Below, piece by piece: positions 1-64,000 of a DNA stretch of 64,000 nucleotides. Location of the stretch: contig JACRPC010000043.1 in the NCBI GenBank assembly GCA_016214125.1, positions 1 through 64,000 of the forward strand, in the 5' to 3' direction. Numbering within the stretch: the stretch's first letter is position 1; every line of letters begins with the position of its first letter. Position numbers and translations under genes: made by a program. This DNA is from Rhodospirillales bacterium (GTDB taxonomy: Bacteria; Pseudomonadota; Alphaproteobacteria; Rhodospirillales; WMHbin7). Under the pieces are notes generated by a model that made no database searches, was not told the origin of the DNA, and saw only the letters and a program-made list of their open reading frames with translations.

Positions 1-207
1 CCCGAGCTTCGCAGCTCACATACGAAAACAGCCCTTCCGTCCGAACATCGCCGCCGCGCATCGCGCCCCCCCCTTGAATGCCGCCGGTGAATCGAATCAC
101 GACGGCGCCCCAGAGGGAAGGGTTTTTCCGCAGCCTGTTAATATGTCCCTCGATCGGCCCAAGCGCTCGCCTTCGGCCCGCTTGGCGTTGCCGCTGGAAC
201 CGGGGCC

Positions 208-669
208 TTAGCGCCCCTTGCCGCCCAGATTGAGCGATCCCGACTGGGCGAAGGGCGTGCTGGTCCGCGTCATGCCCTGGATGAAGGCGGTGCCCTTGAG
301 GTCGTAGGAAAAATCGCGGCCCTCGCTCAAGGATAGGATCTGGCGGAAGACGTCGAGGGTGGAGACCGAGGCCTTGGCGGTGGCGTAGGCCTCGCCCAGG
401 CGCGGCACGGTGACGCTTTCGTTGCTGAAGCCGCGGGCGAAGGGCTGGCCGTTCAGCCCCAGCTCGAAGCGGAAGCCGTCGACGGGCAAGTTGAACTCGT
501 TGGGATTGCGGAAATGCAGGACCACATTGACCCGCTGTTCGAACAGCCCGGCCTGCTCGAAGGCCAGATCGTTCAAATAAACCTCGGGCGGCAGGTAGGT
601 CTCGAAATAGGCGCAGCCGGCGGGGCCCAGGCCCAGCGCCAGCAGCACCAACGCCATCCATCGACGCAT
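208..669 (-). CDS. LEA type 2 (WHy-like) lipoprotein
   Basis: A 153-residue protein. The start at 669 was chosen because it gives a clean lipoprotein signal: MRRW, a hydrophobic stretch, then LGPAGC with the lipid-bearing Cys at residue 19. An upstream in-frame start at 807 would add 46 residues with no signal character. The mature part carries the LEA2/WHy-type beta-sandwich pattern, with a VVLHFRNPNEFNLPVDG segment and a following glycine-rich strand. It should be a membrane-anchored periplasmic protein. LEA2 proteins are linked to stress tolerance and lipid-associated roles, but the specific job here is unknown. It is divergent from the MarR gene at 770. Confidence 0.8.
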   Translation of the reverse strand: MRRWMALVLLALGLGPAGCAYFETYLPPEVYLNDLAFEQAGLFEQRVNVVLHFRNPNEFNLPVDGFRFELGLNGQPFARGFSNESVTVPRLGEAYATAKASVSTLDVFRQILSLSEGRDFSYDLKGTAFIQGMTRTSTPFAQSGSLNLGGKGR

Positions 670-769
670 GCCGCACCTCTGTGTAAGATCGCCACCATCC
701 TGCCCAAGCCGGGCGGGAATGACAAGGCGGGGCGGGGCCGATGCGCGGTTCTTTTTGCCCTCCGGATCA

Positions 770-1342
770 ATGAACAGGGAGCCCGGTTCGAGCGTGGCCG
801 TGACCAAAGCGAAAGCCCAACGCCCAAGCGACGCCGCCGTCCGGACGCCGGGGTCGGCCGCGTCCGCTTTCGATCTCGACCGCTTCCTTCCTTATCGGCT
901 TTCCGTGCTGTCCGAGGCGGTGAGTCGCCGTCTGGCCCACGACTATGCCGACAAGTTCAATCTGACGGCGATGGAATGGCGGGTGATGGCGGTGCTCACC
1001 TGCTACCAGCCGCTGTCGGCCAACGGCATCTGCGCCCGCACCAACATGGACAAGGTTCAGGTGACCCGGGCGGTGAGCCGCCTCTTGCGCGCCGCGCTGG
1101 TGGCCAGGGCCGAGGACCCCAAGGATCGGCGCTACATCAGCCTGTCGCTCACCGCGAAGGGCCGGCGCATCTGCGAGCGGATCATCCCGCTGGCGCGCGC
1201 CCGCGAGGCCGAGATGCTGGGAGTGCTCGACGACGCCGAGCGCCGGGCGCTCGACGCCATCCTGGTCAAGCTGATGGACAAGGTCTGCGGCGGCGCGCCC
1301 GGCCGAAACGGCCGCAACGGGGTGGCGAAGCGGGGGGATTGA
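770..1342 (+). CDS. MarR family transcriptional regulator
   Basis: A 190-residue winged-helix protein. After a low-complexity N-terminal 35 residues, the MarR core is clear: a dimerisation helix (FDLDRFLPYRLSVLSEAVSR), LTAMEWRVMAVL, the recognition region NMDKVQVTRAVSRL, and the wing with the DPKDRRYISLSLTAKG signature. The ATG at 770 was preferred over earlier in-frame starts at 668 and 719 because the upstream part has no family likeness. The -35 hexamer of the downstream TRAP promoter overlaps its stop codon, and a perfect 16-bp palindrome sits in that promoter. It is therefore inferred to be the local repressor of the TRAP/flavoprotein/RubisCO-like cluster. Its ligand cannot be read from sequence. 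Confidence 0.9.
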   Translation: MNREPGSSVAVTKAKAQRPSDAAVRTPGSAASAFDLDRFLPYRLSVLSEAVSRRLAHDYADKFNLTAMEWRVMAVLTCYQPLSANGICARTNMDKVQVTRAVSRLLRAALVARAEDPKDRRYISLSLTAKGRRICERIIPLARAREAEMLGVLDDAERRALDAILVKLMDKVCGGAPGRNGRNGVAKRGD

Positions 1343-1367
1343 CAACAGTTTCATTTGAAACTATTCT
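1339..1367 (+). promoter_or_regulatory. TRAP operon promoter with embedded MarR-type operator
   Basis: TTGACA (1339-1344) and TATTCT (1362-1367) are separated by exactly 17 bp. The spacer and the first base of the -10 hold the perfect inverted repeat AGTTTCATTTGAAACT (1347-1362). MarR dimers typically bind palindromes of this size, and a protein bound here would block RNA polymerase directly. Binding by the neighbouring MarR protein is inference. Confidence 0.7.
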
Positions 1368-1473
1368 GCCCCCCGAGCGCGCCGCCAAGGCCCGGGCGCT
1401 CGGGTGGGGGGACGAACCGGCCGAACAGGCGATCCGCGCATAAGAAATTGCGGACCAGGGGAGTGAACGGACA

Positions 1474-2067
1474 ATGTGGGCCAGCGAAGCCCCATCCAGG
1501 CGCCCGGGCGGATGGGCGCGGCTTGGCCGTGTGGGCCGCCGCGTCGTCGAGGCCGTCTTGGTCGCCGGCCTTGCCGTGATGGCCGTCTTGGTCTTCGGCA
1601 ATGTCGTGCTCCGCTACGCCTTCAATTCCGGCATCACCTTGTCCGAGGAACTTTCGCGCCTGATCTTCGTCTGGCTGGTGTTCCTGGGCGCGATCCTGGC
1701 CGCGCTTGAGCACGCGCATATCGGCGTCGATCTCGTCGTCCGCCGCCTGCCCAAGGCGGGCAAGAAGGCCTGCGTGGCGCTGGGCGGCATCCTGATGCTG
1801 ATCGTCTGCCTGATGCTGGCCTGGGGCGGCTGGAAGCAGATGCGGGTCAATTTCGACAATCTGATGCCGGTGGCCGGGCTGCCCTATGCCGTGCTTTACG
1901 CCGCCGTGTTCGTGGGTGGGCTGGGTCTGGCGCTGGCGGTGGTGGCCAATCTGGTGCTGGCGCTGGTTCGCCCGCAAAGCGACGATGATCTCATCTTGGT
2001 TCGCGGCAGCGAAGAGGAAGCCCGGGATGACGCGGCGGTCCGAAGCGGATCGGAGAGGGGGCGATGA
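1474..2067 (+). CDS. dctQ: TRAP transporter small permease (DctQ family)
   Basis: A 197-residue membrane protein with four hydrophobic segments and the DctQ pattern: VFGNVVLRYAFNSGITLSEELSR, then FVWLVFLGAILAALEHAHIGVDLVV. It is the small membrane subunit of a tripartite ATP-independent periplasmic transporter and associates with the large permease. A GGGAGTG ribosome site precedes the ATG at 1474. Its stop overlaps the next start by 4 bp (ATGA), so it is translationally coupled to dctM. The charged C-terminal tail is cytoplasmic-looking. Substrate class is not predictable from this subunit. Confidence 0.92.
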   Translation: MWASEAPSRRPGGWARLGRVGRRVVEAVLVAGLAVMAVLVFGNVVLRYAFNSGITLSEELSRLIFVWLVFLGAILAALEHAHIGVDLVVRRLPKAGKKACVALGGILMLIVCLMLAWGGWKQMRVNFDNLMPVAGLPYAVLYAAVFVGGLGLALAVVANLVLALVRPQSDDDLILVRGSEEEARDDAAVRSGSERGR

Positions 2068-3341
2068 CCGTCACCGTCTTTCTCGGCTCTCTCCTGGGCG
2101 CCATGGCGATCGGCATGCCGATCGCCTTCGCCCTTCTGGTCTGCGCTCTGGCCCTGATGCTGTTCCTGGGCGAGACCGACGCCCAGATCCTGGCTCAGAA
2201 CGTGGTCAACGGCGCCGACAATTTCGTCCTCATGGCGGTGCCCTTCTTCATCCTGGCCGGCGAGCTGATGAACAGCGGCGGGCTTTCCCGGCGGATCGTC
2301 GACATGATCCTGGCCTGGGTCGGTCACATCCGCGGCGGCCTTGGCTATGTGGCGATCCTGGCCGCCGTCATCATGGCCAGCCTCTCGGGCTCGGCGGTCG
2401 CCGACACCGCCGCCCTGGCGGCGCTCTTGATTCCGATGATGCGCAACGCCGGCTACGACGTGCCGCGGGCCTCGGGGCTGATCGCCGCCGGCGGCATCAT
2501 CGCCCCGGTGATTCCGCCCTCGATCGGCTTCATCCTTTTTGGCGTCATCGGCGGCGTCTCGATCACCAAGCTTTTCCTGGCCGGCATCGTGCCCGGCGTG
2601 CTGATGGGCGTCTCCCTGGTCGCCACCTGGTGGTGGGTGGCGCGCGGCGAAGCCCAGGCCGCCCGTCCCCCAGTGCCTCTGGCCGAGCGGGTGCGGGCGC
2701 TCTTGGCCGGCGGCTGGGCGCTGATGATGCCGGTCATCATCATTGGCGGCCTGAAGACCGGCGCCTTCACGCCGACCGAATCCTCGGTGGTGGCGGCGGC
2801 CTACGCCCTGTTCGTCGGCCTTGTCATCTACCGCGAGCTGACGCCGGCCGCCATCTACCGCGCCTTCCTGACCACGGCCAAGATCTCGGCGGTGGTGATG
2901 TTCCTGGTCGCCGCCGCCGTCGTCTCCACCTATCTGATCACCATCGCCGACATCCCGGCGCAATTGACGGCGGTGCTGCGGCCGCTGGTCGGCACGCCGA
3001 CTCTTTTGATGCTGGCGATGATGGGCGTCGTGCTCGTGGTCGGCACCGCGCTCGATTTCATTCCGACGGTGCTGATCCTCACCCCGGTGCTGCTGCCCTT
3101 GTGCAAGGAGTCCGGCATCGATCCGGTCTATTTCGGCGTTCTGTTCATCATCAACAACGCCATCGGCATGATCACCCCACCGGTGGGCGTGGTGCTGAAC
3201 GTGGTCAGCGGGGTGGCGAACGTGTCGTTCGAGAAGGTGGTGGTCGGCGTCTGGCCCTTTCTGGTGGCCGAGACCGTCGTCTTGCTCCTGCTCATTTTGG
3301 TGCCCGAACTCGTGACCGTGCCGCTCAAATGGATGTTCTGA
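2064..3341 (+). CDS. dctM: TRAP transporter large permease (DctM family)
   Basis: A 425-residue polytopic protein with about a dozen hydrophobic helices. DctM hallmarks are present: VPFFILAGELMNSGGLSRRIVD, MASLSGSAVADTAAL and a GGIIAPVIPPSIGFILFG block, with a mirrored second half (NNAIGMITPPVGVVLNV). It forms the Na+-driven elevator domain that moves substrate released by the periplasmic binding protein. The start overlaps the dctQ stop, and the gene is 37 bp upstream of dctP. All three TRAP parts are intact and in the usual Q-M-P order. Confidence 0.95.
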   Translation: MTVTVFLGSLLGAMAIGMPIAFALLVCALALMLFLGETDAQILAQNVVNGADNFVLMAVPFFILAGELMNSGGLSRRIVDMILAWVGHIRGGLGYVAILAAVIMASLSGSAVADTAALAALLIPMMRNAGYDVPRASGLIAAGGIIAPVIPPSIGFILFGVIGGVSITKLFLAGIVPGVLMGVSLVATWWWVARGEAQAARPPVPLAERVRALLAGGWALMMPVIIIGGLKTGAFTPTESSVVAAAYALFVGLVIYRELTPAAIYRAFLTTAKISAVVMFLVAAAVVSTYLITIADIPAQLTAVLRPLVGTPTLLMLAMMGVVLVVGTALDFIPTVLILTPVLLPLCKESGIDPVYFGVLFIINNAIGMITPPVGVVLNVVSGVANVSFEKVVVGVWPFLVAETVVLLLLILVPELVTVPLKWMF

Positions 3342-3378
3342 TGCATCCCAACCCATCACCGTTAAGGAGGAGTCGCCA

Positions 3379-4377
3379 ATGAAAATCATGACCGCAACCG
3401 CCGTGATCGCCGCCGCGCTGCTGGCGGCGCCGATCGCCCAGGCCGAGCCCCTGCAGGCCAAGTTCAGCGTCACCTTGCCGCAGCCGACCCACCAGGGATT
3501 CGGCGGCGAGCGATTCGCCGAAATCGTCAACGCCAAGGCCCAGGGGCGGATCGCCATCAAAGTGTTCTACGGCGCCCAATTGGGCAACGACGTCCAGGTG
3601 ACGTCGGCGCTTCAGGGCGGAACCATCGAGATGGTGGTGCCGCAAACCACCACCTTGGTCGGCATGGTCAAGGAATACGCGGTTCTCGATCTGCCGTTCC
3701 TCTTCGCCAACGAAGCCGAGGCCGAGGCGGTGCTGGACGGGCCGGTCGGCAAGGCTCTGCTGGCCAAGCTGCCGGAAAAAGGACTGGTCGGTCTCGGCTA
3801 TTGGGAGAACGGCTTCTTCAACACGACGACCAGCAACCGGGCGATCGCCCGGGTCGAGGATTTCCAGGGCCTCAAATACCGCGCCATCCAGTCGCCGATC
3901 TCGATCGAAACCCTGAAGGCGCTGGGCGCCAATCCGGTGCCGCTGGCGGTGCCCGAGGTCTATCCGGCGCTGGAGACCCGGACGGTCGACGCCCAAGGCA
4001 CGCCGACCGCGGTGGTGGCGGCCTTGAAGTTCTACGAGGTGCAGAAGTTCTTCTCGGCCACCCGCCATTCCTACGGCGCCTTCATTCCCCTGGTGTCGAA
4101 GAAGTTCTGGGACAAGCTCACCCCGGCCGATCAGAAGATCATGCTCGACGCCGCCCAGGAGACCGGGGCGCACCAGCGCAAGGTGGCCCGCGAGGCGGCC
4201 GCCAAGGCGCTGAAGCTGATCGGCGAAAAGGGCTTGGCGATCAACGAGGTCTCGCCGGCCGAATTCGAACGCATGCGGGCCAAGGTCCAGCCGATCTACG
4301 ACCGCTTCGGCGCCGACGTCGGCCCCGAACTGATGCAGATGACCAACGCCGAACTGGCCCGCGTCCGCAAGCGTTAG
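3379..4377 (+). CDS. dctP: TRAP transporter substrate-binding protein (DctP family)
   Basis: A 332-residue periplasmic receptor. Residues 1-22 form a Sec signal peptide ending in PIAQA. The mature protein has the DctP fold signatures: the YGAQLGND strand-turn, a GYWENGFFNTTTSNR region, and GLKYRAIQSP followed by NPVPLAVPEVYPALETRTVDA, which includes the arginine region that usually binds a substrate carboxylate. A very strong AAGGAGGAG ribosome site precedes the start, consistent with the binding protein being made in excess. An organic acid ligand is likely by family. A link to methylthio-sugar or sulfur compounds would be an inference from the neighbours only. Confidence 0.94.
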   Translation: MKIMTATAVIAAALLAAPIAQAEPLQAKFSVTLPQPTHQGFGGERFAEIVNAKAQGRIAIKVFYGAQLGNDVQVTSALQGGTIEMVVPQTTTLVGMVKEYAVLDLPFLFANEAEAEAVLDGPVGKALLAKLPEKGLVGLGYWENGFFNTTTSNRAIARVEDFQGLKYRAIQSPISIETLKALGANPVPLAVPEVYPALETRTVDAQGTPTAVVAALKFYEVQKFFSATRHSYGAFIPLVSKKFWDKLTPADQKIMLDAAQETGAHQRKVAREAAAKALKLIGEKGLAINEVSPAEFERMRAKVQPIYDRFGADVGPELMQMTNAELARVRKR

Positions 4378-4393
4378 GGGCCGCCCAACCGAC

Positions 4394-4423
4394 CGCCCCG
4401 GCGCCCCGACGGGCGCCGGGGCG
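4394..4423 (+). terminator. Strong GC hairpin after dctP
   Basis: A perfect 13-bp inverted repeat (4394-4406 / 4411-4423, loop CGAC) lies 16 bp after the dctP stop. No T-tract follows directly, so it may act as a transcript-stabilising or attenuating hairpin rather than a full terminator. It would partly uncouple the TRAP genes from the flavoprotein downstream. Confidence 0.6.
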
Positions 4424-4442
4424 CGTGGGCTGCGGATTTCTG

Positions 4443-4482
4443 TTGTGCCCGCCGACCGGACCGGTAAATATTTGCAATTGCA
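4443..4482 (+). promoter_or_regulatory. Candidate promoter and palindrome before the flavoprotein gene
   Basis: TTGTGC (4443-4448) and TAAATA (4465-4470) are spaced by 16 bp. They are followed immediately by the perfect palindrome TGCAATTGCA (4473-4482), near the expected transcription start. The palindrome differs from the MarR operator at 1347, so another regulator could act here. This is pattern-based only. Confidence 0.4.
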
Positions 4483-4499
4483 CGTAACGGAGACGAGTC

Positions 4500-5933
4500 A
4501 TGCGCATTTTCGAACCCTTGAACGTCAACGGCATGATCCTGCCCAACCGGGTGATGGTGCCGGCGATGGTCACCCGCCTGTCGGGCGAGGACGGCCAGGT
4601 CAACCAGCCGATCATCGACCGCTATGTTCGTTACGCCCAGGGCGGCGCCGGCCTGATCGTCGTCGAGGCGATGGCGGTCCACAAGGGCAAGGCGGGGCCG
4701 CTGTTGCGCATCTCCGACGATGAATTCATTCCCGGCCTTCGCCGCCTCACCGACGCCATTCACGCCAACGGTCCCTCGAAGGTGGTGCCGCAGATCATCC
4801 ACTTCCTCAAGGCGGCGCGCTCGGGTTGGCGGCAAACGCTCGACATGCTTTCCGACGCCGAGATCGATTCGATCATCGAGGATTTCGGCGACGCGGCGGT
4901 CCGGGCCCGCGAGGCCGGCTTCGACGGCGTCGAGCTGCACGCCGCGCACGGTTACACGCTCTCCTCGTTCCTGTCGCGCCGCAATCCAAGGCGCGACGCC
5001 CATTCCGGCCGCACCATGGAAGGGCGTCTGCACATGCTGGGCCGGGTGGTCGAGAACGTGCGCAAGAAGGTGGGCAAGGACTGGCCGGTCTGCGCCCGCT
5101 TCGTCGCCGAGGAATGCATCAAGGACGGCTACACGGTGGAAGAAGGCAAGCTGATCGCGCTGCGCATGGCGCAATTGGGCATCGACCTCATTTCGATCTC
5201 GATGGGCGGCAAGCACGAAGACGCCGAACACAAGCCGGGCGAGATTCCGCACGGCTATTCCGGCTATTCCGGCGACCGCTGCATGCCGGGCGACTGGTAC
5301 CCCAAGCTCTTGAACGCCCACATCGCCGAAACGGTGCGCCGCTTCCTCGACGAGCGCGGCTTCACCAAGACTCCGATCGCCATCGCCGGCAAGATTTCCG
5401 AACCCGAAGACGCCGAGCGGCTGCTGGCCGAGCGCAAGACCGACGTCCTGGCCATCGCCCGCCAGATGCTGGCCGATCCCGATTGGCCGGTGAAGCTTAA
5501 GCGCGGCGAGGCCGACCGCATCATCCGCTGCACCTATTGCAACGTCTGCAAGAAGCTCGATGGCGAGCACAAGGACGTCATCTGCTTCCTTTGGCCCAAG
5601 GGCTCGAAGCAGGCGCCGCCCGACCGCCCCGATCTGCCGGCGCCCGCCTGGGGCGCCGACAAGGGCAACCTCACCATCGAGTTCGCCGACGGCACCGCCA
5701 AGCTGAAATGGAGCGCCGCCCAGGGCCAGATCGCCGGCTACGAGGTGATGCGCGCCGACGACGAGGGCACCGTGCACATCATGGACACCGTCAAGGGCAC
5801 CCAGGCGGCCGACCGCCTGCTGATGGCCGGGCGGCGTTACCGCTATTATGTGCGGGCCCGCGATGAGGTCGGACATGTCAGCCCGCCCTCCAACACCGTG
5901 CTGCTCGAACCCGAGCTGGTCGCCGCCGAATAG
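4500..5933 (+). CDS. Old-Yellow-Enzyme-like FMN/Fe-S oxidoreductase with C-terminal FN3-like domain
   Basis: A 477-residue protein. Residues 1-340 are an NADH:flavin oxidoreductase TIM barrel with the family's GVELHAAHGY motif (His147, His150) and a C-terminal FMN phosphate region (DVLAIARQMLADPDWP). Next come Cys344, Cys347, Cys350 and Cys362, spaced like the [4Fe-4S] ligands of the 2,4-dienoyl-CoA reductase / trimethylamine dehydrogenase branch. The FAD/NADPH-binding domains that normally follow in that branch are missing. Instead residues about 388-470 look like a fibronectin type III sandwich (IAGYEVMRADDEG, YYVRARDEVGHVSPPSN). Electron input must therefore come from another protein. It is preceded by a GGAGA ribosome site and sits between the TRAP genes and the RubisCO-like gene. 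The substrate is unknown. Confidence 0.85.
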   Translation: MRIFEPLNVNGMILPNRVMVPAMVTRLSGEDGQVNQPIIDRYVRYAQGGAGLIVVEAMAVHKGKAGPLLRISDDEFIPGLRRLTDAIHANGPSKVVPQIIHFLKAARSGWRQTLDMLSDAEIDSIIEDFGDAAVRAREAGFDGVELHAAHGYTLSSFLSRRNPRRDAHSGRTMEGRLHMLGRVVENVRKKVGKDWPVCARFVAEECIKDGYTVEEGKLIALRMAQLGIDLISISMGGKHEDAEHKPGEIPHGYSGYSGDRCMPGDWYPKLLNAHIAETVRRFLDERGFTKTPIAIAGKISEPEDAERLLAERKTDVLAIARQMLADPDWPVKLKRGEADRIIRCTYCNVCKKLDGEHKDVICFLWPKGSKQAPPDRPDLPAPAWGADKGNLTIEFADGTAKLKWSAAQGQIAGYEVMRADDEGTVHIMDTVKGTQAADRLLMAGRRYRYYVRARDEVGHVSPPSNTVLLEPELVAAE

Positions 5934-5978
5934 CGCTCCGGGGTGGCGTTTGGGCCGGTCCCTCCCTATTCTTGGGGG

Positions 5979-7091
5979 ATGGACCGTCTGACCGCCATCT
6001 ATCACCTCGCCGCCGAGGCCTCCGAGATCGAGGCCCGCGCCCATGCGCTGGCCGTCGAACAGAGCGTCGAGATGCCGCTGGCGGCGATCGCCGCCCCCCA
6101 TGTCCATGCCGAGATCGTCGGCCGGGTGGATTCGATCGAAACCGATCCCCAAGGCGGCTTTGTCGTCCGGCTGGCGCTTGCCGTGGCCACCACCGGCTTC
6201 GAGATCGGCCAGCTCATGAACATGCTGTTCGGCAACAGTTCGATCCAGGAGACGGTGCGGCTCCTCGATGTCGAATTGCCCGCCTCATTGCGCGACGCCT
6301 TTCCCGGGCCGCGCTTCGGCATCGAGGGCTTGCGCCAGCTCACCGGCGCCCAAGACCGTCCGCTTACCGCCACCGCGCTTAAGCCGCAGGGGCTGGACGC
6401 CGCCAGTCTGGCGGCCTTGGCCGGCGCCTTCGCCCAGGCCGGCATCGACGTCATCAAGGACGATCACGGCCTGGCCGACCAGGCCTACGCGCCCTTTGCG
6501 GACCGGGTCGCCGCCTGCCAGACGGCGATCGATCGGGCCAACCGCGAAACCGGAGGGCGCACGGTTTATGCGCCCAGCCTGTCGGGCGGGCCGAAGGCTT
6601 TGACCGAGCAGATCCGCATCGCCAAGGATCAGGGTGTGCGGATGGCGATGCTGACCCCGATGCTCAAGGGCTTGGCGCTCACCCAGGAATTGGTGCGCGA
6701 CCATCTCGAGGTGCCGGTCTTGGGCCATCCGGCGATGGCCGGGGCATCGCGCATCGCGCCGCCGCTTCTTCTGGGCAAGCTCTTTCGTTTGGCTGGCATC
6801 GACGCCGTCATCTATCCCAATCATGGCGGGCGCTTCAGCTACGCGCCGGCCACCTGCCGGGCCTTGGCCCAGGCGGCGCGGGCGCCTTGGGGCGGCCTGC
6901 GCCCCAGCCTGCCGGTGCCGGCGGGCGGCATGAGCGTCGAGCGGGTGGCCGAGATGGTGCAATTCTACGGCCCCGACACCATGTTGCTGATCGGCGGCAA
7001 TCTCTTGGAGGCGGGGCCGGCGATGCCCGACAAGGCCCGCGCCTTCGTGGCCGCCGTCGCCCGGGCGGGCGCCATGGAGGGACGGGGATGA
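5979..7091 (+). CDS. RubisCO-like protein (form IV), likely 5-methylthioribulose-1-phosphate isomerase
   Basis: A 370-residue RubisCO-superfamily protein. The ATG at 5979 was chosen; an ORF-extending start at 5943 adds only 12 atypical residues. The barrel retains the KPQG lysine (Lys135, equivalent to RubisCO Lys175) and the Lys160-Asp161-Asp162 metal/carbamate motif, but the next residue is His163 where true RubisCO has Glu. The PAGGM segment near residue 320 replaces the CO2/O2-enzyme equivalents. It is too short and too divergent to be a carboxylase. In Rhodospirillum rubrum such a protein isomerises 5-methylthioribulose-1-phosphate to 1-methylthioxylulose-5-phosphate in the methylthioadenosine-isoprenoid shunt. 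The cupin that overlaps its stop (ATGA) supports the same role here. Confidence 0.85.
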   Translation: MDRLTAIYHLAAEASEIEARAHALAVEQSVEMPLAAIAAPHVHAEIVGRVDSIETDPQGGFVVRLALAVATTGFEIGQLMNMLFGNSSIQETVRLLDVELPASLRDAFPGPRFGIEGLRQLTGAQDRPLTATALKPQGLDAASLAALAGAFAQAGIDVIKDDHGLADQAYAPFADRVAACQTAIDRANRETGGRTVYAPSLSGGPKALTEQIRIAKDQGVRMAMLTPMLKGLALTQELVRDHLEVPVLGHPAMAGASRIAPPLLLGKLFRLAGIDAVIYPNHGGRFSYAPATCRALAQAARAPWGGLRPSLPVPAGGMSVERVAEMVQFYGPDTMLLIGGNLLEAGPAMPDKARAFVAAVARAGAMEGRG

Positions 7092-7540
7092 GCGAGCGTG
7101 ACAATCCGGTGCGGCGCTTTGCCGATTATCGCTGGCAAGGTGTCGAGCTGCTGGCCTACAAGGCCGAGGGCGAGGCGCCCTTCCAAGCCATCACCCGCCA
7201 GCTTCTCTTCCAGGCCCCCGATCTGGCGGGCGAGCTGCGCTATTTCGAGATCGCGCCGGGCGGCCATTCCACCTTGGAGCGCCATGAGCACCGCCACGCC
7301 GTGCTGATCCTGCGCGGGCGCGGCCGCTGCCTGGTGGGCGATCGCCTGCACGCGCTCGACACCCACGATCTGGTCGAGGTGCCGCCGCAGACTTGGCACC
7401 AGTTCCGCGCCGATGCCGGCCAGGAGCTGGGCTTTCTCTGCCTGGTCAATGCGAAGCGCGACAAGCCGGTGCTGCCCGACGCCCAGGACCTCAAGAACCT
7501 TCGAAGCGATCCCGAAATCGCCGCCTTCATCCGCACCTGA
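7088..7540 (+). CDS. Cupin, probable 1-methylthioxylulose-5-phosphate sulfurylase
   Basis: A 150-residue single cupin domain. The metal site is visible: His66, His68 and possibly His70 in the first cupin motif, and His104 in the second (PPQTWHQF), with a Gln/Thr environment rather than the usual Glu. It starts inside the stop codon of the RubisCO-like gene and is thus co-translated. In R. rubrum a Mn-dependent cupin acts directly after the RubisCO-like isomerase, removing the methylthio group to give 1-deoxyxylulose-5-phosphate and methanethiol. The pairing makes the same assignment likely, but it rests on context plus fold, since small cupins are hard to assign by themselves. Confidence 0.75.
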   Translation: MSERDNPVRRFADYRWQGVELLAYKAEGEAPFQAITRQLLFQAPDLAGELRYFEIAPGGHSTLERHEHRHAVLILRGRGRCLVGDRLHALDTHDLVEVPPQTWHQFRADAGQELGFLCLVNAKRDKPVLPDAQDLKNLRSDPEIAAFIRT

Positions 7541-7565
7541 GAATCATCGTGAGGAGGACACATCG

Positions 7566-8192
7566 ATGAGCGCCGCGCTCGATTATCTGCTCAAGGCCCG
7601 CCCCGAGGCGATGGGCGCCTATTTCGCCTTCTTGAAGGATGCGGGCACCCGCCTCGATCCCAAGACCCGCAATCTCATTTCGGTGATCACCAAGGTCAGT
7701 TCGCAGACCGAACGCGGCTTGAAGCAATATCTGAGCCGCGCGCTGCGCGAGGGTTGCAGCGCCGAGGAGGTGATCGACGCCCTCTTGATGGCCTTTCCCG
7801 CTTTGGGGCTGGCGAAGATCATCTGGGCGGTCGATGTCATCCTTGCCATGAACCTGCCGGAATTTTCGCCCGAGCGGCTGGGCGAGGCGGCGCGCTGGCG
7901 CAAGGTGGCGCCCGCGAAAGCGGCGCCGCTCAACAAGACGGTGCGGATCGAGGCCGAGGGCAAGGCGCTGTTTCTCCACCGAACCGCCAAGGAAGTCCGC
8001 GCCTTCGACAGCCGCTGTCCGCATCAGGGCACCGACATGCCGGAATTGGCGCTCACCGGCGCCAAGCTCGTCTGCCCCAAGCACAAATGGGTGTTCGACG
8101 CCAAGAGCGGCGCCTGCATCGGCAAAGGCCACGCCCCGATGAAAAGCTATCCGGCGAAGATCGAGAAGGGATCGGTGCTGGTCGCCTGGTGA
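7566..8192 (+). CDS. Carboxymuconolactone-decarboxylase-like / Rieske [2Fe-2S] fusion protein
   Basis: A 208-residue two-domain protein. Residues 1-100 are an all-helical CMD/AhpD-like domain (DPKTRNLISVITKVSSQTERG, then AEEVIDALLMAFPALG). It lacks the CxxC pair of AhpD, so it should not be a peroxidase-type thiol enzyme. Residues 122-208 are a Rieske ferredoxin domain with Cys151-x-His153 and Cys170-x2-His173. A GAGGAGG ribosome site precedes the ATG at 7566. It follows the cupin by 25 bp and is probably the last gene of the unit. It could carry electrons to or from the flavoprotein at 4500, or act on a product of the sulfur branch. That role is inferred from position only. Confidence 0.8.
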   Translation: MSAALDYLLKARPEAMGAYFAFLKDAGTRLDPKTRNLISVITKVSSQTERGLKQYLSRALREGCSAEEVIDALLMAFPALGLAKIIWAVDVILAMNLPEFSPERLGEAARWRKVAPAKAAPLNKTVRIEAEGKALFLHRTAKEVRAFDSRCPHQGTDMPELALTGAKLVCPKHKWVFDAKSGACIGKGHAPMKSYPAKIEKGSVLVAW

Positions 8193-8256
8193 GGCAACGG
8201 GCTTTCGGACGCCCGCCAAAAATCTGAACCAACGCCGATGATGTTCAAAGAAGGCA

Positions 8257-8318
8257 AACCACCAAGGCACCAAGGCACCAAGAATCGGCGATCATCGTGT
8301 CATGGTGTCTTGGTAGTT
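8257..8318. repeat. Dispersed palindromic repeat, copy 1
   Basis: Imperfect inverted repeat built from CACCAAGG/CACCAAGA-type units on the left and TGGTGTCTTGGTAGTT on the right. It lies between two convergent genes (CMD-Rieske and radical SAM). Related copies occur at 43971 and 46541. It could fold into a long hairpin and act as a bidirectional transcript end. Confidence 0.7.
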
Positions 8319-8408
8319 CGCTTGTCTTTTTGGCGGCCGTCACGAAGCATGAGGGCGGCGCGCCGCGACGTTTCCCGCCGCCCGGCAAACGCCTGGCCGG
8401 GCGCTGGG

Positions 8409-9275
8409 TCAGCCGGCCGGATCGGCGGGGGGCCGCCAGGCTTTGGTGATGTCGCCTTGCTCGAAGGTCTGCGGCTGGGCCGGGCACATGCCGCACACGG
8501 TTTCGGCTTCCCGTGTGAAGAAATCGCGCATTTCCGCTTCGGTGGCCTCGACCGAAATCGGCTGGTAGGCAAGATAGGGCTGCCATTCCGGCACGTCCCG
8601 AAGGCCGAAGCGGTCGGCCACTTTGCCCAGGAAGGCGAGCGGCGGGCATTTCCAAATCCGGCCGTCATGCAAGGTGCGGCAGAGCTTGCCGATGCAGCCC
8701 TCCCACGAGGCCTCGGGCGAACCGTCGGCAAAGGGGCGCATCGCCGGTCCCTCGCCCCGATAGGTGCGGGTGAAGCTGTGCTCGGCGGTTCGCAGGATCA
8801 TCTCGAATCCATGCGCGAGGCGCGCCTCTTCGATGGCAAGCAGCGCCTGGTTGAAGCGTTCGAGATAGGCAAAATCGCGGTAGGAATGGACGCTGACATC
8901 AAGGCGGGTGCCGGTTTCGGCGATCGCCGCCAAGAGGTCGGGCCGGCGCGCCAGGCCGAGCCCGTTGCTGATCAGGATGCGCCTGGCATTGGGCCAAAGA
9001 AGCTGGGCAAGCTTCAGATACGCGACCAGATCGGGATTGAGGGCCGGTTCGCCGCCCAGCATCGAGAAGGTTTCCGGAATAAGCCGGGTCGCCCAGGCGC
9101 GCAGCCAGTCGCCGCCTTGCCGGAAGGCGACGTGACCCTTGAGGCCGTAATTGGAATAGTGGGTGCAGCCCCGGCAATGAAGATCGCAGGCGAAGGCCAG
9201 ATCCATTTCCAGGAACGGCACCACCAGAACGCGGTGGATGGCCGGTTGGCCGGCATTCCCATTCGTTGGCGCCAT
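8409..9275 (-). CDS. Radical SAM protein
   Basis: A 288-residue radical S-adenosylmethionine protein. The cluster-binding motif is Cys30-x3-Cys34-x2-Cys37 (ACDLHCRGCTHY), followed by the MLGGEPALNPD strand-turn typical of the GGE motif and an ISNGLGL segment. Additional cysteines in CIGKLC...KCPP and CGMCP near the C-terminus resemble an auxiliary-cluster (SPASM/twitch-like) region. The substrate is not recognisable. The CxxxCxxC plus an HYSNYG segment is seen in small radical SAM proteins found near polysaccharide or peptide genes, but no such partner is adjacent. It appears to be a stand-alone gene, convergent with the sulfur cluster and followed by rpoH on the same strand. Confidence 0.85.
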   Translation of the reverse strand: MAPTNGNAGQPAIHRVLVVPFLEMDLAFACDLHCRGCTHYSNYGLKGHVAFRQGGDWLRAWATRLIPETFSMLGGEPALNPDLVAYLKLAQLLWPNARRILISNGLGLARRPDLLAAIAETGTRLDVSVHSYRDFAYLERFNQALLAIEEARLAHGFEMILRTAEHSFTRTYRGEGPAMRPFADGSPEASWEGCIGKLCRTLHDGRIWKCPPLAFLGKVADRFGLRDVPEWQPYLAYQPISVEATEAEMRDFFTREAETVCGMCPAQPQTFEQGDITKAWRPPADPAG

Positions 9276-9362
9276 CCCTTGGACTCCGCGTGACCAGGCG
9301 GTTCCGTGTTTAGACGATTTTCCCCGCCAAGGGAACGGGAGCCCGGATGGCCGGCGGCCGCG

Positions 9363-10235
9363 CTAGGCCAGCGCCGCCTTGGCGCGCACCGATTTTTGCA
9401 GCTTGTCGAAGGCGCGCATCTCAATCTGGCGCACCCGCTCGCGGCTGATCCCGTATTCCTGCGACAAATCCTCAAGGGTGGCGGGCTCGTCGCGCAGGCG
9501 CCGGGCCGTCAGGATGGCGCGCTCGCGCGGACCCAAAACGGCCATCGAATCGACCAAGAGGGCGTGGCGCTGGTCGGTCTCCTCGCGCTCGCCCAGCACC
9601 GTTTCGGCGTCGGGCGTCTCGTCTTCCAGCCAGTCCATCCATTCGCTGTCGCCGTCGGCGCGCATCGGCGCGTTCAAGGAGTGATCCGGGCTGGCCATGC
9701 GCCGGTTCATCTCGATCACCTCGGTCTTGGTGACCTCGAGCTTGGTGGCGATGGCGGCCACTGTGTCGGGCGCCATGTCGCCTTCCTCGAAGGCCTCCAT
9801 CTTGCCCTTGAGCCGGCGCAAATTGAAGAACAGCTTCTTCTGCGCCGCCGTGGTGCCCATCTTCACCAGCGACCAGGAATGCAGGATGTATTCCTGCATG
9901 GCGGCCCGAATCCACCACATGGCGTAGGTGGCCAGCCGGAAGCCCCGGTCGGGATCGAAGCGCTTGATCGCCTGCATCATGCCGAGATTGCCCTCGGCGA
10001 TCAGCTCGCCGATCGGCAGCCCATAGCCGCGATAGCCCATGGCAATCTTGGCGACCAGACGCAAATGGCTGGTGATCAGACGCTCGGCCGCCTCGGGGTC
10101 CTCGGTGGCGCGGTAGCGCTGGGCAAGCTGGAATTCCTCGTCGGGCGCCAGCATCGGGAATTTGCGGATGGTCTGCAGGTAGCGGGAAAGATTATTTTCC
10201 GGCGCCAGCGACAGCGGATTGGAAAGAGCGGTCAT
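9363..10235 (-). CDS. rpoH: RNA polymerase heat-shock sigma factor sigma-32
   Basis: A 290-residue RpoH. It has sigma-70 region 2 (HLRLVAKIAMGYRGYGLPIG, then the core-binding and -10 helices in GFRLATYAMWWIRAAMQEYI), the RpoH box QKKLFFNLR, and region 4 helix-turn-helix (LEDLSQEYGISRERVRQIE). It directs transcription of heat-shock genes. The groESL genes in this window also carry a CIRCE element, so both control systems may operate. A good AGGAGATAGG ribosome site lies before the start. It follows rluD on the same strand with a 113-bp gap that is AT-rich at its upstream edge, so a separate promoter is possible. Confidence 0.96.
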   Translation of the reverse strand: MTALSNPLSLAPENNLSRYLQTIRKFPMLAPDEEFQLAQRYRATEDPEAAERLITSHLRLVAKIAMGYRGYGLPIGELIAEGNLGMMQAIKRFDPDRGFRLATYAMWWIRAAMQEYILHSWSLVKMGTTAAQKKLFFNLRRLKGKMEAFEEGDMAPDTVAAIATKLEVTKTEVIEMNRRMASPDHSLNAPMRADGDSEWMDWLEDETPDAETVLGEREETDQRHALLVDSMAVLGPRERAILTARRLRDEPATLEDLSQEYGISRERVRQIEMRAFDKLQKSVRAKAALA

Positions 10236-10348
10236 CGTGCCTATCTCCTATCCCCAAGAGGTTCGCCGATCCCCCGATTTGCTCGGACCCTGGCCGGGTC
10301 CCAGCGCTGCCGGAAAAACCAAGCGTTGGCCTCAGGTATAGATGATTT

Positions 10349-11326
10349 TTAGTCGCTGTCCAGTAATTTTAATATATCATTGATATCATTATAAAAATCA
10401 CTTTGAAAGGATTTTAATTTTCGGCTCGTCGGGTGCGTAAAGCCCAGCCGATAGGCATGCAGGGCTTGGCGTGGAAAGGCTCTGAGGGCGGCCAGCGTGG
10501 CGGCGGGCAACGCTGTGGGCTGGCGGCCGGCGCGGCTTCGTCCATAAAGAGGATCGCCGATCAGCGGATGGCCGAGATGGGCAAGATGGACCCGCACCTG
10601 ATGGGTGCGTCCGGTCTCCAAAATGCATTCGACCAGACTTACCGCCTGCGCCCAGCTTTTGATGACGCGATAGCGGGTGCGGGCCGGTTTGCCGCCCCGC
10701 GTCACCACCGCCATTTTCTTGCGGTTGGCGGGGCTGCGGCCGATGGCGCCGGCGATCACGCCCTGGCTTGGCCTTGGCACGCCCCAGACCAGCGCCTGAT
10801 AGGCACGCTCGATCGTGTGCTGGGCGAATTGCTGGGACAGGGCGGCGTGGGCGGCGTCGGTCTTGGCGGCGACCATCAGGCCGCTGGTGTCCTTGTCCAG
10901 CCGATGGACGATGCCCGGCCGCTTGACGCCGCCGATGCCGGAAAGGCCGTCGCCGCAATGGGCCAAGAGCGCGTTGACCAGCGTCCGGTCGGGATTGCCG
11001 GGCGCCGGGTGGACGACCAGCCCGGGCGGCTTTTCCAGAACAATCAGATACTCGTCTTCGTAGAGCACCGCCAGATCCATCGCCTGCGGCCGGGGCAGGG
11101 CTGGCCGGGGCGTGGGCACGGCGACCGTGAAGACCTGGCCGGGTTTGACCCGCGCCGAGGCGTCGGTTATGGTCCGCTCGGCTTGCGCCACGCGGCCTTC
11201 GGCGATCAGCGCCTGCAAGCGGGCGCGCGACAGATCGGGCAGCGAGTCGGCCAGCCAGCGGTCGAGCCGGGTACCGGCGCGCTCGGCGGGAACGGGGAGG
11301 GTTTCGCGGCGTCGATCGTCGGTCAT
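10349..11326 (-). CDS. rluD: Large-subunit rRNA pseudouridine synthase, RluD family
   Basis: A 325-residue RluA/RluD-type enzyme. Residues 15-70 form an S4 RNA-binding domain (GTRLDRWLADSLPDLSRARLQ). The catalytic motif is HRLDKDTSG with Asp144 as nucleophile, and GRTHQVRVHLAHLGHPLIGD follows. It should convert uridines of 23S rRNA helix 69 to pseudouridine; the exact site is inferred from the family. The last 25 residues, after the TSRKLKSFQ motif, are rich in Asp, Asn and Ile and are encoded by unusually AT-rich DNA. It is divergent from the small membrane protein gene at 11363. Confidence 0.92.
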   Translation of the reverse strand: MTDDRRRETLPVPAERAGTRLDRWLADSLPDLSRARLQALIAEGRVAQAERTITDASARVKPGQVFTVAVPTPRPALPRPQAMDLAVLYEDEYLIVLEKPPGLVVHPAPGNPDRTLVNALLAHCGDGLSGIGGVKRPGIVHRLDKDTSGLMVAAKTDAAHAALSQQFAQHTIERAYQALVWGVPRPSQGVIAGAIGRSPANRKKMAVVTRGGKPARTRYRVIKSWAQAVSLVECILETGRTHQVRVHLAHLGHPLIGDPLYGRSRAGRQPTALPAATLAALRAFPRQALHAYRLGFTHPTSRKLKSFQSDFYNDINDILKLLDSD

Positions 11327-11362
11327 CGCCGCTCTACTTAACAGGATGGGCCTTTAGAATCC

Positions 11363-11665
11363 ATGAACCTCACCGCGCTCAAGGGCATTGCGATCGGCAT
11401 GGGCGTCCTCGTCCTGCTCGGGCTCACCGCGCTCGGATGGGGGGTGATGACCCAGGCCGGCAAGCTGAAGGGCGGCACTTCGGCCGGCGCCAAGCCGTTC
11501 GGGCTGGTCGAACTGGGCCAGCCCACCGGCAGCCAGATGGCGGAAGCGCGCGCCGAGGGCGGACGGATTTTTCTCAAGGTAACGGGCGGCGGCCTGCCCG
11601 ACCGGCTCTTGGTGATCGATGCCGCCACGGGCCAGCATCTGGGCACCCTCCAGCTTTCCCGATGA
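11363..11665 (+). CDS. Small single-pass membrane protein of unknown function
   Basis: A 100-residue protein with one transmembrane helix (residues about 7-30, GIAIGMGVLVLLGLTALGWG) and a soluble remainder. The C-terminal half has a beta-rich pattern (GRIFLKVTGGGLPDRLLVIDAATGQHLGTLQL), as in proteins that display a small beta-propeller or strand-swapped module. I do not recognise its function. Similar short proteins are found divergent from rluD in alphaproteobacteria. Its stop overlaps the next start (ATGA), so it is coupled to the JAMM peptidase. Confidence 0.7.
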   Translation: MNLTALKGIAIGMGVLVLLGLTALGWGVMTQAGKLKGGTSAGAKPFGLVELGQPTGSQMAEARAEGGRIFLKVTGGGLPDRLLVIDAATGQHLGTLQLSR

Positions 11666-12096
11666 TTGCGCTTCGGCCGGCCGATCTGGTCCTGATTCGC
11701 GCCCTGGCCCAGGCTTCCTATCCGGTCGAATGCTGCGGCATCCTGATCGGCCGACGCGAGGCCGACCGCGTCACCGTCACCCGTATCGTGCCCTCGGCCA
11801 ACATCTTAGCCAACGAGCGGCCCGACCGTTTCGAGATCGATCCCCGCACGCGGCTCGAAGCCATGCGCCAGGCCGAGGCCGAGGGGCTCGAGATGGTCGG
11901 CCATTACCATTCCCATCCCGATCATCCGGCCCAGCCCTCGGCCACCGATCTGGCGGCGGCCTGGGAGCCCGATCTCGTCTGGCTGATCGTCGCCGTGACC
12001 AAGGACGGGCCGGGCGCCATCGCCGCCTTCAAAGCCGACGACGCCGCCACCCGCTTCGATCCGGTGGGGATGGACACGCTCCCGGACGATTGCTAG
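11662..12096 (+). CDS. JAMM/MPN+ family metallopeptidase (M67)
   Basis: A 144-residue single-domain protein with an intact JAMM zinc site: Glu23 (YPVECCGIL), His83, His85, Ser93 and Asp96 in the HxHx7SxxD motif (HSHPDHPAQPSATD). Bacterial stand-alone JAMM enzymes usually cleave a ubiquitin-like sulfur carrier (ThiS/MoaD/CysO type) from an adduct, for instance in cysteine synthesis. No sulfur carrier gene is adjacent. The cysK-moeB-dsrE group at 47.9-49.7 kb in this window is a possible functional relative. The start at 11662 overlaps the preceding stop, and the longer ORF from 11437 is a frame shadow. Confidence 0.88.
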   Translation: MIALRPADLVLIRALAQASYPVECCGILIGRREADRVTVTRIVPSANILANERPDRFEIDPRTRLEAMRQAEAEGLEMVGHYHSHPDHPAQPSATDLAAAWEPDLVWLIVAVTKDGPGAIAAFKADDAATRFDPVGMDTLPDDC

Positions 12097-12130
12097 CTTC
12101 CCCCGTCCATTTCGACCGGGAGTCTTCGCC

Positions 12131-12997
12131 ATGACCGAGCGTCCGCGCCGCAGCGTCCTTTACATGCCGGGCTCGAACCCGCGCGCGCTCGAGAAGGCGC
12201 GCACGCTCAAGGCCGACGCGCTGATCCTCGATCTTGAAGACGCGGTGGCGCCCGACGCCAAGGACACGGCGCGCGCCAACGTGCTGGCGACGCTGGCCCA
12301 GGGCGGCTATGGCGGGCGCGAGCTTCTGGTCCGCACCAACGGCCTTGCCACGCCCTGGGGCGAGGCCGATTTGATCGCGGCGGCGCGCTCGGGCGCCGAC
12401 GGCGTGCTCCTGCCCAAGGTGGAAAGCGCCCGCATGGTGAACGAGGCGCTGGCGATCCTCTCCGCCCACGGCGCGCCCGAGAGGCTGGCCGTCTGGTGCA
12501 TGATGGAAACGCCCCGGGGCATTCTGGCGGCGGCCGAGATCGGCGCCGCCTCACCCCGGCTGGCCGGGCTGGTGATGGGCACCTCCGATCTTGCAAAAGA
12601 CCTCCATTGCGCCCACACCCGCGATCGCCTGCCGCTCATCGCCAGCTTGAACAAGGTGGTGCTGGTGGCAAGGGCCCATGGGCTGGCGGCGATCGACGGC
12701 GTTCATCTCGATCTGGCCGACGACGAGGGCTTTGCCTTCGCCTGCCGCCAGGGCCGCGAACTGGGCTTCGACGGCAAGACGCTCATCCATCCCAAGACCA
12801 TCGACGAGGCCAACCGCGCCTTCGCGCCGTCGGCGGACGAGATCGCCCAGGCGCAAACGATCATCGCCGCCTTCGCCCAAGCCCAGGCCAAGGGCCAAGG
12901 CGTGGTCGTGGTCGAGGGCAAGCTGGTGGAATCGCTCCATGTCGAGAACGCCAAGCGTCTGGTGGCGCTGGCCCAAGCCATCGACGCCCTCGCCTGA
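12131..12997 (+). CDS. HpcH/HpaI-type CoA-ester lyase (malyl-CoA thioesterase/lyase family)
   Basis: A 288-residue citrate-lyase-beta-like protein: RSVLYMPGSNPRALEKA, the Mg/acid motif LDLEDAVAPD, RTNGLATPWG, LLPKVESA, the catalytic METPRGIL and GFDGKTLIHP. Members near this length include (3S)-malyl-CoA thioesterase, while true malyl-CoA/beta-methylmalyl-CoA lyases are about 30 residues longer. It is followed 19 bp later by a mesaconyl-CoA hydratase-like gene, so a part in the ethylmalonyl-CoA pathway of acetate assimilation is likely. Thioesterase versus lyase cannot be settled from sequence alone. Confidence 0.85.
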   Translation: MTERPRRSVLYMPGSNPRALEKARTLKADALILDLEDAVAPDAKDTARANVLATLAQGGYGGRELLVRTNGLATPWGEADLIAAARSGADGVLLPKVESARMVNEALAILSAHGAPERLAVWCMMETPRGILAAAEIGAASPRLAGLVMGTSDLAKDLHCAHTRDRLPLIASLNKVVLVARAHGLAAIDGVHLDLADDEGFAFACRQGRELGFDGKTLIHPKTIDEANRAFAPSADEIAQAQTIIAAFAQAQAKGQGVVVVEGKLVESLHVENAKRLVALAQAIDALA

Positions 12998-13016
12998 TTC
13001 ACCAAGGACCCCCGCC

Positions 13017-14066
13017 ATGACCAAGACCAACCCCGGCAATTTCTTCGAGGATTTCACCATCGGCCAGGCGCTGGCGCATCCGACGCCGCGCACCCTGGTG
13101 GCCGGCGATCAGGCGCTCTACACCGCGCTTTACGGCAACCGCTTCGCCTGCGCGTCCTCGGCCGAATTCGCCCGCGCCATCGGCTATGCCGGCTGGCCCA
13201 TGGACGATCTTCTGGTCTTCCATGTCGTGTTCGGCAAAACGGTGCCCGACATTTCCTTGAACGCGGTCGCCAATCTGGGTTACGCCGACGGCCGCTTCGG
13301 GGTGCCGGTCTATCCGGGCGACACGCTCCGCACCCAATCGACGGTGATCGGGCTCAAGGAGAATTCCGACAAGAAGACCGGCGTGGTCTATGTCCGCTCG
13401 ACCGGGCTTAACCAGCGCGACGAGATGGTGCTCGATTACGCCCGCTGGGTGATGGTGCGCAAGCGCGACGCCAACGCGCCGGCGCCCGAAACGGTGGTCC
13501 CCGACCTGCCCAAGGCGGTGGCGCCCCAGGCCCTGGTGCTGCCCGCTCTCAATCTCGCCCGCTACGACGACCGGCTGGCCGGCTCGCCGCACCGCTTCGA
13601 GGATTACCAGGTGGGCGAGCGCATCGATCATGTCGACGGCATGACGGTGGAAGAGGCCGAGCACATGCTGGCGACACGGCATTTCCAGAACACCGCCAAG
13701 GTCCATTTCAACCAGCATGCCGAGAAGGATGGGCGCTTCCAAAAGCGCATCGTCTATGGCGGCCATGTCATCAGCCTGGCGCGCGCGTTGTCTTTCAATG
13801 GCCTGGCCAACGCCTTCAAGATCGTGGCGATCAACGCCGGGCGCCATGTGGCGCCGGTTTTTGCCGGCGACACCGTCTACGCCTGGACGGAGGTGCTGGA
13901 GGCGCACGCCTTGCCCGGTCGGGCCGATCTGGGCGCGCTCAGGCTGCGCACCGTCGCCACCAAGGATCAGCCTTGCGCCCAATTCCCCTTCAAGGAGGGC
14001 GAGGGCACCCACAAGGCGGTGGTGCTCGATTTCGACTACACCGTGCTGATGCCGGGGAAGGGGTAG
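13017..14066 (+). CDS. mch: MaoC-family mesaconyl-CoA hydratase (beta-methylmalyl-CoA dehydratase)
   Basis: A 349-residue double hot-dog protein. The N-terminal hot-dog (residues about 8-160) begins NFFEDFTIGQALAHPTPRT. The C-terminal one (residues about 195-340) contains HRFEDYQVGERIDHVDGMTVEE and the GGHVISLARALSFNG segment. Length and both halves match mesaconyl-C1-CoA hydratase, which interconverts mesaconyl-CoA and beta-methylmalyl-CoA in the ethylmalonyl-CoA pathway. The ATG at 13017 is preferred because the longer frame reads through the previous gene out of phase. Pairing with the malyl-CoA family gene supports the call. Confidence 0.85.
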   Translation: MTKTNPGNFFEDFTIGQALAHPTPRTLVAGDQALYTALYGNRFACASSAEFARAIGYAGWPMDDLLVFHVVFGKTVPDISLNAVANLGYADGRFGVPVYPGDTLRTQSTVIGLKENSDKKTGVVYVRSTGLNQRDEMVLDYARWVMVRKRDANAPAPETVVPDLPKAVAPQALVLPALNLARYDDRLAGSPHRFEDYQVGERIDHVDGMTVEEAEHMLATRHFQNTAKVHFNQHAEKDGRFQKRIVYGGHVISLARALSFNGLANAFKIVAINAGRHVAPVFAGDTVYAWTEVLEAHALPGRADLGALRLRTVATKDQPCAQFPFKEGEGTHKAVVLDFDYTVLMPGKG

Positions 14067-14091
14067 GGGGATAGGGGCGGAAATCTTTATT

Positions 14092-14220
14092 ATGTCCCCG
14101 ATTTTCTGTCCAAAAAAATCACCGCCAGCGAAGTGCCAATACCCGGGTGGCGTCAAATCGGCCCCCTATAGGTGGCTCAAAGCGGGGATTACAAGATTCA
14201 TGTCGGGGGTGGCGTAAGGC
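14092..14220. mobile_element. IS-end-like remnant upstream of the SDR gene
   Basis: A TATGTCCCCGATTTTC segment (about 14093-14108) is the near reverse complement of the GGGGACA repeats at 15301-15350. At 14147-14185 the units GTGGCGTCAAATCGG and GTGGCTCAAAGCGG form a short direct repeat, a layout typical of IS21-family ends. No transposase remains. The identification is by pattern memory only. Confidence 0.35.
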
Positions 14221-14324
14221 TTTCACCCAACGGGCGGCTCCATGGAAGGAAATGGGCTTGACCGCCATCATGTTTCCGAACGGGCAACCGTGACATTTAT
14301 GGCGCCCCCCAACAGGAGTAACTC

Positions 14325-15077
14325 ATGACCACATCCCTCGCAGGCAAAATCGCCGTCATTACCGGTGCCAGCAGCGGCATCGGACGCTCCATCGCCGAGC
14401 GGTTCCTGGCTGAAGGCGCCAAGGTCGCTGTCTTTGCTCGTAACGCCGCCGCCCTTGCGGAAATCGCCAAGGGCCACGAAGATTCGGTGTTGGTGGTGAC
14501 CGGCGATGTCACCCGCGCCGCCGACCTGGAGCGCTTAACCACGGAGACCATCAAGAGGTTCGGGGGTGTCGATATCGTGGTGCCCAATGCCGGAATCGCC
14601 AAAGTGGTGCCCTTTGAGCAGAGCGACGCAGCGGCCATTAATCACCAATTCGGCATCAACTTCACCGGAGCGGTCCAGACGGTGCGCGGCTTTCTGCCCC
14701 ATATCCGCAAGGGTGGATCGGTGCTCTTCATCACCACCTTCCTGACCCAGGTGGGCTTCCCCGGCTTGGCCATCTACAGCGCCAGCAAAGCGGCGTTAAA
14801 GTCGTTCTCCCAGACCCTAGCCGCCGAACTGGCCCCCAAGGGCATCCGGGTGAACTCGGTGGCCCCTGGCCCCATCGCCACCCCCATCTGGGGCAGCATT
14901 GGTCTGCCCGCGGACGTCTTGCAGGCGGTGGCCAGCCAAGTGACGGCGCGCCTCATGCCCGGCGCGTTCGGTGAGCCCGGTGACATTGCCGCCACCGCCG
15001 CCTTCCTATGCTCGGACGGCGCCAAGAACATCTGGGGCCAGGAAGTCGTGGTCGATGGGGGTTACACCATCGGCTAG
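14325..15077 (+). CDS. Short-chain dehydrogenase/reductase
   Basis: A 250-residue classical SDR. It has the TGASSGIG cofactor motif, GDVTRAADLE, the NAG motif (VPNAGIAKV), the YSASK catalytic Tyr/Lys pair and the PG motif (SVAPGPIATPIW). AVFARNAAAL after the second strand favours NADP(H). The substrate is unknown. It is a single-gene unit between IS-end-like remnants, closed by a perfect terminator hairpin. Its codon choice (for example TTA and ATT codons) is less GC-biased than that of its neighbours. All this suggests a recently acquired gene. Confidence 0.88.
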   Translation: MTTSLAGKIAVITGASSGIGRSIAERFLAEGAKVAVFARNAAALAEIAKGHEDSVLVVTGDVTRAADLERLTTETIKRFGGVDIVVPNAGIAKVVPFEQSDAAAINHQFGINFTGAVQTVRGFLPHIRKGGSVLFITTFLTQVGFPGLAIYSASKAALKSFSQTLAAELAPKGIRVNSVAPGPIATPIWGSIGLPADVLQAVASQVTARLMPGAFGEPGDIAATAAFLCSDGAKNIWGQEVVVDGGYTIG

Positions 15078-15088
15078 GTAAGACCGAA

Positions 15089-15129
15089 GCCCCCATGAGT
15101 CGACTTCCGACTCATGGGGGCGGGGTTTT
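15089..15129 (+). terminator. Intrinsic terminator of the SDR gene
   Basis: Perfect 14-bp stem (15089-15102 with 15108-15121) around the 5-base loop ACTTC, followed by GGGGTTTTG. It starts 12 bp after the SDR stop codon. Confidence 0.85.
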
Positions 15130-15273
15130 GCTCCCTTTCACACAGAAGCGGGCAAAACGGGGGCGCCCAAAACGGCGACACGATACGAATTTCCCCGCGC
15201 CGCCTTTTTCGAGCGCACGCCCGACAGCCCCCGGCCCGCCCCCCAAACCGAACCGCCCGAGCCCGATCGCGCC

Positions 15274-15473
15274 GACCTAATCGCAACGCACGCTGTATAA
15301 ATCGGGGACACAATACTATTTGCAACAGCAAATAACTATAAATCGGGGACACAATACTATTTGCAACAGCAAATAACGGCGCGCCGTCTGTACGGATAAC
15401 GCATGCGGCGGACCGTCGTCGCCGCGACGGCCCGGACCTAATCGCAACGCACGCCTAATCGCAACGCACGCTG
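15274..15473. repeat. Nested short repeats downstream of the TPR gene
   Basis: The 20-bp sequence GACCTAATCGCAACGCACGC occurs at 15274-15293 and 15435-15454, and most of it recurs at 15454-15473, a 17-bp period. Between the outer copies is an exact 41-bp tandem duplication (15296-15336 and 15337-15377). Each 41-bp unit contains GGGGACACAATAC and a 7-bp hairpin (TATTTGC, loop AACA, GCAAATA). The repeat unit contains the TPR gene's stop codon. The 333 bases from 15122 to 15454 hold no convincing gene. The arrangement looks like duplication and insertion at a small non-coding element. Confidence 0.8.
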
Positions 15474-16390
15474 GGGCAGCGGAGCGGTTGGTTTTGGCGA
15501 TAGAGGTCGCGCCGGTCCTTGAAGCGGTCGGCGACGGCACTCTGGCCAAGCTGCTCGGCCATGCGGATGGCCGTTTCCGCTTCGCGGACGGCGGATTCGA
15601 AACGCCCGGCCTCGGCCAAAGCGGCGGCCAGGGTGTCGCGGAAGAAGGGGGAGTTCCGGCGCGCCATCGCCTGTTGGGCCAGCTCGATGGCCTCGGTGCC
15701 GTTCCGATAGGCGGCCTCGGTGGCGGTGGCCCGAAACCAAGCCAGGGCGTTGAGGACGCTGGAATCGTCGGGCACCTCCTGGCGCAGCTCCTTCAGCTCA
15801 TCCTCGACATCGTCGAACCTGCCGATCTTTTTTGCCAGGCGCACGAAAGACAGGCCGACGACGACATGGCAGGACTTGCGGTCCGGCTTGGCCTCGCAAA
15901 GGTCCGAGGCGCGCTTCTGATCGTCCACCGCCTTGCCGATATCGCCCTTGCCGAGCCAGGCGAGGCTTCGATTGACGAGATAGGCAATGTCAGTGGGGTA
16001 ATGGGAAAGGAGGGTCGTATAGTCTTCGATCGCCTGGTCGTAATTGCGCTCATCGAGAGAGAGGTAGGCGCGCCCCTTGATGGCCAAGCCGAGGTTCGGG
16101 TTGTAGCGCAGCGCGGCGTTGAAATCGGGAAGCGCCCGGTCGTGGTTGCCCTTTTTCAGATAGGCGTCGCCCCGGATCGCCCAGGCGCCGGCATGGATGC
16201 GTTCGGTTTGGTTGGAACGCAGAACGCCGGTGCAGCCGGCGATTCGCTGATCGAGCGGATTGTCCTCGGCCAGGCAGGCGGCTTTGTTGGTCTGGTAATC
16301 GTCGGCCAGAACGCCGCCCGGCCCGAGCGCCAGCGCCGCCAGGATGATGGCCGCCCCAACCCGCCGGGGGCCGAAACCAAACTTGTCCAT
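15455..16390 (-). CDS. Exported TPR-repeat protein
   Basis: A 311-residue protein when started at 16390, where GGGGAAG gives a fair ribosome site; a start at 16408 would add six residues. Residues about 10-30 form a signal peptide (AAIILAALALGPGGVLADD). The rest is a run of TPR helices: AWAIRGDAYLKKGNHDRALPD, AIKGRAYLSLDERNYDQAIED, then VNRSLAWLGKGDIGKAVDD. It is probably periplasmic and used for protein contacts. Two further cysteines near DLCEAKPDRKSC may form a disulfide. The C-terminal CPSVRCD and the stop are encoded by a 17-bp unit repeated just beyond the gene, so the natural end may have been altered. The partner is unknown. Confidence 0.8.
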   Translation of the reverse strand: MDKFGFGPRRVGAAIILAALALGPGGVLADDYQTNKAACLAEDNPLDQRIAGCTGVLRSNQTERIHAGAWAIRGDAYLKKGNHDRALPDFNAALRYNPNLGLAIKGRAYLSLDERNYDQAIEDYTTLLSHYPTDIAYLVNRSLAWLGKGDIGKAVDDQKRASDLCEAKPDRKSCHVVVGLSFVRLAKKIGRFDDVEDELKELRQEVPDDSSVLNALAWFRATATEAAYRNGTEAIELAQQAMARRNSPFFRDTLAAALAEAGRFESAVREAETAIRMAEQLGQSAVADRFKDRRDLYRQNQPLRCPSVRCD

Positions 16391-16439
16391 GCGCGTCTTC
16401 CCCGTCATCTCGCCTGGCGCCTTGCGCGCGACCCTCGAA

Positions 16440-16892
16440 TCAATAGGAAAGTTCGGCCAGGCAACGGCGGATTTGGCTGCCGACCTTCTCGGCCAATTCC
16501 CGAGCGACGCCGGCCGCCTCGACGAAACCGAGATCGCCCTGCGAGCACAGCATGACGGTGTCGTTTCCCTTGGCGAGGAAGCGGCCGATCCGTTCCGGGC
16601 TCTTGAAATGAATGACGCTGACGTTCAGTTCGTAGATGCAGTTCTTGCCGGTGTCGTCGCGCAGAATGGTTCCTTGAATATACAAGAAGGGCATCGCGTT
16701 CTCGACGACCTCAATGCCTTGGCGGCGAAGAGCGGCGGCGGCCGGGTTGGAGAAGGTCTTTTCGGTGACGCCGCATTGTCGCCAACCCTCGTTGCCTTCT
16801 TCGATGAGCAGGCTCAAGGTCGGTCGCGTTTGCGCGAACGCCTCGGCGCCGACGCCCAGCATGGCGAGCGCGATCCAAATAACCCACCGCAT
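16440..16892 (-). CDS. Exported protein of unknown function
   Basis: A 150-residue protein. The ATG at 16892 gives an obvious signal peptide (MRWVIWIALAMLGVGAEAFA), whereas the longer frame from 17006 buries it. The mature part has no motif I recognise. It contains three cysteines (CGVTEK, KNCIYEL, MLCSQGD) and a beta-rich central segment ending in a helical tail (GVARELAEKVGSQIRRCLAEL), which adds a fourth. It lies 49 bp from the TPR gene on the same strand and may be its operon partner. Function unassigned. Confidence 0.65.
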   Translation of the reverse strand: MRWVIWIALAMLGVGAEAFAQTRPTLSLLIEEGNEGWRQCGVTEKTFSNPAAAALRRQGIEVVENAMPFLYIQGTILRDDTGKNCIYELNVSVIHFKSPERIGRFLAKGNDTVMLCSQGDLGFVEAAGVARELAEKVGSQIRRCLAELSY

Positions 16893-17036
16893 GAAATCCC
16901 CCGCGAACGACGTTCTCCCCTCCAAGAAAATCGTAGCAATCGAGATGGGCTTGGAAAAGCCCCCAAAAATGGACAAAAATATTGCGGGTATATCGTCGGA
17001 GCGCACCCGATCAGCACCCGGCCGATGGCCCCGCCG

Positions 17037-19696
17037 TCAGCCTTCGTCCCCTGCCAAGGCCTTCAGGCGGTAAAGGGCCTCCAGGGCCTCGCGGGGGCTT
17101 AGGGCGTCGGGCTCGATCGTTGTCAGGGCCTCGATCAGGGCCGAGGGCGCCGCCGATCCGGCCTTGGCGCCACCGCCCTTGGGCCGCAGGGCGGCGAACA
17201 GCGGCAGATCGTCGGCCAATTTCGTCACCGCGCCCGATTGCTCGCCCTTCTCCAAGGTCGCCAGCACCTGTTCGGCCCGGCCGATCACCGCCTCGGGCAG
17301 GCCAGCCAGCTTGGCGACATGGATGCCGTAAGAGCGGTCGGCGGTGCCCTGCGCCACGGCGTGCAGAAAGACCACGTCGCCCTTCCATTCCTTGACCCGC
17401 ATGGTGTGGCAGGCCAGGCGGGGCAGACGGGCGGCCAGCGCGGTGAGTTCGTGGTAGTGGGTGGCAAACAGGGCGCGGCTTCGGTTCACCTCGTGCAGAT
17501 GCTCGACCACCGCCCAGGCGATGGACAGCCCGTCGAAGGTGGCGGTGCCGCGTCCGATCTCGTCCAGGATCACCAGCGCCCTTGGTCCGGCCTGATTGAG
17601 GATCGCCGCCGTCTCCACCATCTCGACCATGAAGGTCGAGCGGCCGCGCGCCAGATCGTCGGCGGCGCCGACCCGCGAGAACAGCCGATCGACGGCGCCG
17701 ATCCGCGCCTTGGCGGCCGGCACGTAGGAGCCCATCTGGGCCAGAATGGCGATCAAGGCGTTCTGGCGTAGAAAGGTGCTCTTGCCGGCCATGTTGGGGC
17801 CGGTGATCAGCCACAGCGCCTGCGAAGGCCCCAGATCGCAATCGTTGGCGACGAAGGGCTGGGCGCCTTGCGCCTTCAAGGCCGCCTCGACCACCGGATG
17901 GCGCCCGCCCTCAAGCGCGAAATCGAAACTGTCATCGACCAACGGCCGGCACCAGCCTTCTTGGGCGGCCAGTTCGGCCAGGCCGGCCGACAGATCGAGG
18001 GTGGCCAGCGCCCGGGCCGCCCCTGCGATCTCGGGCTGGCGGCCCTTCACCTCGGCCACCAAGTGCTCGAAAATCTCCAACTCGATCGCCAGGGCCTTGT
18101 CGCCGGCGCCGCGAATCTTGCCTTCCAGCTCCGACAGCTCGACCGTGGTGTAGCGCACCGCGCCGGCCATGGTCTGGCGGTGGATGTAGTCGGTTCCCAT
18201 CTTCTCGGCCTGTTTGGCCGGCACCTCGATGTGGTAGCCGAGAATGTTGTTGTGCTTGATCTTCAAGGTGGCGATGCCGGTGGCGTCGGCGTAGCGGAGC
18301 TGCAGGGCGGCCACCAGCCTTCGGCCTTCGTCGCGCAGTTCGATCTGGGAATCGAGCCCTTCGTGATAGCCTCGGGCCACGAAGCCGCCATCCCGCCACA
18401 GGCCGGGCAGCTCGGGCGCCAGGGCGCGGGCCAGCCGATCGACCAGAACATCGTGCTCGCCCAGATCGCGGGCCAAGCGGGCGATGCCGGGGCCGGCTTC
18501 GGGCGCCAGAAGGTTGCGGATCGCCGGCACCTGGGCCAGCGTGTCGCGGATGGCGGCCAGATCCCTGGGCCCGCCGCGCCCGAGATCGAGCCGCATCAGG
18601 GCGCGTTCGATGTCGGCGGTCTTGGCCAGCCGGGCGCGCACGCCCTGGCGCCCCTCGGGCGCGTCCAGGAAATAGGCCAGCCGGTCATGCCGGGCCGCGA
18701 TCGCGCGGGGATCGGTAAGCGGCGCCGAAAGATGGCGGCGCAGAAGCCTGGCGCCGGCGCCGGTCTGGGTGCGGTCGAGGACGGCCAAGAGGCTGCCCTT
18801 GCGCTCGCCGGTCAGGGTTTCCGTCAGTTCCAGATTGCGCCTGGTGGCGGCGTCGATCTCCATCACCGCGCCCTGGGCCAGGCGCCGGGGCGGCGCCAGG
18901 CGGGGCAGGGCGCCCTTCTGGGTCAGGTGGACGTAATCGACCAACGTGCCGGCGGCGGCGATCTCGGGCCGGGTGAAGGCGCCGAACCCGTCCATGGCGG
19001 CAACGCCGAACAGGGCTTCCAGGCGCTTCTTGGCGTTCTCGCTGTCGAAGCGGCTGTTGGAGAGCGGCTGAAGCTGCGCCTTCCAATCGGCCCACAGATC
19101 GAAGCGGCCGGGATCGGCCAGCAGCCGCTCGGCGATAAGGATTTCGCTGGGCGCCAGCCGGGCCAGGGCGGCGCCCAGATGGCGGGGCTCCAGGGGCTGG
19201 GTCATGAAGTCGCCGGTCGACAGATCGAGCCAGGCCAGGCCCAGCGCGCCCTGCGCCTCGGCAAGCGCCGCCAGGTAATTGTTGCGCCTGGCGTCAAGGA
19301 GCGTGTCCTCGGTCAGGGTGCCCGCCGTGGCGATGCGGATGACGTCGCGCTTCACCACCGCCTTGGCGCCGCGCTTCTTGGCCAAGGCCGGGTCTTCCAA
19401 CTGCTCGCACACCGAAACCCGAAAGCCCTTGGCGATCAGCTTGGCCAGATAGGCCTCGTGGGCGTGCACCGGCACCCCGCACATCGGAATGTCCTGGCCC
19501 CGATGCTTGCCCCGCTTGGTGAGCGCGATGTCGAGCGCCAAGGCGGCCTTGACGGCGTCGTCGAAGAACAGCTCGTAGAAATCGCCCATGCGGTAGAACA
19601 GCAGGCTGTCGGGATGGGCCTCCTTGATGGCCAGATATTGGGCCATCATCGGCGAGGCGTCGCCCGCCTCGAAGGCGGCGGGGGCGTCGTCGTCGC

Positions 19697-19700
<4 letters not shown>
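17037..19700 (-). CDS. mutS: DNA mismatch repair protein MutS
   Basis: An 887-residue MutS. The mismatch-reading Phe-x-Glu motif is in [11 protein letters not shown] near residue 40. The connector, lever and clamp domains follow. The ATPase carries Walker [10 protein letters not shown], the signature around [11 protein letters not shown] and the Walker [11 protein letters not shown]. It recognises base mismatches and small loops and recruits MutL, which is not in this window. The start at 19700 overlaps the stop of the upstream MFS gene (ATGA). A longer ORF running to 20696 is only frame read-through across that gene. Confidence 0.97.
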
Positions 19701-22190
<2,490 letters not shown>

Positions 22191-22216
22191 GGAACACGGA
22201 GGGGAGTTAGGGATCG

Positions 22217-23413
<1,197 letters not shown>

Positions 23414-23415
23414 TC

Positions 23416-24291
23416 ATGGCCGTTCTCGTCAACGCCAACACCAAGGTGATCTGCCAGGGCTTCACCGGCGCCCAGGGCACCTTCCATTCCGAGCAGGCGA
23501 TCGCCTACGGCACCAAGATGGTGGGCGGCGTCACGCCCGGCAAGGGCGGGTCCAAGCATCTCGACCTGCCGATCTTCAACACGGTGGCGGAAGCGGTGAA
23601 GGCGACCGGCGCCAACGCCACCGCCATCTACGTGCCGCCGCCTTTCGCCGCCGACGCCATCTTGGAGGCGATCGACGCCGGCCTGGACTTGGCGGTCTGC
23701 ATCACCGAGGGCATCCCGGTGCTCGACATGGTGCGGGTCAAGCGCGCCCTGGCCGGCTCGAAGACCCGGCTCGTCGGTCCCAACTGCCCGGGCGTCATCA
23801 CGCCCGGCGAATGCAAGATCGGCATCATGCCCGGCCACATCCACACAAGGGGCAAGATCGGCATCGTCTCGCGTTCGGGCACGCTCACCTACGAGGCGGT
23901 CGCCCAGACCACGGCGGCCGGATTGGGCCAGACCACCTGCATCGGCATCGGCGGCGACCCGGTCAACGGCACCAACTTCATCGACTGCCTCGATCTGTTC
24001 CTGGCCGACAAGGAAACCCAGGCGATCGTGATGATCGGCGAGATCGGCGGCACTGCCGAGGAAGAGGCGGCCGAGTTCCTCAAGCGCTCGAAGGTCAAGA
24101 AGCCGGTGGTCGGCTTCATCGCCGGCGTCACCGCCCCCCCGGGCCGACGCATGGGCCATGCGGGGGCCATCATTTCGGGCGGCAAGGGCACGGCGGGCGA
24201 CAAGATGGAGGCCATGCGCTCGGCCGGCATCCATGTTGCCGATAGCCCGGCGGCCCTGGGATCGACTATGCTGAAGGTGCTGAAGGGTTAA
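23416..24291 (+). CDS. sucD: Succinyl-CoA synthetase alpha subunit
   Basis: A 291-residue subunit with a CoA-binding Rossmann domain ([17 protein letters not shown]), the [20 protein letters not shown] segment and the active-site histidine in [18 protein letters not shown], which is transiently phosphorylated. It partners SucC. It ends 17 bp before the sucA start. Confidence 0.98.
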
Positions 24292-24308
24292 TCACCAGGG
24301 AGTTGGCG

Positions 24309-27248
24309 ATGGGTCTCGACCAGAGCGTATTGTCCGGCGCCAACGCCACCTTCCTTACCGAACTCCTGGCCCGCTACGTCGCCGATCCCGGCTCGGTCGA
24401 TCCGGGCTGGCGGGCGGCCTTGGCCGAACTGGCCGAGGAAGCCCCCCAGGTGATGGCCGAACTCAAGGGCCCAAGCTGGGGCGTCGCCAAGACCAAGGTG
24501 ATCGGCGCCGCCGATCCCGACCTGCCGCCGCCCACCAAGGCCAAGGAGGCCAAGGGCGCCGCCGCCGGCGTCTCGGCCGAGGCGGTGCGCGCGGCCACCC
24601 TCGATTCCATCCGGGCCCTGATGCTGATCCGCGCCTACCGGGTGCGCGGCCATCTCCAGGCCGATCTCGATCCCTTGCATCTCGATCCGCCCCAGGCGCA
24701 TCCGGAACTCGATTATCGCACCTATGGCTTTTCCGAAGCCGATCTCGACCGGCCGATCTTCATCGATTTCGTGCTCGGGCTGGAAACGGCGACGCTTAGG
24801 CAGATCGTCAAGGTTCTCAACGAAACCTACGCCGGCTCGATCGGCGTCGAGTTCATGCACATGCAGGACCCGGATCAGAAATCCTGGATCCAGAAGCGCA
24901 TCGAGAGCATCAAGAACCAGACCCAATTCACCGACAAGGGCAAGCGCGCCATCCTCGAGCGCCTGACCGAGGCCGAGGGCTTCGAGCGCTTCCTGCAGGT
25001 CAAATACACCGGCACCAAGCGTTTCGGGCTCGAGGGCGGCGAAAGCGTGGTGCCGGCGATCGAGCAAATCCTCAAGCGCGCCGGCCAGTTGGGCGTTCGG
25101 GAGATCGTCATCGGCATGGCGCATCGCGGGCGCTTGAACCTGCTCGCCAACATCATGCACAAGCCCTACAAGGCGATCTTCTCGGAATTCCAGGGCAACC
25201 CGGCCAATCCCGAGGACGTCCAGGGCTCGGGCGACGTCAAATACCATTTGGGCACCTCGTCGGATCGCGAATTCGACGGCAACACCATCCATCTTTCGTT
25301 GTCGCCTAACCCCTCGCACTTGGAAGTCGTCGATCCGGTGGTGCTGGGCAAGGTGCGCGCCAAGCAGGACCAGCGCGGCGATGCCGCCCGCGAACAGGTG
25401 ATGGCGATCCTGCTGCACGGCGACGCCGCCTTCGCCGGCCAGGGGCTGGTCGCCGAATGCTTCGATCTGTCGCATCTGCACGGCTACCGCACCGGCGGCA
25501 CCATCCACGTCATCGTCAACAACCAGATCGGCTTCACCACCAGCCCGCGCTTCTCGCGCTCCAGCCCTTATTGCACCGACATCGCCAAGGGCGTGCAGGC
25601 GCCGATCTTCCACGTCAACGGCGACGATGCCGAGGCGGTGGTCCACGTCGCCCGCATCGCCACCGAGTTCCGCCAGACCTTCAAGTGCGACGTGGTGGTC
25701 GACATCGTCTGCTACCGCCGCCAGGGCCACAACGAAAGCGACGAGCCGGGCTTCACCCAGCCCTTGATGTACAAGAAGATCGCCGCCCATCCGACGACGC
25801 GGGCGATCTACGCCGAGCGTCTGGTCGGCGAGGGGCTGATGACGGCCGAGGAGGCCAAGGCCATCAACGACGCCTTCATCGCCCGCCTCGAGGGCGAATA
25901 TCAGGCGGCGCAAAGCTACAAGGTCAACAAGGCCGATTGGCTGGAAGGCAAGTGGGCGGGCCTGGCCCAGGCCGAGGGCGAGGACGAATGGCGCGAGGAA
26001 CCCACCGCCGTCGATCTCGACACGCTGAAGCGGGTGGGCAAGGGGCTGTGCGCGGTGCCCGAGGGCTTCGACGCCAACAAGAAGATCGTCCGCCAGCTCG
26101 AGGCCAAGCGCCAGGCGATCGAGGGCGGCCAGGGGATCGATTGGGCGACCGCCGAGGCCCTGGCCTTCGGCACCCTGCTCGCCGAGGGCACGCCGGTCCG
26201 CCTGTCGGGCCAGGATTGCGGGCGCGGCACCTTCTCGCAGCGCCACGCGGTCCTGACCGATCAGACCGACGAACGCCGCCACGTCATGCTCAACCATCTG
26301 GCGCCCGATCAGGCACGCTTCGAGGTGATCGATTCGCCTTTGTCCGAGGCCGGCGTCCTGGGTTTCGAATACGGCTATTCCAGCTCCGAACCCAAGGCCC
26401 TGGTGATCTGGGAGGCCCAGTTCGGCGATTTCGCCAACGGCGCCCAGGCGATCATCGACCAGTTCATCTGCTCGGGCGAAAGCAAATGGCTGCGCATGTC
26501 GGGGCTGGTGATGATGCTGCCGCACGGCATGGAGGGCCAGGGCCCCGAACATTCCTCGGCCCGCTGGGAACGCTATCTCCAGCTTTGCGCCGAGGACAAC
26601 ATGCAGGTCCTGAACTGCACCAGCCCGGCCAATTTCTTTCATGCGCTGAGGCGTCAGGTGCGGCGCAATTTCCGCAAGCCGCTGGTGGTGATGACGCCGA
26701 AATCGCTGTTGCGCCACAAGCTGTGCGTGAGCGCGCTGTCCGAATTCGGGCCGGGCTCGCGCTTCCTGCGCGTGCTGCCCGATCCGGCCAAACTGGCACC
26801 CGGCCCCAAGATGCGCCGGGTCGTGCTCTGCGCCGGCAAGGTCTATTACGATCTGGTCGAGGAGCGCGCCAAGCGGGGCCTCGACGACGTGGCGCTGATC
26901 CGCATCGAGCAGCTCTATCCCTGGCCCAAGGAAAGGCTGATCGAGCATTTGAAGGACTATCCGAAGGCCGAGATCGTCTGGTGCCAGGAGGAATCGGCCA
27001 ACAACGGCCCCTGGTCGTTCGTCATGCCCAGGCTCGATTTCATTCTCGAGGAGATCGGCTCCAAGCAGCGCCGGCCGGTCTATGTCGGGCGCAAGGCCTC
27101 GGCCTCGCCGGCCACCGGGCTTTACCGCACCCACCAAGAGGAGCAAGCCCGCCTGGTCGAGCAGGCGCTGGCCTGGAAGCTCGACGACATCCCGCAACCC
27201 TTTAGGCGCGCCAGCCCGTTGAGCCGCCTGATCAGCAAGGGGAAGTGA
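24309..27248 (+). CDS. sucA: 2-oxoglutarate dehydrogenase E1 component
   Basis: A 979-residue thiamine-diphosphate enzyme. The ATG at 24309 has AGGGAG six bases upstream; a TTG two codons earlier is possible but less likely. It shows [14 protein letters not shown], the ThDP motif [17 protein letters not shown] ending in the [12 protein letters not shown] region, and the C-terminal transketolase-like domain ([24 protein letters not shown] read as family blocks). It decarboxylates 2-oxoglutarate and passes the succinyl group to the lipoyl arm of SucB. Length is at the long end for the family, owing to a spacer rich in Ala and Lys around residues 60-80. Confidence 0.98.
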
Positions 27249-27249
27249 C

Positions 27250-28467
27250 ATGGCCGTACAGATCGTCGTGCCCACCTTGGGCGAATCGGTGACCGAGGCG
27301 ACCGTCGCCAAATGGTTCAAACAGGTGGGCGACGCCGTGGCCGCCGACGAGCCCCTGGTCGAACTCGAAACCGACAAGGTGACGGTCGAGGTGCCGGCGC
27401 CCGCCGCCGGGACGCTGGCCTCGATCGACGCGCCCGCCGGCTCGACCGTGGCGGTGGGCGGGCTTCTGGGCCAGATCGGCGCCGGCTCGGGCGCGCAACC
27501 CAAACCCGCCCCGGCCAAACCGACCGCCCCGGCCGCCGCGCTGGCCCCGGCCGCCAAAGCGGCGGCCCCGCTTGAACTGGCGCCCGCCGTGCGCCGTCTG
27601 GTCGAGGAAAACAAGCTCGACCCGGCCGCGATTGCGGCCTCGGGCAAGGATGGACGGCTCACCAAGGAAGACGTGGTCAACTATCTGGAGGCCAAGGCGA
27701 AACCCGCCGCCCCCGCGCCCGCCCCGGCGCCCAGGCCGGCCGCGCCGGCCCAGCCCCGCGCCGCCCATCCGCGCGAGGAGCGGGTGCGCATGACCCGACT
27801 GCGCAAACGCATCGCCGAGCGCTTGAAGGAAGCCCAGAATACGGCGGCCATGCTCACCACCTTCAACGAGGTGGACATGACCGCCCTGATGGCGATCCGC
27901 AACCAATACAAGGACGCCTTCGAGAAGAAGCATGGCGTGCGCATCGGCTTCATGAGCTTCTTCGTTCGCGCCTGCCTGGTGGGCCTCAAGGAATTCCCCG
28001 CCGTCAACGCCGAGATCGACGGCGACGATATCGTCTACAAGAACCATTACGACATCGGCGTGGCGGTGGGCACGCCCCAAGGTCTGGTGGTGCCGGTCTT
28101 GCGCGACGCCGATCAGCTTTCGCTGGCCGGCATCGAAAAGGCGATCGGCGACTTGGGCAAGAAGGCGCGCGACGGCAAGCTCGCCATGGAAGACCTTCAG
28201 GGCGGCACCTTCACCATCTCGAATGGCGGGGTCTATGGCTCGCTGATGAGCACGCCGATCTTGAACCCGCCGCAATCGGGCATTCTGGGCATGCACAAGA
28301 TCCAGGAGCGGCCAATGGCGGTGAACGGCCAAGTTGTCATCCGGCCCATGATGTATCTGGCGCTCTCCTACGACCACCGGATCATCGACGGGCGCGAAGC
28401 GGTGTCGTTCCTGGTCCGGGTCAAGGAAAGCCTCGAGGACCCGCAACGCATTTTGCTTGATCTCTAG
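27250..28467 (+). CDS. sucB: 2-oxoglutarate dehydrogenase E2 (dihydrolipoyl succinyltransferase)
   Basis: A 405-residue protein with one lipoyl domain (lipoylated Lys43 in [11 protein letters not shown]), an Ala/Pro linker, a peripheral-subunit-binding domain ([17 protein letters not shown]), a second flexible linker, and the catalytic domain ending in the [13 protein letters not shown] active-site histidine. It is the core of the 2-oxoglutarate dehydrogenase complex, between SucA and lipoamide dehydrogenase. It begins one base after the sucA stop. Confidence 0.97.
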
Positions 28468-28517
28468 GCGTTTTCCGTTTTCCCTATGGGCCAGACAACA
28501 ATCAAGGGAGGAGAAGG

Positions 28518-29084
28518 ATGTTAAGGAATCTGACCGCCATCGCCGCGGTCCTGGCTTTGGCGGCCTGCGCCGCCGAGGAAGCCCCGCCGCCGGCCGCCGC
28601 CCCCGCCCCGGCGCCCGCCCCCAAGGCCGCCGCCGCTCCGGCCGCGCCGCAGCCCTCGAAATGCGAGACCGAGCTGAAGCGCGTCGACGGCGCCATTCTC
28701 GGCGTCTACACCAAGCTGCGCGCCATCCAGTTCGACGCCGCCCAAGGGGCGCGCGACAAGCTGGCCGAGGGCTGCGCCGCCAAGGTCGATGACGCCAAGG
28801 CGGTGGCGCTGGCCGCCGAGGTCGACAAGGCGATCGCGCCCGGCGCCGGCTGCGCCATGGAGCTGCGGGTGCTGGACGGTAAGATCTTGGGCGCCTACAC
28901 CAAGCTGTCGGCCGCCCAGTTCGACAAGGTGGGGGCGATCCGCGAGAGGCTGGCCGATGCCTGCGAGATCAAGGCCGCCAACGCCAAGATCGACAGCCTG
29001 CTGGCCGAAGCCGACAAGACGATGGCGCCCAAGAAGGCTCCGGCCAAGAAGGCCGCCGCCAAGAAGGCCCCGGCGAAGAAATAA
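28518..29084 (+). CDS. Lipoprotein with duplicated Cys-bounded repeat and Lys/Ala-rich tail
   Basis: A 188-residue protein not recognised as a known family. It has a lipobox ending at Cys17 (LALAAC) and a Pro/Ala spacer (22-46). Two 38-residue repeats span Cys49-Cys86 and Cys112-Cys149 and share about 20 of 38 positions, including ExxxLxxxDGxILGxYTKL and QFD. The tail from residue 168 is alternating KKAPAKKAA, like histone-H1 tails. Each repeat starts and ends with Cys, so a disulfide-closed loop per repeat is likely in the periplasm. A good GGGAGGAG ribosome site precedes it. It is inserted between sucB and lpdA, a place normally empty. Function unknown. Confidence 0.75.
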   Translation: MLRNLTAIAAVLALAACAAEEAPPPAAAPAPAPAPKAAAAPAAPQPSKCETELKRVDGAILGVYTKLRAIQFDAAQGARDKLAEGCAAKVDDAKAVALAAEVDKAIAPGAGCAMELRVLDGKILGAYTKLSAAQFDKVGAIRERLADACEIKAANAKIDSLLAEADKTMAPKKAPAKKAAAKKAPAKK

Positions 29085-29106
29085 CCCGCCCGGCAAAGGA
29101 GTACGG

Positions 29107-30501
29107 ATGGCCAGCGAATCCTTCGACCTCGTCGTCATCGGCGGCGGGCCGGGCGGTTACGTCGCCGCTATCCGCGCCGCCCAATTGGGCCAAACGGTGG
29201 CCCTGATCGAGAAGCGGTCCGCCCTGGGCGGCACCTGCCTCAATGTCGGCTGCATCCCCTCGAAGGCGCTCTTGCAATCCTCGCATCACTACGAGGCGGC
29301 CAGGCACGAATTCGCCCAGCACGGCATCAAGGTGGGTTCGGTCGAGCTTGATCTGGCCGCCCTCATGGCCCGCAAGGACAAGGTGGTGGGCGAGCTGACC
29401 AAGGGCATCGACGGGCTGATGAAGAAGAACAAGATCGTCCGCAAGCAAGGCGCCGGGCGGATCGCCGGTTTGGGCAAGGTGGCGGTGGGCGACGAGGTTC
29501 TGAACGCCAAGGCGATCCTGATCGCCACCGGCTCCGAAGTGACGCCGCTTCAAGGCGTTACCATCGACGAAAAGCAGATCGTCTCCTCGACCGGCGCCTT
29601 GGCGCTCAGTCGGGTGCCCAAGTGTCTGGCGGTGATCGGCGCCGGCGTCATCGGGCTCGAATTGGGCTCGGTCTGGCGCCGCCTGGGCTCGCAGGTGACG
29701 GTGGTCGAATTCCTCGACCGCATCCTGCCGCCCTTCGATGCCGAAATCGCCAAGCAGGCCGAACGGCTGTTGGCCCGCCAGGGCCTGGCCTTCAAGCTGG
29801 GCCTCAAGGTGACGGCGGCCAAGGCGGCCAAGGGGGCGGTGGCGCTGACCCTGGAGCCGGTGGCGGGCGGTGCCGCCCAGACGCTGGAGGCCGAGATCGT
29901 TCTGGTGGCGATCGGCCGCAAGCCCTATGTCGAGGGCCTTGGGCTGGAAACGGCGGGCGTCAAGCTCACCCCCAAGGGCTTCGTCGAAGTCGACCGGCAT
30001 TTTTGCACCAGCCAGCCCGGCATCTACGCCATCGGCGACGTCATTGGCGGCGCCATGCTGGCCCACAAGGCCGAGGACGAGGGCGTGGCGGTGGCGGAAA
30101 TCCTGGCCGGCAAGCCCGGCCACGTCAATTACGACGCCATCCCCAACGTCGTCTACACCAGCCCGGAAATCGCCTCGGTCGGCTTGAACGAGGAGCAGGT
30201 GAAGGCCAAAGGTATCGCCTACAAGACGGGCAAGTTCCCCTTCGCCGCCAACGGCCGGGCGCGCGCCAACGCCGAGACCGACGGCTTCGTCAAGATTCTG
30301 GCCGATGCGCGCACCGACAAGGTGCTGGGCGTGCATATCCTGGGCCCCAGCGCCGGCGATCTGATTTCCGAAGCGGTGCTGGCGATGGAATTCGGCGCCT
30401 CGGCCGAGGACATCGCGCGCACCTGCCACGCCCACCCGGCCCTGGGCGAGGCGCTCAAGGAAGCGGCCTTGGCCGCCGACGGGCGGGTTCTTCATCTCTA
30501 G
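29107..30501 (+). CDS. lpdA: Dihydrolipoyl dehydrogenase (E3)
   Basis: A 464-residue flavoprotein: FAD-binding GGGPGGYVAAIRAAQ, redox disulfide Cys44/Cys49 in GGTCLNVGCIPSKALL, NAD-binding GAGVIGLELGSVW, and the C-terminal HAHPALGEALKEA catalytic histidine-glutamate pair. It reoxidises dihydrolipoamide of SucB with NAD+. The ATG at 29107 starts the canonical fold; the longer upstream frame overlaps the lipoprotein. It closes the TCA operon. Confidence 0.97.
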   Translation: MASESFDLVVIGGGPGGYVAAIRAAQLGQTVALIEKRSALGGTCLNVGCIPSKALLQSSHHYEAARHEFAQHGIKVGSVELDLAALMARKDKVVGELTKGIDGLMKKNKIVRKQGAGRIAGLGKVAVGDEVLNAKAILIATGSEVTPLQGVTIDEKQIVSSTGALALSRVPKCLAVIGAGVIGLELGSVWRRLGSQVTVVEFLDRILPPFDAEIAKQAERLLARQGLAFKLGLKVTAAKAAKGAVALTLEPVAGGAAQTLEAEIVLVAIGRKPYVEGLGLETAGVKLTPKGFVEVDRHFCTSQPGIYAIGDVIGGAMLAHKAEDEGVAVAEILAGKPGHVNYDAIPNVVYTSPEIASVGLNEEQVKAKGIAYKTGKFPFAANGRARANAETDGFVKILADARTDKVLGVHILGPSAGDLISEAVLAMEFGASAEDIARTCHAHPALGEALKEAALAADGRVLHL

Positions 30502-30535
30502 CCGCACGGTCGCGCCCCACCTTCTTCTCGGTGGC

Positions 30536-31723
30536 ATGTGCGCCGCCGAGGTGCTGGCGATGCTGGGGGTTTTCGCCTTTCCGGCCCTTCTGCCCACCTT
30601 CCAGGCGGAATGGGCGCTCTCCAACACCGAGGCCGGCTGGATCAACGGCATCTATTTCGCCGGCAACGCCGCCTCGGTCGCCTTCCTGATGAGCGCCACC
30701 GACCGGGTCGATGCCCGCCATGTCTATCGTCTGGGGGCGCTGGTTTCGGCGCTGGCCGGGCTGGGCTTCGCCTTCCTGGCCCAGGGCTTCTGGAGCGCGC
30801 TTATCCTGCGCGGCCTGGCGGGGGTCGGCTTGGCGGCCACCTACATGCCGGGCTTGAAGGCGCTGGTCGATCGCTATTCGGGCGCCCAGGCGCGCGCCGT
30901 GTCGTTCTACACCGCCACCTTCAGCCTGGGCACCGCCGGCTCCTTCCTGGTCACCGGGGCGATCGCGCCACTCCATGGCTGGCGCGCCGCCTTCCTGGTG
31001 GCGGGGCTGGGTGCCCTGGGGGCGCTTCTCATCGCCCAGCTTCTGCTCGATCCCCGACCGCCGGGGCCGGTGGCGCCGGGACGCCTCCTTGATTTCCGCC
31101 CGGTGTTCCGCAATCGCCGCGCCATGGCCTATGTGCTGGCCTACGGCGCCCATTGCTGGGAGCTGTTCGGCCAGCGCGGCTGGATGGTGGCCTTCCTGGT
31201 CTTCGCCGCCGCCGCCGCCCACGATGCCGATCCCTGGCCGGCGCCCACCTTGTTGGTCGGCGCCTCGGGGCTGGTGGCGATGGCGGCCAGCATCCTGGGC
31301 GGCGAGTTGGCGATGCGCATCCGCCGGCCGCTGGCGATTTCGCTCTTCATGCTGGGGGGCGCGGCCATGGCGGCCTTCTATGGCTTCGCCGCCGGTCTGC
31401 CCTATGCGGCGATGGCGATTCTCTGCCTGGTCTACAACGCGCTGGTGCAGGGCGATTCGGCGGCGCTCACCGCCGGCACGGTGGCCGCCGCCGATCCGGT
31501 CCGCCGCGGCTCGACCATGGCGGTGCATTCGCTGATCGGCTTCATCGCCGCCTTCCTAAGCCCGGTCGTCGTCGGCGTGATCCTCGATCGGGCCGGCGGG
31601 GCGGGCTCGGTCACCGCTTGGGGGCTCGCTTTCCTTTCGCTGGGCGTGGCGGCGGCGCTGGGTCCGTTGGCCCTGGCGCTGCTCCTTGGGCGCGCGGGTG
31701 CGCCGCCCGATAGGCCCGGCTGA
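30536..31723 (+). CDS. MFS transporter
   Basis: A 395-residue permease with 11-12 hydrophobic segments (VLAMLGVFAFPALLPTFQAEW, LSNTEAGWINGIYFAGNAAS, GAALV-type helices). The loop motif 1 is weak (MSATDRVDARHVYR). It resembles the CynX/NimT-like or nitrate-type MFS subgroup, but the substrate cannot be set. It begins 34 bp after lpdA. The last 113 bp overlap the 3' end of xerC on the other strand. Confidence 0.8.
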   Translation: MCAAEVLAMLGVFAFPALLPTFQAEWALSNTEAGWINGIYFAGNAASVAFLMSATDRVDARHVYRLGALVSALAGLGFAFLAQGFWSALILRGLAGVGLAATYMPGLKALVDRYSGAQARAVSFYTATFSLGTAGSFLVTGAIAPLHGWRAAFLVAGLGALGALLIAQLLLDPRPPGPVAPGRLLDFRPVFRNRRAMAYVLAYGAHCWELFGQRGWMVAFLVFAAAAAHDADPWPAPTLLVGASGLVAMAASILGGELAMRIRRPLAISLFMLGGAAMAAFYGFAAGLPYAAMAILCLVYNALVQGDSAALTAGTVAAADPVRRGSTMAVHSLIGFIAAFLSPVVVGVILDRAGGAGSVTAWGLAFLSLGVAAALGPLALALLLGRAGAPPDRPG

Positions 31724-32624
31724 GACGCTCGGCATCGATGGCGGTGTAGCGCTGGGTGGTGGAGAGCGAGGCATGGCCCAGCAATTCCTGAATGCCCCTC
31801 AGATCGGCGCCGCCGGCCAGAAGGTGGGTGGCGAAGCTGTGGCGCAGCGCATGCGGCGTGGCGCTTTCGGGCAGGCCCAGCATGGGACGCAGGCGGCGAA
31901 TCTGGCGTTGGACGACGCCCGGATTGAGCGGCCCGCCGCGCGCGCCCAGAAACAAGGGCGCCTCGGGCGACGGCTTGAAGGGACAAAGCGCCCGATACTC
32001 GGCCACCATTGTTGCCACCTGCGGCAGGATCGGCACCAGCCGGGTCTTGTTGCCCTTGCCGGTGATGGCCAGCGTGTCGGCCAGGGGGGCGTCGGATTGG
32101 CGAAGGCCCAGCGCCTCGCCCAGCCGCAACCCGGCGCCGTAAAGGAGCCCGAACAGCGCCCGGTCGCGGGCGTCCATCCAGGGTTCCTGATCGATGACGC
32201 CGGCGCTGTCCAGGGTGCTAAGGGCGTCGTCGGCCGAGAGGGCCTTGGGCAGGCTCTTGGGCTGGCGGGGTGTGCGCAGCGCCCGGATGGCCGGATTGTG
32301 GACCAGGCCGCGCCGGTCGAGATGGCGAAAGAATCCACGCAGGGCGGAAAGCTGGCGCGCCACCGAGACCTTGCCGACGCCCTCCCGGGCCCGCGCCGCC
32401 AGGAAGGCGCGCAGATCGACGGTCTTGAGGGCGGCGAGCGCCGCCAGATCGGCCGGTCCGCCGTGATGCCTGGCGAGAAAGGCCAGGAAGATCGCCAGAT
32501 CGCGGCCATAGGCTTCCAGCGTGCGCGGGCTGGCGCGCCGCTCGCCCTCAAGCCAATCCAGCCAGGATTGCGCCGCCCGCCCGATTTCGGGGGCGGCGAT
32601 CCATTCGATCCGCTTCAGTGTCAC
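31611..32624 (-). CDS. xerC: Tyrosine recombinase XerC
   Basis: A 337-residue site-specific recombinase: N-terminal SAM-like core-binding domain (SWLDWLEGERRASPRTLEAYGRDL) and a catalytic domain with the RHRHY set. Arg is in GAGLRLGEAL, Lys in GKGNKTR, His and Arg in HALRHSFATHLL, His in LGHASLSTTQRYT, and the nucleophile Tyr in that last motif. It resolves chromosome dimers at dif with XerD. About 30 C-terminal residues (PGPTDPAPPPRPAKGKRAPKR region) are extra, low-complexity and overlap the convergent MFS gene. It overlaps the DUF484 gene's stop by 4 bp. Confidence 0.93.
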   Translation of the reverse strand: MTLKRIEWIAAPEIGRAAQSWLDWLEGERRASPRTLEAYGRDLAIFLAFLARHHGGPADLAALAALKTVDLRAFLAARAREGVGKVSVARQLSALRGFFRHLDRRGLVHNPAIRALRTPRQPKSLPKALSADDALSTLDSAGVIDQEPWMDARDRALFGLLYGAGLRLGEALGLRQSDAPLADTLAITGKGNKTRLVPILPQVATMVAEYRALCPFKPSPEAPLFLGARGGPLNPGVVQRQIRRLRPMLGLPESATPHALRHSFATHLLAGGADLRGIQELLGHASLSTTQRYTAIDAERLSRAYRAAHPRAQGAAPGPTDPAPPPRPAKGKRAPKR

Positions 32625-33289
32625 GAGCCGAAATGGCGCCCGAGCACGATCTCGATCACCCGGGCGAGGAAGATCAGAAGTTCGGTGCCCTGGCCGGGCT
32701 GAAAGGCGTCGGGCTGGCGGGCGCCGATGGCGAGGAGCCCGGGCGAGCCGCCGATCGACAACTTGCTCAAGGCCTCCGAGCGCACCAGGGGCGCGGCGCC
32801 GCCATAGATCAGCTCGTCGCCGGCGATGTCGGATTTGAGCACCACCTCGCGCGGCCCCAACAGGTTGGCGACCGTGCCGTATTTGAGCCGCACGGTGGCC
32901 GGGCTGAGCGGTATCAGCGTGCCTTCGACGCCGACGATGACGGCGTCGACGTCAAGGCGCATCGGCACGTCCTCGGCCAAGGCGCGCATCGCCTGATCGA
33001 GATTGACCGCCTCGATCAAGGCCAGCACGGCGGCGTGGGTGCGCATCTGCGAGGACAGGTTGGAGCGGGTGGTGGCGATGATGTCCTCGGCGCTGGAGCG
33101 CAACCGCTCCATCTGATCCTTGAGCCTTGTCACCATGAAGGCCTGCATGTCGACCACCGAGGGCGCGTCGAAGCGCGAAGGCGGCAGCATGCCGCTCAAC
33201 AGATCGGGGTGGCGGGCCAGGAATTCCGGATGGCGCCGCAAATAATGCAAGATCGCTTCGTGCTCGGATTCGCCGCTTGATTCCGTCAT
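32621..33289 (-). CDS. DUF484 family protein
   Basis: A 222-residue protein of the GAF-like DUF484 family: [22 protein letters not shown] near the start, a coiled helix, then a GAF-like fold ending [25 protein letters not shown]. The start at 33289 gives the usual MTESSGE opening; a 19-residue extension overlaps the priA promoter. DUF484 genes characteristically sit next to xerC, as here with ATGA overlap, but their biochemical role is unsettled. Confidence 0.9.
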
Positions 33290-33326
33290 CTTGGCCCCGT
33301 CTTCTTCCCTGCTATGCTTATACCCC

Positions 33327-35504
33327 ATGTCCGCGAGTCCCGTCACGCCCCGGCGCTTGGCCGTCCTTCTGCCCCTGCCGCTGGCGGGCGCCTACGACTA
33401 CGCATTGCCTGACGATCTCGACCTGGCGCCGGGCGACTATGTGCGGGTGCCCTTGGGCGGGCGGACGCTGACCGGTGTCGTCTGGGGCGAGGCTCTGGGC
33501 GCCGTCGCTCCAGCCAAGCTGAAGCCCATTCTGGCAAGGCTTGATTTCGCGCCCTTCCCGGCGCTGTCCCGCCGTTTCGTCGATTGGGTGGCGCAATACA
33601 CCCTAAGCCCGCCGGGCGCGGTCCTGAAGATGGCGATGAGCGTGCCCGACGCCCTCGACGCGCCCCCCGACCAGGTCGTTTACGCCCCGGCGCCCGCTCC
33701 GCCCGCCCGTTTGGCCTGGACGCCAGCCCGGCTTCGCGTGCAAGAAGCGCTCCAAGATCGGCCGCCCCAGCCCTTGGCCGAATTGGCGCGGCTGGCCAAA
33801 GTCGGGCCGGGGGTGGTGAAGGGCCTGGCCGAGGCCGGGGGGCTGATCGCGCAGAGGCGCGCCCGCGATCCGCTGCCCGGCCGACCCGATGCCGACGCGC
33901 CCGGACCGGTTTTGTCGGCCGACCAGCAGAAGGCGGCCCGGGCGTTGCTCGCGTCTCAGGGCTTCGCGGTGACGCTCCTGGACGGCGTCACCGGTTCGGG
34001 CAAGACCGAGGTCTATTTCGAGGCCATCGCCGCCTGCCTGCGCCAAGGCCGCCAGGCGCTGGTGCTGTTGCCCGAGATCGCGCTATCGGCGCAATGGCTG
34101 GCCCGCTTCGAGGCCCGCTTTGGCGCCCCGCCGGTGGTCTGGCATTCCGATCTCACCCATGCCGCAAGGCGCGCCGCCTGGCGGGCCACCGCGTTGGGCG
34201 AGGCCAAGGTGGTGGTGGGCGCCCGCTCGGCCCTTTTCCTGCCCTTTGCCGATCTGGGGCTGCTGGTGGTCGACGAGGAGCATGAGGGCGCCTACAAGCA
34301 AGAAGAAGGCACGCTCTACCACGCCCGCGACATGGCGGTGGTGCGCGCCCGGCTGTCGGATTGCCAAGCGGTGCTGGTTTCGGCGACGCCGGCGATCGAG
34401 ACCCTGGTCAATGTCGAAACCGGGCGCTATCGCCGCCTGCATCTGCCCGACCGGCATGGCGGCGCGCTCTTGCCCGAGATCACCGCCATTGATCTCAGGC
34501 GCGCTCCGCCCGAGCGCGGGCGCTGGCTGGCGCCGCCCCTGGTGAAGGCGATCGAGGACTGCCTGGCGGCCGGCGAGCAGGCTTTGTTGTTCCTCAATCG
34601 GCGCGGCTATGCGCCGCTCACCCTGTGCCGGGCCTGCGGCCACCGGCTGCAATGCCCGAATTGCTCGGCCTGGCTGGTGCTGCATCAACGCATCGCCCGC
34701 CTGCAATGCCATCATTGCGGCCACGCCATGGTGCCGCCCGGCCAATGCCCGGCCTGCCAGGCCGAAGGCAGCCTGGTCGCCTGCGGCCCGGGCGTCGAGC
34801 GTCTGGCCGAGGAGGCGGCCAGCCGATTTCCCAAGGCGCGGCTGGCCCAGATGACCAGCGACACGGTGAGCGGCCCCAAGGCGGCGGCGGAACTGGTGCG
34901 CCGGATGAGCGGGCGCGAGATCGACCTTCTCGTCGGCACCCAGATCATCGCCAAGGGCCATCACTTCCCCTGGCTTACCCTGGTCGGCGTCGTCGATGCC
35001 GATCTCGGCCTCGAAGGCGGCGATCTCAGGGCCGGCGAGCGCTGCTTCCAACTGCTCTCCCAGGTTTCCGGGCGGGCCGGGCGGGCCGAGCGTCCGGGGC
35101 GCGTCTTGTTGCAAACCTGGATGCCCGAGCATCCGGTGATCGCCGCCCTGGTCGCCAACGACCGCGACCGCTTTCTCGAAGCCGAAACCCAGGCGCGGCG
35201 CGAGGCGCACATGCCGCCCTTCGGCCGGCTGGTGGCGCTGATCGTCTCCGGGCCCGATGTGAACGCGGTCGAGGCCCATGCCCGGGCGCTGGCGCGCGCC
35301 GCGCCCAAGGGCGAGGGGATCGTGGTGCTGGGGCCGGCCCCGGCGCCGCTGGCCCTGTTGCGCGGCCAGCATCGGCGCCGGCTTTTGTTGCAAACCAGGC
35401 GCGATTTGTTGCCCCAGCCCCTGGTGCGCGACTGGCTGGGCGGCTGCAAGGCGCCCGGACGCGTGCGCGTCCAGGCCGACGTCGACCCCTACAGTTTTTT
35501 CTGA
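33327..35504 (+). CDS. priA: Primosomal replication protein N' (PriA helicase)
   Basis: A 725-residue superfamily 2 helicase: N-terminal 3'-DNA-binding domain ([26 protein letters not shown]), Walker [17 protein letters not shown] box [13 protein letters not shown], paired zinc-binding cysteines ([35 protein letters not shown]) and helicase motifs V-VI ([27 protein letters not shown]). It restarts stalled replication forks. The ATG at 33327 is preferred; 12 extra upstream residues are not conserved in the family. It is divergent from the DUF484 gene with a 37-bp gap. Confidence 0.97.
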
Positions 35505-35506
35505 CG

Positions 35507-35538
35507 CCGCCCTGTAACTGGAACCAGTTGCAGGGCGG
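35507..35538. promoter_or_regulatory. 15-bp palindrome between priA and hicAB
   Basis: Arms 35507-35521 and 35524-35538 match at 14 of 15 positions around a 2-base centre (core AACTGGAACCAGTT). It starts 3 bp after the priA stop and ends 24 bp before hicA. The tiny centre and the missing T-tract favour an operator for HicB autoregulation over an intrinsic terminator, though both are possible. Confidence 0.5.
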
Positions 35539-35562
35539 GATGCGCTCGGGTTAATATGACGC

Positions 35563-35817
35563 ATGAGCCGCAAGGCCAAGCTGATTGACCGCTTGACGAG
35601 TTTGCCCCGCGATTTCACCTGGGACGAATTGGTTCAAGTCCTGGGGCATCTCGGCTATGTGGAACGGGTGGGCGGCAAGACCGGGGGATCGCGCCGCCGG
35701 TTCGTTCATGATCCGGCGCCGACGATCTTGCTGCACAAGCCGCACCCGGGAAACATCGTCAAGCTCTACGCCCTGCGCGAGGTCGTGAGTCTGCTTGAGA
35801 CGGAGGGCCTGCTATGA
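35563..35817 (+). CDS. hicA: HicA-family toxin
   Basis: An 84-residue HicA mRNA interferase with the double-stranded-RNA-binding-like fold: WDELVQVLGHLGYVERVGGKTGGSRRRF followed by LHKPHPGNIVKLYALREVV. Many HicA proteins have a GSHxxF segment with the catalytic His; here it reads GGSRRRF, so activity might rest on the His in PHPG or be reduced. It overlaps hicB by 4 bp (ATGA). Confidence 0.88.
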   Translation: MSRKAKLIDRLTSLPRDFTWDELVQVLGHLGYVERVGGKTGGSRRRFVHDPAPTILLHKPHPGNIVKLYALREVVSLLETEGLL

Positions 35818-36164
35818 CCGATCTGCTCGAATACCGGGGCTATTTCGGCTCGGTGCGCTTCAGCGCCGAGGACGAAACCTTCCACGGCAAGCTGGAATTC
35901 ATCCGCGACCTCGTCACCTATGAGGGCGCCACCGCCAAGGGGCTGAAGAAGGCCTTTCGTGAGGCGGTCGAGGATTATCTGGCGCTGTGCGCCCAGGAAG
36001 GCCGCGCCCCCGACCAGCCGCTGAAGGGCAGCTTCAATGTCCGCGCCGGCCGCGATCTGCATCGGCGGGCGATGCTGCTGGCCAAGCGCCAGGGCCTCAC
36101 CCTCAACGCCCTGGTCAACGAGGCGCTGCGCCGCTATCTCGATTCCCGCGAGAAGGCGGCGTAA
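35814..36164 (+). CDS. hicB: HicB-family antitoxin
   Basis: A 116-residue antitoxin. Residues 1-65 have the HicB partial RNase-H fold (EYRGYFGSVRFSAEDETFHGKLEFIRDLVTYEG, ending EAVEDYLALC). Residues 75-112 form a ribbon-helix-helix-like DNA-binding tail (LHRRAMLLAKRQGLTLNALVNEALRRYL). It neutralises HicA and usually represses the operon through a palindrome such as that at 35507-35538. Confidence 0.9.
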   Translation: MTDLLEYRGYFGSVRFSAEDETFHGKLEFIRDLVTYEGATAKGLKKAFREAVEDYLALCAQEGRAPDQPLKGSFNVRAGRDLHRRAMLLAKRQGLTLNALVNEALRRYLDSREKAA

Positions 36165-36183
36165 CCCAGCCTTCCGGATTCGC

Positions 36184-36798
36184 TTACGGAATCGTCATTC
36201 CCTTCTGCACCTTGGGCCGCGCCTTGACGGCGTCGAACCAGCGGCGCACGTTCGGATAGGCGTCGAGATCGATGGCTTGGCGCTTGTAGGACACCACCCA
36301 GGGAAAGGCGGCGATGTCGGCGATCGAATAGTCGCCGGCCAGGTACTCGACCGCGCCCAAACGCGTGTTCATCACCTTGTAAAGGCGCCGGGCCTCGGCG
36401 CCGTAGCGCTCCTTGCCGTAGGGTACGTCTTCTTGCGCGGCATGAAGGAAATGATGAAGCTGGCCCAGCATCGGCCCCAGATTGCCCATCTGGAACATCA
36501 GCCATTGCAAGGTCGTGTAGCGCGCGCGGGGCTCGCTGGGCAAAAACTTGCCGGTCTTCTCGGCCAGATAGATCAGGATGGCGCCCGATTCGAAGAGGGT
36601 GATCGGCTTGCCGCCCGGCCCGTCGGAATCGACGATCACCGGAATCTTGTTGTTGGGGTTGAGCGCCAGGAATTCCGGCGTGAACTGCTCGTTCTTGGTG
36701 ATGTTGACGACATGGACGGTGTAGGGCAGCTCGACCTCTTCCAGCATGACCGAGATCTTGCGGCCGTTGGGCGTGGGATAGGTGTAGAAATCGATCAT
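36184..36798 (-). CDS. Glutathione S-transferase, YfcG/YghU-like
   Basis: A 204-residue GST. The N-terminal thioredoxin fold starts MIDFYTYPTPNGRKISVMLEE with the TPNGRK active-site loop, then NPNNKIPVIVD and ESGAILIYLAEKTG for glutathione binding. The helical C-terminal domain ends in DYSIADIAAFPWVV. The TPNG loop is the pattern of Nu-class enzymes with disulfide-bond reductase activity toward glutathione-linked substrates. It is 20 bp from the hicB stop (convergent). Confidence 0.9.
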   Translation of the reverse strand: MIDFYTYPTPNGRKISVMLEEVELPYTVHVVNITKNEQFTPEFLALNPNNKIPVIVDSDGPGGKPITLFESGAILIYLAEKTGKFLPSEPRARYTTLQWLMFQMGNLGPMLGQLHHFLHAAQEDVPYGKERYGAEARRLYKVMNTRLGAVEYLAGDYSIADIAAFPWVVSYKRQAIDLDAYPNVRRWFDAVKARPKVQKGMTIP

Positions 36799-36817
36799 GG
36801 CGTGGCTCCTTGGCGCA

Positions 36818-37057
36818 CTAAAGAACGGTCATCTTGAAGGCGTCGGGCTCCATCGAATCGTCGGGCTGCACGGCAACGTCGCGGTAGAACCAAAGCTCGA
36901 TCGTGCCGTCCTCCTCGTGGAGGGTGCGCGCACTCATCCAGTTGGCGGCCTTCATGGTTTCGAACAGCTGGCGGCCCACCCGGATGCGGTGCGGCGTCTT
37001 GCCGCGCATTTCGCATTCGGAAAAGGCATCGGAAAGATCGGAAAGGGCGGTGCTCAT
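36818..37057 (-). CDS. Small protein of unknown function
   Basis: A 79-residue soluble protein, MSTALSDLSDAFSECEMRG then a beta-rich end (DGTIELWFYRDVAVQPDDSMEPDAF). I do not recognise a domain. It lies 19 bp upstream of the GST on the same strand, so probably in one unit with it. A single Cys at position 15. Confidence 0.6.
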   Translation of the reverse strand: MSTALSDLSDAFSECEMRGKTPHRIRVGRQLFETMKAANWMSARTLHEEDGTIELWFYRDVAVQPDDSMEPDAFKMTVL

Positions 37058-37160
37058 CCTTGGTCCTGAGAATGGGGGGTCCTGAGAATGGGGGAAGGCT
37101 GGACAAAACGGCTGGGCTGGGGATAATGCGCCGCCGAAACAACCGCTTCAAGCCCCTCGA

Positions 37161-37925
37161 ATGACCGCCGCCGCTGCCCCCGTTGCCCCCGTGCCGCCGA
37201 CCGCTCTGTCGGTGGTGGTGCCGGTGCGCAACGAGGCCGAGAACGTGTTGCCCCTGGTGGGCGAGATCGACCAGGCTTTGCAGGGCCGGCTCGTTTACGA
37301 AATGGTCTTTGTCGATGACGGCTCGACCGATGCCACGCTCGACCGCCTGTTCGAGGCCAAGGCCCGCTATCCGGCGCTCCGGGTGCTGCGTCACAAGAAG
37401 GGCGCCGGCCAAAGCGCCGCCATCGCCAGCGGGGTAGCGGCGTCCCGCCATCCCTGGATCGCCACCTTGGATGGCGACGGCCAGAACGATCCGGCCGACA
37501 TTCCGGCCCTTTTGCAGGCCCTGGCCGATCAACCGGCCGATGCAAGGCCGCTGATGATCGCCGGCCACCGGGCCAAGCGTCAGGACAATTGGCTGCGCCG
37601 GATGTCGTCTCGGGTGGCGAACGGCGTTCGCGCCTGGATGCTCAAGGACGCCACCCCCGACACCGGCTGCGGCTTGAAGCTCTTTCCCCGCCAGACCTTC
37701 CTCGACATGGCGCGCTTCAATCACATGCACCGCTTCCTGCCCGCCCTGATGATGCGCCAGGGCGGCCGGGTGGTCAGCGTGCGGGTCAACCACCGCCCGC
37801 GCGCGCGCGGCACCTCGAAATACGGCCTTTTCAACCGGCTGGGGGTGGGGATCGTCGATCTCTTCGGGGTGATGTGGCTGATCTGCCGCCCGATGGCGCC
37901 CGAGATCGAGCGGTTCGATCCATGA
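37161..37925 (+). CDS. Family 2 glycosyltransferase, dolichol-phosphate-mannose-synthase-like
   Basis: A 254-residue GT2: SVVVPVRNEAENV, EMVFVDDGSTDAT, RHKKGAGQSAAIASG and the DGDGQNDP metal-binding motif. It lacks long C-terminal membrane helices, having only a short hydrophobic end (VGIVDLFGVMWLICRPM). It probably transfers a sugar to a polyprenyl phosphate carrier at the membrane. Its stop overlaps the VTT gene's start, suggesting a linked membrane function. Confidence 0.88.
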   Translation: MTAAAAPVAPVPPTALSVVVPVRNEAENVLPLVGEIDQALQGRLVYEMVFVDDGSTDATLDRLFEAKARYPALRVLRHKKGAGQSAAIASGVAASRHPWIATLDGDGQNDPADIPALLQALADQPADARPLMIAGHRAKRQDNWLRRMSSRVANGVRAWMLKDATPDTGCGLKLFPRQTFLDMARFNHMHRFLPALMMRQGGRVVSVRVNHRPRARGTSKYGLFNRLGVGIVDLFGVMWLICRPMAPEIERFDP

Positions 37926-38647
37926 GCCCGGTCCGCGCCCGTCTGGCGCCCTGGGTGCGGCCCCGGGTGCTGGCGAAAGGCTTGGTGCTGATCCTGTCCT
38001 TCGCCGCCGTCGGCTATCTTCTCAAAGCCACCGGGCTGGGCCAGGCGCTCGACAAGCATTGGATCGACGTCAATGTCCGCGATCAGGGGCTATCGGGCGA
38101 GGCGATCTATCTGGCGGTGGGAATCCTCGCCATGGCGGTGGGCATTCCCCGCCAGCTCGTCTGCTTTCTGGGCGGCTACGCCTTCGGGCTTTGGCTGGGC
38201 GGCGGGCTGGCCATCCTGACCTCGGGCCTAAGCTGCGTGCTGGCCTTTTCCTACGCCCGCTTTTTCGGCCGCGCCTTCGTGCAGGGCCGCTTTGCCGGCC
38301 GCGTCAAGACGATCGACGATTTCCTCAAGGGCAATCCCTTCACCATGACCTTGCTGATCCGCCTCTTGCCGGTCGGCAACAATCTGGTCACCAATCTGGC
38401 CGGGGGCGTGTCGAGCGTGCCGCTGCTGCCCTTCGTGGCTGGCTCGGCTTTGGGCTACATCCCGCAAACCCTGATCTTCGTGCTGTTGGGCAGCGGTGTT
38501 CACCTCGACCCGGTTTTCAACACCCTGGTCAGCGCGGCGTTGTTCGTGGCCTCCGGGGTGCTGGGGGTCTATCTCTATCGGCGCTACCGGCACGGCCGCA
38601 AACTCGACGACCAGCTCGATGCGGAGTTGGAAAACAACACACAATAA
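37922..38647 (+). CDS. VTT/TVP38-family (DedA-like) membrane protein
   Basis: A 241-residue integral membrane protein with about five to six helices and the VTT domain (LVCFLGGYAFGLWLGGGLAIL, IRLLPVGNNLVTNLAGGVSSV, FVAGSALGYIPQTLIFVLLG). VTT proteins are implicated in moving lipids or polyprenyl carriers across membranes. Overlap with a polyprenyl-sugar glycosyltransferase fits this, but the partner substrate is not shown. Confidence 0.88.
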   Translation: MSPVRARLAPWVRPRVLAKGLVLILSFAAVGYLLKATGLGQALDKHWIDVNVRDQGLSGEAIYLAVGILAMAVGIPRQLVCFLGGYAFGLWLGGGLAILTSGLSCVLAFSYARFFGRAFVQGRFAGRVKTIDDFLKGNPFTMTLLIRLLPVGNNLVTNLAGGVSSVPLLPFVAGSALGYIPQTLIFVLLGSGVHLDPVFNTLVSAALFVASGVLGVYLYRRYRHGRKLDDQLDAELENNTQ

Positions 38648-38712
38648 TTGGTGTTGAATATTATTTATCCGTTGATTCTGTTTTGTTTTTATAAATATCC
38701 ACAGAAAATGGC

Positions 38713-38783
38713 TTGACAAGCCCCCGCCCTCGCCCTAAATCGCTGGCACTCATGGTCTCCGAGTGCTAACAGCACTCGGAACC
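38713..38783 (+). promoter_or_regulatory. groESL promoter with CIRCE operator
   Basis: TTGACA (38713-38718) and TAAATC (38736-38741) have a 17-bp spacer. Just after lies CTGGCACTC-N9-GAGTGCTAA (38743-38769), a CIRCE inverted repeat for the HrcA repressor with 7 of 9 and 9 of 9 matches in its arms. The right arm also pairs with a third half-site, AGCACTC (38771-38777), to form a perfect 7-bp hairpin. HrcA control of groESL is well known; hrcA is not in the window. Confidence 0.9.
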
Positions 38784-38833
38784 CGGAACGTCTAACACCC
38801 CTTTGTCAAACCAACATGGATGGAGATCGAGCG

Positions 38834-39139
38834 ATGAAGTTCAGACCGCTCCATGATCGAGTGCTGGTCAAGCGCCTCGAGCAGGAGGAAAAGTCGGCCG
38901 GTGGCATCATCATTCCCGACACGGCCAAGGAAAAGCCGCAAGAGGGCGAAGTGGTGGCGATCGGCCCCGGCAGCCGAGGCGAGGATGGCAAGATCCATCC
39001 GCTCGACGTCAAGGCGGGCGACCGCATCCTGTTCGGCAAGTGGTCGGGCACCGAGGTCAAGGTCGATGGCGTCGAGCTGTTGATCATGAAGGAGTCCGAC
39101 ATCATGGGCGTCATCGAGACGTCTGGGAAGAAGAAGTAA
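38834..39139 (+). CDS. groES: Co-chaperonin GroES
   Basis: A 101-residue Gro[26 protein letters not shown] at the start, mobile loop [18 protein letters not shown], and [18 protein letters not shown]. It caps the GroEL chamber. The start at 38834 was chosen because it begins the canonical MKFRPLHD; six residues upstream (MDGDRA) belong to the leader. Confidence 0.98.
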
Positions 39140-40810
<1,671 letters not shown>

Positions 40811-40837
40811 GTCCCGACCCAACCGTTCGACGACCAA

Positions 40838-40870
40838 GGGGCCGTCCCATGGGGCGGCCCCCTTTCTTTG
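40838..40870 (+). terminator. Terminator after groEL
   Basis: 11-bp stem (40838-40848 with 40851-40861, one G-U pair) followed by CCTTTCTTTG, 27 bp after the groEL stop. Confidence 0.85.
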
Positions 40871-40886
40871 TGCTACACTGGCCGCC

Positions 40887-43800
40887 ATGACGCGACGGCG
40901 GCGCATTCTTCTCGTTTTGGCCCTGGCGTTGGCCGGCTTGGCGGCGGCGCTGGCGGTGGCGCCCAATCTCGGGCTGCGCTACGCGCTGCGCCAGGGGCTG
41001 GCGGCCTTGGGCGCCACGCGGATCGAATTGGGCCATGGCGATCTCTCGCTCTTCAACCAGCGTCTGGTGCTCAAGCAGGTGCTGGCGGGCGGGGCCGATG
41101 GCGGCGCCGCCCGTCTGGGCGATCTGGTTCTTTCTTTCACGCTGCGGCCGCTGTTCGATCGCCGCGTCGCCCTGGGCAGTGTGGCGCTGTCGGGCGTGGC
41201 GCTCGATGTGGTGCGCGAGCCCGACGGGCGCTTCACCGTCAAGGGTCTGGTCCTGCCCACCGTGCCGGCCAGCGAGGCGGAAGGGGCGCGCTGGACCTTC
41301 GGTATCGACGACCTCACCCTCACCGACAGCACGCTCACCTTGACCGACGGGCCGCGGCGCCTCGAGGCGCGCATCGATCGCCTGCGCCTCAAGGATCTGC
41401 TCGATTGGCAACCCGATCAGCCGGCCGCCATCGATTTCGCCGGCACGCTGGCGGGCGCCGCCACCACCGCCAAGGGAACGGTGAAGCCGTTCGGCGCCCA
41501 TCTGGCGCTCGATCTGGCGCTGGCCACCGAGGGACTCGATCTGGCGGCGTTGGCGCCCTGGTTGGCAATCGAGGCCGGGCGCGACTATCTGGGCCGCCTT
41601 AGCGCGACCGCCACCCTGGCGCTGGGTGCCGACGCCAAGGGCGGCCTCGTGCTCGATCTGGCGGGGTCGGTGGAAAGCCGGCACGCGCCCCATCTCGACC
41701 GCGCCGCCTGGGTGGGCAAGGCCCATCTTGGGCCCGAAGGGATTCGGGCCTCCGGCCATCTCGATCTCGAACAGGCCAGCCTTCACCAGGGTGAGCGCCG
41801 GATCGTCCTTCGCAGGGCGGCGATCGCCATCGGCGCGCTCGATCTGGCGCTGGGGCCGGTGCCGACCGGCGCCTTCGCCGGCCGTGTCGATCTCGACGAC
41901 CTGCACCTTGCCGATCCGGCGGGCACGCTGCGGCTGGGCACGCTTGCCTGGGAGGGGCGGGTGGAGAAGGCGCGGCCCGGCACGCCCATCCTCCATCAGG
42001 CAAACCTGGCCGCCAGCGGTCTGGTCGCCGAGGCCCAGGGGGCGCTGCTGGCGCTCGATCGGCTGTCGGGTCCGCTGCGTCTGGCCCAGGCGCCCAGCGG
42101 CGCCGTCGAGGCGGGCGGCAGCCTCACGGCCAGCGGCCTGGCGCTCGATCATCCCCAGGCGCGGCTCACGCTGGCCGGGCTCGATCTCGACCTGGCCTCG
42201 GCCAACCTCGATCAAGGAAGACTGGCCGGCGAAGGCAAGCTGGCGGCGCGCGGCCTCGATCTCGCCGGCGCGGACGCCAGCGTGCAAGCCGAGACGCTGT
42301 CCTGGCAGGGCGCGCTTCGGGGCGATCACGCGATCGTTGTCGAAGGCCGGCTCGATCTTGGCCGGGTTCAGGCGGCGCTTGAGCGGCCCCTGGCGCTGGC
42401 CTACGAGCAGAAGGGCGCCGGCTTCGAGGGAATTGTCCGCCTGGGCGGCGATGGCGCGCCCGAGGAGATCGCCGGCAAGGGGCGGCTCAAGGGGGCGGCG
42501 GTCCGGCTGGCCGGCGATCCGCCGGTCGAATTGGCGACGCTCGACGATCTGGCGATCGAGGATGTCCGCTATGGCCCGACGGGCGCCAAGGCCCGCCGGC
42601 TGTGGGGGCGCGATCTCGCCTTTCTGGCACGCGGCGACGATCCCTGGCGGATCGAATTGGGTCGCCTGGCCTTGGCCGATCTGGCGCGCGACCCACAGGG
42701 CGCGCTTTCCCTGGGCGAGGCGCGGCTTAGCGATCTTCGGCTGCGTCTGGTCCGCGATGCGGGCGGTCTGGTCGGCGCCGATTGGCTGCCTCGCGCCCCA
42801 TCCGAGCCCGCCGATGCGCCTACGCCAGCCCTGGCGATCGGGCGGCTGGTGGTCGAGGGCAAGAGCGCGCTCGACTTCGCCGACACCGTGCCCGAGGAGG
42901 ATGTCGAGCTTACCCTTAGCGATCTGGCGCTCGAAGCGAGCGGCCTTTCCACCGACCCCAAGGCGGCCCCGGCGCAGATCCGCCTGTCCGGCCGGCCGGG
43001 CGAGTTCGGCCGCCTCGATCTCGATCTCACCCTCCAGCCTTTCGCCCAGCCGCGCCGGGCGGCGATCCAGGGCCGCGTCAAGGGGCTCGATCTGCCCGGC
43101 CTTTCCGGCTATGTCGGTCCGGCCCTGGGGGTGGCGGTGAAGACCGGTCGCCTCGATGCCGATCTCAAGGGCAGCCTCACGGGCGAGGCGATCGAGGGCA
43201 CCGCCGGCTTCGCCGCCGCCAATCTGTTCCTGGAAGAGTTGGAGGCCAAGAACAGCCGGCTGGCCAAAGCCAGCGGCCTGCCGCTCGACATGGCGCTCAA
43301 TTTGTTGCGCGACGGCGAGGACCGCATCGCGCTTAGCGTGCCCTTCGCCGGCAGCCTCGACGATCCGCAATTCGATTTGGGCGAGGCGATTGGCCAGGCG
43401 ATGGGCGGGGCGCTGCGCAAGACGGCGCTGGCGACCTTGAAGCTGGCGATTCCGCTTTGGGGTCTGGTCGATCTGGCCGGCGAGGCGATCGAGGAAGCCC
43501 AATTCGGCTTGAAGCCCCTCGAATTCGCGCCGGGCGAAACGACTCTTTCCGACGCGCAGCGGGCTTCGCTCGATCAGTTGGCCGCGCTCTTGGCCGAACG
43601 GCCGGGCGTACGGCTCGATCTGTGCGGCGTCGCGCTGGAAAGCGAATGGCCGATCGTTCTGGCGGCGCGCCAGCGGCGCGAGGCCGAGGCCCGTTCGCTG
43701 ATGGCGGGCGCGGTGGCGGCGCTGCGCAAGATGGCGGCGCCCGAAAGCGCCACGCCGCCGCCCGACGAGGAAAGCTTACGCGATCTGGCGGCCGAGCGGG

Positions 43801-43922
43801 CGCGGGTCGCCAAGCGCCATCTGGTGCAGGCGGGCCGGATCGATCCCTCCCGTCTGTTCGAATGCCATCCCAAGATTGAAAGCGAGCCCGGCGCCGGGCC
43901 GCGCCTGGACATCAAGCTCTGA
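40887..43922 (+). CDS. Large AsmA-like/DUF748 domain membrane-anchored protein
   Basis: A 1011-residue protein with one N-terminal membrane helix (ILLVLALALAGLAAALAVAPNLG) and then a very long periplasmic part. Repeated beta-strand blocks (for example LRLKDLLDWQPDQPAAIDFAG and ARLTLAGLDLDLASANLDQG) fit the AsmA/TamB-like repeating beta-groove fold in which lipids move. The last 150 residues resemble a peptidoglycan-binding OmpA-like domain (LEFAPGETTLSDAQRASLDQLAALL). DUF748 members share this layout. It probably bridges inner membrane to the outer layers and may help lipid transport. It lies 76 bp downstream of groEL, after the terminator. Confidence 0.8.
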   Translation: MTRRRRILLVLALALAGLAAALAVAPNLGLRYALRQGLAALGATRIELGHGDLSLFNQRLVLKQVLAGGADGGAARLGDLVLSFTLRPLFDRRVALGSVALSGVALDVVREPDGRFTVKGLVLPTVPASEAEGARWTFGIDDLTLTDSTLTLTDGPRRLEARIDRLRLKDLLDWQPDQPAAIDFAGTLAGAATTAKGTVKPFGAHLALDLALATEGLDLAALAPWLAIEAGRDYLGRLSATATLALGADAKGGLVLDLAGSVESRHAPHLDRAAWVGKAHLGPEGIRASGHLDLEQASLHQGERRIVLRRAAIAIGALDLALGPVPTGAFAGRVDLDDLHLADPAGTLRLGTLAWEGRVEKARPGTPILHQANLAASGLVAEAQGALLALDRLSGPLRLAQAPSGAVEAGGSLTASGLALDHPQARLTLAGLDLDLASANLDQGRLAGEGKLAARGLDLAGADASVQAETLSWQGALRGDHAIVVEGRLDLGRVQAALERPLALAYEQKGAGFEGIVRLGGDGAPEEIAGKGRLKGAAVRLAGDPPVELATLDDLAIEDVRYGPTGAKARRLWGRDLAFLARGDDPWRIELGRLALADLARDPQGALSLGEARLSDLRLRLVRDAGGLVGADWLPRAPSEPADAPTPALAIGRLVVEGKSALDFADTVPEEDVELTLSDLALEASGLSTDPKAAPAQIRLSGRPGEFGRLDLDLTLQPFAQPRRAAIQGRVKGLDLPGLSGYVGPALGVAVKTGRLDADLKGSLTGEAIEGTAGFAAANLFLEELEAKNSRLAKASGLPLDMALNLLRDGEDRIALSVPFAGSLDDPQFDLGEAIGQAMGGALRKTALATLKLAIPLWGLVDLAGEAIEEAQFGLKPLEFAPGETTLSDAQRASLDQLAALLAERPGVRLDLCGVALESEWPIVLAARQRREAEARSLMAGAVAALRKMAAPESATPPPDEESLRDLAAERARVAKRHLVQAGRIDPSRLFECHPKIESEPGAGPRLDIKL

Positions 43923-43970
43923 CCGTCGTCGGCGCGTGTCTGGGCGTTTGGCCCGGGCGTTGGGAGCGTG

Positions 43971-44034
43971 AACACCACCAAGACACAAAGACACGAAGAT
44001 GACCAATCCTTGGTGTCTTGGTGCCTTGGTGGTT
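43971..44034. repeat. Dispersed palindromic repeat, copy 2
   Basis: Left arm built of CACCACCAAGACAC-type units, right arm TTGGTGTCTTGGTGCCTTGG plus TGGTT. It sits between the convergent AsmA-like and universal-stress genes. The arms are close in sequence to copies at 8257 and 46541. Confidence 0.75.
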
Positions 44035-44091
44035 CCGCGATCTCAACAAATCGTCGGCCGGACGGCCCCGCCGGCGATTGAGGCTAATTAA

Positions 44092-44979
44092 TCAGTGTCC
44101 CATCAGCACCGGGATCTCGGCCATCTCCAGAACCTCGCGGGTGGCGCGGCCAAGATAGACCTCGCGCCAGCGATGCAGGCTCCAGCGCCGGTGGCGGTGC
44201 GCGCCCATCACCAGCAGATCGGCCTTCTCCTCGGCCGCCGCCGCCAACAGGCGCTTGCCGCCCAGATGCTTCGAGCCCATATGGCCGATGATGCGGTGCT
44301 GGGGCTTGATGCCGTGCCGCTCCAGATAGCCCACCAAATCCTCGACCACGCTCACGGGCGTGTGGTGGCTTTCGGCGGTCAGGATGACCACGCGTTCGGC
44401 GAAGGGGAACAGGTTGGTGGCGCCGCCCAGGGCACGGGCGCATTCCGGGCTGCCGTTCCAGGCGATGGCGATGGTGCGGGCGAAGCTGGCGGGCGGGCGG
44501 TGTGGCACCACCAGGGTCGGGCGGCCGCTTTCGAACAGGGCGTCGATGGTCAGGCTGTGCAGCAGGTCCTTGGGATTGCTGGGATGGCCGACGATCACCA
44601 GATCGTGGACCCGCGCCAGCCTAGGAAAAACGCTGTGCTTCTTGCCCACCTTTTCGACGAAGCGGGCGGCCAGCCTTCCCTGGGTGGCGGCGCCGTTCTC
44701 GACCACCGGTACGCCATGCTTGGCGCAGATTTCGGCAAAGATGGCGCGCGCCGCGCGGGCGCGCTCTTCGGCCAGGCCGGCATGGCCATGGGCGAATTTC
44801 TCGACCATGGAGCCGCTCATCGAGTCGCCCATAGCCGGGGCCTCGGTGAGCGAATCGGGGCGGACATGCAGCACGTCGAGCGACACCGAAAGCTTGGCCG
44901 CCACGGTCAGCGCCGCCTCCAGGGTGGCGTGGCTGGCCTCGGTTCCGTCCAGGGAAACCAGGATGCTTTTGATGGTCAT
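44092..44979 (-). CDS. Tandem universal stress protein (UspA)
   Basis: A 295-residue protein made of two Usp domains: the first starts MTIKSILVSLDGTEASHATLEAAL, the second around residue 165 with SFARTIAIAWNGSPECARAL, and the ATP-loop motif GAHRHRRWSLHRWREVYLGRAT near the end. Two-domain Usps bind adenine nucleotides and act in stress survival. It is divergent from the OFA transporter gene, with 86 bp between starts. The ATG at 44979 is preferred over one five codons upstream. Confidence 0.92.
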   Translation of the reverse strand: MTIKSILVSLDGTEASHATLEAALTVAAKLSVSLDVLHVRPDSLTEAPAMGDSMSGSMVEKFAHGHAGLAEERARAARAIFAEICAKHGVPVVENGAATQGRLAARFVEKVGKKHSVFPRLARVHDLVIVGHPSNPKDLLHSLTIDALFESGRPTLVVPHRPPASFARTIAIAWNGSPECARALGGATNLFPFAERVVILTAESHHTPVSVVEDLVGYLERHGIKPQHRIIGHMGSKHLGGKRLLAAAAEEKADLLVMGAHRHRRWSLHRWREVYLGRATREVLEMAEIPVLMGH

Positions 44980-45065
44980 GGCCCGTCCGTCCAAAAAAGA
45001 TATCCCTTTTTATGTTGCGGGAATGCCCGTGTAAAGCTATCCGTTCAGGGGTAGACGAGGGGACC

Positions 45066-46337
45066 ATGCCGGACAGCAAGATCATCGACCGCCGCTTGGT
45101 GGTTCTGGGCGCCATCCTGATCCAGCTTTGCCTGGGTGCCATTTACGCCTGGTCGGTGTTCACACCCGCCTTGAAAACCGCCGGCTGGTCGAAGCTCGAC
45201 ACCCAGCTGGTCTTCTCGGTCGGGCTGGCCGTCTTCGCCCTGGTGATGGTCTGGGCGGGGCGGAAAATGCCCATCTGGGGCCCGCGCAAGCTGGCGCTGC
45301 GGGGCGGGCTGATCCTGGGGGCGGGCTACATCCTGGCCGGGCTGGCCGGCGGCACCCATTTCTGGGCGCTGGTGCTGGGCATCGGAGTGATCGGCGGCGC
45401 CGGCATCGGGCTGGCCTATGTGGTGCCGATCGCGGTCGGCATGCGCTGGTTCCCCGACAAGAAGGGCCTGATCACCGGCCTGGCGGTGGCCGGCTTCGGC
45501 TTTGGCGCCATGGGCTGGGTGAAGATCGCCGACAGTTGGGGCCAGTTGATCGCCCGCATCGGGCTGGCCAACACCTTCATCGTCTATGGGGTGGCCTTTG
45601 CCCTTTTGGTGGTGCTGGGCAGCCTGTGGATGGTCTTTCCGCCCGGCGGCTGGACGCCCGCCGGCTTCCAAGCCCCCAAGCCGGCCGGAGGTGCTCCGGC
45701 GCCGGCCGCCACCGCCGCTCCGCCGGCCGGGCGCGATTTCACGCCCGCCGAGATGCTGGCGACGGTGCAATTCTATCTCATCTTCGCCACCTTCGCGGTC
45801 TGCGCCGCCGCCGGGCTGATGGCGATCGGGCTGATGAAGCTCTATCCGATGGAAGCGCTGCAGAAGGCCGGCTATTCGGCCGCCGAGGCCAGCGCCATTG
45901 CCGGCACCGCGATGGCGGTCTGTTTCAGCCTGGCCAACGGCATCGGCCGCATCGCCTGGGGATCTTTAAGCGACAAATTGGGGCGCCGGCGCTCGATCCT
46001 CATCATGGCGGCCAGCCAGGGCGTGCTGTTCCTGGCCTTCACCGGCATGGCCGGCAACGAATGGCTGCTCTATCTGGGCGCCATCCTGATCGGCTTCAAT
46101 TTCGGCGGCAATTTCGCCCTCTTCCCCACCATCACCGCCGACACCTTCGGCGCCACCTCGGTGGGCCAGAACTACCCCTACATCTTTCTGTCGTACGGTG
46201 TGGGCGGGATTTTGGGGCCGATCCTGGGCGGGCTGTTGGGCGACATGGGCAATTTCCCCCTGGCCTTCACGGTCTGCGGCTTCGCCTGCTTCGCCGGCGC
46301 GCTGTGCACGGCGTTGATCCGCCCGCCCAAGGGGTAG
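45066..46337 (+). CDS. OFA-family MFS transporter (oxalate/formate antiporter-like)
   Basis: A 423-residue, 12-helix permease of the OFA subgroup: LGAIYAWSVFTPALKT after the first helix, GAGIGLAYVVPIAVGMRWFP in the fourth, and NGIGRIAWGSLSDKLGRRRS in the eighth-ninth loop. Members exchange small organic acids such as oxalate and formate. The exact acid cannot be predicted. The ATG at 45066 follows a GAGGGG ribosome site. Confidence 0.9.
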   Translation: MPDSKIIDRRLVVLGAILIQLCLGAIYAWSVFTPALKTAGWSKLDTQLVFSVGLAVFALVMVWAGRKMPIWGPRKLALRGGLILGAGYILAGLAGGTHFWALVLGIGVIGGAGIGLAYVVPIAVGMRWFPDKKGLITGLAVAGFGFGAMGWVKIADSWGQLIARIGLANTFIVYGVAFALLVVLGSLWMVFPPGGWTPAGFQAPKPAGGAPAPAATAAPPAGRDFTPAEMLATVQFYLIFATFAVCAAAGLMAIGLMKLYPMEALQKAGYSAAEASAIAGTAMAVCFSLANGIGRIAWGSLSDKLGRRRSILIMAASQGVLFLAFTGMAGNEWLLYLGAILIGFNFGGNFALFPTITADTFGATSVGQNYPYIFLSYGVGGILGPILGGLLGDMGNFPLAFTVCGFACFAGALCTALIRPPKG

Positions 46338-46351
46338 GGGGCGGCGGGGGC

Positions 46352-46534
46352 ATGACCCTTCGAGCGATCAAGACCCGTAAGGATCACAAGATGGCCCTGG
46401 CGCGGATCGATGCCCTGATGGCGGCCGAGGCCGGCACGCCCGAAGCGGCCGAGCTTGAAGCGCTGGCGATTCGGGTCGAGCGTTACGAACAAGGCGCCTT
46501 TCCGATCGATCCCCCGATCCGCGACGGCGCGTGA
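46352..46534 (+). pseudogene. Truncated HigA-like antitoxin
   Basis: A 60-residue open frame, MTLRAIKTRKDHKMALARI, with a conserved block GTPEAAELEALAIRVERYEQ and the DPP sequence. This equals the N-terminal part of HigA antitoxins, which normally continue with a helix-turn-helix domain after the DPPDPIEAI-type segment. Here translation ends at PPIRDGA, just before the DNA-binding domain, so it is probably a remnant. No toxin partner lies upstream or downstream. It begins 14 bp after the OFA gene, and copy 3 of the dispersed repeat starts 7 bp after its stop. Confidence 0.6.
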
Positions 46535-46540
46535 ACGGAC

Positions 46541-46591
46541 AACCAAGTCATCAAGAGCCCGCGATCTTCGTGTCTTGGTGTCTTGGTGGTT
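46541..46591. repeat. Dispersed palindromic repeat, copy 3
   Basis: Right arm CTTCGTGTCTTGGTGTCTTGG plus TGGTT is well kept; the left arm (AACCAAGTCATCAAG) is degenerate. It is close to copies 1 and 2 and lies at the truncated antitoxin's end, between convergent genes. Confidence 0.7.
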
Positions 46592-47105
46592 CAACCTTCT
46601 CCCACCATCATCGACGCCGGCCCGGGCCGCCATGGCCCCAACACCTCGGCACCCTCGCGCCTCGTCCAATGTTTTCTTTATATTCATCAAATATCTATAA
46701 AAAGTTCTTGACAGCCTCGCCGTCTTCGGGCAGCCTGTCCAGGCTCCATCTTTCTGCGCGGTCGGCCGGTGGTGGGGCGGCGTTGCGAACGATTCTCGGA
46801 ATCACCGAAATCCGCTTTGCCGTTCAAGGCGCTACCACAAAAAATGCTAAAGAAATGGTTCGAAAACGGGGGTGAATCGAGAAAGTTCAACGACTTAATT
46901 GAGTCAAAGCGGCGCAAAACGGGTCATGATCGGCAATCGATCGGTGCCAATCGGGCGCAGATCGGCGCAAATCGGGCCACGAGTGGAACCGGTCGGATTG
47001 GCTGGGCCGGCGGGGCGGCGAGCGGGGCGGCGATCGGGGCGGCGAGGAAGGCGGGCTTTCGGCCCGTCCGAACCCTTCGACCCCACCGGTTCTATCCCAC
47101 CCCTT
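46592..47105. other. Gene-free interval
   Basis: About 510 bp with no convincing gene. Visible in it are an AT-rich stretch (about 46672-46716, ending in TTCTTGACA) and a 14-bp near-palindrome GACTTAATTGAGTC (46892-46905). A G/C-rich run with repeated GGGGCGGCGA-type words (about 46990-47050) follows. ORFs here lack family likeness and ribosome sites. Confidence 0.5.
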
Positions 47106-47465
47106 CTACCCCACCGGCAGGGGGCCGGATTGGTGATGCACCATCTTCCAGATCTTGCCCTCGCGCACGAAGAGGTTGCTGGCCACCAGCGCCTGGCCCT
47201 CGACATGCTCGTGACAAACGACCATGCCGGTCTCGCCCCAGATCACCGCCTGGGCGTTGTCGAAGGTGATGGGCGGCTGCGGGCCCGACAGGATGGCCCG
47301 CCATGTGGCCATCACCATCTCGCGGCCCACCAGCAGGTCCCAGCCGGGATGGATGCAGGCGATGGCGGCGTTGCGCGACCACACCTCGTCCATCGCCTCC
47401 AGGTCGCGGCGCGCGAAGGCGGCGTAGAAGGCTTCGTTGGCGAACAGAAGGGCGGCTTCACTCAT
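47106..47465 (-). CDS. SnoaL/NTF2-like protein
   Basis: A 119-residue alpha+beta cone-fold protein (ANEAFYAAFARRDLEAMDEVWS, then HPGWDLLVGREMVMATWRAIL), the usual SnoaL-like/nuclear transport factor 2 pattern. Many bind a small ligand or act as simple isomerases. It is 20 bp after dsrE on the same strand, so likely the last gene of the cysK operon. No specific activity can be given. Confidence 0.8.
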   Translation of the reverse strand: MSEAALLFANEAFYAAFARRDLEAMDEVWSRNAAIACIHPGWDLLVGREMVMATWRAILSGPQPPITFDNAQAVIWGETGMVVCHEHVEGQALVASNLFVREGKIWKMVHHQSGPLPVG

Positions 47466-47485
47466 GGCGAACGTCCTTTGGCAGC

Positions 47486-47926
47486 TCAGATGAACAGCAT
47501 GGCGCCGTCCTTCGAGGCCTCGGCCAGGAAGGTGACGACGCCGCCGCTCTGGATCGGGATGTCGGCGCGCAAGGGCTTGGCCTCCAGCCCCATCGCCTTC
47601 AGGCCCATCTCGCAGACCATGAAGGTGGCGCCCAGGGCCAGGGTGGCGTCCAGAAGTTCGGCGAAGGTCGCCACGCCCTTTTCGGCGAAGCCGGCCTCCA
47701 GGCTTTGCGGGCTGGCGCCCGGTGTCTCGGTCGTCAGGCGGGTCCAGCCGTCGGGGGCCAGCAGGGCCTGGCTGGCCGCCATGGTGAAGAACAAGGTGAC
47801 GGCGCGGTTCGAGGCCAAGGCGCCGGCCGCCAGCACCAGCGCGTAATGGACGCGCTCGAAGGCGCCCGAGAAGACGATGATCGACAGCCGGTCGGGGCCG
47901 GTGCTGGCCTTAGCCGTTGCAGTCAT
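47486..47926 (-). CDS. DsrE-family sulfurtransferase-like protein
   Basis: A 146-residue DsrE/DsrE2-type protein: LSIIVFSGAFERVHYALVLAAGAL at the start, then TMAASQALLAPDGW, and a conserved cysteine Cys105 in ATFMVCEMGLKAMGL. Such cysteines carry persulfide sulfur in trafficking. The ATG at 47926 was chosen to overlap moeB by 17 bp. Together with cysK and moeB it suggests sulfur mobilisation. Confidence 0.82.
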   Translation of the reverse strand: MTATAKASTGPDRLSIIVFSGAFERVHYALVLAAGALASNRAVTLFFTMAASQALLAPDGWTRLTTETPGASPQSLEAGFAEKGVATFAELLDATLALGATFMVCEMGLKAMGLEAKPLRADIPIQSGGVVTFLAEASKDGAMLFI

Positions 47927-48715
47927 GGCCGCTGTAATCCCCGCCAAGGTCGCGGATGCTGGGCTTGGCGCCGCAGAGCGGGCAGCCGGGATCGGGCTTC
48001 ACCTTCACCTTGCGCATGTCGGTCGCCAGGGCATCGTAAAGGACCAGTTGACCCATCAGGCTGTCGCCGATGCCCAAGAGCTCTTTCACCACCTCGGTCG
48101 CCTGCATGGCGCCCAGGATGCCGGCGATGGCGCCCAGCACCCCGGCCTGTGCGCAGCTTGGCACGAAATCGGGCGGCGGCGGCTCGCGGAACAGGCAGCG
48201 GTAACAGGGGCCGCCCTGGTGCGGCTTGTAGGTGGCGAGCTGGCCGTCGAAGCGCAGGATGGCCGCCGAGACGAGCGTGCGCTTGGCGAAGTAGCAGGCG
48301 TCGTTGACCAGGAAGCGGGTGGCGAAATTGTCCGAGCCGTCGGCCACCAGATCGTAGCGGCCGAAAAGCTCGAGCGCGTTCGAGGGGTCGAGACGCCTTC
48401 GATGCGCCTCGACCGTCACCTCGGGGTTGATGCGGCGCAGCGTCGCCTGGGCGCTGGTCACCTTGGCGAGGCCGATCGAATCGGTGTCGTGCAGGATTTG
48501 CCTTTGCAGGTTGGACAGATCGATGACGTCGTCGTCGATCACGCCCAGCCGACCCACCCCGGCGGCGGCCAGGTAAAGCAGCAGCGGCGAGCCCAGCCCG
48601 CCGGCGCCCACCACCAGCACGCTCGATTGCAAAAGGCGCGCCTGACCGGTGCCGCCCACCTCCTTCAAGATGATGTGGCGGGCGTAGCGCCGCACCTGGT
48701 CTTCGCTGAAGTCCA

Positions 48716-48716
<1 letters not shown>
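47910..48716 (-). CDS. moeB: MoeB/ThiF-family adenylyltransferase
   Basis: A 268-residue E1-like protein: VVGAGGLGSPLLLYLAAAGVG nucleotide loop, DDVIDLSNLQRQILH, ADGSDNFATRFLVND, the zinc-binding pairs Cys171/Cys174 and Cys245/Cys248, and the conserved Cys188 (PSCAQAGVLG). It adenylates the C-terminal glycine of a sulfur carrier such as MoaD or ThiS. No carrier gene is adjacent. Its start overlaps the cysK stop (ATGA). The long ORF to 49544 is read-through in a wrong frame. Confidence 0.9.
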
Positions 48717-49678
<962 letters not shown>

Positions 49679-49704
49679 GATCGGGCGCTCCCTTGGCGTT
49701 CGTG

Positions 49705-50160
49705 TTAGATGGCGAAGTCGAGTTTGTTGGTGGCCTCGCTGGCGATGCCGTCGCGATAGGCCGTCATGCACAAATCGTCGATGGTGATCGAATCGAGCCT
49801 TGCCATGATCTCGTCTTGCTGGCGGCTCCACATCGGGCGGATGACCTGCTTGCCCAGCTCCGAGGCCGGGATGTCGCGGTAGGGGTCCTCGGCGGTTTCC
49901 AGGGCGCCGACGACGCGGACGATCTCGCCCACCGAAATGCGCCGGCGCTCGCGCGCCAGGCGGTAGCCGCCTCGGGGGCCGCGCACCCCCGAGAGGATGC
50001 CGCTGCGCACCAACTGCTGGAGTGTCTGTTCGAGATAGCGCCGGGGAATACCCTGGCGGCGCGTGATCTCGCGGCTCTGCACCGGCTCGCCGCCGGCGTG
50101 GTAGGCGATGTCGAGCACCGCCTCGATGGCGAACAGCATCTTTTTCGACGGCCGCAGCAT
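49705..50160 (-). CDS. Rrf2-family transcriptional regulator (CymR/IscR-like)
   Basis: A 151-residue winged-helix protein: [20 protein letters not shown], then [19 protein letters not shown] and the wing [13 protein letters not shown]. IscR-type proteins bind a [2Fe-2S] cluster through three clustered cysteines; this protein has only one Cys (131), so it is unlikely to be an Fe-S sensor. Position next to cysK favours a CymR-type role in cysteine/sulfur control. It lies 28 bp after dut. Confidence 0.88.
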
Positions 50161-50188
50161 GGTCTCGTTCTCCCGTCTTTCCTCGTCG

Positions 50189-50632
50189 TCACACGCCGGT
50201 CGAGCCGAAGCCGCCGGCGCCCCGCGCCGTATCGGAGAGGCTGGCGCTCTCCTGCCAAGCCACTCGGGTGACCGGCGCCACCACCATCTGGGCGATGCGC
50301 AGGCCGCGCGTCACCGTGAAGGGCTCCTGGCCCAGATTGATCAGCGCCACCCGCACCTCGCCCCGGTAATCGGCGTCGATGGTGCCGGGGCTGTTCAAGA
50401 CCGTCAGCCCATGCTTGACCGCCAAGCCCGAGCGCGGGCGCACTTGGGCCTCGAAGCCCTCGGGCAGGGCGAGCGCGATGCCGGTGGGGATGAGGGCGCG
50501 TCCGCCGGGCAAAATCACCTGATCGGCCTGGACGGCGGCGATCAGATCGACCCCGGCGGCGTGCGCCGTGGCGTAGGCAGGCAGGTCGAGCCCCTGGCCG
50601 TGATCGAGACGCTGGATCGCCACCGCGATCAT
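50189..50632 (-). CDS. dut: dUTP diphosphatase
   Basis: A 147-residue trimeric dUTPase with the five motifs: [31 protein letters not shown], and the C-terminal [10 protein letters not shown] flap. It cleaves dUTP to dUMP, keeping uracil out of DNA. It overlaps coaBC by 4 bp. Confidence 0.97.
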
Positions 50633-51864
50633 CGGCGCTTGCCCTTGCCGGGGCGGGGCGGCCGGGCGACCAGGGCCAGGGCGATCCGCTTGGCTAGCCG
50701 GTCGGCGACCTCGTCCTTGCTCAAGGCCGGCCAGGTCTCGACGCCCGAGGAGTCGACGAGATGGATGGTGTTGGCGTCGCCGCCGAAGGTGCCGCTTTCC
50801 GGTCCGACATCGTTGCCGAGAATCCAGTCGCAGCCCTTGGTCTGGCGCTTGGCGGTGGCGTGCTTGACGACGTCTTCGGTCTCGGCGGCGAAGCCGATCA
50901 GCAGGCCGGGGCGATCGGCGCCCAAGGCGGCCAGGGTGGCCAGGATGTCGGGATTGGCGACCAGCTCCAGCACCGGCGGCGCCGCGCCCTTGACCTTCTT
51001 GATCTTCTGCGCCCCGGGTTTCTTCACCCGCCAGTCGGCCACCGCGGCGGCGCAGACCGCGACATCGGCGGGCAGGGCCTTTAGGCAGGCGGCCAGCATC
51101 TGCTGGGCAGTCTCGACCTTCACCACCCGAATGCCGTCAGGATCGGCCAGACCCACCGGGCCGGTGACCAGCGTCACCTCGGCGCCCAGGCCGGCCAGGG
51201 CGTGGGCGATGGCGTGGCCTTGCTTGCCCGAGGAATGGTTGGCGATGAAGCGCACCGGATCGATCGGCTCGCGGGTGGGGCCGCTGGTCACCAGCGCCCG
51301 CAGGCCCTGCAAGGGTTGGTCGGGCGTCGCCAAAGCCGCGATGGCGGCGAGAATGTCCGGCACCTCGGCCAGGCGGCCGCTGCCCACTTCGCCGCAGGCC
51401 AGATCGCCGGCGCCGGGTCCGACGAAGCGCACGCCGCGCTTCTCCAGAAGCGCCCGGTTGGCCTGGGTGGCCGGGTGGTTCCACATCACCACATTCATCG
51501 CCGGCGCCAGCAGGATCGGCTTGTCGGTGGCGAGCAGAACGGTGGCGGCCAGGTCGTCGGCCATGCCGGCCGCCATCTTCGCCATCAGATGGGCGGTGGC
51601 GGGCACCACAGCCACCAGGTCGCAATCACGCGCCAGGCGGATGTGCCCCATCTCGCTTTCTTCGGTGAGCGAGAACAAATTCTCATGCACCTTGTCGCCG
51701 GTCAGCGCGGCGAGCGCCAGGGGGGTAATGAAATTGGCCCCGCCGGCGGTGAGGATGCCGCGCACCCGGGCGCCCTGGTCCTGAAGGCGACGGACCAGCT
51801 CCAACGCCTTGTAGGCGGCGATGCCGCCGGCGACGATCAGCAGGATGCGTTTATCCTTCAGCAC
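50629..51864 (-). CDS. coaBC: Phosphopantothenoylcysteine decarboxylase/phosphopantothenate-cysteine ligase
   Basis: A 411-residue bifunctional CoA enzyme. The N-terminal flavoprotein CoaC domain shows [21 protein letters not shown], the [12 protein letters not shown] histidine and the [10 protein letters not shown] loop. The C-terminal CoaB domain shows [27 protein letters not shown] as family blocks. It makes 4'-phosphopantetheine for CoA. The start codon is GTG at 51864. Its overlap with dut is common in bacteria. Confidence 0.96.
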
Positions 51865-51941
51865 CGTTCAATCCGTTCAAATTACGCCAAGCGCAGTGTT
51901 GTTAGGGTAGAATTCTCCCCGGCACCGCGCAAGTGTGAAAT

Positions 51942-53480
51942 CTATTTCAATAACAGGATGGCGACCAAGAGGAAGACTAGGCCCCAGGCAAGGCAGGCAT
52001 GGCAGAAGCGCCGCTTGCCCTGGCCGGGCGTCAGTGCCTTGACCGTATCGGGATGCAGCTTTAGCCCCCGGCTGGAGAGCATCTTGGCCACCCGCTCGCC
52101 CTGGCTGAGCAATTGGGGGATCTTGAGGGCGGTTTCGGCCAGCCCGCCCAGAGAGTCCTTCAATTTGGCCTGGGGTCCGAGATTGTGCTTGATCCAGTCC
52201 TCGATCAGCGGCTGGGCCAGCCCCCACATATTAACGTCGGGGCAGAGGAGGCGGCCGACCCCCTCGGTCACCAGCATGCTCTTTTGCAGCATGAGGAGTT
52301 GGGGCTGGACCTCCATGGAAAAGGTCTCGGTGATTTGGAAGAGCTGGCCCAAGAGCCTGGCGATGGAAATCTCGGCCAGCGGCCGGCCCAGGATGGGCTC
52401 GGCGATCGAGCGGCAGGCCTGGGAGAACAAGTCGACCGACTGATCTTCCGGCACATAGCCGGCCTCGAAATGGATTTCCGCCACCCGGCGGTAATCGCCG
52501 GTGAGGAAGCCCAGCAGCATCTCGCCCAGATAAAGGCGGGTCGGCCGGTCGATCCGCCCGGTGATGCCGAAATCGAGCAGCACGAGATGGCCCTGGGCAT
52601 CGACGAACAGATTGCCCGGATGCATGTCGGCGTGGAAGAAGCCGTCGCGGAAGACCTGATTGAAGAAGGCGACCGCCGCCTTCTCGACCACCGCCTTGGG
52701 ATCGAGCCCGGCTTCGACGATGCGCGCCCGCTCGTCGATGGGAATGCCGCTGACCCGTTCGAGCGTCAGCACCCGCTGGGCGGTGCGCGTCCAATCGACC
52801 TTGGGAATGCGCAGGCCGGGATCGCCGGCGAAATTGTCGGCCATCTCCTCGGCCGCCGCCGCCTCGAAGCGCAAATCCATCTCGAGCCGCACGCTGGCTT
52901 CCAAGGTGCGCACGGTTTCGACCGGTTTGAGGCGGCGCAGTCCGGGCTGGGTCGCCTCGACGATCTCGGCCAGCCAGAGCATGAGATCGAGATCGCGGGC
53001 GAAGGCCTCCTCGATACCGGGGCGCAACACCTTGACCGCCACCTCGTCGCCTTCGGGCGTAACGGCGAAATGAACCTGGGCGATCGAGGCGGCGGCCACC
53101 GGCTTGTCGTCGAAGGCGCGGAAGGACACCGCGATCGCTTGGCCCAGCTCGGCCTCGATGGTGGCGCGCGCCTCGGCCGAGGGGAAAGGATCGAGACGGT
53201 CCTGCAAGGCCGAGAGGTCGGCGGCGATCTCGTCGCCCAGAAGATCGGAGCGGGTGGAGAGGGCCTGGCCGAACTTGATGAAGCTGGGGCCCAATTCGAA
53301 CAACGCCCGAGCCAGCCGCTCGCCCGGCCGCCCGGTCTCCTGGACCCGCGCCATCGCCTTCATCGCCAGCACCAAGGGCTTCAGGGCCGCCACGCGCTCA
53401 AGCAGGAACAGGGCGTCGTGGCGGGCCAGGACCCGGGCGATGGCGACCAGCCGAGCCAGATGGCGCAGGGGACGGATCAC
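51942..53480 (-). CDS. ubiB: Ubiquinone biosynthesis protein UbiB (ABC1-family kinase-like)
   Basis: A 512-residue protein. The GTG start at 53480 overlaps the ubiE stop (GTGA); the ORF could extend to 53531 but that part lies within ubiE in another frame. The KxGQ motif (FIKFGQALSTRSDLL), AVKVLRPGIEEAFARDL, and the HADMHPGNLFVD and LDFGITGRID active-site segments define the ABC1/ADCK family. A final hydrophobic pair of helices (near GLVFLLVAILLL) anchors it to the membrane. It is needed for ubiquinone synthesis, probably lipid-handling. Confidence 0.95.
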   Translation of the reverse strand: MIRPLRHLARLVAIARVLARHDALFLLERVAALKPLVLAMKAMARVQETGRPGERLARALFELGPSFIKFGQALSTRSDLLGDEIAADLSALQDRLDPFPSAEARATIEAELGQAIAVSFRAFDDKPVAAASIAQVHFAVTPEGDEVAVKVLRPGIEEAFARDLDLMLWLAEIVEATQPGLRRLKPVETVRTLEASVRLEMDLRFEAAAAEEMADNFAGDPGLRIPKVDWTRTAQRVLTLERVSGIPIDERARIVEAGLDPKAVVEKAAVAFFNQVFRDGFFHADMHPGNLFVDAQGHLVLLDFGITGRIDRPTRLYLGEMLLGFLTGDYRRVAEIHFEAGYVPEDQSVDLFSQACRSIAEPILGRPLAEISIARLLGQLFQITETFSMEVQPQLLMLQKSMLVTEGVGRLLCPDVNMWGLAQPLIEDWIKHNLGPQAKLKDSLGGLAETALKIPQLLSQGERVAKMLSSRGLKLHPDTVKALTPGQGKRRFCHACLAWGLVFLLVAILLLK

Positions 53481-54223
53481 AACCGCCAGCCCGAATGCAT
53501 GGCGGCGATGCCGCCCGAGAGGTTGATCCAATCGGCGCGGCGAAGCCCGGCCTCTTCCATCTTGGCCGCCAAGTCGGCCTGCGCCGGGAAGCGACGGATG
53601 CTTTCCGCCAGATAGCGATAGGCCGGCGCATCGCCCGCCACCAGCTCGCCCAGCCAGGGCAGCACCGAAAAGGAATAGCGGTCATAGATGGCCGCCAGGG
53701 CCGGCAGCATCACGGTGCTGAACTCCAGGCAATGGAAGCGGCCGCCTGGCCGAAGCACGCGTCGCGCTTCGGCCAGAGCCTGGTCGATATGGGTGACGTT
53801 GCGCAGTCCGAAGGCGATGGTGTAGGCATCGACCGAGCGGTCGGGCAGGGGAAGGGCCTCGGCATCGCCGCAAATCCAGTCAATCCCCGAGAGAATGTTG
53901 CGGTCGATTGCCCGATCGCGCCCGACCGCCAGCATCTCCTTGTTGATGTCGCAGACCATGACCGGCCCGCCGCCCCGTTCGCGCCAGCCGAAGCTGATAT
54001 CGCCGGTGCCGCCGGCGACGTCGAGCAGGGTTTGGCGCGGGCGCGGCCGCACGCGGTCGAGAAAGCGAGCCTTCCAAAGGCGATGGATGCCCAAGCTCAT
54101 CAAATCGTTCATCAGATCGTAGCGCGGCGCCACGGAATCGAAGACATCGCGGACCAGGCGCGACTTTTCCTCTTCGCGCACCGTGCGATAGCCGAAATGG
54201 GTGGTGGGGCCGGGTTCGCTCAT
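53477..54223 (-). CDS. ubiE: Demethylmenaquinol/2-methoxy-6-polyprenyl-benzoquinol methyltransferase
   Basis: A 248-residue SAM methyltransferase: FGYRTVREEEKSRLVRDVFDSVAPRYDLMND, the SAM loop LLDVAGGTGDISFG, and FGLRNVTHIDQALAEARRVLRPGGR. It C-methylates a late ubiquinone intermediate. The neighbour ubiB matches. In many alphaproteobacteria mutM lies near; it is not here. Confidence 0.96.
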   Translation of the reverse strand: MSEPGPTTHFGYRTVREEEKSRLVRDVFDSVAPRYDLMNDLMSLGIHRLWKARFLDRVRPRPRQTLLDVAGGTGDISFGWRERGGGPVMVCDINKEMLAVGRDRAIDRNILSGIDWICGDAEALPLPDRSVDAYTIAFGLRNVTHIDQALAEARRVLRPGGRFHCLEFSTVMLPALAAIYDRYSFSVLPWLGELVAGDAPAYRYLAESIRRFPAQADLAAKMEEAGLRRADWINLSGGIAAMHSGWRL

Positions 54224-54297
54224 GCGCGCACCTTATCGGGCTTTCGCCCCGATCTCAATTGTCGGATCGGAAAGCGCCGCCCCCCGCCACTTGCGCC

Positions 54298-54326
54298 TTG
54301 ACGCAGGGGAACGACCCCGCTATAAA
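54298..54326 (+). promoter_or_regulatory. rpsT promoter
   Basis: TTGACG (54298-54303) and TATAAA (54321-54326) with exactly 17 bp between, 40 bp ahead of the rpsT start. A strong sigma-70-type promoter by pattern. Confidence 0.75.
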
Positions 54327-54366
54327 CCCCGCTTTCCCGGGACTTTAGGCAAAGACAGGTTCACCG

Positions 54367-54627
54367 ATGGCTCATCACAAATCGGCGAAGAAGCGCATCC
54401 GCCAGACCGTGCGCCGCACGGCCGTCAACGACGCGCGCAGAAGCCGCATCCGCACCTACGTGAAGAAGGTCGAAACGGCGATCGCCGCCGGCGACAAGGA
54501 AGCCGCGAAGGCGGCGCTCAGGGTTGCCGAACCCGAGTTGGCGCGCGGCGCCGGCAAGGGCTTGGTGCCGAAGAACACCGCCGCCCGCAAGGTCTCGCGC
54601 TTGAGCGCCCGCATCAAGGCGCTGTGA
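54367..54627 (+). CDS. rpsT: 30S ribosomal protein S20
   Basis: An 86-residue, highly basic protein starting [21 protein letters not shown] and ending in [12 protein letters not shown]. It binds 16S rRNA in the small subunit. It is a single-gene unit between its own promoter and a perfect terminator. It stands upstream of dnaA, as in many alphaproteobacteria. Confidence 0.97.
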
Positions 54628-54652
54628 CATTTTCTTTCACTCGGTTTGAAAC

Positions 54653-54676
54653 GAGGCCGCGCAAGCGGCCTCTTTT
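54653..54676 (+). terminator. rpsT terminator
   Basis: Perfect 8-bp stem GAGGCCGC / GCGGCCTC with a GCAA tetraloop (54653-54672) followed by TTTT. Confidence 0.92.
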
Positions 54677-55096
54677 CATGTGCGCGTGACGCGCATTTCC
54701 GCGTCCGGGCGCGACGGCGTTTTTTCAAAAAGCGTCAAGCGAAATTTTTTTCGACTCGGGTGATTCCGAGTCTGGACTCGCTTGGAGGGCGCCGATACAG
54801 TCCCCCCCTGTCGCCGCAAGGCAAACGATCCCGATCACGAAAACAAGAGGGCGAAACATTTCATTGGGTCTCCGTGTCGCCACGGCCTCCTTGATGAAAC
54901 CGGCCCGGCGTTGATGAGGGAAAAAAGAGTCGAACCGACCATCGCGCCAGCGATACGGTCGGTCGGAGAGGGGAAGCCGGGGCTCAAGTAGCCGAGAACG
55001 CATGTCGATGTGCTTGGGGGAGAAGAACGGACGATCGCCGACGCCACGCCGAGGGATCGTTCGCAACGAGGGCACGACGCGGGGAGACGATAAAGT
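54677..55096. other. dnaA upstream interval
   Basis: About 420 bp without a firm gene. It contains a 7-bp inverted repeat GACTCGG/CCGAGTC (54753-54772) and oligo-T/oligo-A clusters near 54720-54750. By eye I find no consensus DnaA box (TTATCCACA or its complement), so it is not an obvious origin. A 44-codon minus-strand frame (54725-54859) with a signal-like start is discussed among the findings. GGGAGAC before 55097 can serve as the dnaA ribosome site. Confidence 0.5.
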
Positions 55097-56518
55097 ATGA
55101 CGGGTTTGGGCAAGGGCGGCGTGTCGCGGGCGAGCGCCGAGGATGGAACCACCGGCGAGGCGCGTTGGCAGAAGATCTGCGGGCGTCTGCGCACCGAGGT
55201 GGGGGAACCGGCCTACAAGAGCTGGCTGATGCGGGTGACCGTGAAGGACGTGCGCGACGGCCGCGTGCGCCTGGCGGCGCCGTCGCGCGTGGTGCGCGAC
55301 TGGGTGCTGTCGCATTACGCCGATCGCATCCGCCATCTGTGGAGCGGCGAGGAGCCGGGCATCCACAAGATCGAGGTCGTCGTCAACGCCGAGCGCGCCC
55401 AGGTGCCGCCGGTGCCCGAGGCGCCGGCCGTCGTCACCGCCCAAGGCTCCGAGCCCCAGCGCGATCCGGCCGGCATGGAAGATCGCGCCGACGGCTTGAG
55501 CGCGCCGCTTGATCCGCGCTTCACCTTCGGCAATTTCGTGGTCGGCAAGCCCAACGAATTCGCCCACGCCGCGGCGCGGCGGGTGGCCGAGGCCAACAGC
55601 GTGCCCTTCAACCCGCTGTTCCTCTATGGCGGCGTCGGGCTGGGCAAGACCCATCTCATGCACGCCATCGCCTGGGACATCCGCAACCGCCTGCCAGCGC
55701 GCAGCGTGCTCTATCTTTCGGCCGAGAAGTTCATGTACCGCTTCGTGCGCGCCTTGCGCCACCAGAACGTCATGGCCTTCAAGGAGCAGTTCCGCTCGGT
55801 CGACGTGCTGATGATCGACGACGTCCAGTTCATCAGCGGCAAGGATTCCACCCAGGAGGAGTTCTTCCACACCTTCAACGCGCTCGTCGATCTCGGGCGC
55901 CAGATCATCGTCTCCGCCGACAAGTCGCCGTCCGACCTCGAGGGGATGGAGGAGCGGCTGCGCTCCCGCCTGGGCTGCGGGCTGGTGGCCGACATCCACG
56001 CCACCACCTACGAACTGCGGCTGGGCATTCTTCAATCGAAGGCCGAGCAGATCGGCATCCAGGTGCCGCCCAAGGTGCTGGAGTTCCTGGCCCACAAGAT
56101 TTCCTCGAACGTCCGCGAGCTGGAAGGCGCTCTGCGCCGGGTGATCGCCCACGCCACCTTGATCGGCCGCGACATCACACTCGAAACCACCCAGGAGGTG
56201 CTGCACGACCTGTTGCGCGCCTCGGACCGGCGGATCACCATCGAGGACATCCAGAAGCGGGTGGCCGAGCATTTCAACATCCGCCTGATCGACATGTCCT
56301 CGCCTAGGCGCGCCCGCGCCGTCGCAAGGCCCCGCCAGGTGGCGATGTATCTGGCCAAGCAGCTCACCTCGCGCTCGCTGCCCGAGATCGGGCGCAAGTT
56401 CGGCGGCCGCGACCACACCACGGTCATCCACGCCGTGCGCAAGGTCGAGGAACTCACCGGCACCGATTCCGGCTTCGCCGAGGACGTCGAGCTGTTGCGC
56501 CGCATGCTGGAAGGCTAG
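55097..56518 (+). CDS. dnaA: Chromosomal replication initiator DnaA
   Basis: A 473-residue AAA+ initiator: N-terminal domain I (WQKICGRLRTEVGEPAYKSWL), a variable linker, DPRFTFGNFVVGKPNEFAHAAARRV, Walker A GGVGLGKTHLMHAIA, Walker B VLMIDDVQFISG, and the C-terminal DNA-binding domain IV with the RDHTTVIHA signature. It opens the origin. It is the first of dnaA-dnaN-recF-gyrB. Confidence 0.98.
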   Translation: MTGLGKGGVSRASAEDGTTGEARWQKICGRLRTEVGEPAYKSWLMRVTVKDVRDGRVRLAAPSRVVRDWVLSHYADRIRHLWSGEEPGIHKIEVVVNAERAQVPPVPEAPAVVTAQGSEPQRDPAGMEDRADGLSAPLDPRFTFGNFVVGKPNEFAHAAARRVAEANSVPFNPLFLYGGVGLGKTHLMHAIAWDIRNRLPARSVLYLSAEKFMYRFVRALRHQNVMAFKEQFRSVDVLMIDDVQFISGKDSTQEEFFHTFNALVDLGRQIIVSADKSPSDLEGMEERLRSRLGCGLVADIHATTYELRLGILQSKAEQIGIQVPPKVLEFLAHKISSNVRELEGALRRVIAHATLIGRDITLETTQEVLHDLLRASDRRITIEDIQKRVAEHFNIRLIDMSSPRRARAVARPRQVAMYLAKQLTSRSLPEIGRKFGGRDHTTVIHAVRKVEELTGTDSGFAEDVELLRRMLEG

Positions 56519-56563
56519 CCTTTCCAGGGTCTCAGTTTTTCGCCGGAATCGCCGCAAAAACGC

Positions 56564-56592
56564 TTCGACGCCGGCCGGCGGGTTGCTATACT
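56564..56592 (+). promoter_or_regulatory. dnaN promoter
   Basis: TTCGAC (56564-56569) and TATACT (56587-56592) with a 17-bp spacer, 53 bp before the dnaN start. Confidence 0.55.
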
Positions 56593-56645
56593 ACGCGCCC
56601 TTTCCGCAAGGGGGGGACTCGTCCAACACCAACCGAAAAACGGCC

Positions 56646-57760
56646 ATGAAGCTGATCATCGAACGCGCGGCCCTTCTCAAGTCCCTGGCGCATGTGCAAA
56701 GCGTCGTCGAGAAGCGCAACACCATTCCGATCCTCTCCAACGTCAAGCTCGAGGCCGGATCGGCCGGTCTGGCGCTCAACGCCACCGACATGGACCTCGA
56801 CATCGTCGAAACCGTGGCCGCCGAAGTGGCGCGGCCCGGCGCCACCACCGCGCCCGCCCACACCCTCTATGAGATCGTGCGCAAGCTGCCCGAGGGCTCG
56901 CAGGTCGAGATCGACCAGGCGGGCGACGAAACGCTGCTGACGCTGCGTTCGGGGCGCTCGAAATTTTCGCTGGCCTGCCTGCCGGTGGCCGATTTTCCGC
57001 TGCTGTCGGGCGGCGAGATGCCGCACGCTTTCCAACTGGCGGCCGAGGAGTTGCGGGCGCTGATCGACCGCACCCGCTTCGCCATCTCGACCGAGGAAAC
57101 CCGCTACTATCTGAACGGCATCTATCTGCACGCCGCCAAGAGCGACGGCATTCCGGTTCTGCGCGCCGTGGCCACCGACGGCCACCGCCTGGCCCGGGTC
57201 GAGGTGCCGCTGCCCGAAGGGGCCGAGGGCATGCCGGGCGTCATCGTGCCAAGGAAGACGGTGGCGGAAATCCGCAAGCTGATCGAGGAAACCGACCGCC
57301 CGGTTTCGGTGGCGCTGTCCGATTCCAAGATCCGCTTCGCCTTCGAGGGCACGGTGCTGACCTCGAAGCTGATCGACGGCACCTTCCCCGATTACGAACG
57401 GGTGATCCCCGCCGACAACGACAAGATCCTGGAGGTCGACTGCAAGGCCTTCGCCGCCGCCGTCGATCGCGTGTCCGCCATCTCGAGCGAGAAGTCGCGC
57501 GCCATCAAGCTGGCCGCCGCCAAGGGGACTCTGGTCCTCTCGGCGCAAAGCCCCGACAGCGGCAGCGCCACCGAGGAGTTGGAAGCCTCCTACTCGGCCG
57601 CCGCCATCGAGATCGGCTTCAATTCCCGCTATCTCTTGGACATCCTGGCTCAGATCGAGGGCGACGCCGTGCGTCTGGCCCTGGCCGACGCCGCCTCGCC
57701 CACCGTGGCCCGCGAAGTGTCCGACGGCAGCGCCGTCTATGTGCTGATGCCGATGCGGGT

Positions 57761-57764
<4 letters not shown>
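56646..57764 (+). CDS. dnaN: DNA polymerase III beta sliding clamp
   Basis: A 372-residue clamp of three similar domains, opening MKLIIERAALLKSLAHVQSVVE and ending in VYVLMPMRV. It encircles DNA and tethers the polymerase. The start at 56646 gives the canonical MKL; 21 residues upstream belong to the leader. Overlaps recF by 4 bp (GTGA). Confidence 0.98.
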
Positions 57765-61362
<3,598 letters not shown>

Positions 61363-61404
61363 GGGGGGGCTTTACCCGATGGCGTATGGTGATGGCCTTG
61401 CGAG

Positions 61405-61425
61405 TGATATCGCATTGCGCTATCA
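61405..61425. promoter_or_regulatory. Candidate operator upstream of second hicAB
   Basis: Inverted repeat TGATATCGC-ATT-GCGCTATCA with 8 of 9 arm positions matching, 8 bp before the GTG of hicA. HicB proteins commonly repress from such sites; binding here is inferred. Confidence 0.5.
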
Positions 61426-61433
61426 TCTGATCC

Positions 61434-61688
61434 GTGACCAACACCCATCGCAAGACGTTGGCGGCCGTTTTTTCCCGCCCGACTCGGCCGGATGTTCGTT
61501 GGGGCTCGGTGGAAGCTCTGGTTCGGGCATGCGGCGGCGAGGTCAGCGAGCGGGCGGGAAGCCGAGTGGCGTTTCATCTCAATGGCGTGACGGCGGTTTT
61601 CCTTCGGCCCCATCCCAGCCCCGCCGCTCATAAGGGCGCGGTCGATGCGGTGCGGCGGTTTCTGGAAACAGCGGGGATCACCCCATGA
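61434..61688 (+). CDS. hicA: HicA-family toxin, second copy
   Basis: An 84-residue HicA starting with GTG: KTLAAVFSRPTRPDVRWGSVEALVRACGG as family blocks, then GSRVAFHLNGVTAVFLRPHP and a C-terminal GAVDAVRRFLETAGI. It differs strongly from the 35563 HicA and belongs to a distinct HicA branch. The conserved His lies in LRPHP. It overlaps hicB (ATGA). Confidence 0.85.
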   Translation: MTNTHRKTLAAVFSRPTRPDVRWGSVEALVRACGGEVSERAGSRVAFHLNGVTAVFLRPHPSPAAHKGAVDAVRRFLETAGITP

Positions 61689-62008
61689 TGACCTATAAAG
61701 GCTATGTTGCGGGCGCAATCGATTTCGATGCCGAGGAAGGCGTCTTCTCGGGAACGGTGGCGGGTTTGCGCGACGTCATCCATTTCGAAGGGCGAAACGC
61801 CCGCGAACTGACGAAATCCTTCCGAGACAGCATCCGGTGTTATCTCGAACTCTGCGCCCAGCGTGGTGTCGAGCCCGACAAGCCCTATAACGGCAAGATT
61901 CTTCTGCGCACCGATCCGGTCTTGCACCGCAAGGCGGCGATTAGGGCCGCCGCCGAGAAGATGAGCCTAAGCCAATGGATCGCGCGTCAGATTGCCGCCG
62001 CGCAATAA
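61685..62008 (+). CDS. hicB: HicB-family antitoxin, second copy
   Basis: A 107-residue antitoxin: KGYVAGAIDFDAEEGVFSGTVAGLRDVIHFEG, KSFRDSIRCYLELC, and a ribbon-helix-helix-like end (LHRKAAIRAAAEKMSLSQWIARQ). It would neutralise HicA and self-repress. The pair is only 71 bp after gyrB, an accessory module next to core genes. Confidence 0.88.
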   Translation: MMTYKGYVAGAIDFDAEEGVFSGTVAGLRDVIHFEGRNARELTKSFRDSIRCYLELCAQRGVEPDKPYNGKILLRTDPVLHRKAAIRAAAEKMSLSQWIARQIAAAQ

Positions 62009-62297
62009 AAGAGGCTACAGACGATCGAATCTGCTGCGGATTTCCCACGAAGGGGATTATTGGATGAACCATGCATGCCACCCATGCATAAACCGCATGC
62101 CTCTATCTTGGTCAGACCGCCTTCACCCGACTCATCCGCTTATATAATTCCGGCCCATTCCACAATCCGGAATTGTTTCAAGATGTCATGAAAACCCTGG
62201 CGGGCCGCGATTCGCGGCTTGCCCACGATCCGCAGGGTCTGAAGAAGGCAGGCAATGGCAGACTAGCCCCCTCAATTATCATTTTTTCGCTGTGATA
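62009..62297. other. Gene-free interval with two inverted repeats
   Basis: Between hicB and the nap promoter. It holds ATGCATG-CCACC-CATGCAT (62071-62089) and AATTCCGG-N13-CCGGAATT (62146-62174), both perfect. The latter could be a terminator-like hairpin but no T-tract follows. No ORF is supported. Confidence 0.6.
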
Positions 62298-62340
62298 TTG
62301 ATCATCATCAATGTACCCTTATCACTCATAGGGATATGCT
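62298..62340 (+). promoter_or_regulatory. FNR-type site and nap promoter
   Basis: TTGATCATCATCAA (62298-62311) matches the FNR/CRP-family consensus TTGAT-N4-ATCAA exactly. The possible -10 TATGCT (62335-62340) lies where a class II site would place it, with the site centre about 42 bp before the inferred start. It would couple napFDA to low oxygen or nitrogen oxides. Confidence 0.75.
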
Positions 62341-62365
62341 GCGTTGCGTAATCGATGAAGGTTCG

Positions 62366-62384
62366 TGTCGAAATCTTTTCGACA
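62366..62384. promoter_or_regulatory. Perfect inverted repeat in the napF leader
   Basis: TGTCGAAA-TCT-TTTCGACA, 8-bp arms, about 20 bases after the inferred transcription start. It might bind a second regulator or form an RNA hairpin; no known match. Confidence 0.55.
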
Positions 62385-62429
62385 TTCAATGACTTCTAAA
62401 TTTGTGCATCGCCTAAGGAGGGGCAGGCC

Positions 62430-63005
62430 GTGGACGGCGGAGTGACCCGACGCGGATTTCTTAGGGTGGGGGCCGGGGGCCGTGGTTCGGTCCATCGTCC
62501 ACCCTGGGCGGTGGCCGAATCCCTGTTTCAGTCCCTGTGCTCGCGCTGCGGCACCTGCCTGTCCGTCTGTCCCAAGCGAATCCTGGTTCGCGGCGACGGC
62601 ACCTTCCCGACGGTCGATTTTCGGCGCGACGGCTGCACCTTTTGCGAAAAATGCGTCGAGGCCTGCACCGAAGACGCACTCTCCAAGGCCATCGATCCGC
62701 CCTGGACCCTGAAGGCTGCGATCGGCGAGGCCTGCCTCGAGCACCAGGGCGTCGTCTGCCGGGCCTGCGCCGATTTCTGCGAACCGAACGCCATCCGCTT
62801 CAAACCGACGAACGGCGGGCGGGCCCTGGCCCGCGTCGAGGCCGGCGCCTGCACCGGCTGCGGCGCCTGTGTCTCGCGTTGTCCGGTCCGGGTGATCGCC
62901 ATCGCCCCCGAAGCGCCGTCCCGCCGCCCCAACGCCCGCAGCCCCAACGCGCGCAGCCCCAACGAAGGAGCGATCCTTGCGGATCAACCGCTTCATCCGC
63001 TCTGA
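62430..63005 (+). CDS. napF: Ferredoxin-type protein NapF
   Basis: A 191-residue iron-sulfur protein. GTG start at 62430 with AAGGAGG upstream. It has four cysteine groups: CSRCGTCLSVC, CTFCEKCVEAC, the irregular CLEHQGVVCRACADFC, and CTGCGACVSRC. They fit up to four [4Fe-4S] clusters. NapF helps insert or activate the NapA cofactor in the cytoplasm. A tail with the repeat NARSPNARSP follows and overlaps napD. Slightly longer than E. coli NapF. Confidence 0.9.
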   Translation: MDGGVTRRGFLRVGAGGRGSVHRPPWAVAESLFQSLCSRCGTCLSVCPKRILVRGDGTFPTVDFRRDGCTFCEKCVEACTEDALSKAIDPPWTLKAAIGEACLEHQGVVCRACADFCEPNAIRFKPTNGGRALARVEAGACTGCGACVSRCPVRVIAIAPEAPSRRPNARSPNARSPNEGAILADQPLHPL

Positions 63006-63288
63006 GGCCGAGCAGCCCCGCGCGCTGGGCGCCAACATCTGTGGCGTGCTGATCCACGCTCGGCCCGAGCGCTTGGATGCCGTGCGCCGGGCGCTGGGTG
63101 GTCTGGCCGGGGTCGAAATCCACCAGGAGGCGCCCGACGGACGCCTCGTCCTCACCGTCGAGGACACGCCCACAAGCTGGGCGGCCGAAACCATCAAGCG
63201 GTTCCACGAGATCGAGGGTGTGCTGTCGGCCGCCCTCGTCTATCACCATTGCGATGAATCCCAAGAGCGAGGGGAGGTCTCCTTATGA
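62977..63288 (+). CDS. napD: NapD, periplasmic nitrate reductase chaperone
   Basis: A 103-residue Nap[42 protein letters not shown], and [13 protein letters not shown]. It binds the NapA twin-arginine signal peptide before export. The start is TTG at 62977 with AAGGAG six bases before it, overlapping napF by 29 bp. It overlaps napA by 4 bp. Confidence 0.92.
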
Positions 63289-64000
63289 AGCTGTCCAGGC
63301 GTGATTTCATCAAGGCCAATGCCGTTGCCGCCACCGCGGCCGCCGCCGGCCTCGCCCAACCCAAGCCCGTGCAGGCCGCCGAGAGCGACATCCGCTGGGA
63401 CAAAGGCGTCTGCCGCTTCTGCGGCACCGGCTGCGGCGTTCTGGTCGGCGTCAAGGACGGCCGCGTGGTGGCCACCCAGGGCGATCCCGACGCCCCGGTC
63501 AATCGCGGCCTCAACTGCATCAAGGGCTACTTCCTCTCCAAGATCATGTATGGGGAGGACCGCATCACCAAGCCGCTTCTGCGCATGAAGAACGGCAAGT
63601 TCGACAAGAACGGCGAATTCGCCCCCGTCACCTGGGACCAGGCCTTCGACATCATGGCCGAGAAGTGGAAGGCGGCGCTGAAAAAGCACGGCCCCACCGG
63701 CATCGGCATGTTCGGCTCGGGCCAGTGGACGATCTGGGAAGGCTACGCGGCGGCCAAGCTCTTCAAGGCCGGCTTCCGCTCGAACAACATCGATCCCAAC
63801 GCCCGGCACTGCATGGCCTCGGCGGTGGCGGGCTTCATGCGCACCTTCGGCATCGACGAGCCGATGGGCTGCTACGACGATCTCGAGCACGCCGACACCT
63901 TCGTGCTCTGGGGCTCGAACATGGCCGAGATGCACCCGATCCTCTGGTCGCGCCTGACCGACCGGCGCCTGACCCATGAGGGCTGCAAGGTCGCCGTGCT
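63285..64000 (+). CDS. napA: Periplasmic nitrate reductase catalytic subunit NapA (partial, runs off the window)
   Basis: The first 238 residues of the molybdopterin nitrate reductase. A twin-arginine signal ([20 protein letters not shown]) ends near residue 32. The [4Fe-4S] ligands are Cys43, Cys46, Cys50 and Cys78, and the Mo ligand is probably Cys176 in ARHCMASAV. It reduces nitrate to nitrite in the periplasm, with NapB/NapC downstream outside the window. No napE or napK precedes napF. Confidence 0.97.

Follow-up and report, generated by a model that had tools for sequence, protein, structure and literature searches.

The DNA analysed here, hereafter the window, spans 64,000 nucleotides and carries a row of eight genes between positions 770 and 8192, all on the forward strand, which encode MarR, DctQ, DctM, DctP, an OYE-like protein, a RubisCO-like protein (RLP), a cupin and a CMD-Rieske protein. 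Order, positions and strand of all eight are confirmed as given in the initial annotation, with Pfam scores exceeding the curated cut-offs. The genes and associated features are as follows:

770..1342, forward: MarR-family regulator (PF12802, MarR_2, 41.2 bits, cut-off 27)
1339..1367, forward: sigma-70-like promoter TTGACA-17-TATTCT, 5' of dctQ and overlapping the MarR stop codon (10/12 matches)
1344..1365, strandless: palindrome AACAGTTTCA-TT-TGAAACTATT within the dctQ promoter, candidate MarR operator (pattern search)
1474..2067, forward: TRAP small permease DctQ (PF04290, 110 bits)
2064..3341, forward: TRAP large permease DctM (PF06808, 405.5 bits; TIGR00786, 454.2 bits)
3379..4377, forward: TRAP solute-binding protein DctP (PF03480, 274.7 bits)
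4394..4423, forward: perfect 13-bp GC hairpin 3' of dctP, without a T-run, where the importer transcript may end or be attenuated
4500..5933, forward: OYE-like FMN domain with four Fe-S-type cysteines and an FN3-like C-terminal domain, without a FAD/NADPH domain (Oxidored_FMN, 158.8 bits)
5979..7091, forward: RLP, predicted 5-methylthioribulose-1-P 1,3-isomerase (RuBisCO_large, 72.3 bits)
7088..7540, forward: cupin, predicted 1-methylthioxylulose-5-P methylsulfurylase (Cupin_2, 43.8 bits; 3jzv, 193 bits)
7566..8192, forward: CMD-Rieske fusion of a sulfur-oxidation-associated family (Rieske 51.4 bits, CMD 39.4 bits)

The row genes have a G+C content of 64–70% against 66.8% for the window, leaving no foreign signature, and an Rfam scan of the window gave no match. 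From the OYE gene onward the spacing is tight, with 45 bases between OYE and RLP, an overlap of 4 bases in which the cupin start meets the RLP stop (ATGA), and 25 bases between cupin and CMD-Rieske. These co-directional genes may therefore form one transcript, which hints at a shared use in the host. The importer is probably a transcription unit of its own. The core pattern of the palindrome, derived from the 1344..1365 site itself, matches just once in the window with as many as 2 mismatches allowed, where shuffles average 0.03, and promoter-like sites number 4 in 12 kb against a mean of 1.3 in shuffles. The hairpin lies between dctP and the OYE gene; it was not listed by the terminator scan, and the fold of the dctP-OYE gap reaches only z -1.94 against shuffles. 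Palindrome and hairpin together suggest MarR control of the importer only, so that the description of the row as a MarR-controlled cluster is supported for the importer only, and one MarR regulon for all genes is rejected.

Linkage among these genes was counted by ORF or tblastn scans of loci in related genomes, all from outside the organism's own genus. The cupin adjoins RLP in 22 of 25 RLP loci, no more than 182 bases apart. CMD-Rieske, MarR and DctQ are absent from all 25, an OYE gene lies near RLP at one (28% identity only; close OYE 0/25), and DctM/DctP at three, as distant forms of 30–37% identity (close TRAP 0/25). Linkage of the RLP-cupin pair with the importer and redox genes is thus not conserved among the relatives examined. 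In each of the four sister-genus genomes (L051–L054), RLP-cupin lies within ~4 kb of a relative, at 48–50% identity, of the LEA-like gene upstream of the row (208-807, reverse strand); the remaining 21 RLP loci have no such relative, and the four sister-genus loci contain no TRAP, OYE or CMD-Rieske genes. Since the importer and the two redox genes were not found beside RLP-cupin in related genomes, the row looks like one of chance neighbours. The locus is, with good probability, a composite, in which a resident RLP-cupin shunt pair has been joined by later arrivals: a MarR-regulated TRAP importer of unspecified solute, an OYE-FN3 iron-sulfur flavoprotein whose family otherwise occurs alongside genes for CoA ligases and dehydrogenases, and a CMD-Rieske protein whose family is tied to Dsr/Soe/Apr sulfur oxidation. 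We infer this order of arrival at the locus, as we do the enzyme activities and the transcription units.

The CMD-Rieske protein is full length, with 51–68% identity to 29 aligned relatives. The Rieske ligands C151, H153, C170 and H173 are invariant across 74 sequences, together with an extra invariant cysteine, C184. The CMD domain contains no CxxC pair, its sole cysteine being C64 (present in 45 of the 74), so that no thiol chemistry is readable from the sequence. An AlphaFold model reaches a mean pLDDT of 89.4 and a pTM of 0.62; the best 50 of 716 PDB matches to this predicted structure consist of Rieske ferredoxins and domains of Rieske oxygenases, which offer no hint of a substrate. Among 385 sampled genomes of the class the protein occurs in its own genome only (E 1e-20), whereas 54 of 76 GTDB loci carry betaproteobacterial titles, and a tree places the window protein among such sequences (support 84). 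Class-wide rarity and betaproteobacterial grouping suggest lateral acquisition, but four loci titled alphaproteobacterial, at 56–58% identity, make the source less than certain. A plasmid protein search gave matches all below 60% identity, the full-length ones among the matches listed standing at ~24%.

What was not expected is that this apparently undescribed family is linked to Dsr sulfur oxidation. Sulfur-oxidation markers (dsr, soe-type, apr) lie within ~10 kb at 50 of the 75 other CMD-Rieske loci, and DsrA scores above cut-off in 34 of 50 CMD-Rieske genomes tested versus 51 of 309 background genomes sampled. The family thus accompanies sulfur-oxidation genes across the Proteobacteria and may serve as an accessory to Dsr or to siroheme-dependent metabolism. 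In the organism's own genome, the contig bearing mtnP and mtnA also carries dsrA (573.7 bits, cut-off 392.85), 18.7 kb from mtnA, together with DsrK and DsrC relatives at 70–73% and soe-type genes. Within the window, none of 16 sulfur-oxidation markers occurs within 50 kb of the CMD-Rieske gene, the sole match being the start of napA at 63366. In the open-licence PMC literature, none of the matches listed on carboxymuconolactone decarboxylase, Rieske and soeABC includes soeABC, and none of those listed on a CMD domain and sulfur oxidation includes "CMD domain".

This sulfur-oxidation company, in the family and in the host genome alike, favours an alternative in which OYE, RLP, cupin and CMD-Rieske form a working operon, the last handling the sulfur freed by the cupin (methanethiol or methylthio-glutathione) and linking MTA salvage to sulfur oxidation. 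A further point in its favour is that PMC5893883 puts methanethiol release from methylthio-glutathione forward as a proposal only. However, RLP or cupin genes occur at none of the 76 CMD-Rieske loci, the CMD domain lacks the CxxC pair and the arrangement is found in one genome only, and the operon is accordingly considered unlikely. Slightly less probable again is a reading in which RLP-cupin is wired into sulfur oxidation in this Dsr-type organism: CMD-Rieske, with or without OYE, would draw on the methanethiol or methylthio-glutathione of the cupin step for electrons or sulfur and, if this is true, MTA sulfur would be oxidisable and not solely recycled to methionine.

The OYE-like protein carries C344, C347, C350 and C362 at the place of Fe-S ligands, and a C-terminal fibronectin-III-like domain which scores slightly below cut-off (Pfam fn3, 22.7 bits against 25) and is present in relatives. 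Its reading as a flavoprotein that has lost the FAD/NADPH domain is correct regarding the absent domain but overlooked the FN3-like one; the four Fe-S-type cysteines are noted too. The best NCBIfam score is 204 against a cut-off of 825, and the architecture is common to relatives at 53–62% identity. These elsewhere accompany CoA-ligase and dehydrogenase genes, according to neighbour counts resting on called genes, where gene calling missed real genes in some loci. None of the 19 OYE-FN3 loci scanned carries an RLP, cupin, CMD-Rieske or TRAP gene. RLP and OYE-FN3 share a genome in 2 of 384 cases besides the present one (G231 and G202, on different contigs), with no association (Fisher p 0.17). 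A search of open-licence PMC literature for old yellow enzyme, fibronectin type III and Alphaproteobacteria found no paper.

Regarding the importer, DctP keeps R168 of the three carboxylate-binding residues, the other two reading F147 and T208, where 4P47, 7BBR and four relatives have R and N; the ligand may therefore be unusual. Close DctP relatives are rare: at E 1e-80, 4 of the 371 other class genomes have one, with 43–46% identity. In the two records examined among 504 plasmid records with query-like DNA, TRAP genes adjoin shikimate genes (Azospirillum) and RraA/sugar-kinase genes (Variovorax), with no methylthio link seen in either record. A role as importer of MTA or methylthioribose is not supported, but the altered DctP residues leave room for various ligands.

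The initial annotation had proposed a joint uptake-plus-salvage pathway, in which the TRAP system would import a methylthio compound for processing by OYE, CMD-Rieske, RLP and cupin. The common direction and close spacing from OYE onward, and a DctP without two of its three carboxylate-binding residues, are in keeping with such a single new pathway, but co-occurrence is not conserved across the 25 RLP, 19 OYE-FN3 and 76 CMD-Rieske loci, an outcome that the initial annotation itself had named as refuting, the importer is probably transcribed separately, the two redox families keep other gene company elsewhere, and the RLP substrate would be produced inside the cell by MtnP and MtnA. The proposal is thus very improbable. 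No paper joining RubisCO-like protein, TRAP transporter and Rieske was found in the open-licence PMC literature.

The RLP itself matches 3qfw, which we take to be R. palustris RLP1, at 391 bits and 52.4% identity, with no more than 151 bits for other chains among the matches listed. Both proteins read KDDH, where MtnW and 4nas read KDDE. A maximum likelihood tree groups the window RLP with the sister genus, 3qfw and other alphaproteobacterial RLPs (support 99), leaving MtnW and 4nas outside. KDDH recurs in two other RLPs, L019 and L020, that branch outside the 3qfw group and lack an adjacent cupin, so that the motif alone is no proof of isomerase function. The best structure match of the cupin is 3jzv, named Rru_A2000. 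Bit-score gap, tree placement and cupin match bear out the original assignment of the pair to steps of the MTA-isoprenoid shunt, the RLP falling with 3qfw and not outside the isomerase clade, which would have been the other refuting outcome named in the initial annotation. That it is instead a paralogue with another substrate, either an MtnW-type enolase or the D-apiose enzyme OiaX, is scarcely credible and both identities are rejected, since its NCBIfam matches to mtnW models (192/409 and 139/514 bits) and to OiaX (92/700) all lie far under cut-off, and the KDDH motif, tree and cupin pairing likewise argue against it.

The described RLP/cupin enzymes are RPA2169/RPA2170 of R. palustris and Rru_A1998/Rru_A2000 of R. 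rubrum, as given in PMC5893883 and PMC4958253. The phosphorylase and isomerase reported absent nearby are indeed missing from the neighbourhood but not from the genome, MtnP (315 bits, cut-off 275) and MtnA (404 bits, cut-off 279) being encoded on another contig, and three O-acetylhomoserine sulfhydrylases score above cut-off. Among the matches listed in open-licence PMC literature, no title concerns a fusion of mtnA, aldolase and short-chain dehydrogenase. In the proposed route, MtnP and MtnA would supply 5-methylthioribulose-1-P, which RLP would convert to 1-methylthioxylulose-5-P. The cupin, with glutathione, would then form a methylthio adduct together with 1-deoxyxylulose-5-P, which would feed isoprenoid synthesis, and O-acetylhomoserine sulfhydrylase could recapture the methanethiol of the adduct. 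Judged by sequence, RLP-cupin is an ordinary, already known salvage pair, and the organism is a further case of a genome carrying the full gene set of the MTA-isoprenoid shunt, here in a dsr-bearing host.

Compared with the shunt of R. rubrum and R. palustris, the same RLP and cupin groups lie adjacent, mtnP and mtnA are elsewhere in the genome (per published locus numbers) and O-acetylhomoserine sulfhydrylases are present; here, however, the pair, with activities predicted from sequence, is preceded by a TRAP operon and OYE-FN3 and is followed by CMD-Rieske. The best structural matches to DctP by sequence are the TRAP solute-binding proteins 4P47 and CxaP (7BBR, sugar-acid-bound), from which it differs in two of the three carboxylate-binding residues. 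Iron-sulfur OYEs of the FadH/BaiCD type likewise combine an FMN barrel, HxxH motif and four cysteines, but matches here end by residue 368, and the FN3-like domain here takes the place of the C-terminal FAD/NADPH domain. AhpD-like thiol-active CMD proteins contain a CxxC pair in the CMD domain, unlike the CMD domain found here. Finally, CMD-Rieske family members of Burkholderiales and other Proteobacteria share the full-length CMD and Rieske domains with invariant ligands; they adjoin soe-type, apr and dsr genes, whereas the present gene adjoins RLP-cupin in place of sulfur-oxidation genes or cysG.

The cluster at window positions 770-8192 contains all eight genes listed for it by the initial annotation, and is best accounted for as a standard pair of MTA-isoprenoid shunt genes, encoding a RubisCO-like protein (RLP) and a cupin, set among unrelated neighbours. 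Two candidate starts exist for the RLP, ATG 5979 and GTG 5943, of which the former is most likely the true one, judging by sequence, because the called RLPs of the sister genus open with the same MDR-type sequence. The cupin start overlaps the RLP stop (ATGA), while the CMD-Rieske gene begins 25 bases past the cupin. Between the cluster and rpoH lies a gene for a radical SAM protein of 288 residues (8409-9275, minus strand; 39.5 bits), for which an NCBIfam search returned no specific family above cut-off.

Against 3qfw, which we take to be RPA2169, the RLP reaches 391 bits, and no more than 151 against the other 59 chains among the best 60 of 95 matches. Its KDDH motif is present in all 25 aligned relatives, including two outside the 3qfw group; MtnW (2oek) and 4nas carry KDDE at the same place in the alignment. 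An IQ-TREE phylogeny of 362 columns, in which the branching of the window RLP with the sister genus carries no support value, unites the window RLP, the sister genus, 3qfw and other alphaproteobacterial RLPs at support 99, leaving outside L019 and L020, then MtnW with 4nas, and the genome's own RubisCO. A placement of the RLP outside the isomerase clade was not found. The cupin has its best structure match in PDB entry 3jzv, labelled Rru_A2000, and this match, with the bit-score gap and the tree, upholds the salvage assignment of both proteins. In PMC5893883 and PMC4958253, the role of 5-methylthioribulose-1-phosphate 1,3-isomerase is ascribed to RLP1 (RPA2169) of R. palustris and to Rru_A1998 of R. 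rubrum, and that of the enzyme that follows to the cupins RPA2170 and Rru_A2000.

Within the class, 17 of 385 genomes encode RLP homologues (E 1e-40), as do 11 of 100 closer relatives (1e-30), the own genome being counted in both. Flanking sequence was retrieved for 15 of the 16 class genomes besides the own, which together with 10 stretches taken from relatives made 25 loci in 24 genomes (G387 contributing two pieces); in these samples the own genome alone represents its genus. The cupin lies within 182 bases of the RLP in 22 loci; the remaining three comprise L032, which ends right past the RLP, and L036 and L037, which have the two outlying RLPs. RLP and cupin also adjoin on a 3,159-base contig from the sixteenth of these class genomes (L013). 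The initial annotation had joined importer, redox genes and RLP-cupin pair into one uptake-plus-salvage pathway, a proposal that finds no support in these loci: MarR, DctQ and CMD-Rieske are present in none of the 25, DctM and DctP in three (30–37% identity) and OYE in one (28%). A relative (48–50%) of the LEA-like gene upstream of the cluster (208-807) lies about 4 kb or less from RLP-cupin in all four sister-genus genomes (L051-L054) and in none of the remaining 21 loci. Since the sister genus keeps this gene near the pair, and the other cluster genes lack conservation, RLP-cupin is probably an old resident, the others having arrived later or been lost in the sister genus.

An FN3-like domain forms the C-terminal part of the OYE-like protein, which 19 of the 385 class genomes (E 1e-60, own included) encode, at 53–62% identity. 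Four cysteines are shared by 17 of 17 aligned relatives (16 other loci and a second own copy), an alignment from which L157 and L174 are absent because the gene caller missed them, and the FN3-like domain is present in all 16 of the 17 uncut by a contig end. The second own copy (G000:C42:1057-2466) neighbours an SDR-like gene and a 4-hydroxy-2-oxovalerate aldolase (559 bits). RLP, cupin, CMD-Rieske and TRAP genes are absent from all 19 OYE-FN3 loci (18 genomes besides the own, plus the second copy). Recurrent neighbours, counted among called genes alone and named from one representative per type, are SDR (14 loci), benzoate-CoA-ligase-like (13), acyl-CoA-dehydrogenase-like (10) and MarR (8) genes, with salicylyl-CoA 5-hydroxylase in three; the hydroxylase (1302 bits, cut-off 1078) is the sole one above cut-off, the ligase reaching 347 of 375. 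These neighbours suggest that an aromatic or other acid may be degraded as its CoA ester.

Within the TRAP importer, the dctQ promoter (TTGACA-17-TATTCT) encloses the palindrome AACAGTTTCA-TT-TGAAACTATT, whose core, defined from this very site, occurs once in the 64 kb against a mean of 0.03 in shuffles. A perfect 13-bp hairpin lacking a T-run lies 3' of dctP. The closest DctP structures are 4P47 and 7BBR, a group in which, as stated in part of PMC11668362, the substrate carboxylate is held by Arg152, Arg173 and Asn213 (4P47 numbering). All three residues are kept in 4P47, 7BBR and four DctP relatives; the window protein aligns F147, R168 and T208 at these positions.

No CMD-Rieske protein besides the own was found among the 385 class genomes at E 1e-20. 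A GTDB scan gave 76 loci (by title 54 beta-, 15 gamma- and 4 alphaproteobacterial, 3 other or unplaced), of which 75 match as CMD-Rieske, the match of L136 being confined to the Rieske part. Across 74 aligned sequences, the window's included, the Rieske ligands C151, H153, C170 and H173 are invariant, as is C184, and no CxxC was found in the CMD domain. The window sequence clusters with betaproteobacterial ones at a moderate support of 84.

By tblastn, at least one core sulfur-oxidation marker is present in 50 of the 75 loci and in 1 of 42 control loci, the controls being drawn from the RLP and OYE sets, which are other genomes; with a stricter marker set the counts are 43 and 0. AprA (1072 bits), DsrK (604), DsrE2 (214) and CysG (613) exceed NCBIfam cut-offs, and TauE was identified by Pfam. 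The SoeA, SoeB, SoeC, SQR, AprB, AprM, TusA and DsrC markers are ORFs presumed to be such, in part from their position; none of those compared with NCBIfam exceeded a cut-off. Members of the family (L061-L135) tend to occur with dsr, apr and soe-type genes, and 18 of the 75 loci have cysG; in L121 the gene follows cysG within a dsr-apr run. DsrA exceeds its cut-off in 34 of 50 CMD-Rieske genomes versus 51 of 309 own-phylum genomes, own included (Fisher p 4e-13), the 50 being part of the 75, related genomes being non-independent and the two sets differing in make-up; when partial genes of at least 150 bits are counted as well, the figures are 39 of 50 and 52 of 309 (p 2e-17). Exceptions run both ways: a core marker is missing from 25 of 75 loci and a DsrA of at least 150 bits from 11 of 50 genomes, and G344 encodes DsrA without CMD-Rieske. 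In Hylemonella (L107), where DsrA was not found, the gene stands behind cysG in an apparent nitrate assimilation run. No paper on the family and sulfur oxidation was found among the matches listed in the open-licence PMC literature.

The own genome carries DsrA (573.7 bits), beside relatives of DsrK (70%) and DsrC (73%) on contig C10, together with TusB/DsrH and TusC/DsrF above cut-offs; soe-type genes on C10 share 30–40% with the presumed SoeA and SoeB markers. Near the window CMD-Rieske gene there are no sulfur-oxidation markers, the sole match in the window being at 63366, in the start of napA (periplasmic nitrate reductase; 63285-63998, 473 bits over its in-window portion). The reading in which CMD-Rieske connects the sulfur of MTA with sulfur oxidation draws on one genome and is quite improbable. 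A TauD-family dioxygenase gene adjoins dsr genes in the own genome (L187, 12839-13711) and in a Woeseiaceae locus (L121, 7308-8180).

The phosphorylase and isomerase for methylthioadenosine had been described as absent nearby, which holds for the neighbourhood and not for the genome (98.9% complete), where both lie on C10:

C10:89310-90020, MtnP, 315 bits (cut-off 275)
C10:92643-93641, MtnA, 404 bits (cut-off 279)

Three O-acetylhomoserine sulfhydrylases above cut-off are also encoded. Directly after mtnA (L038, 9595-12743) is a 685-residue fusion of aldolase and short-chain dehydrogenase, matching PRK08324.1-6 (1050 bits, cut-off 639), which could be a one-piece DHAP shunt joining methylthioribulose-phosphate aldolase to alcohol dehydrogenase; a passage of PMC5893883 terms the alcohol dehydrogenase of that shunt unknown. 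In the parts of PMC5893883 and PMC4958253 that name these loci, mtnP/mtnA are A0361/A0360 in R. rubrum, away by locus number from the RLP and cupin genes A1998/A2000, and RPA4821/RPA4820 in R. palustris, away from RPA2169/RPA2170, so their absence from the present neighbourhood is the ordinary arrangement.
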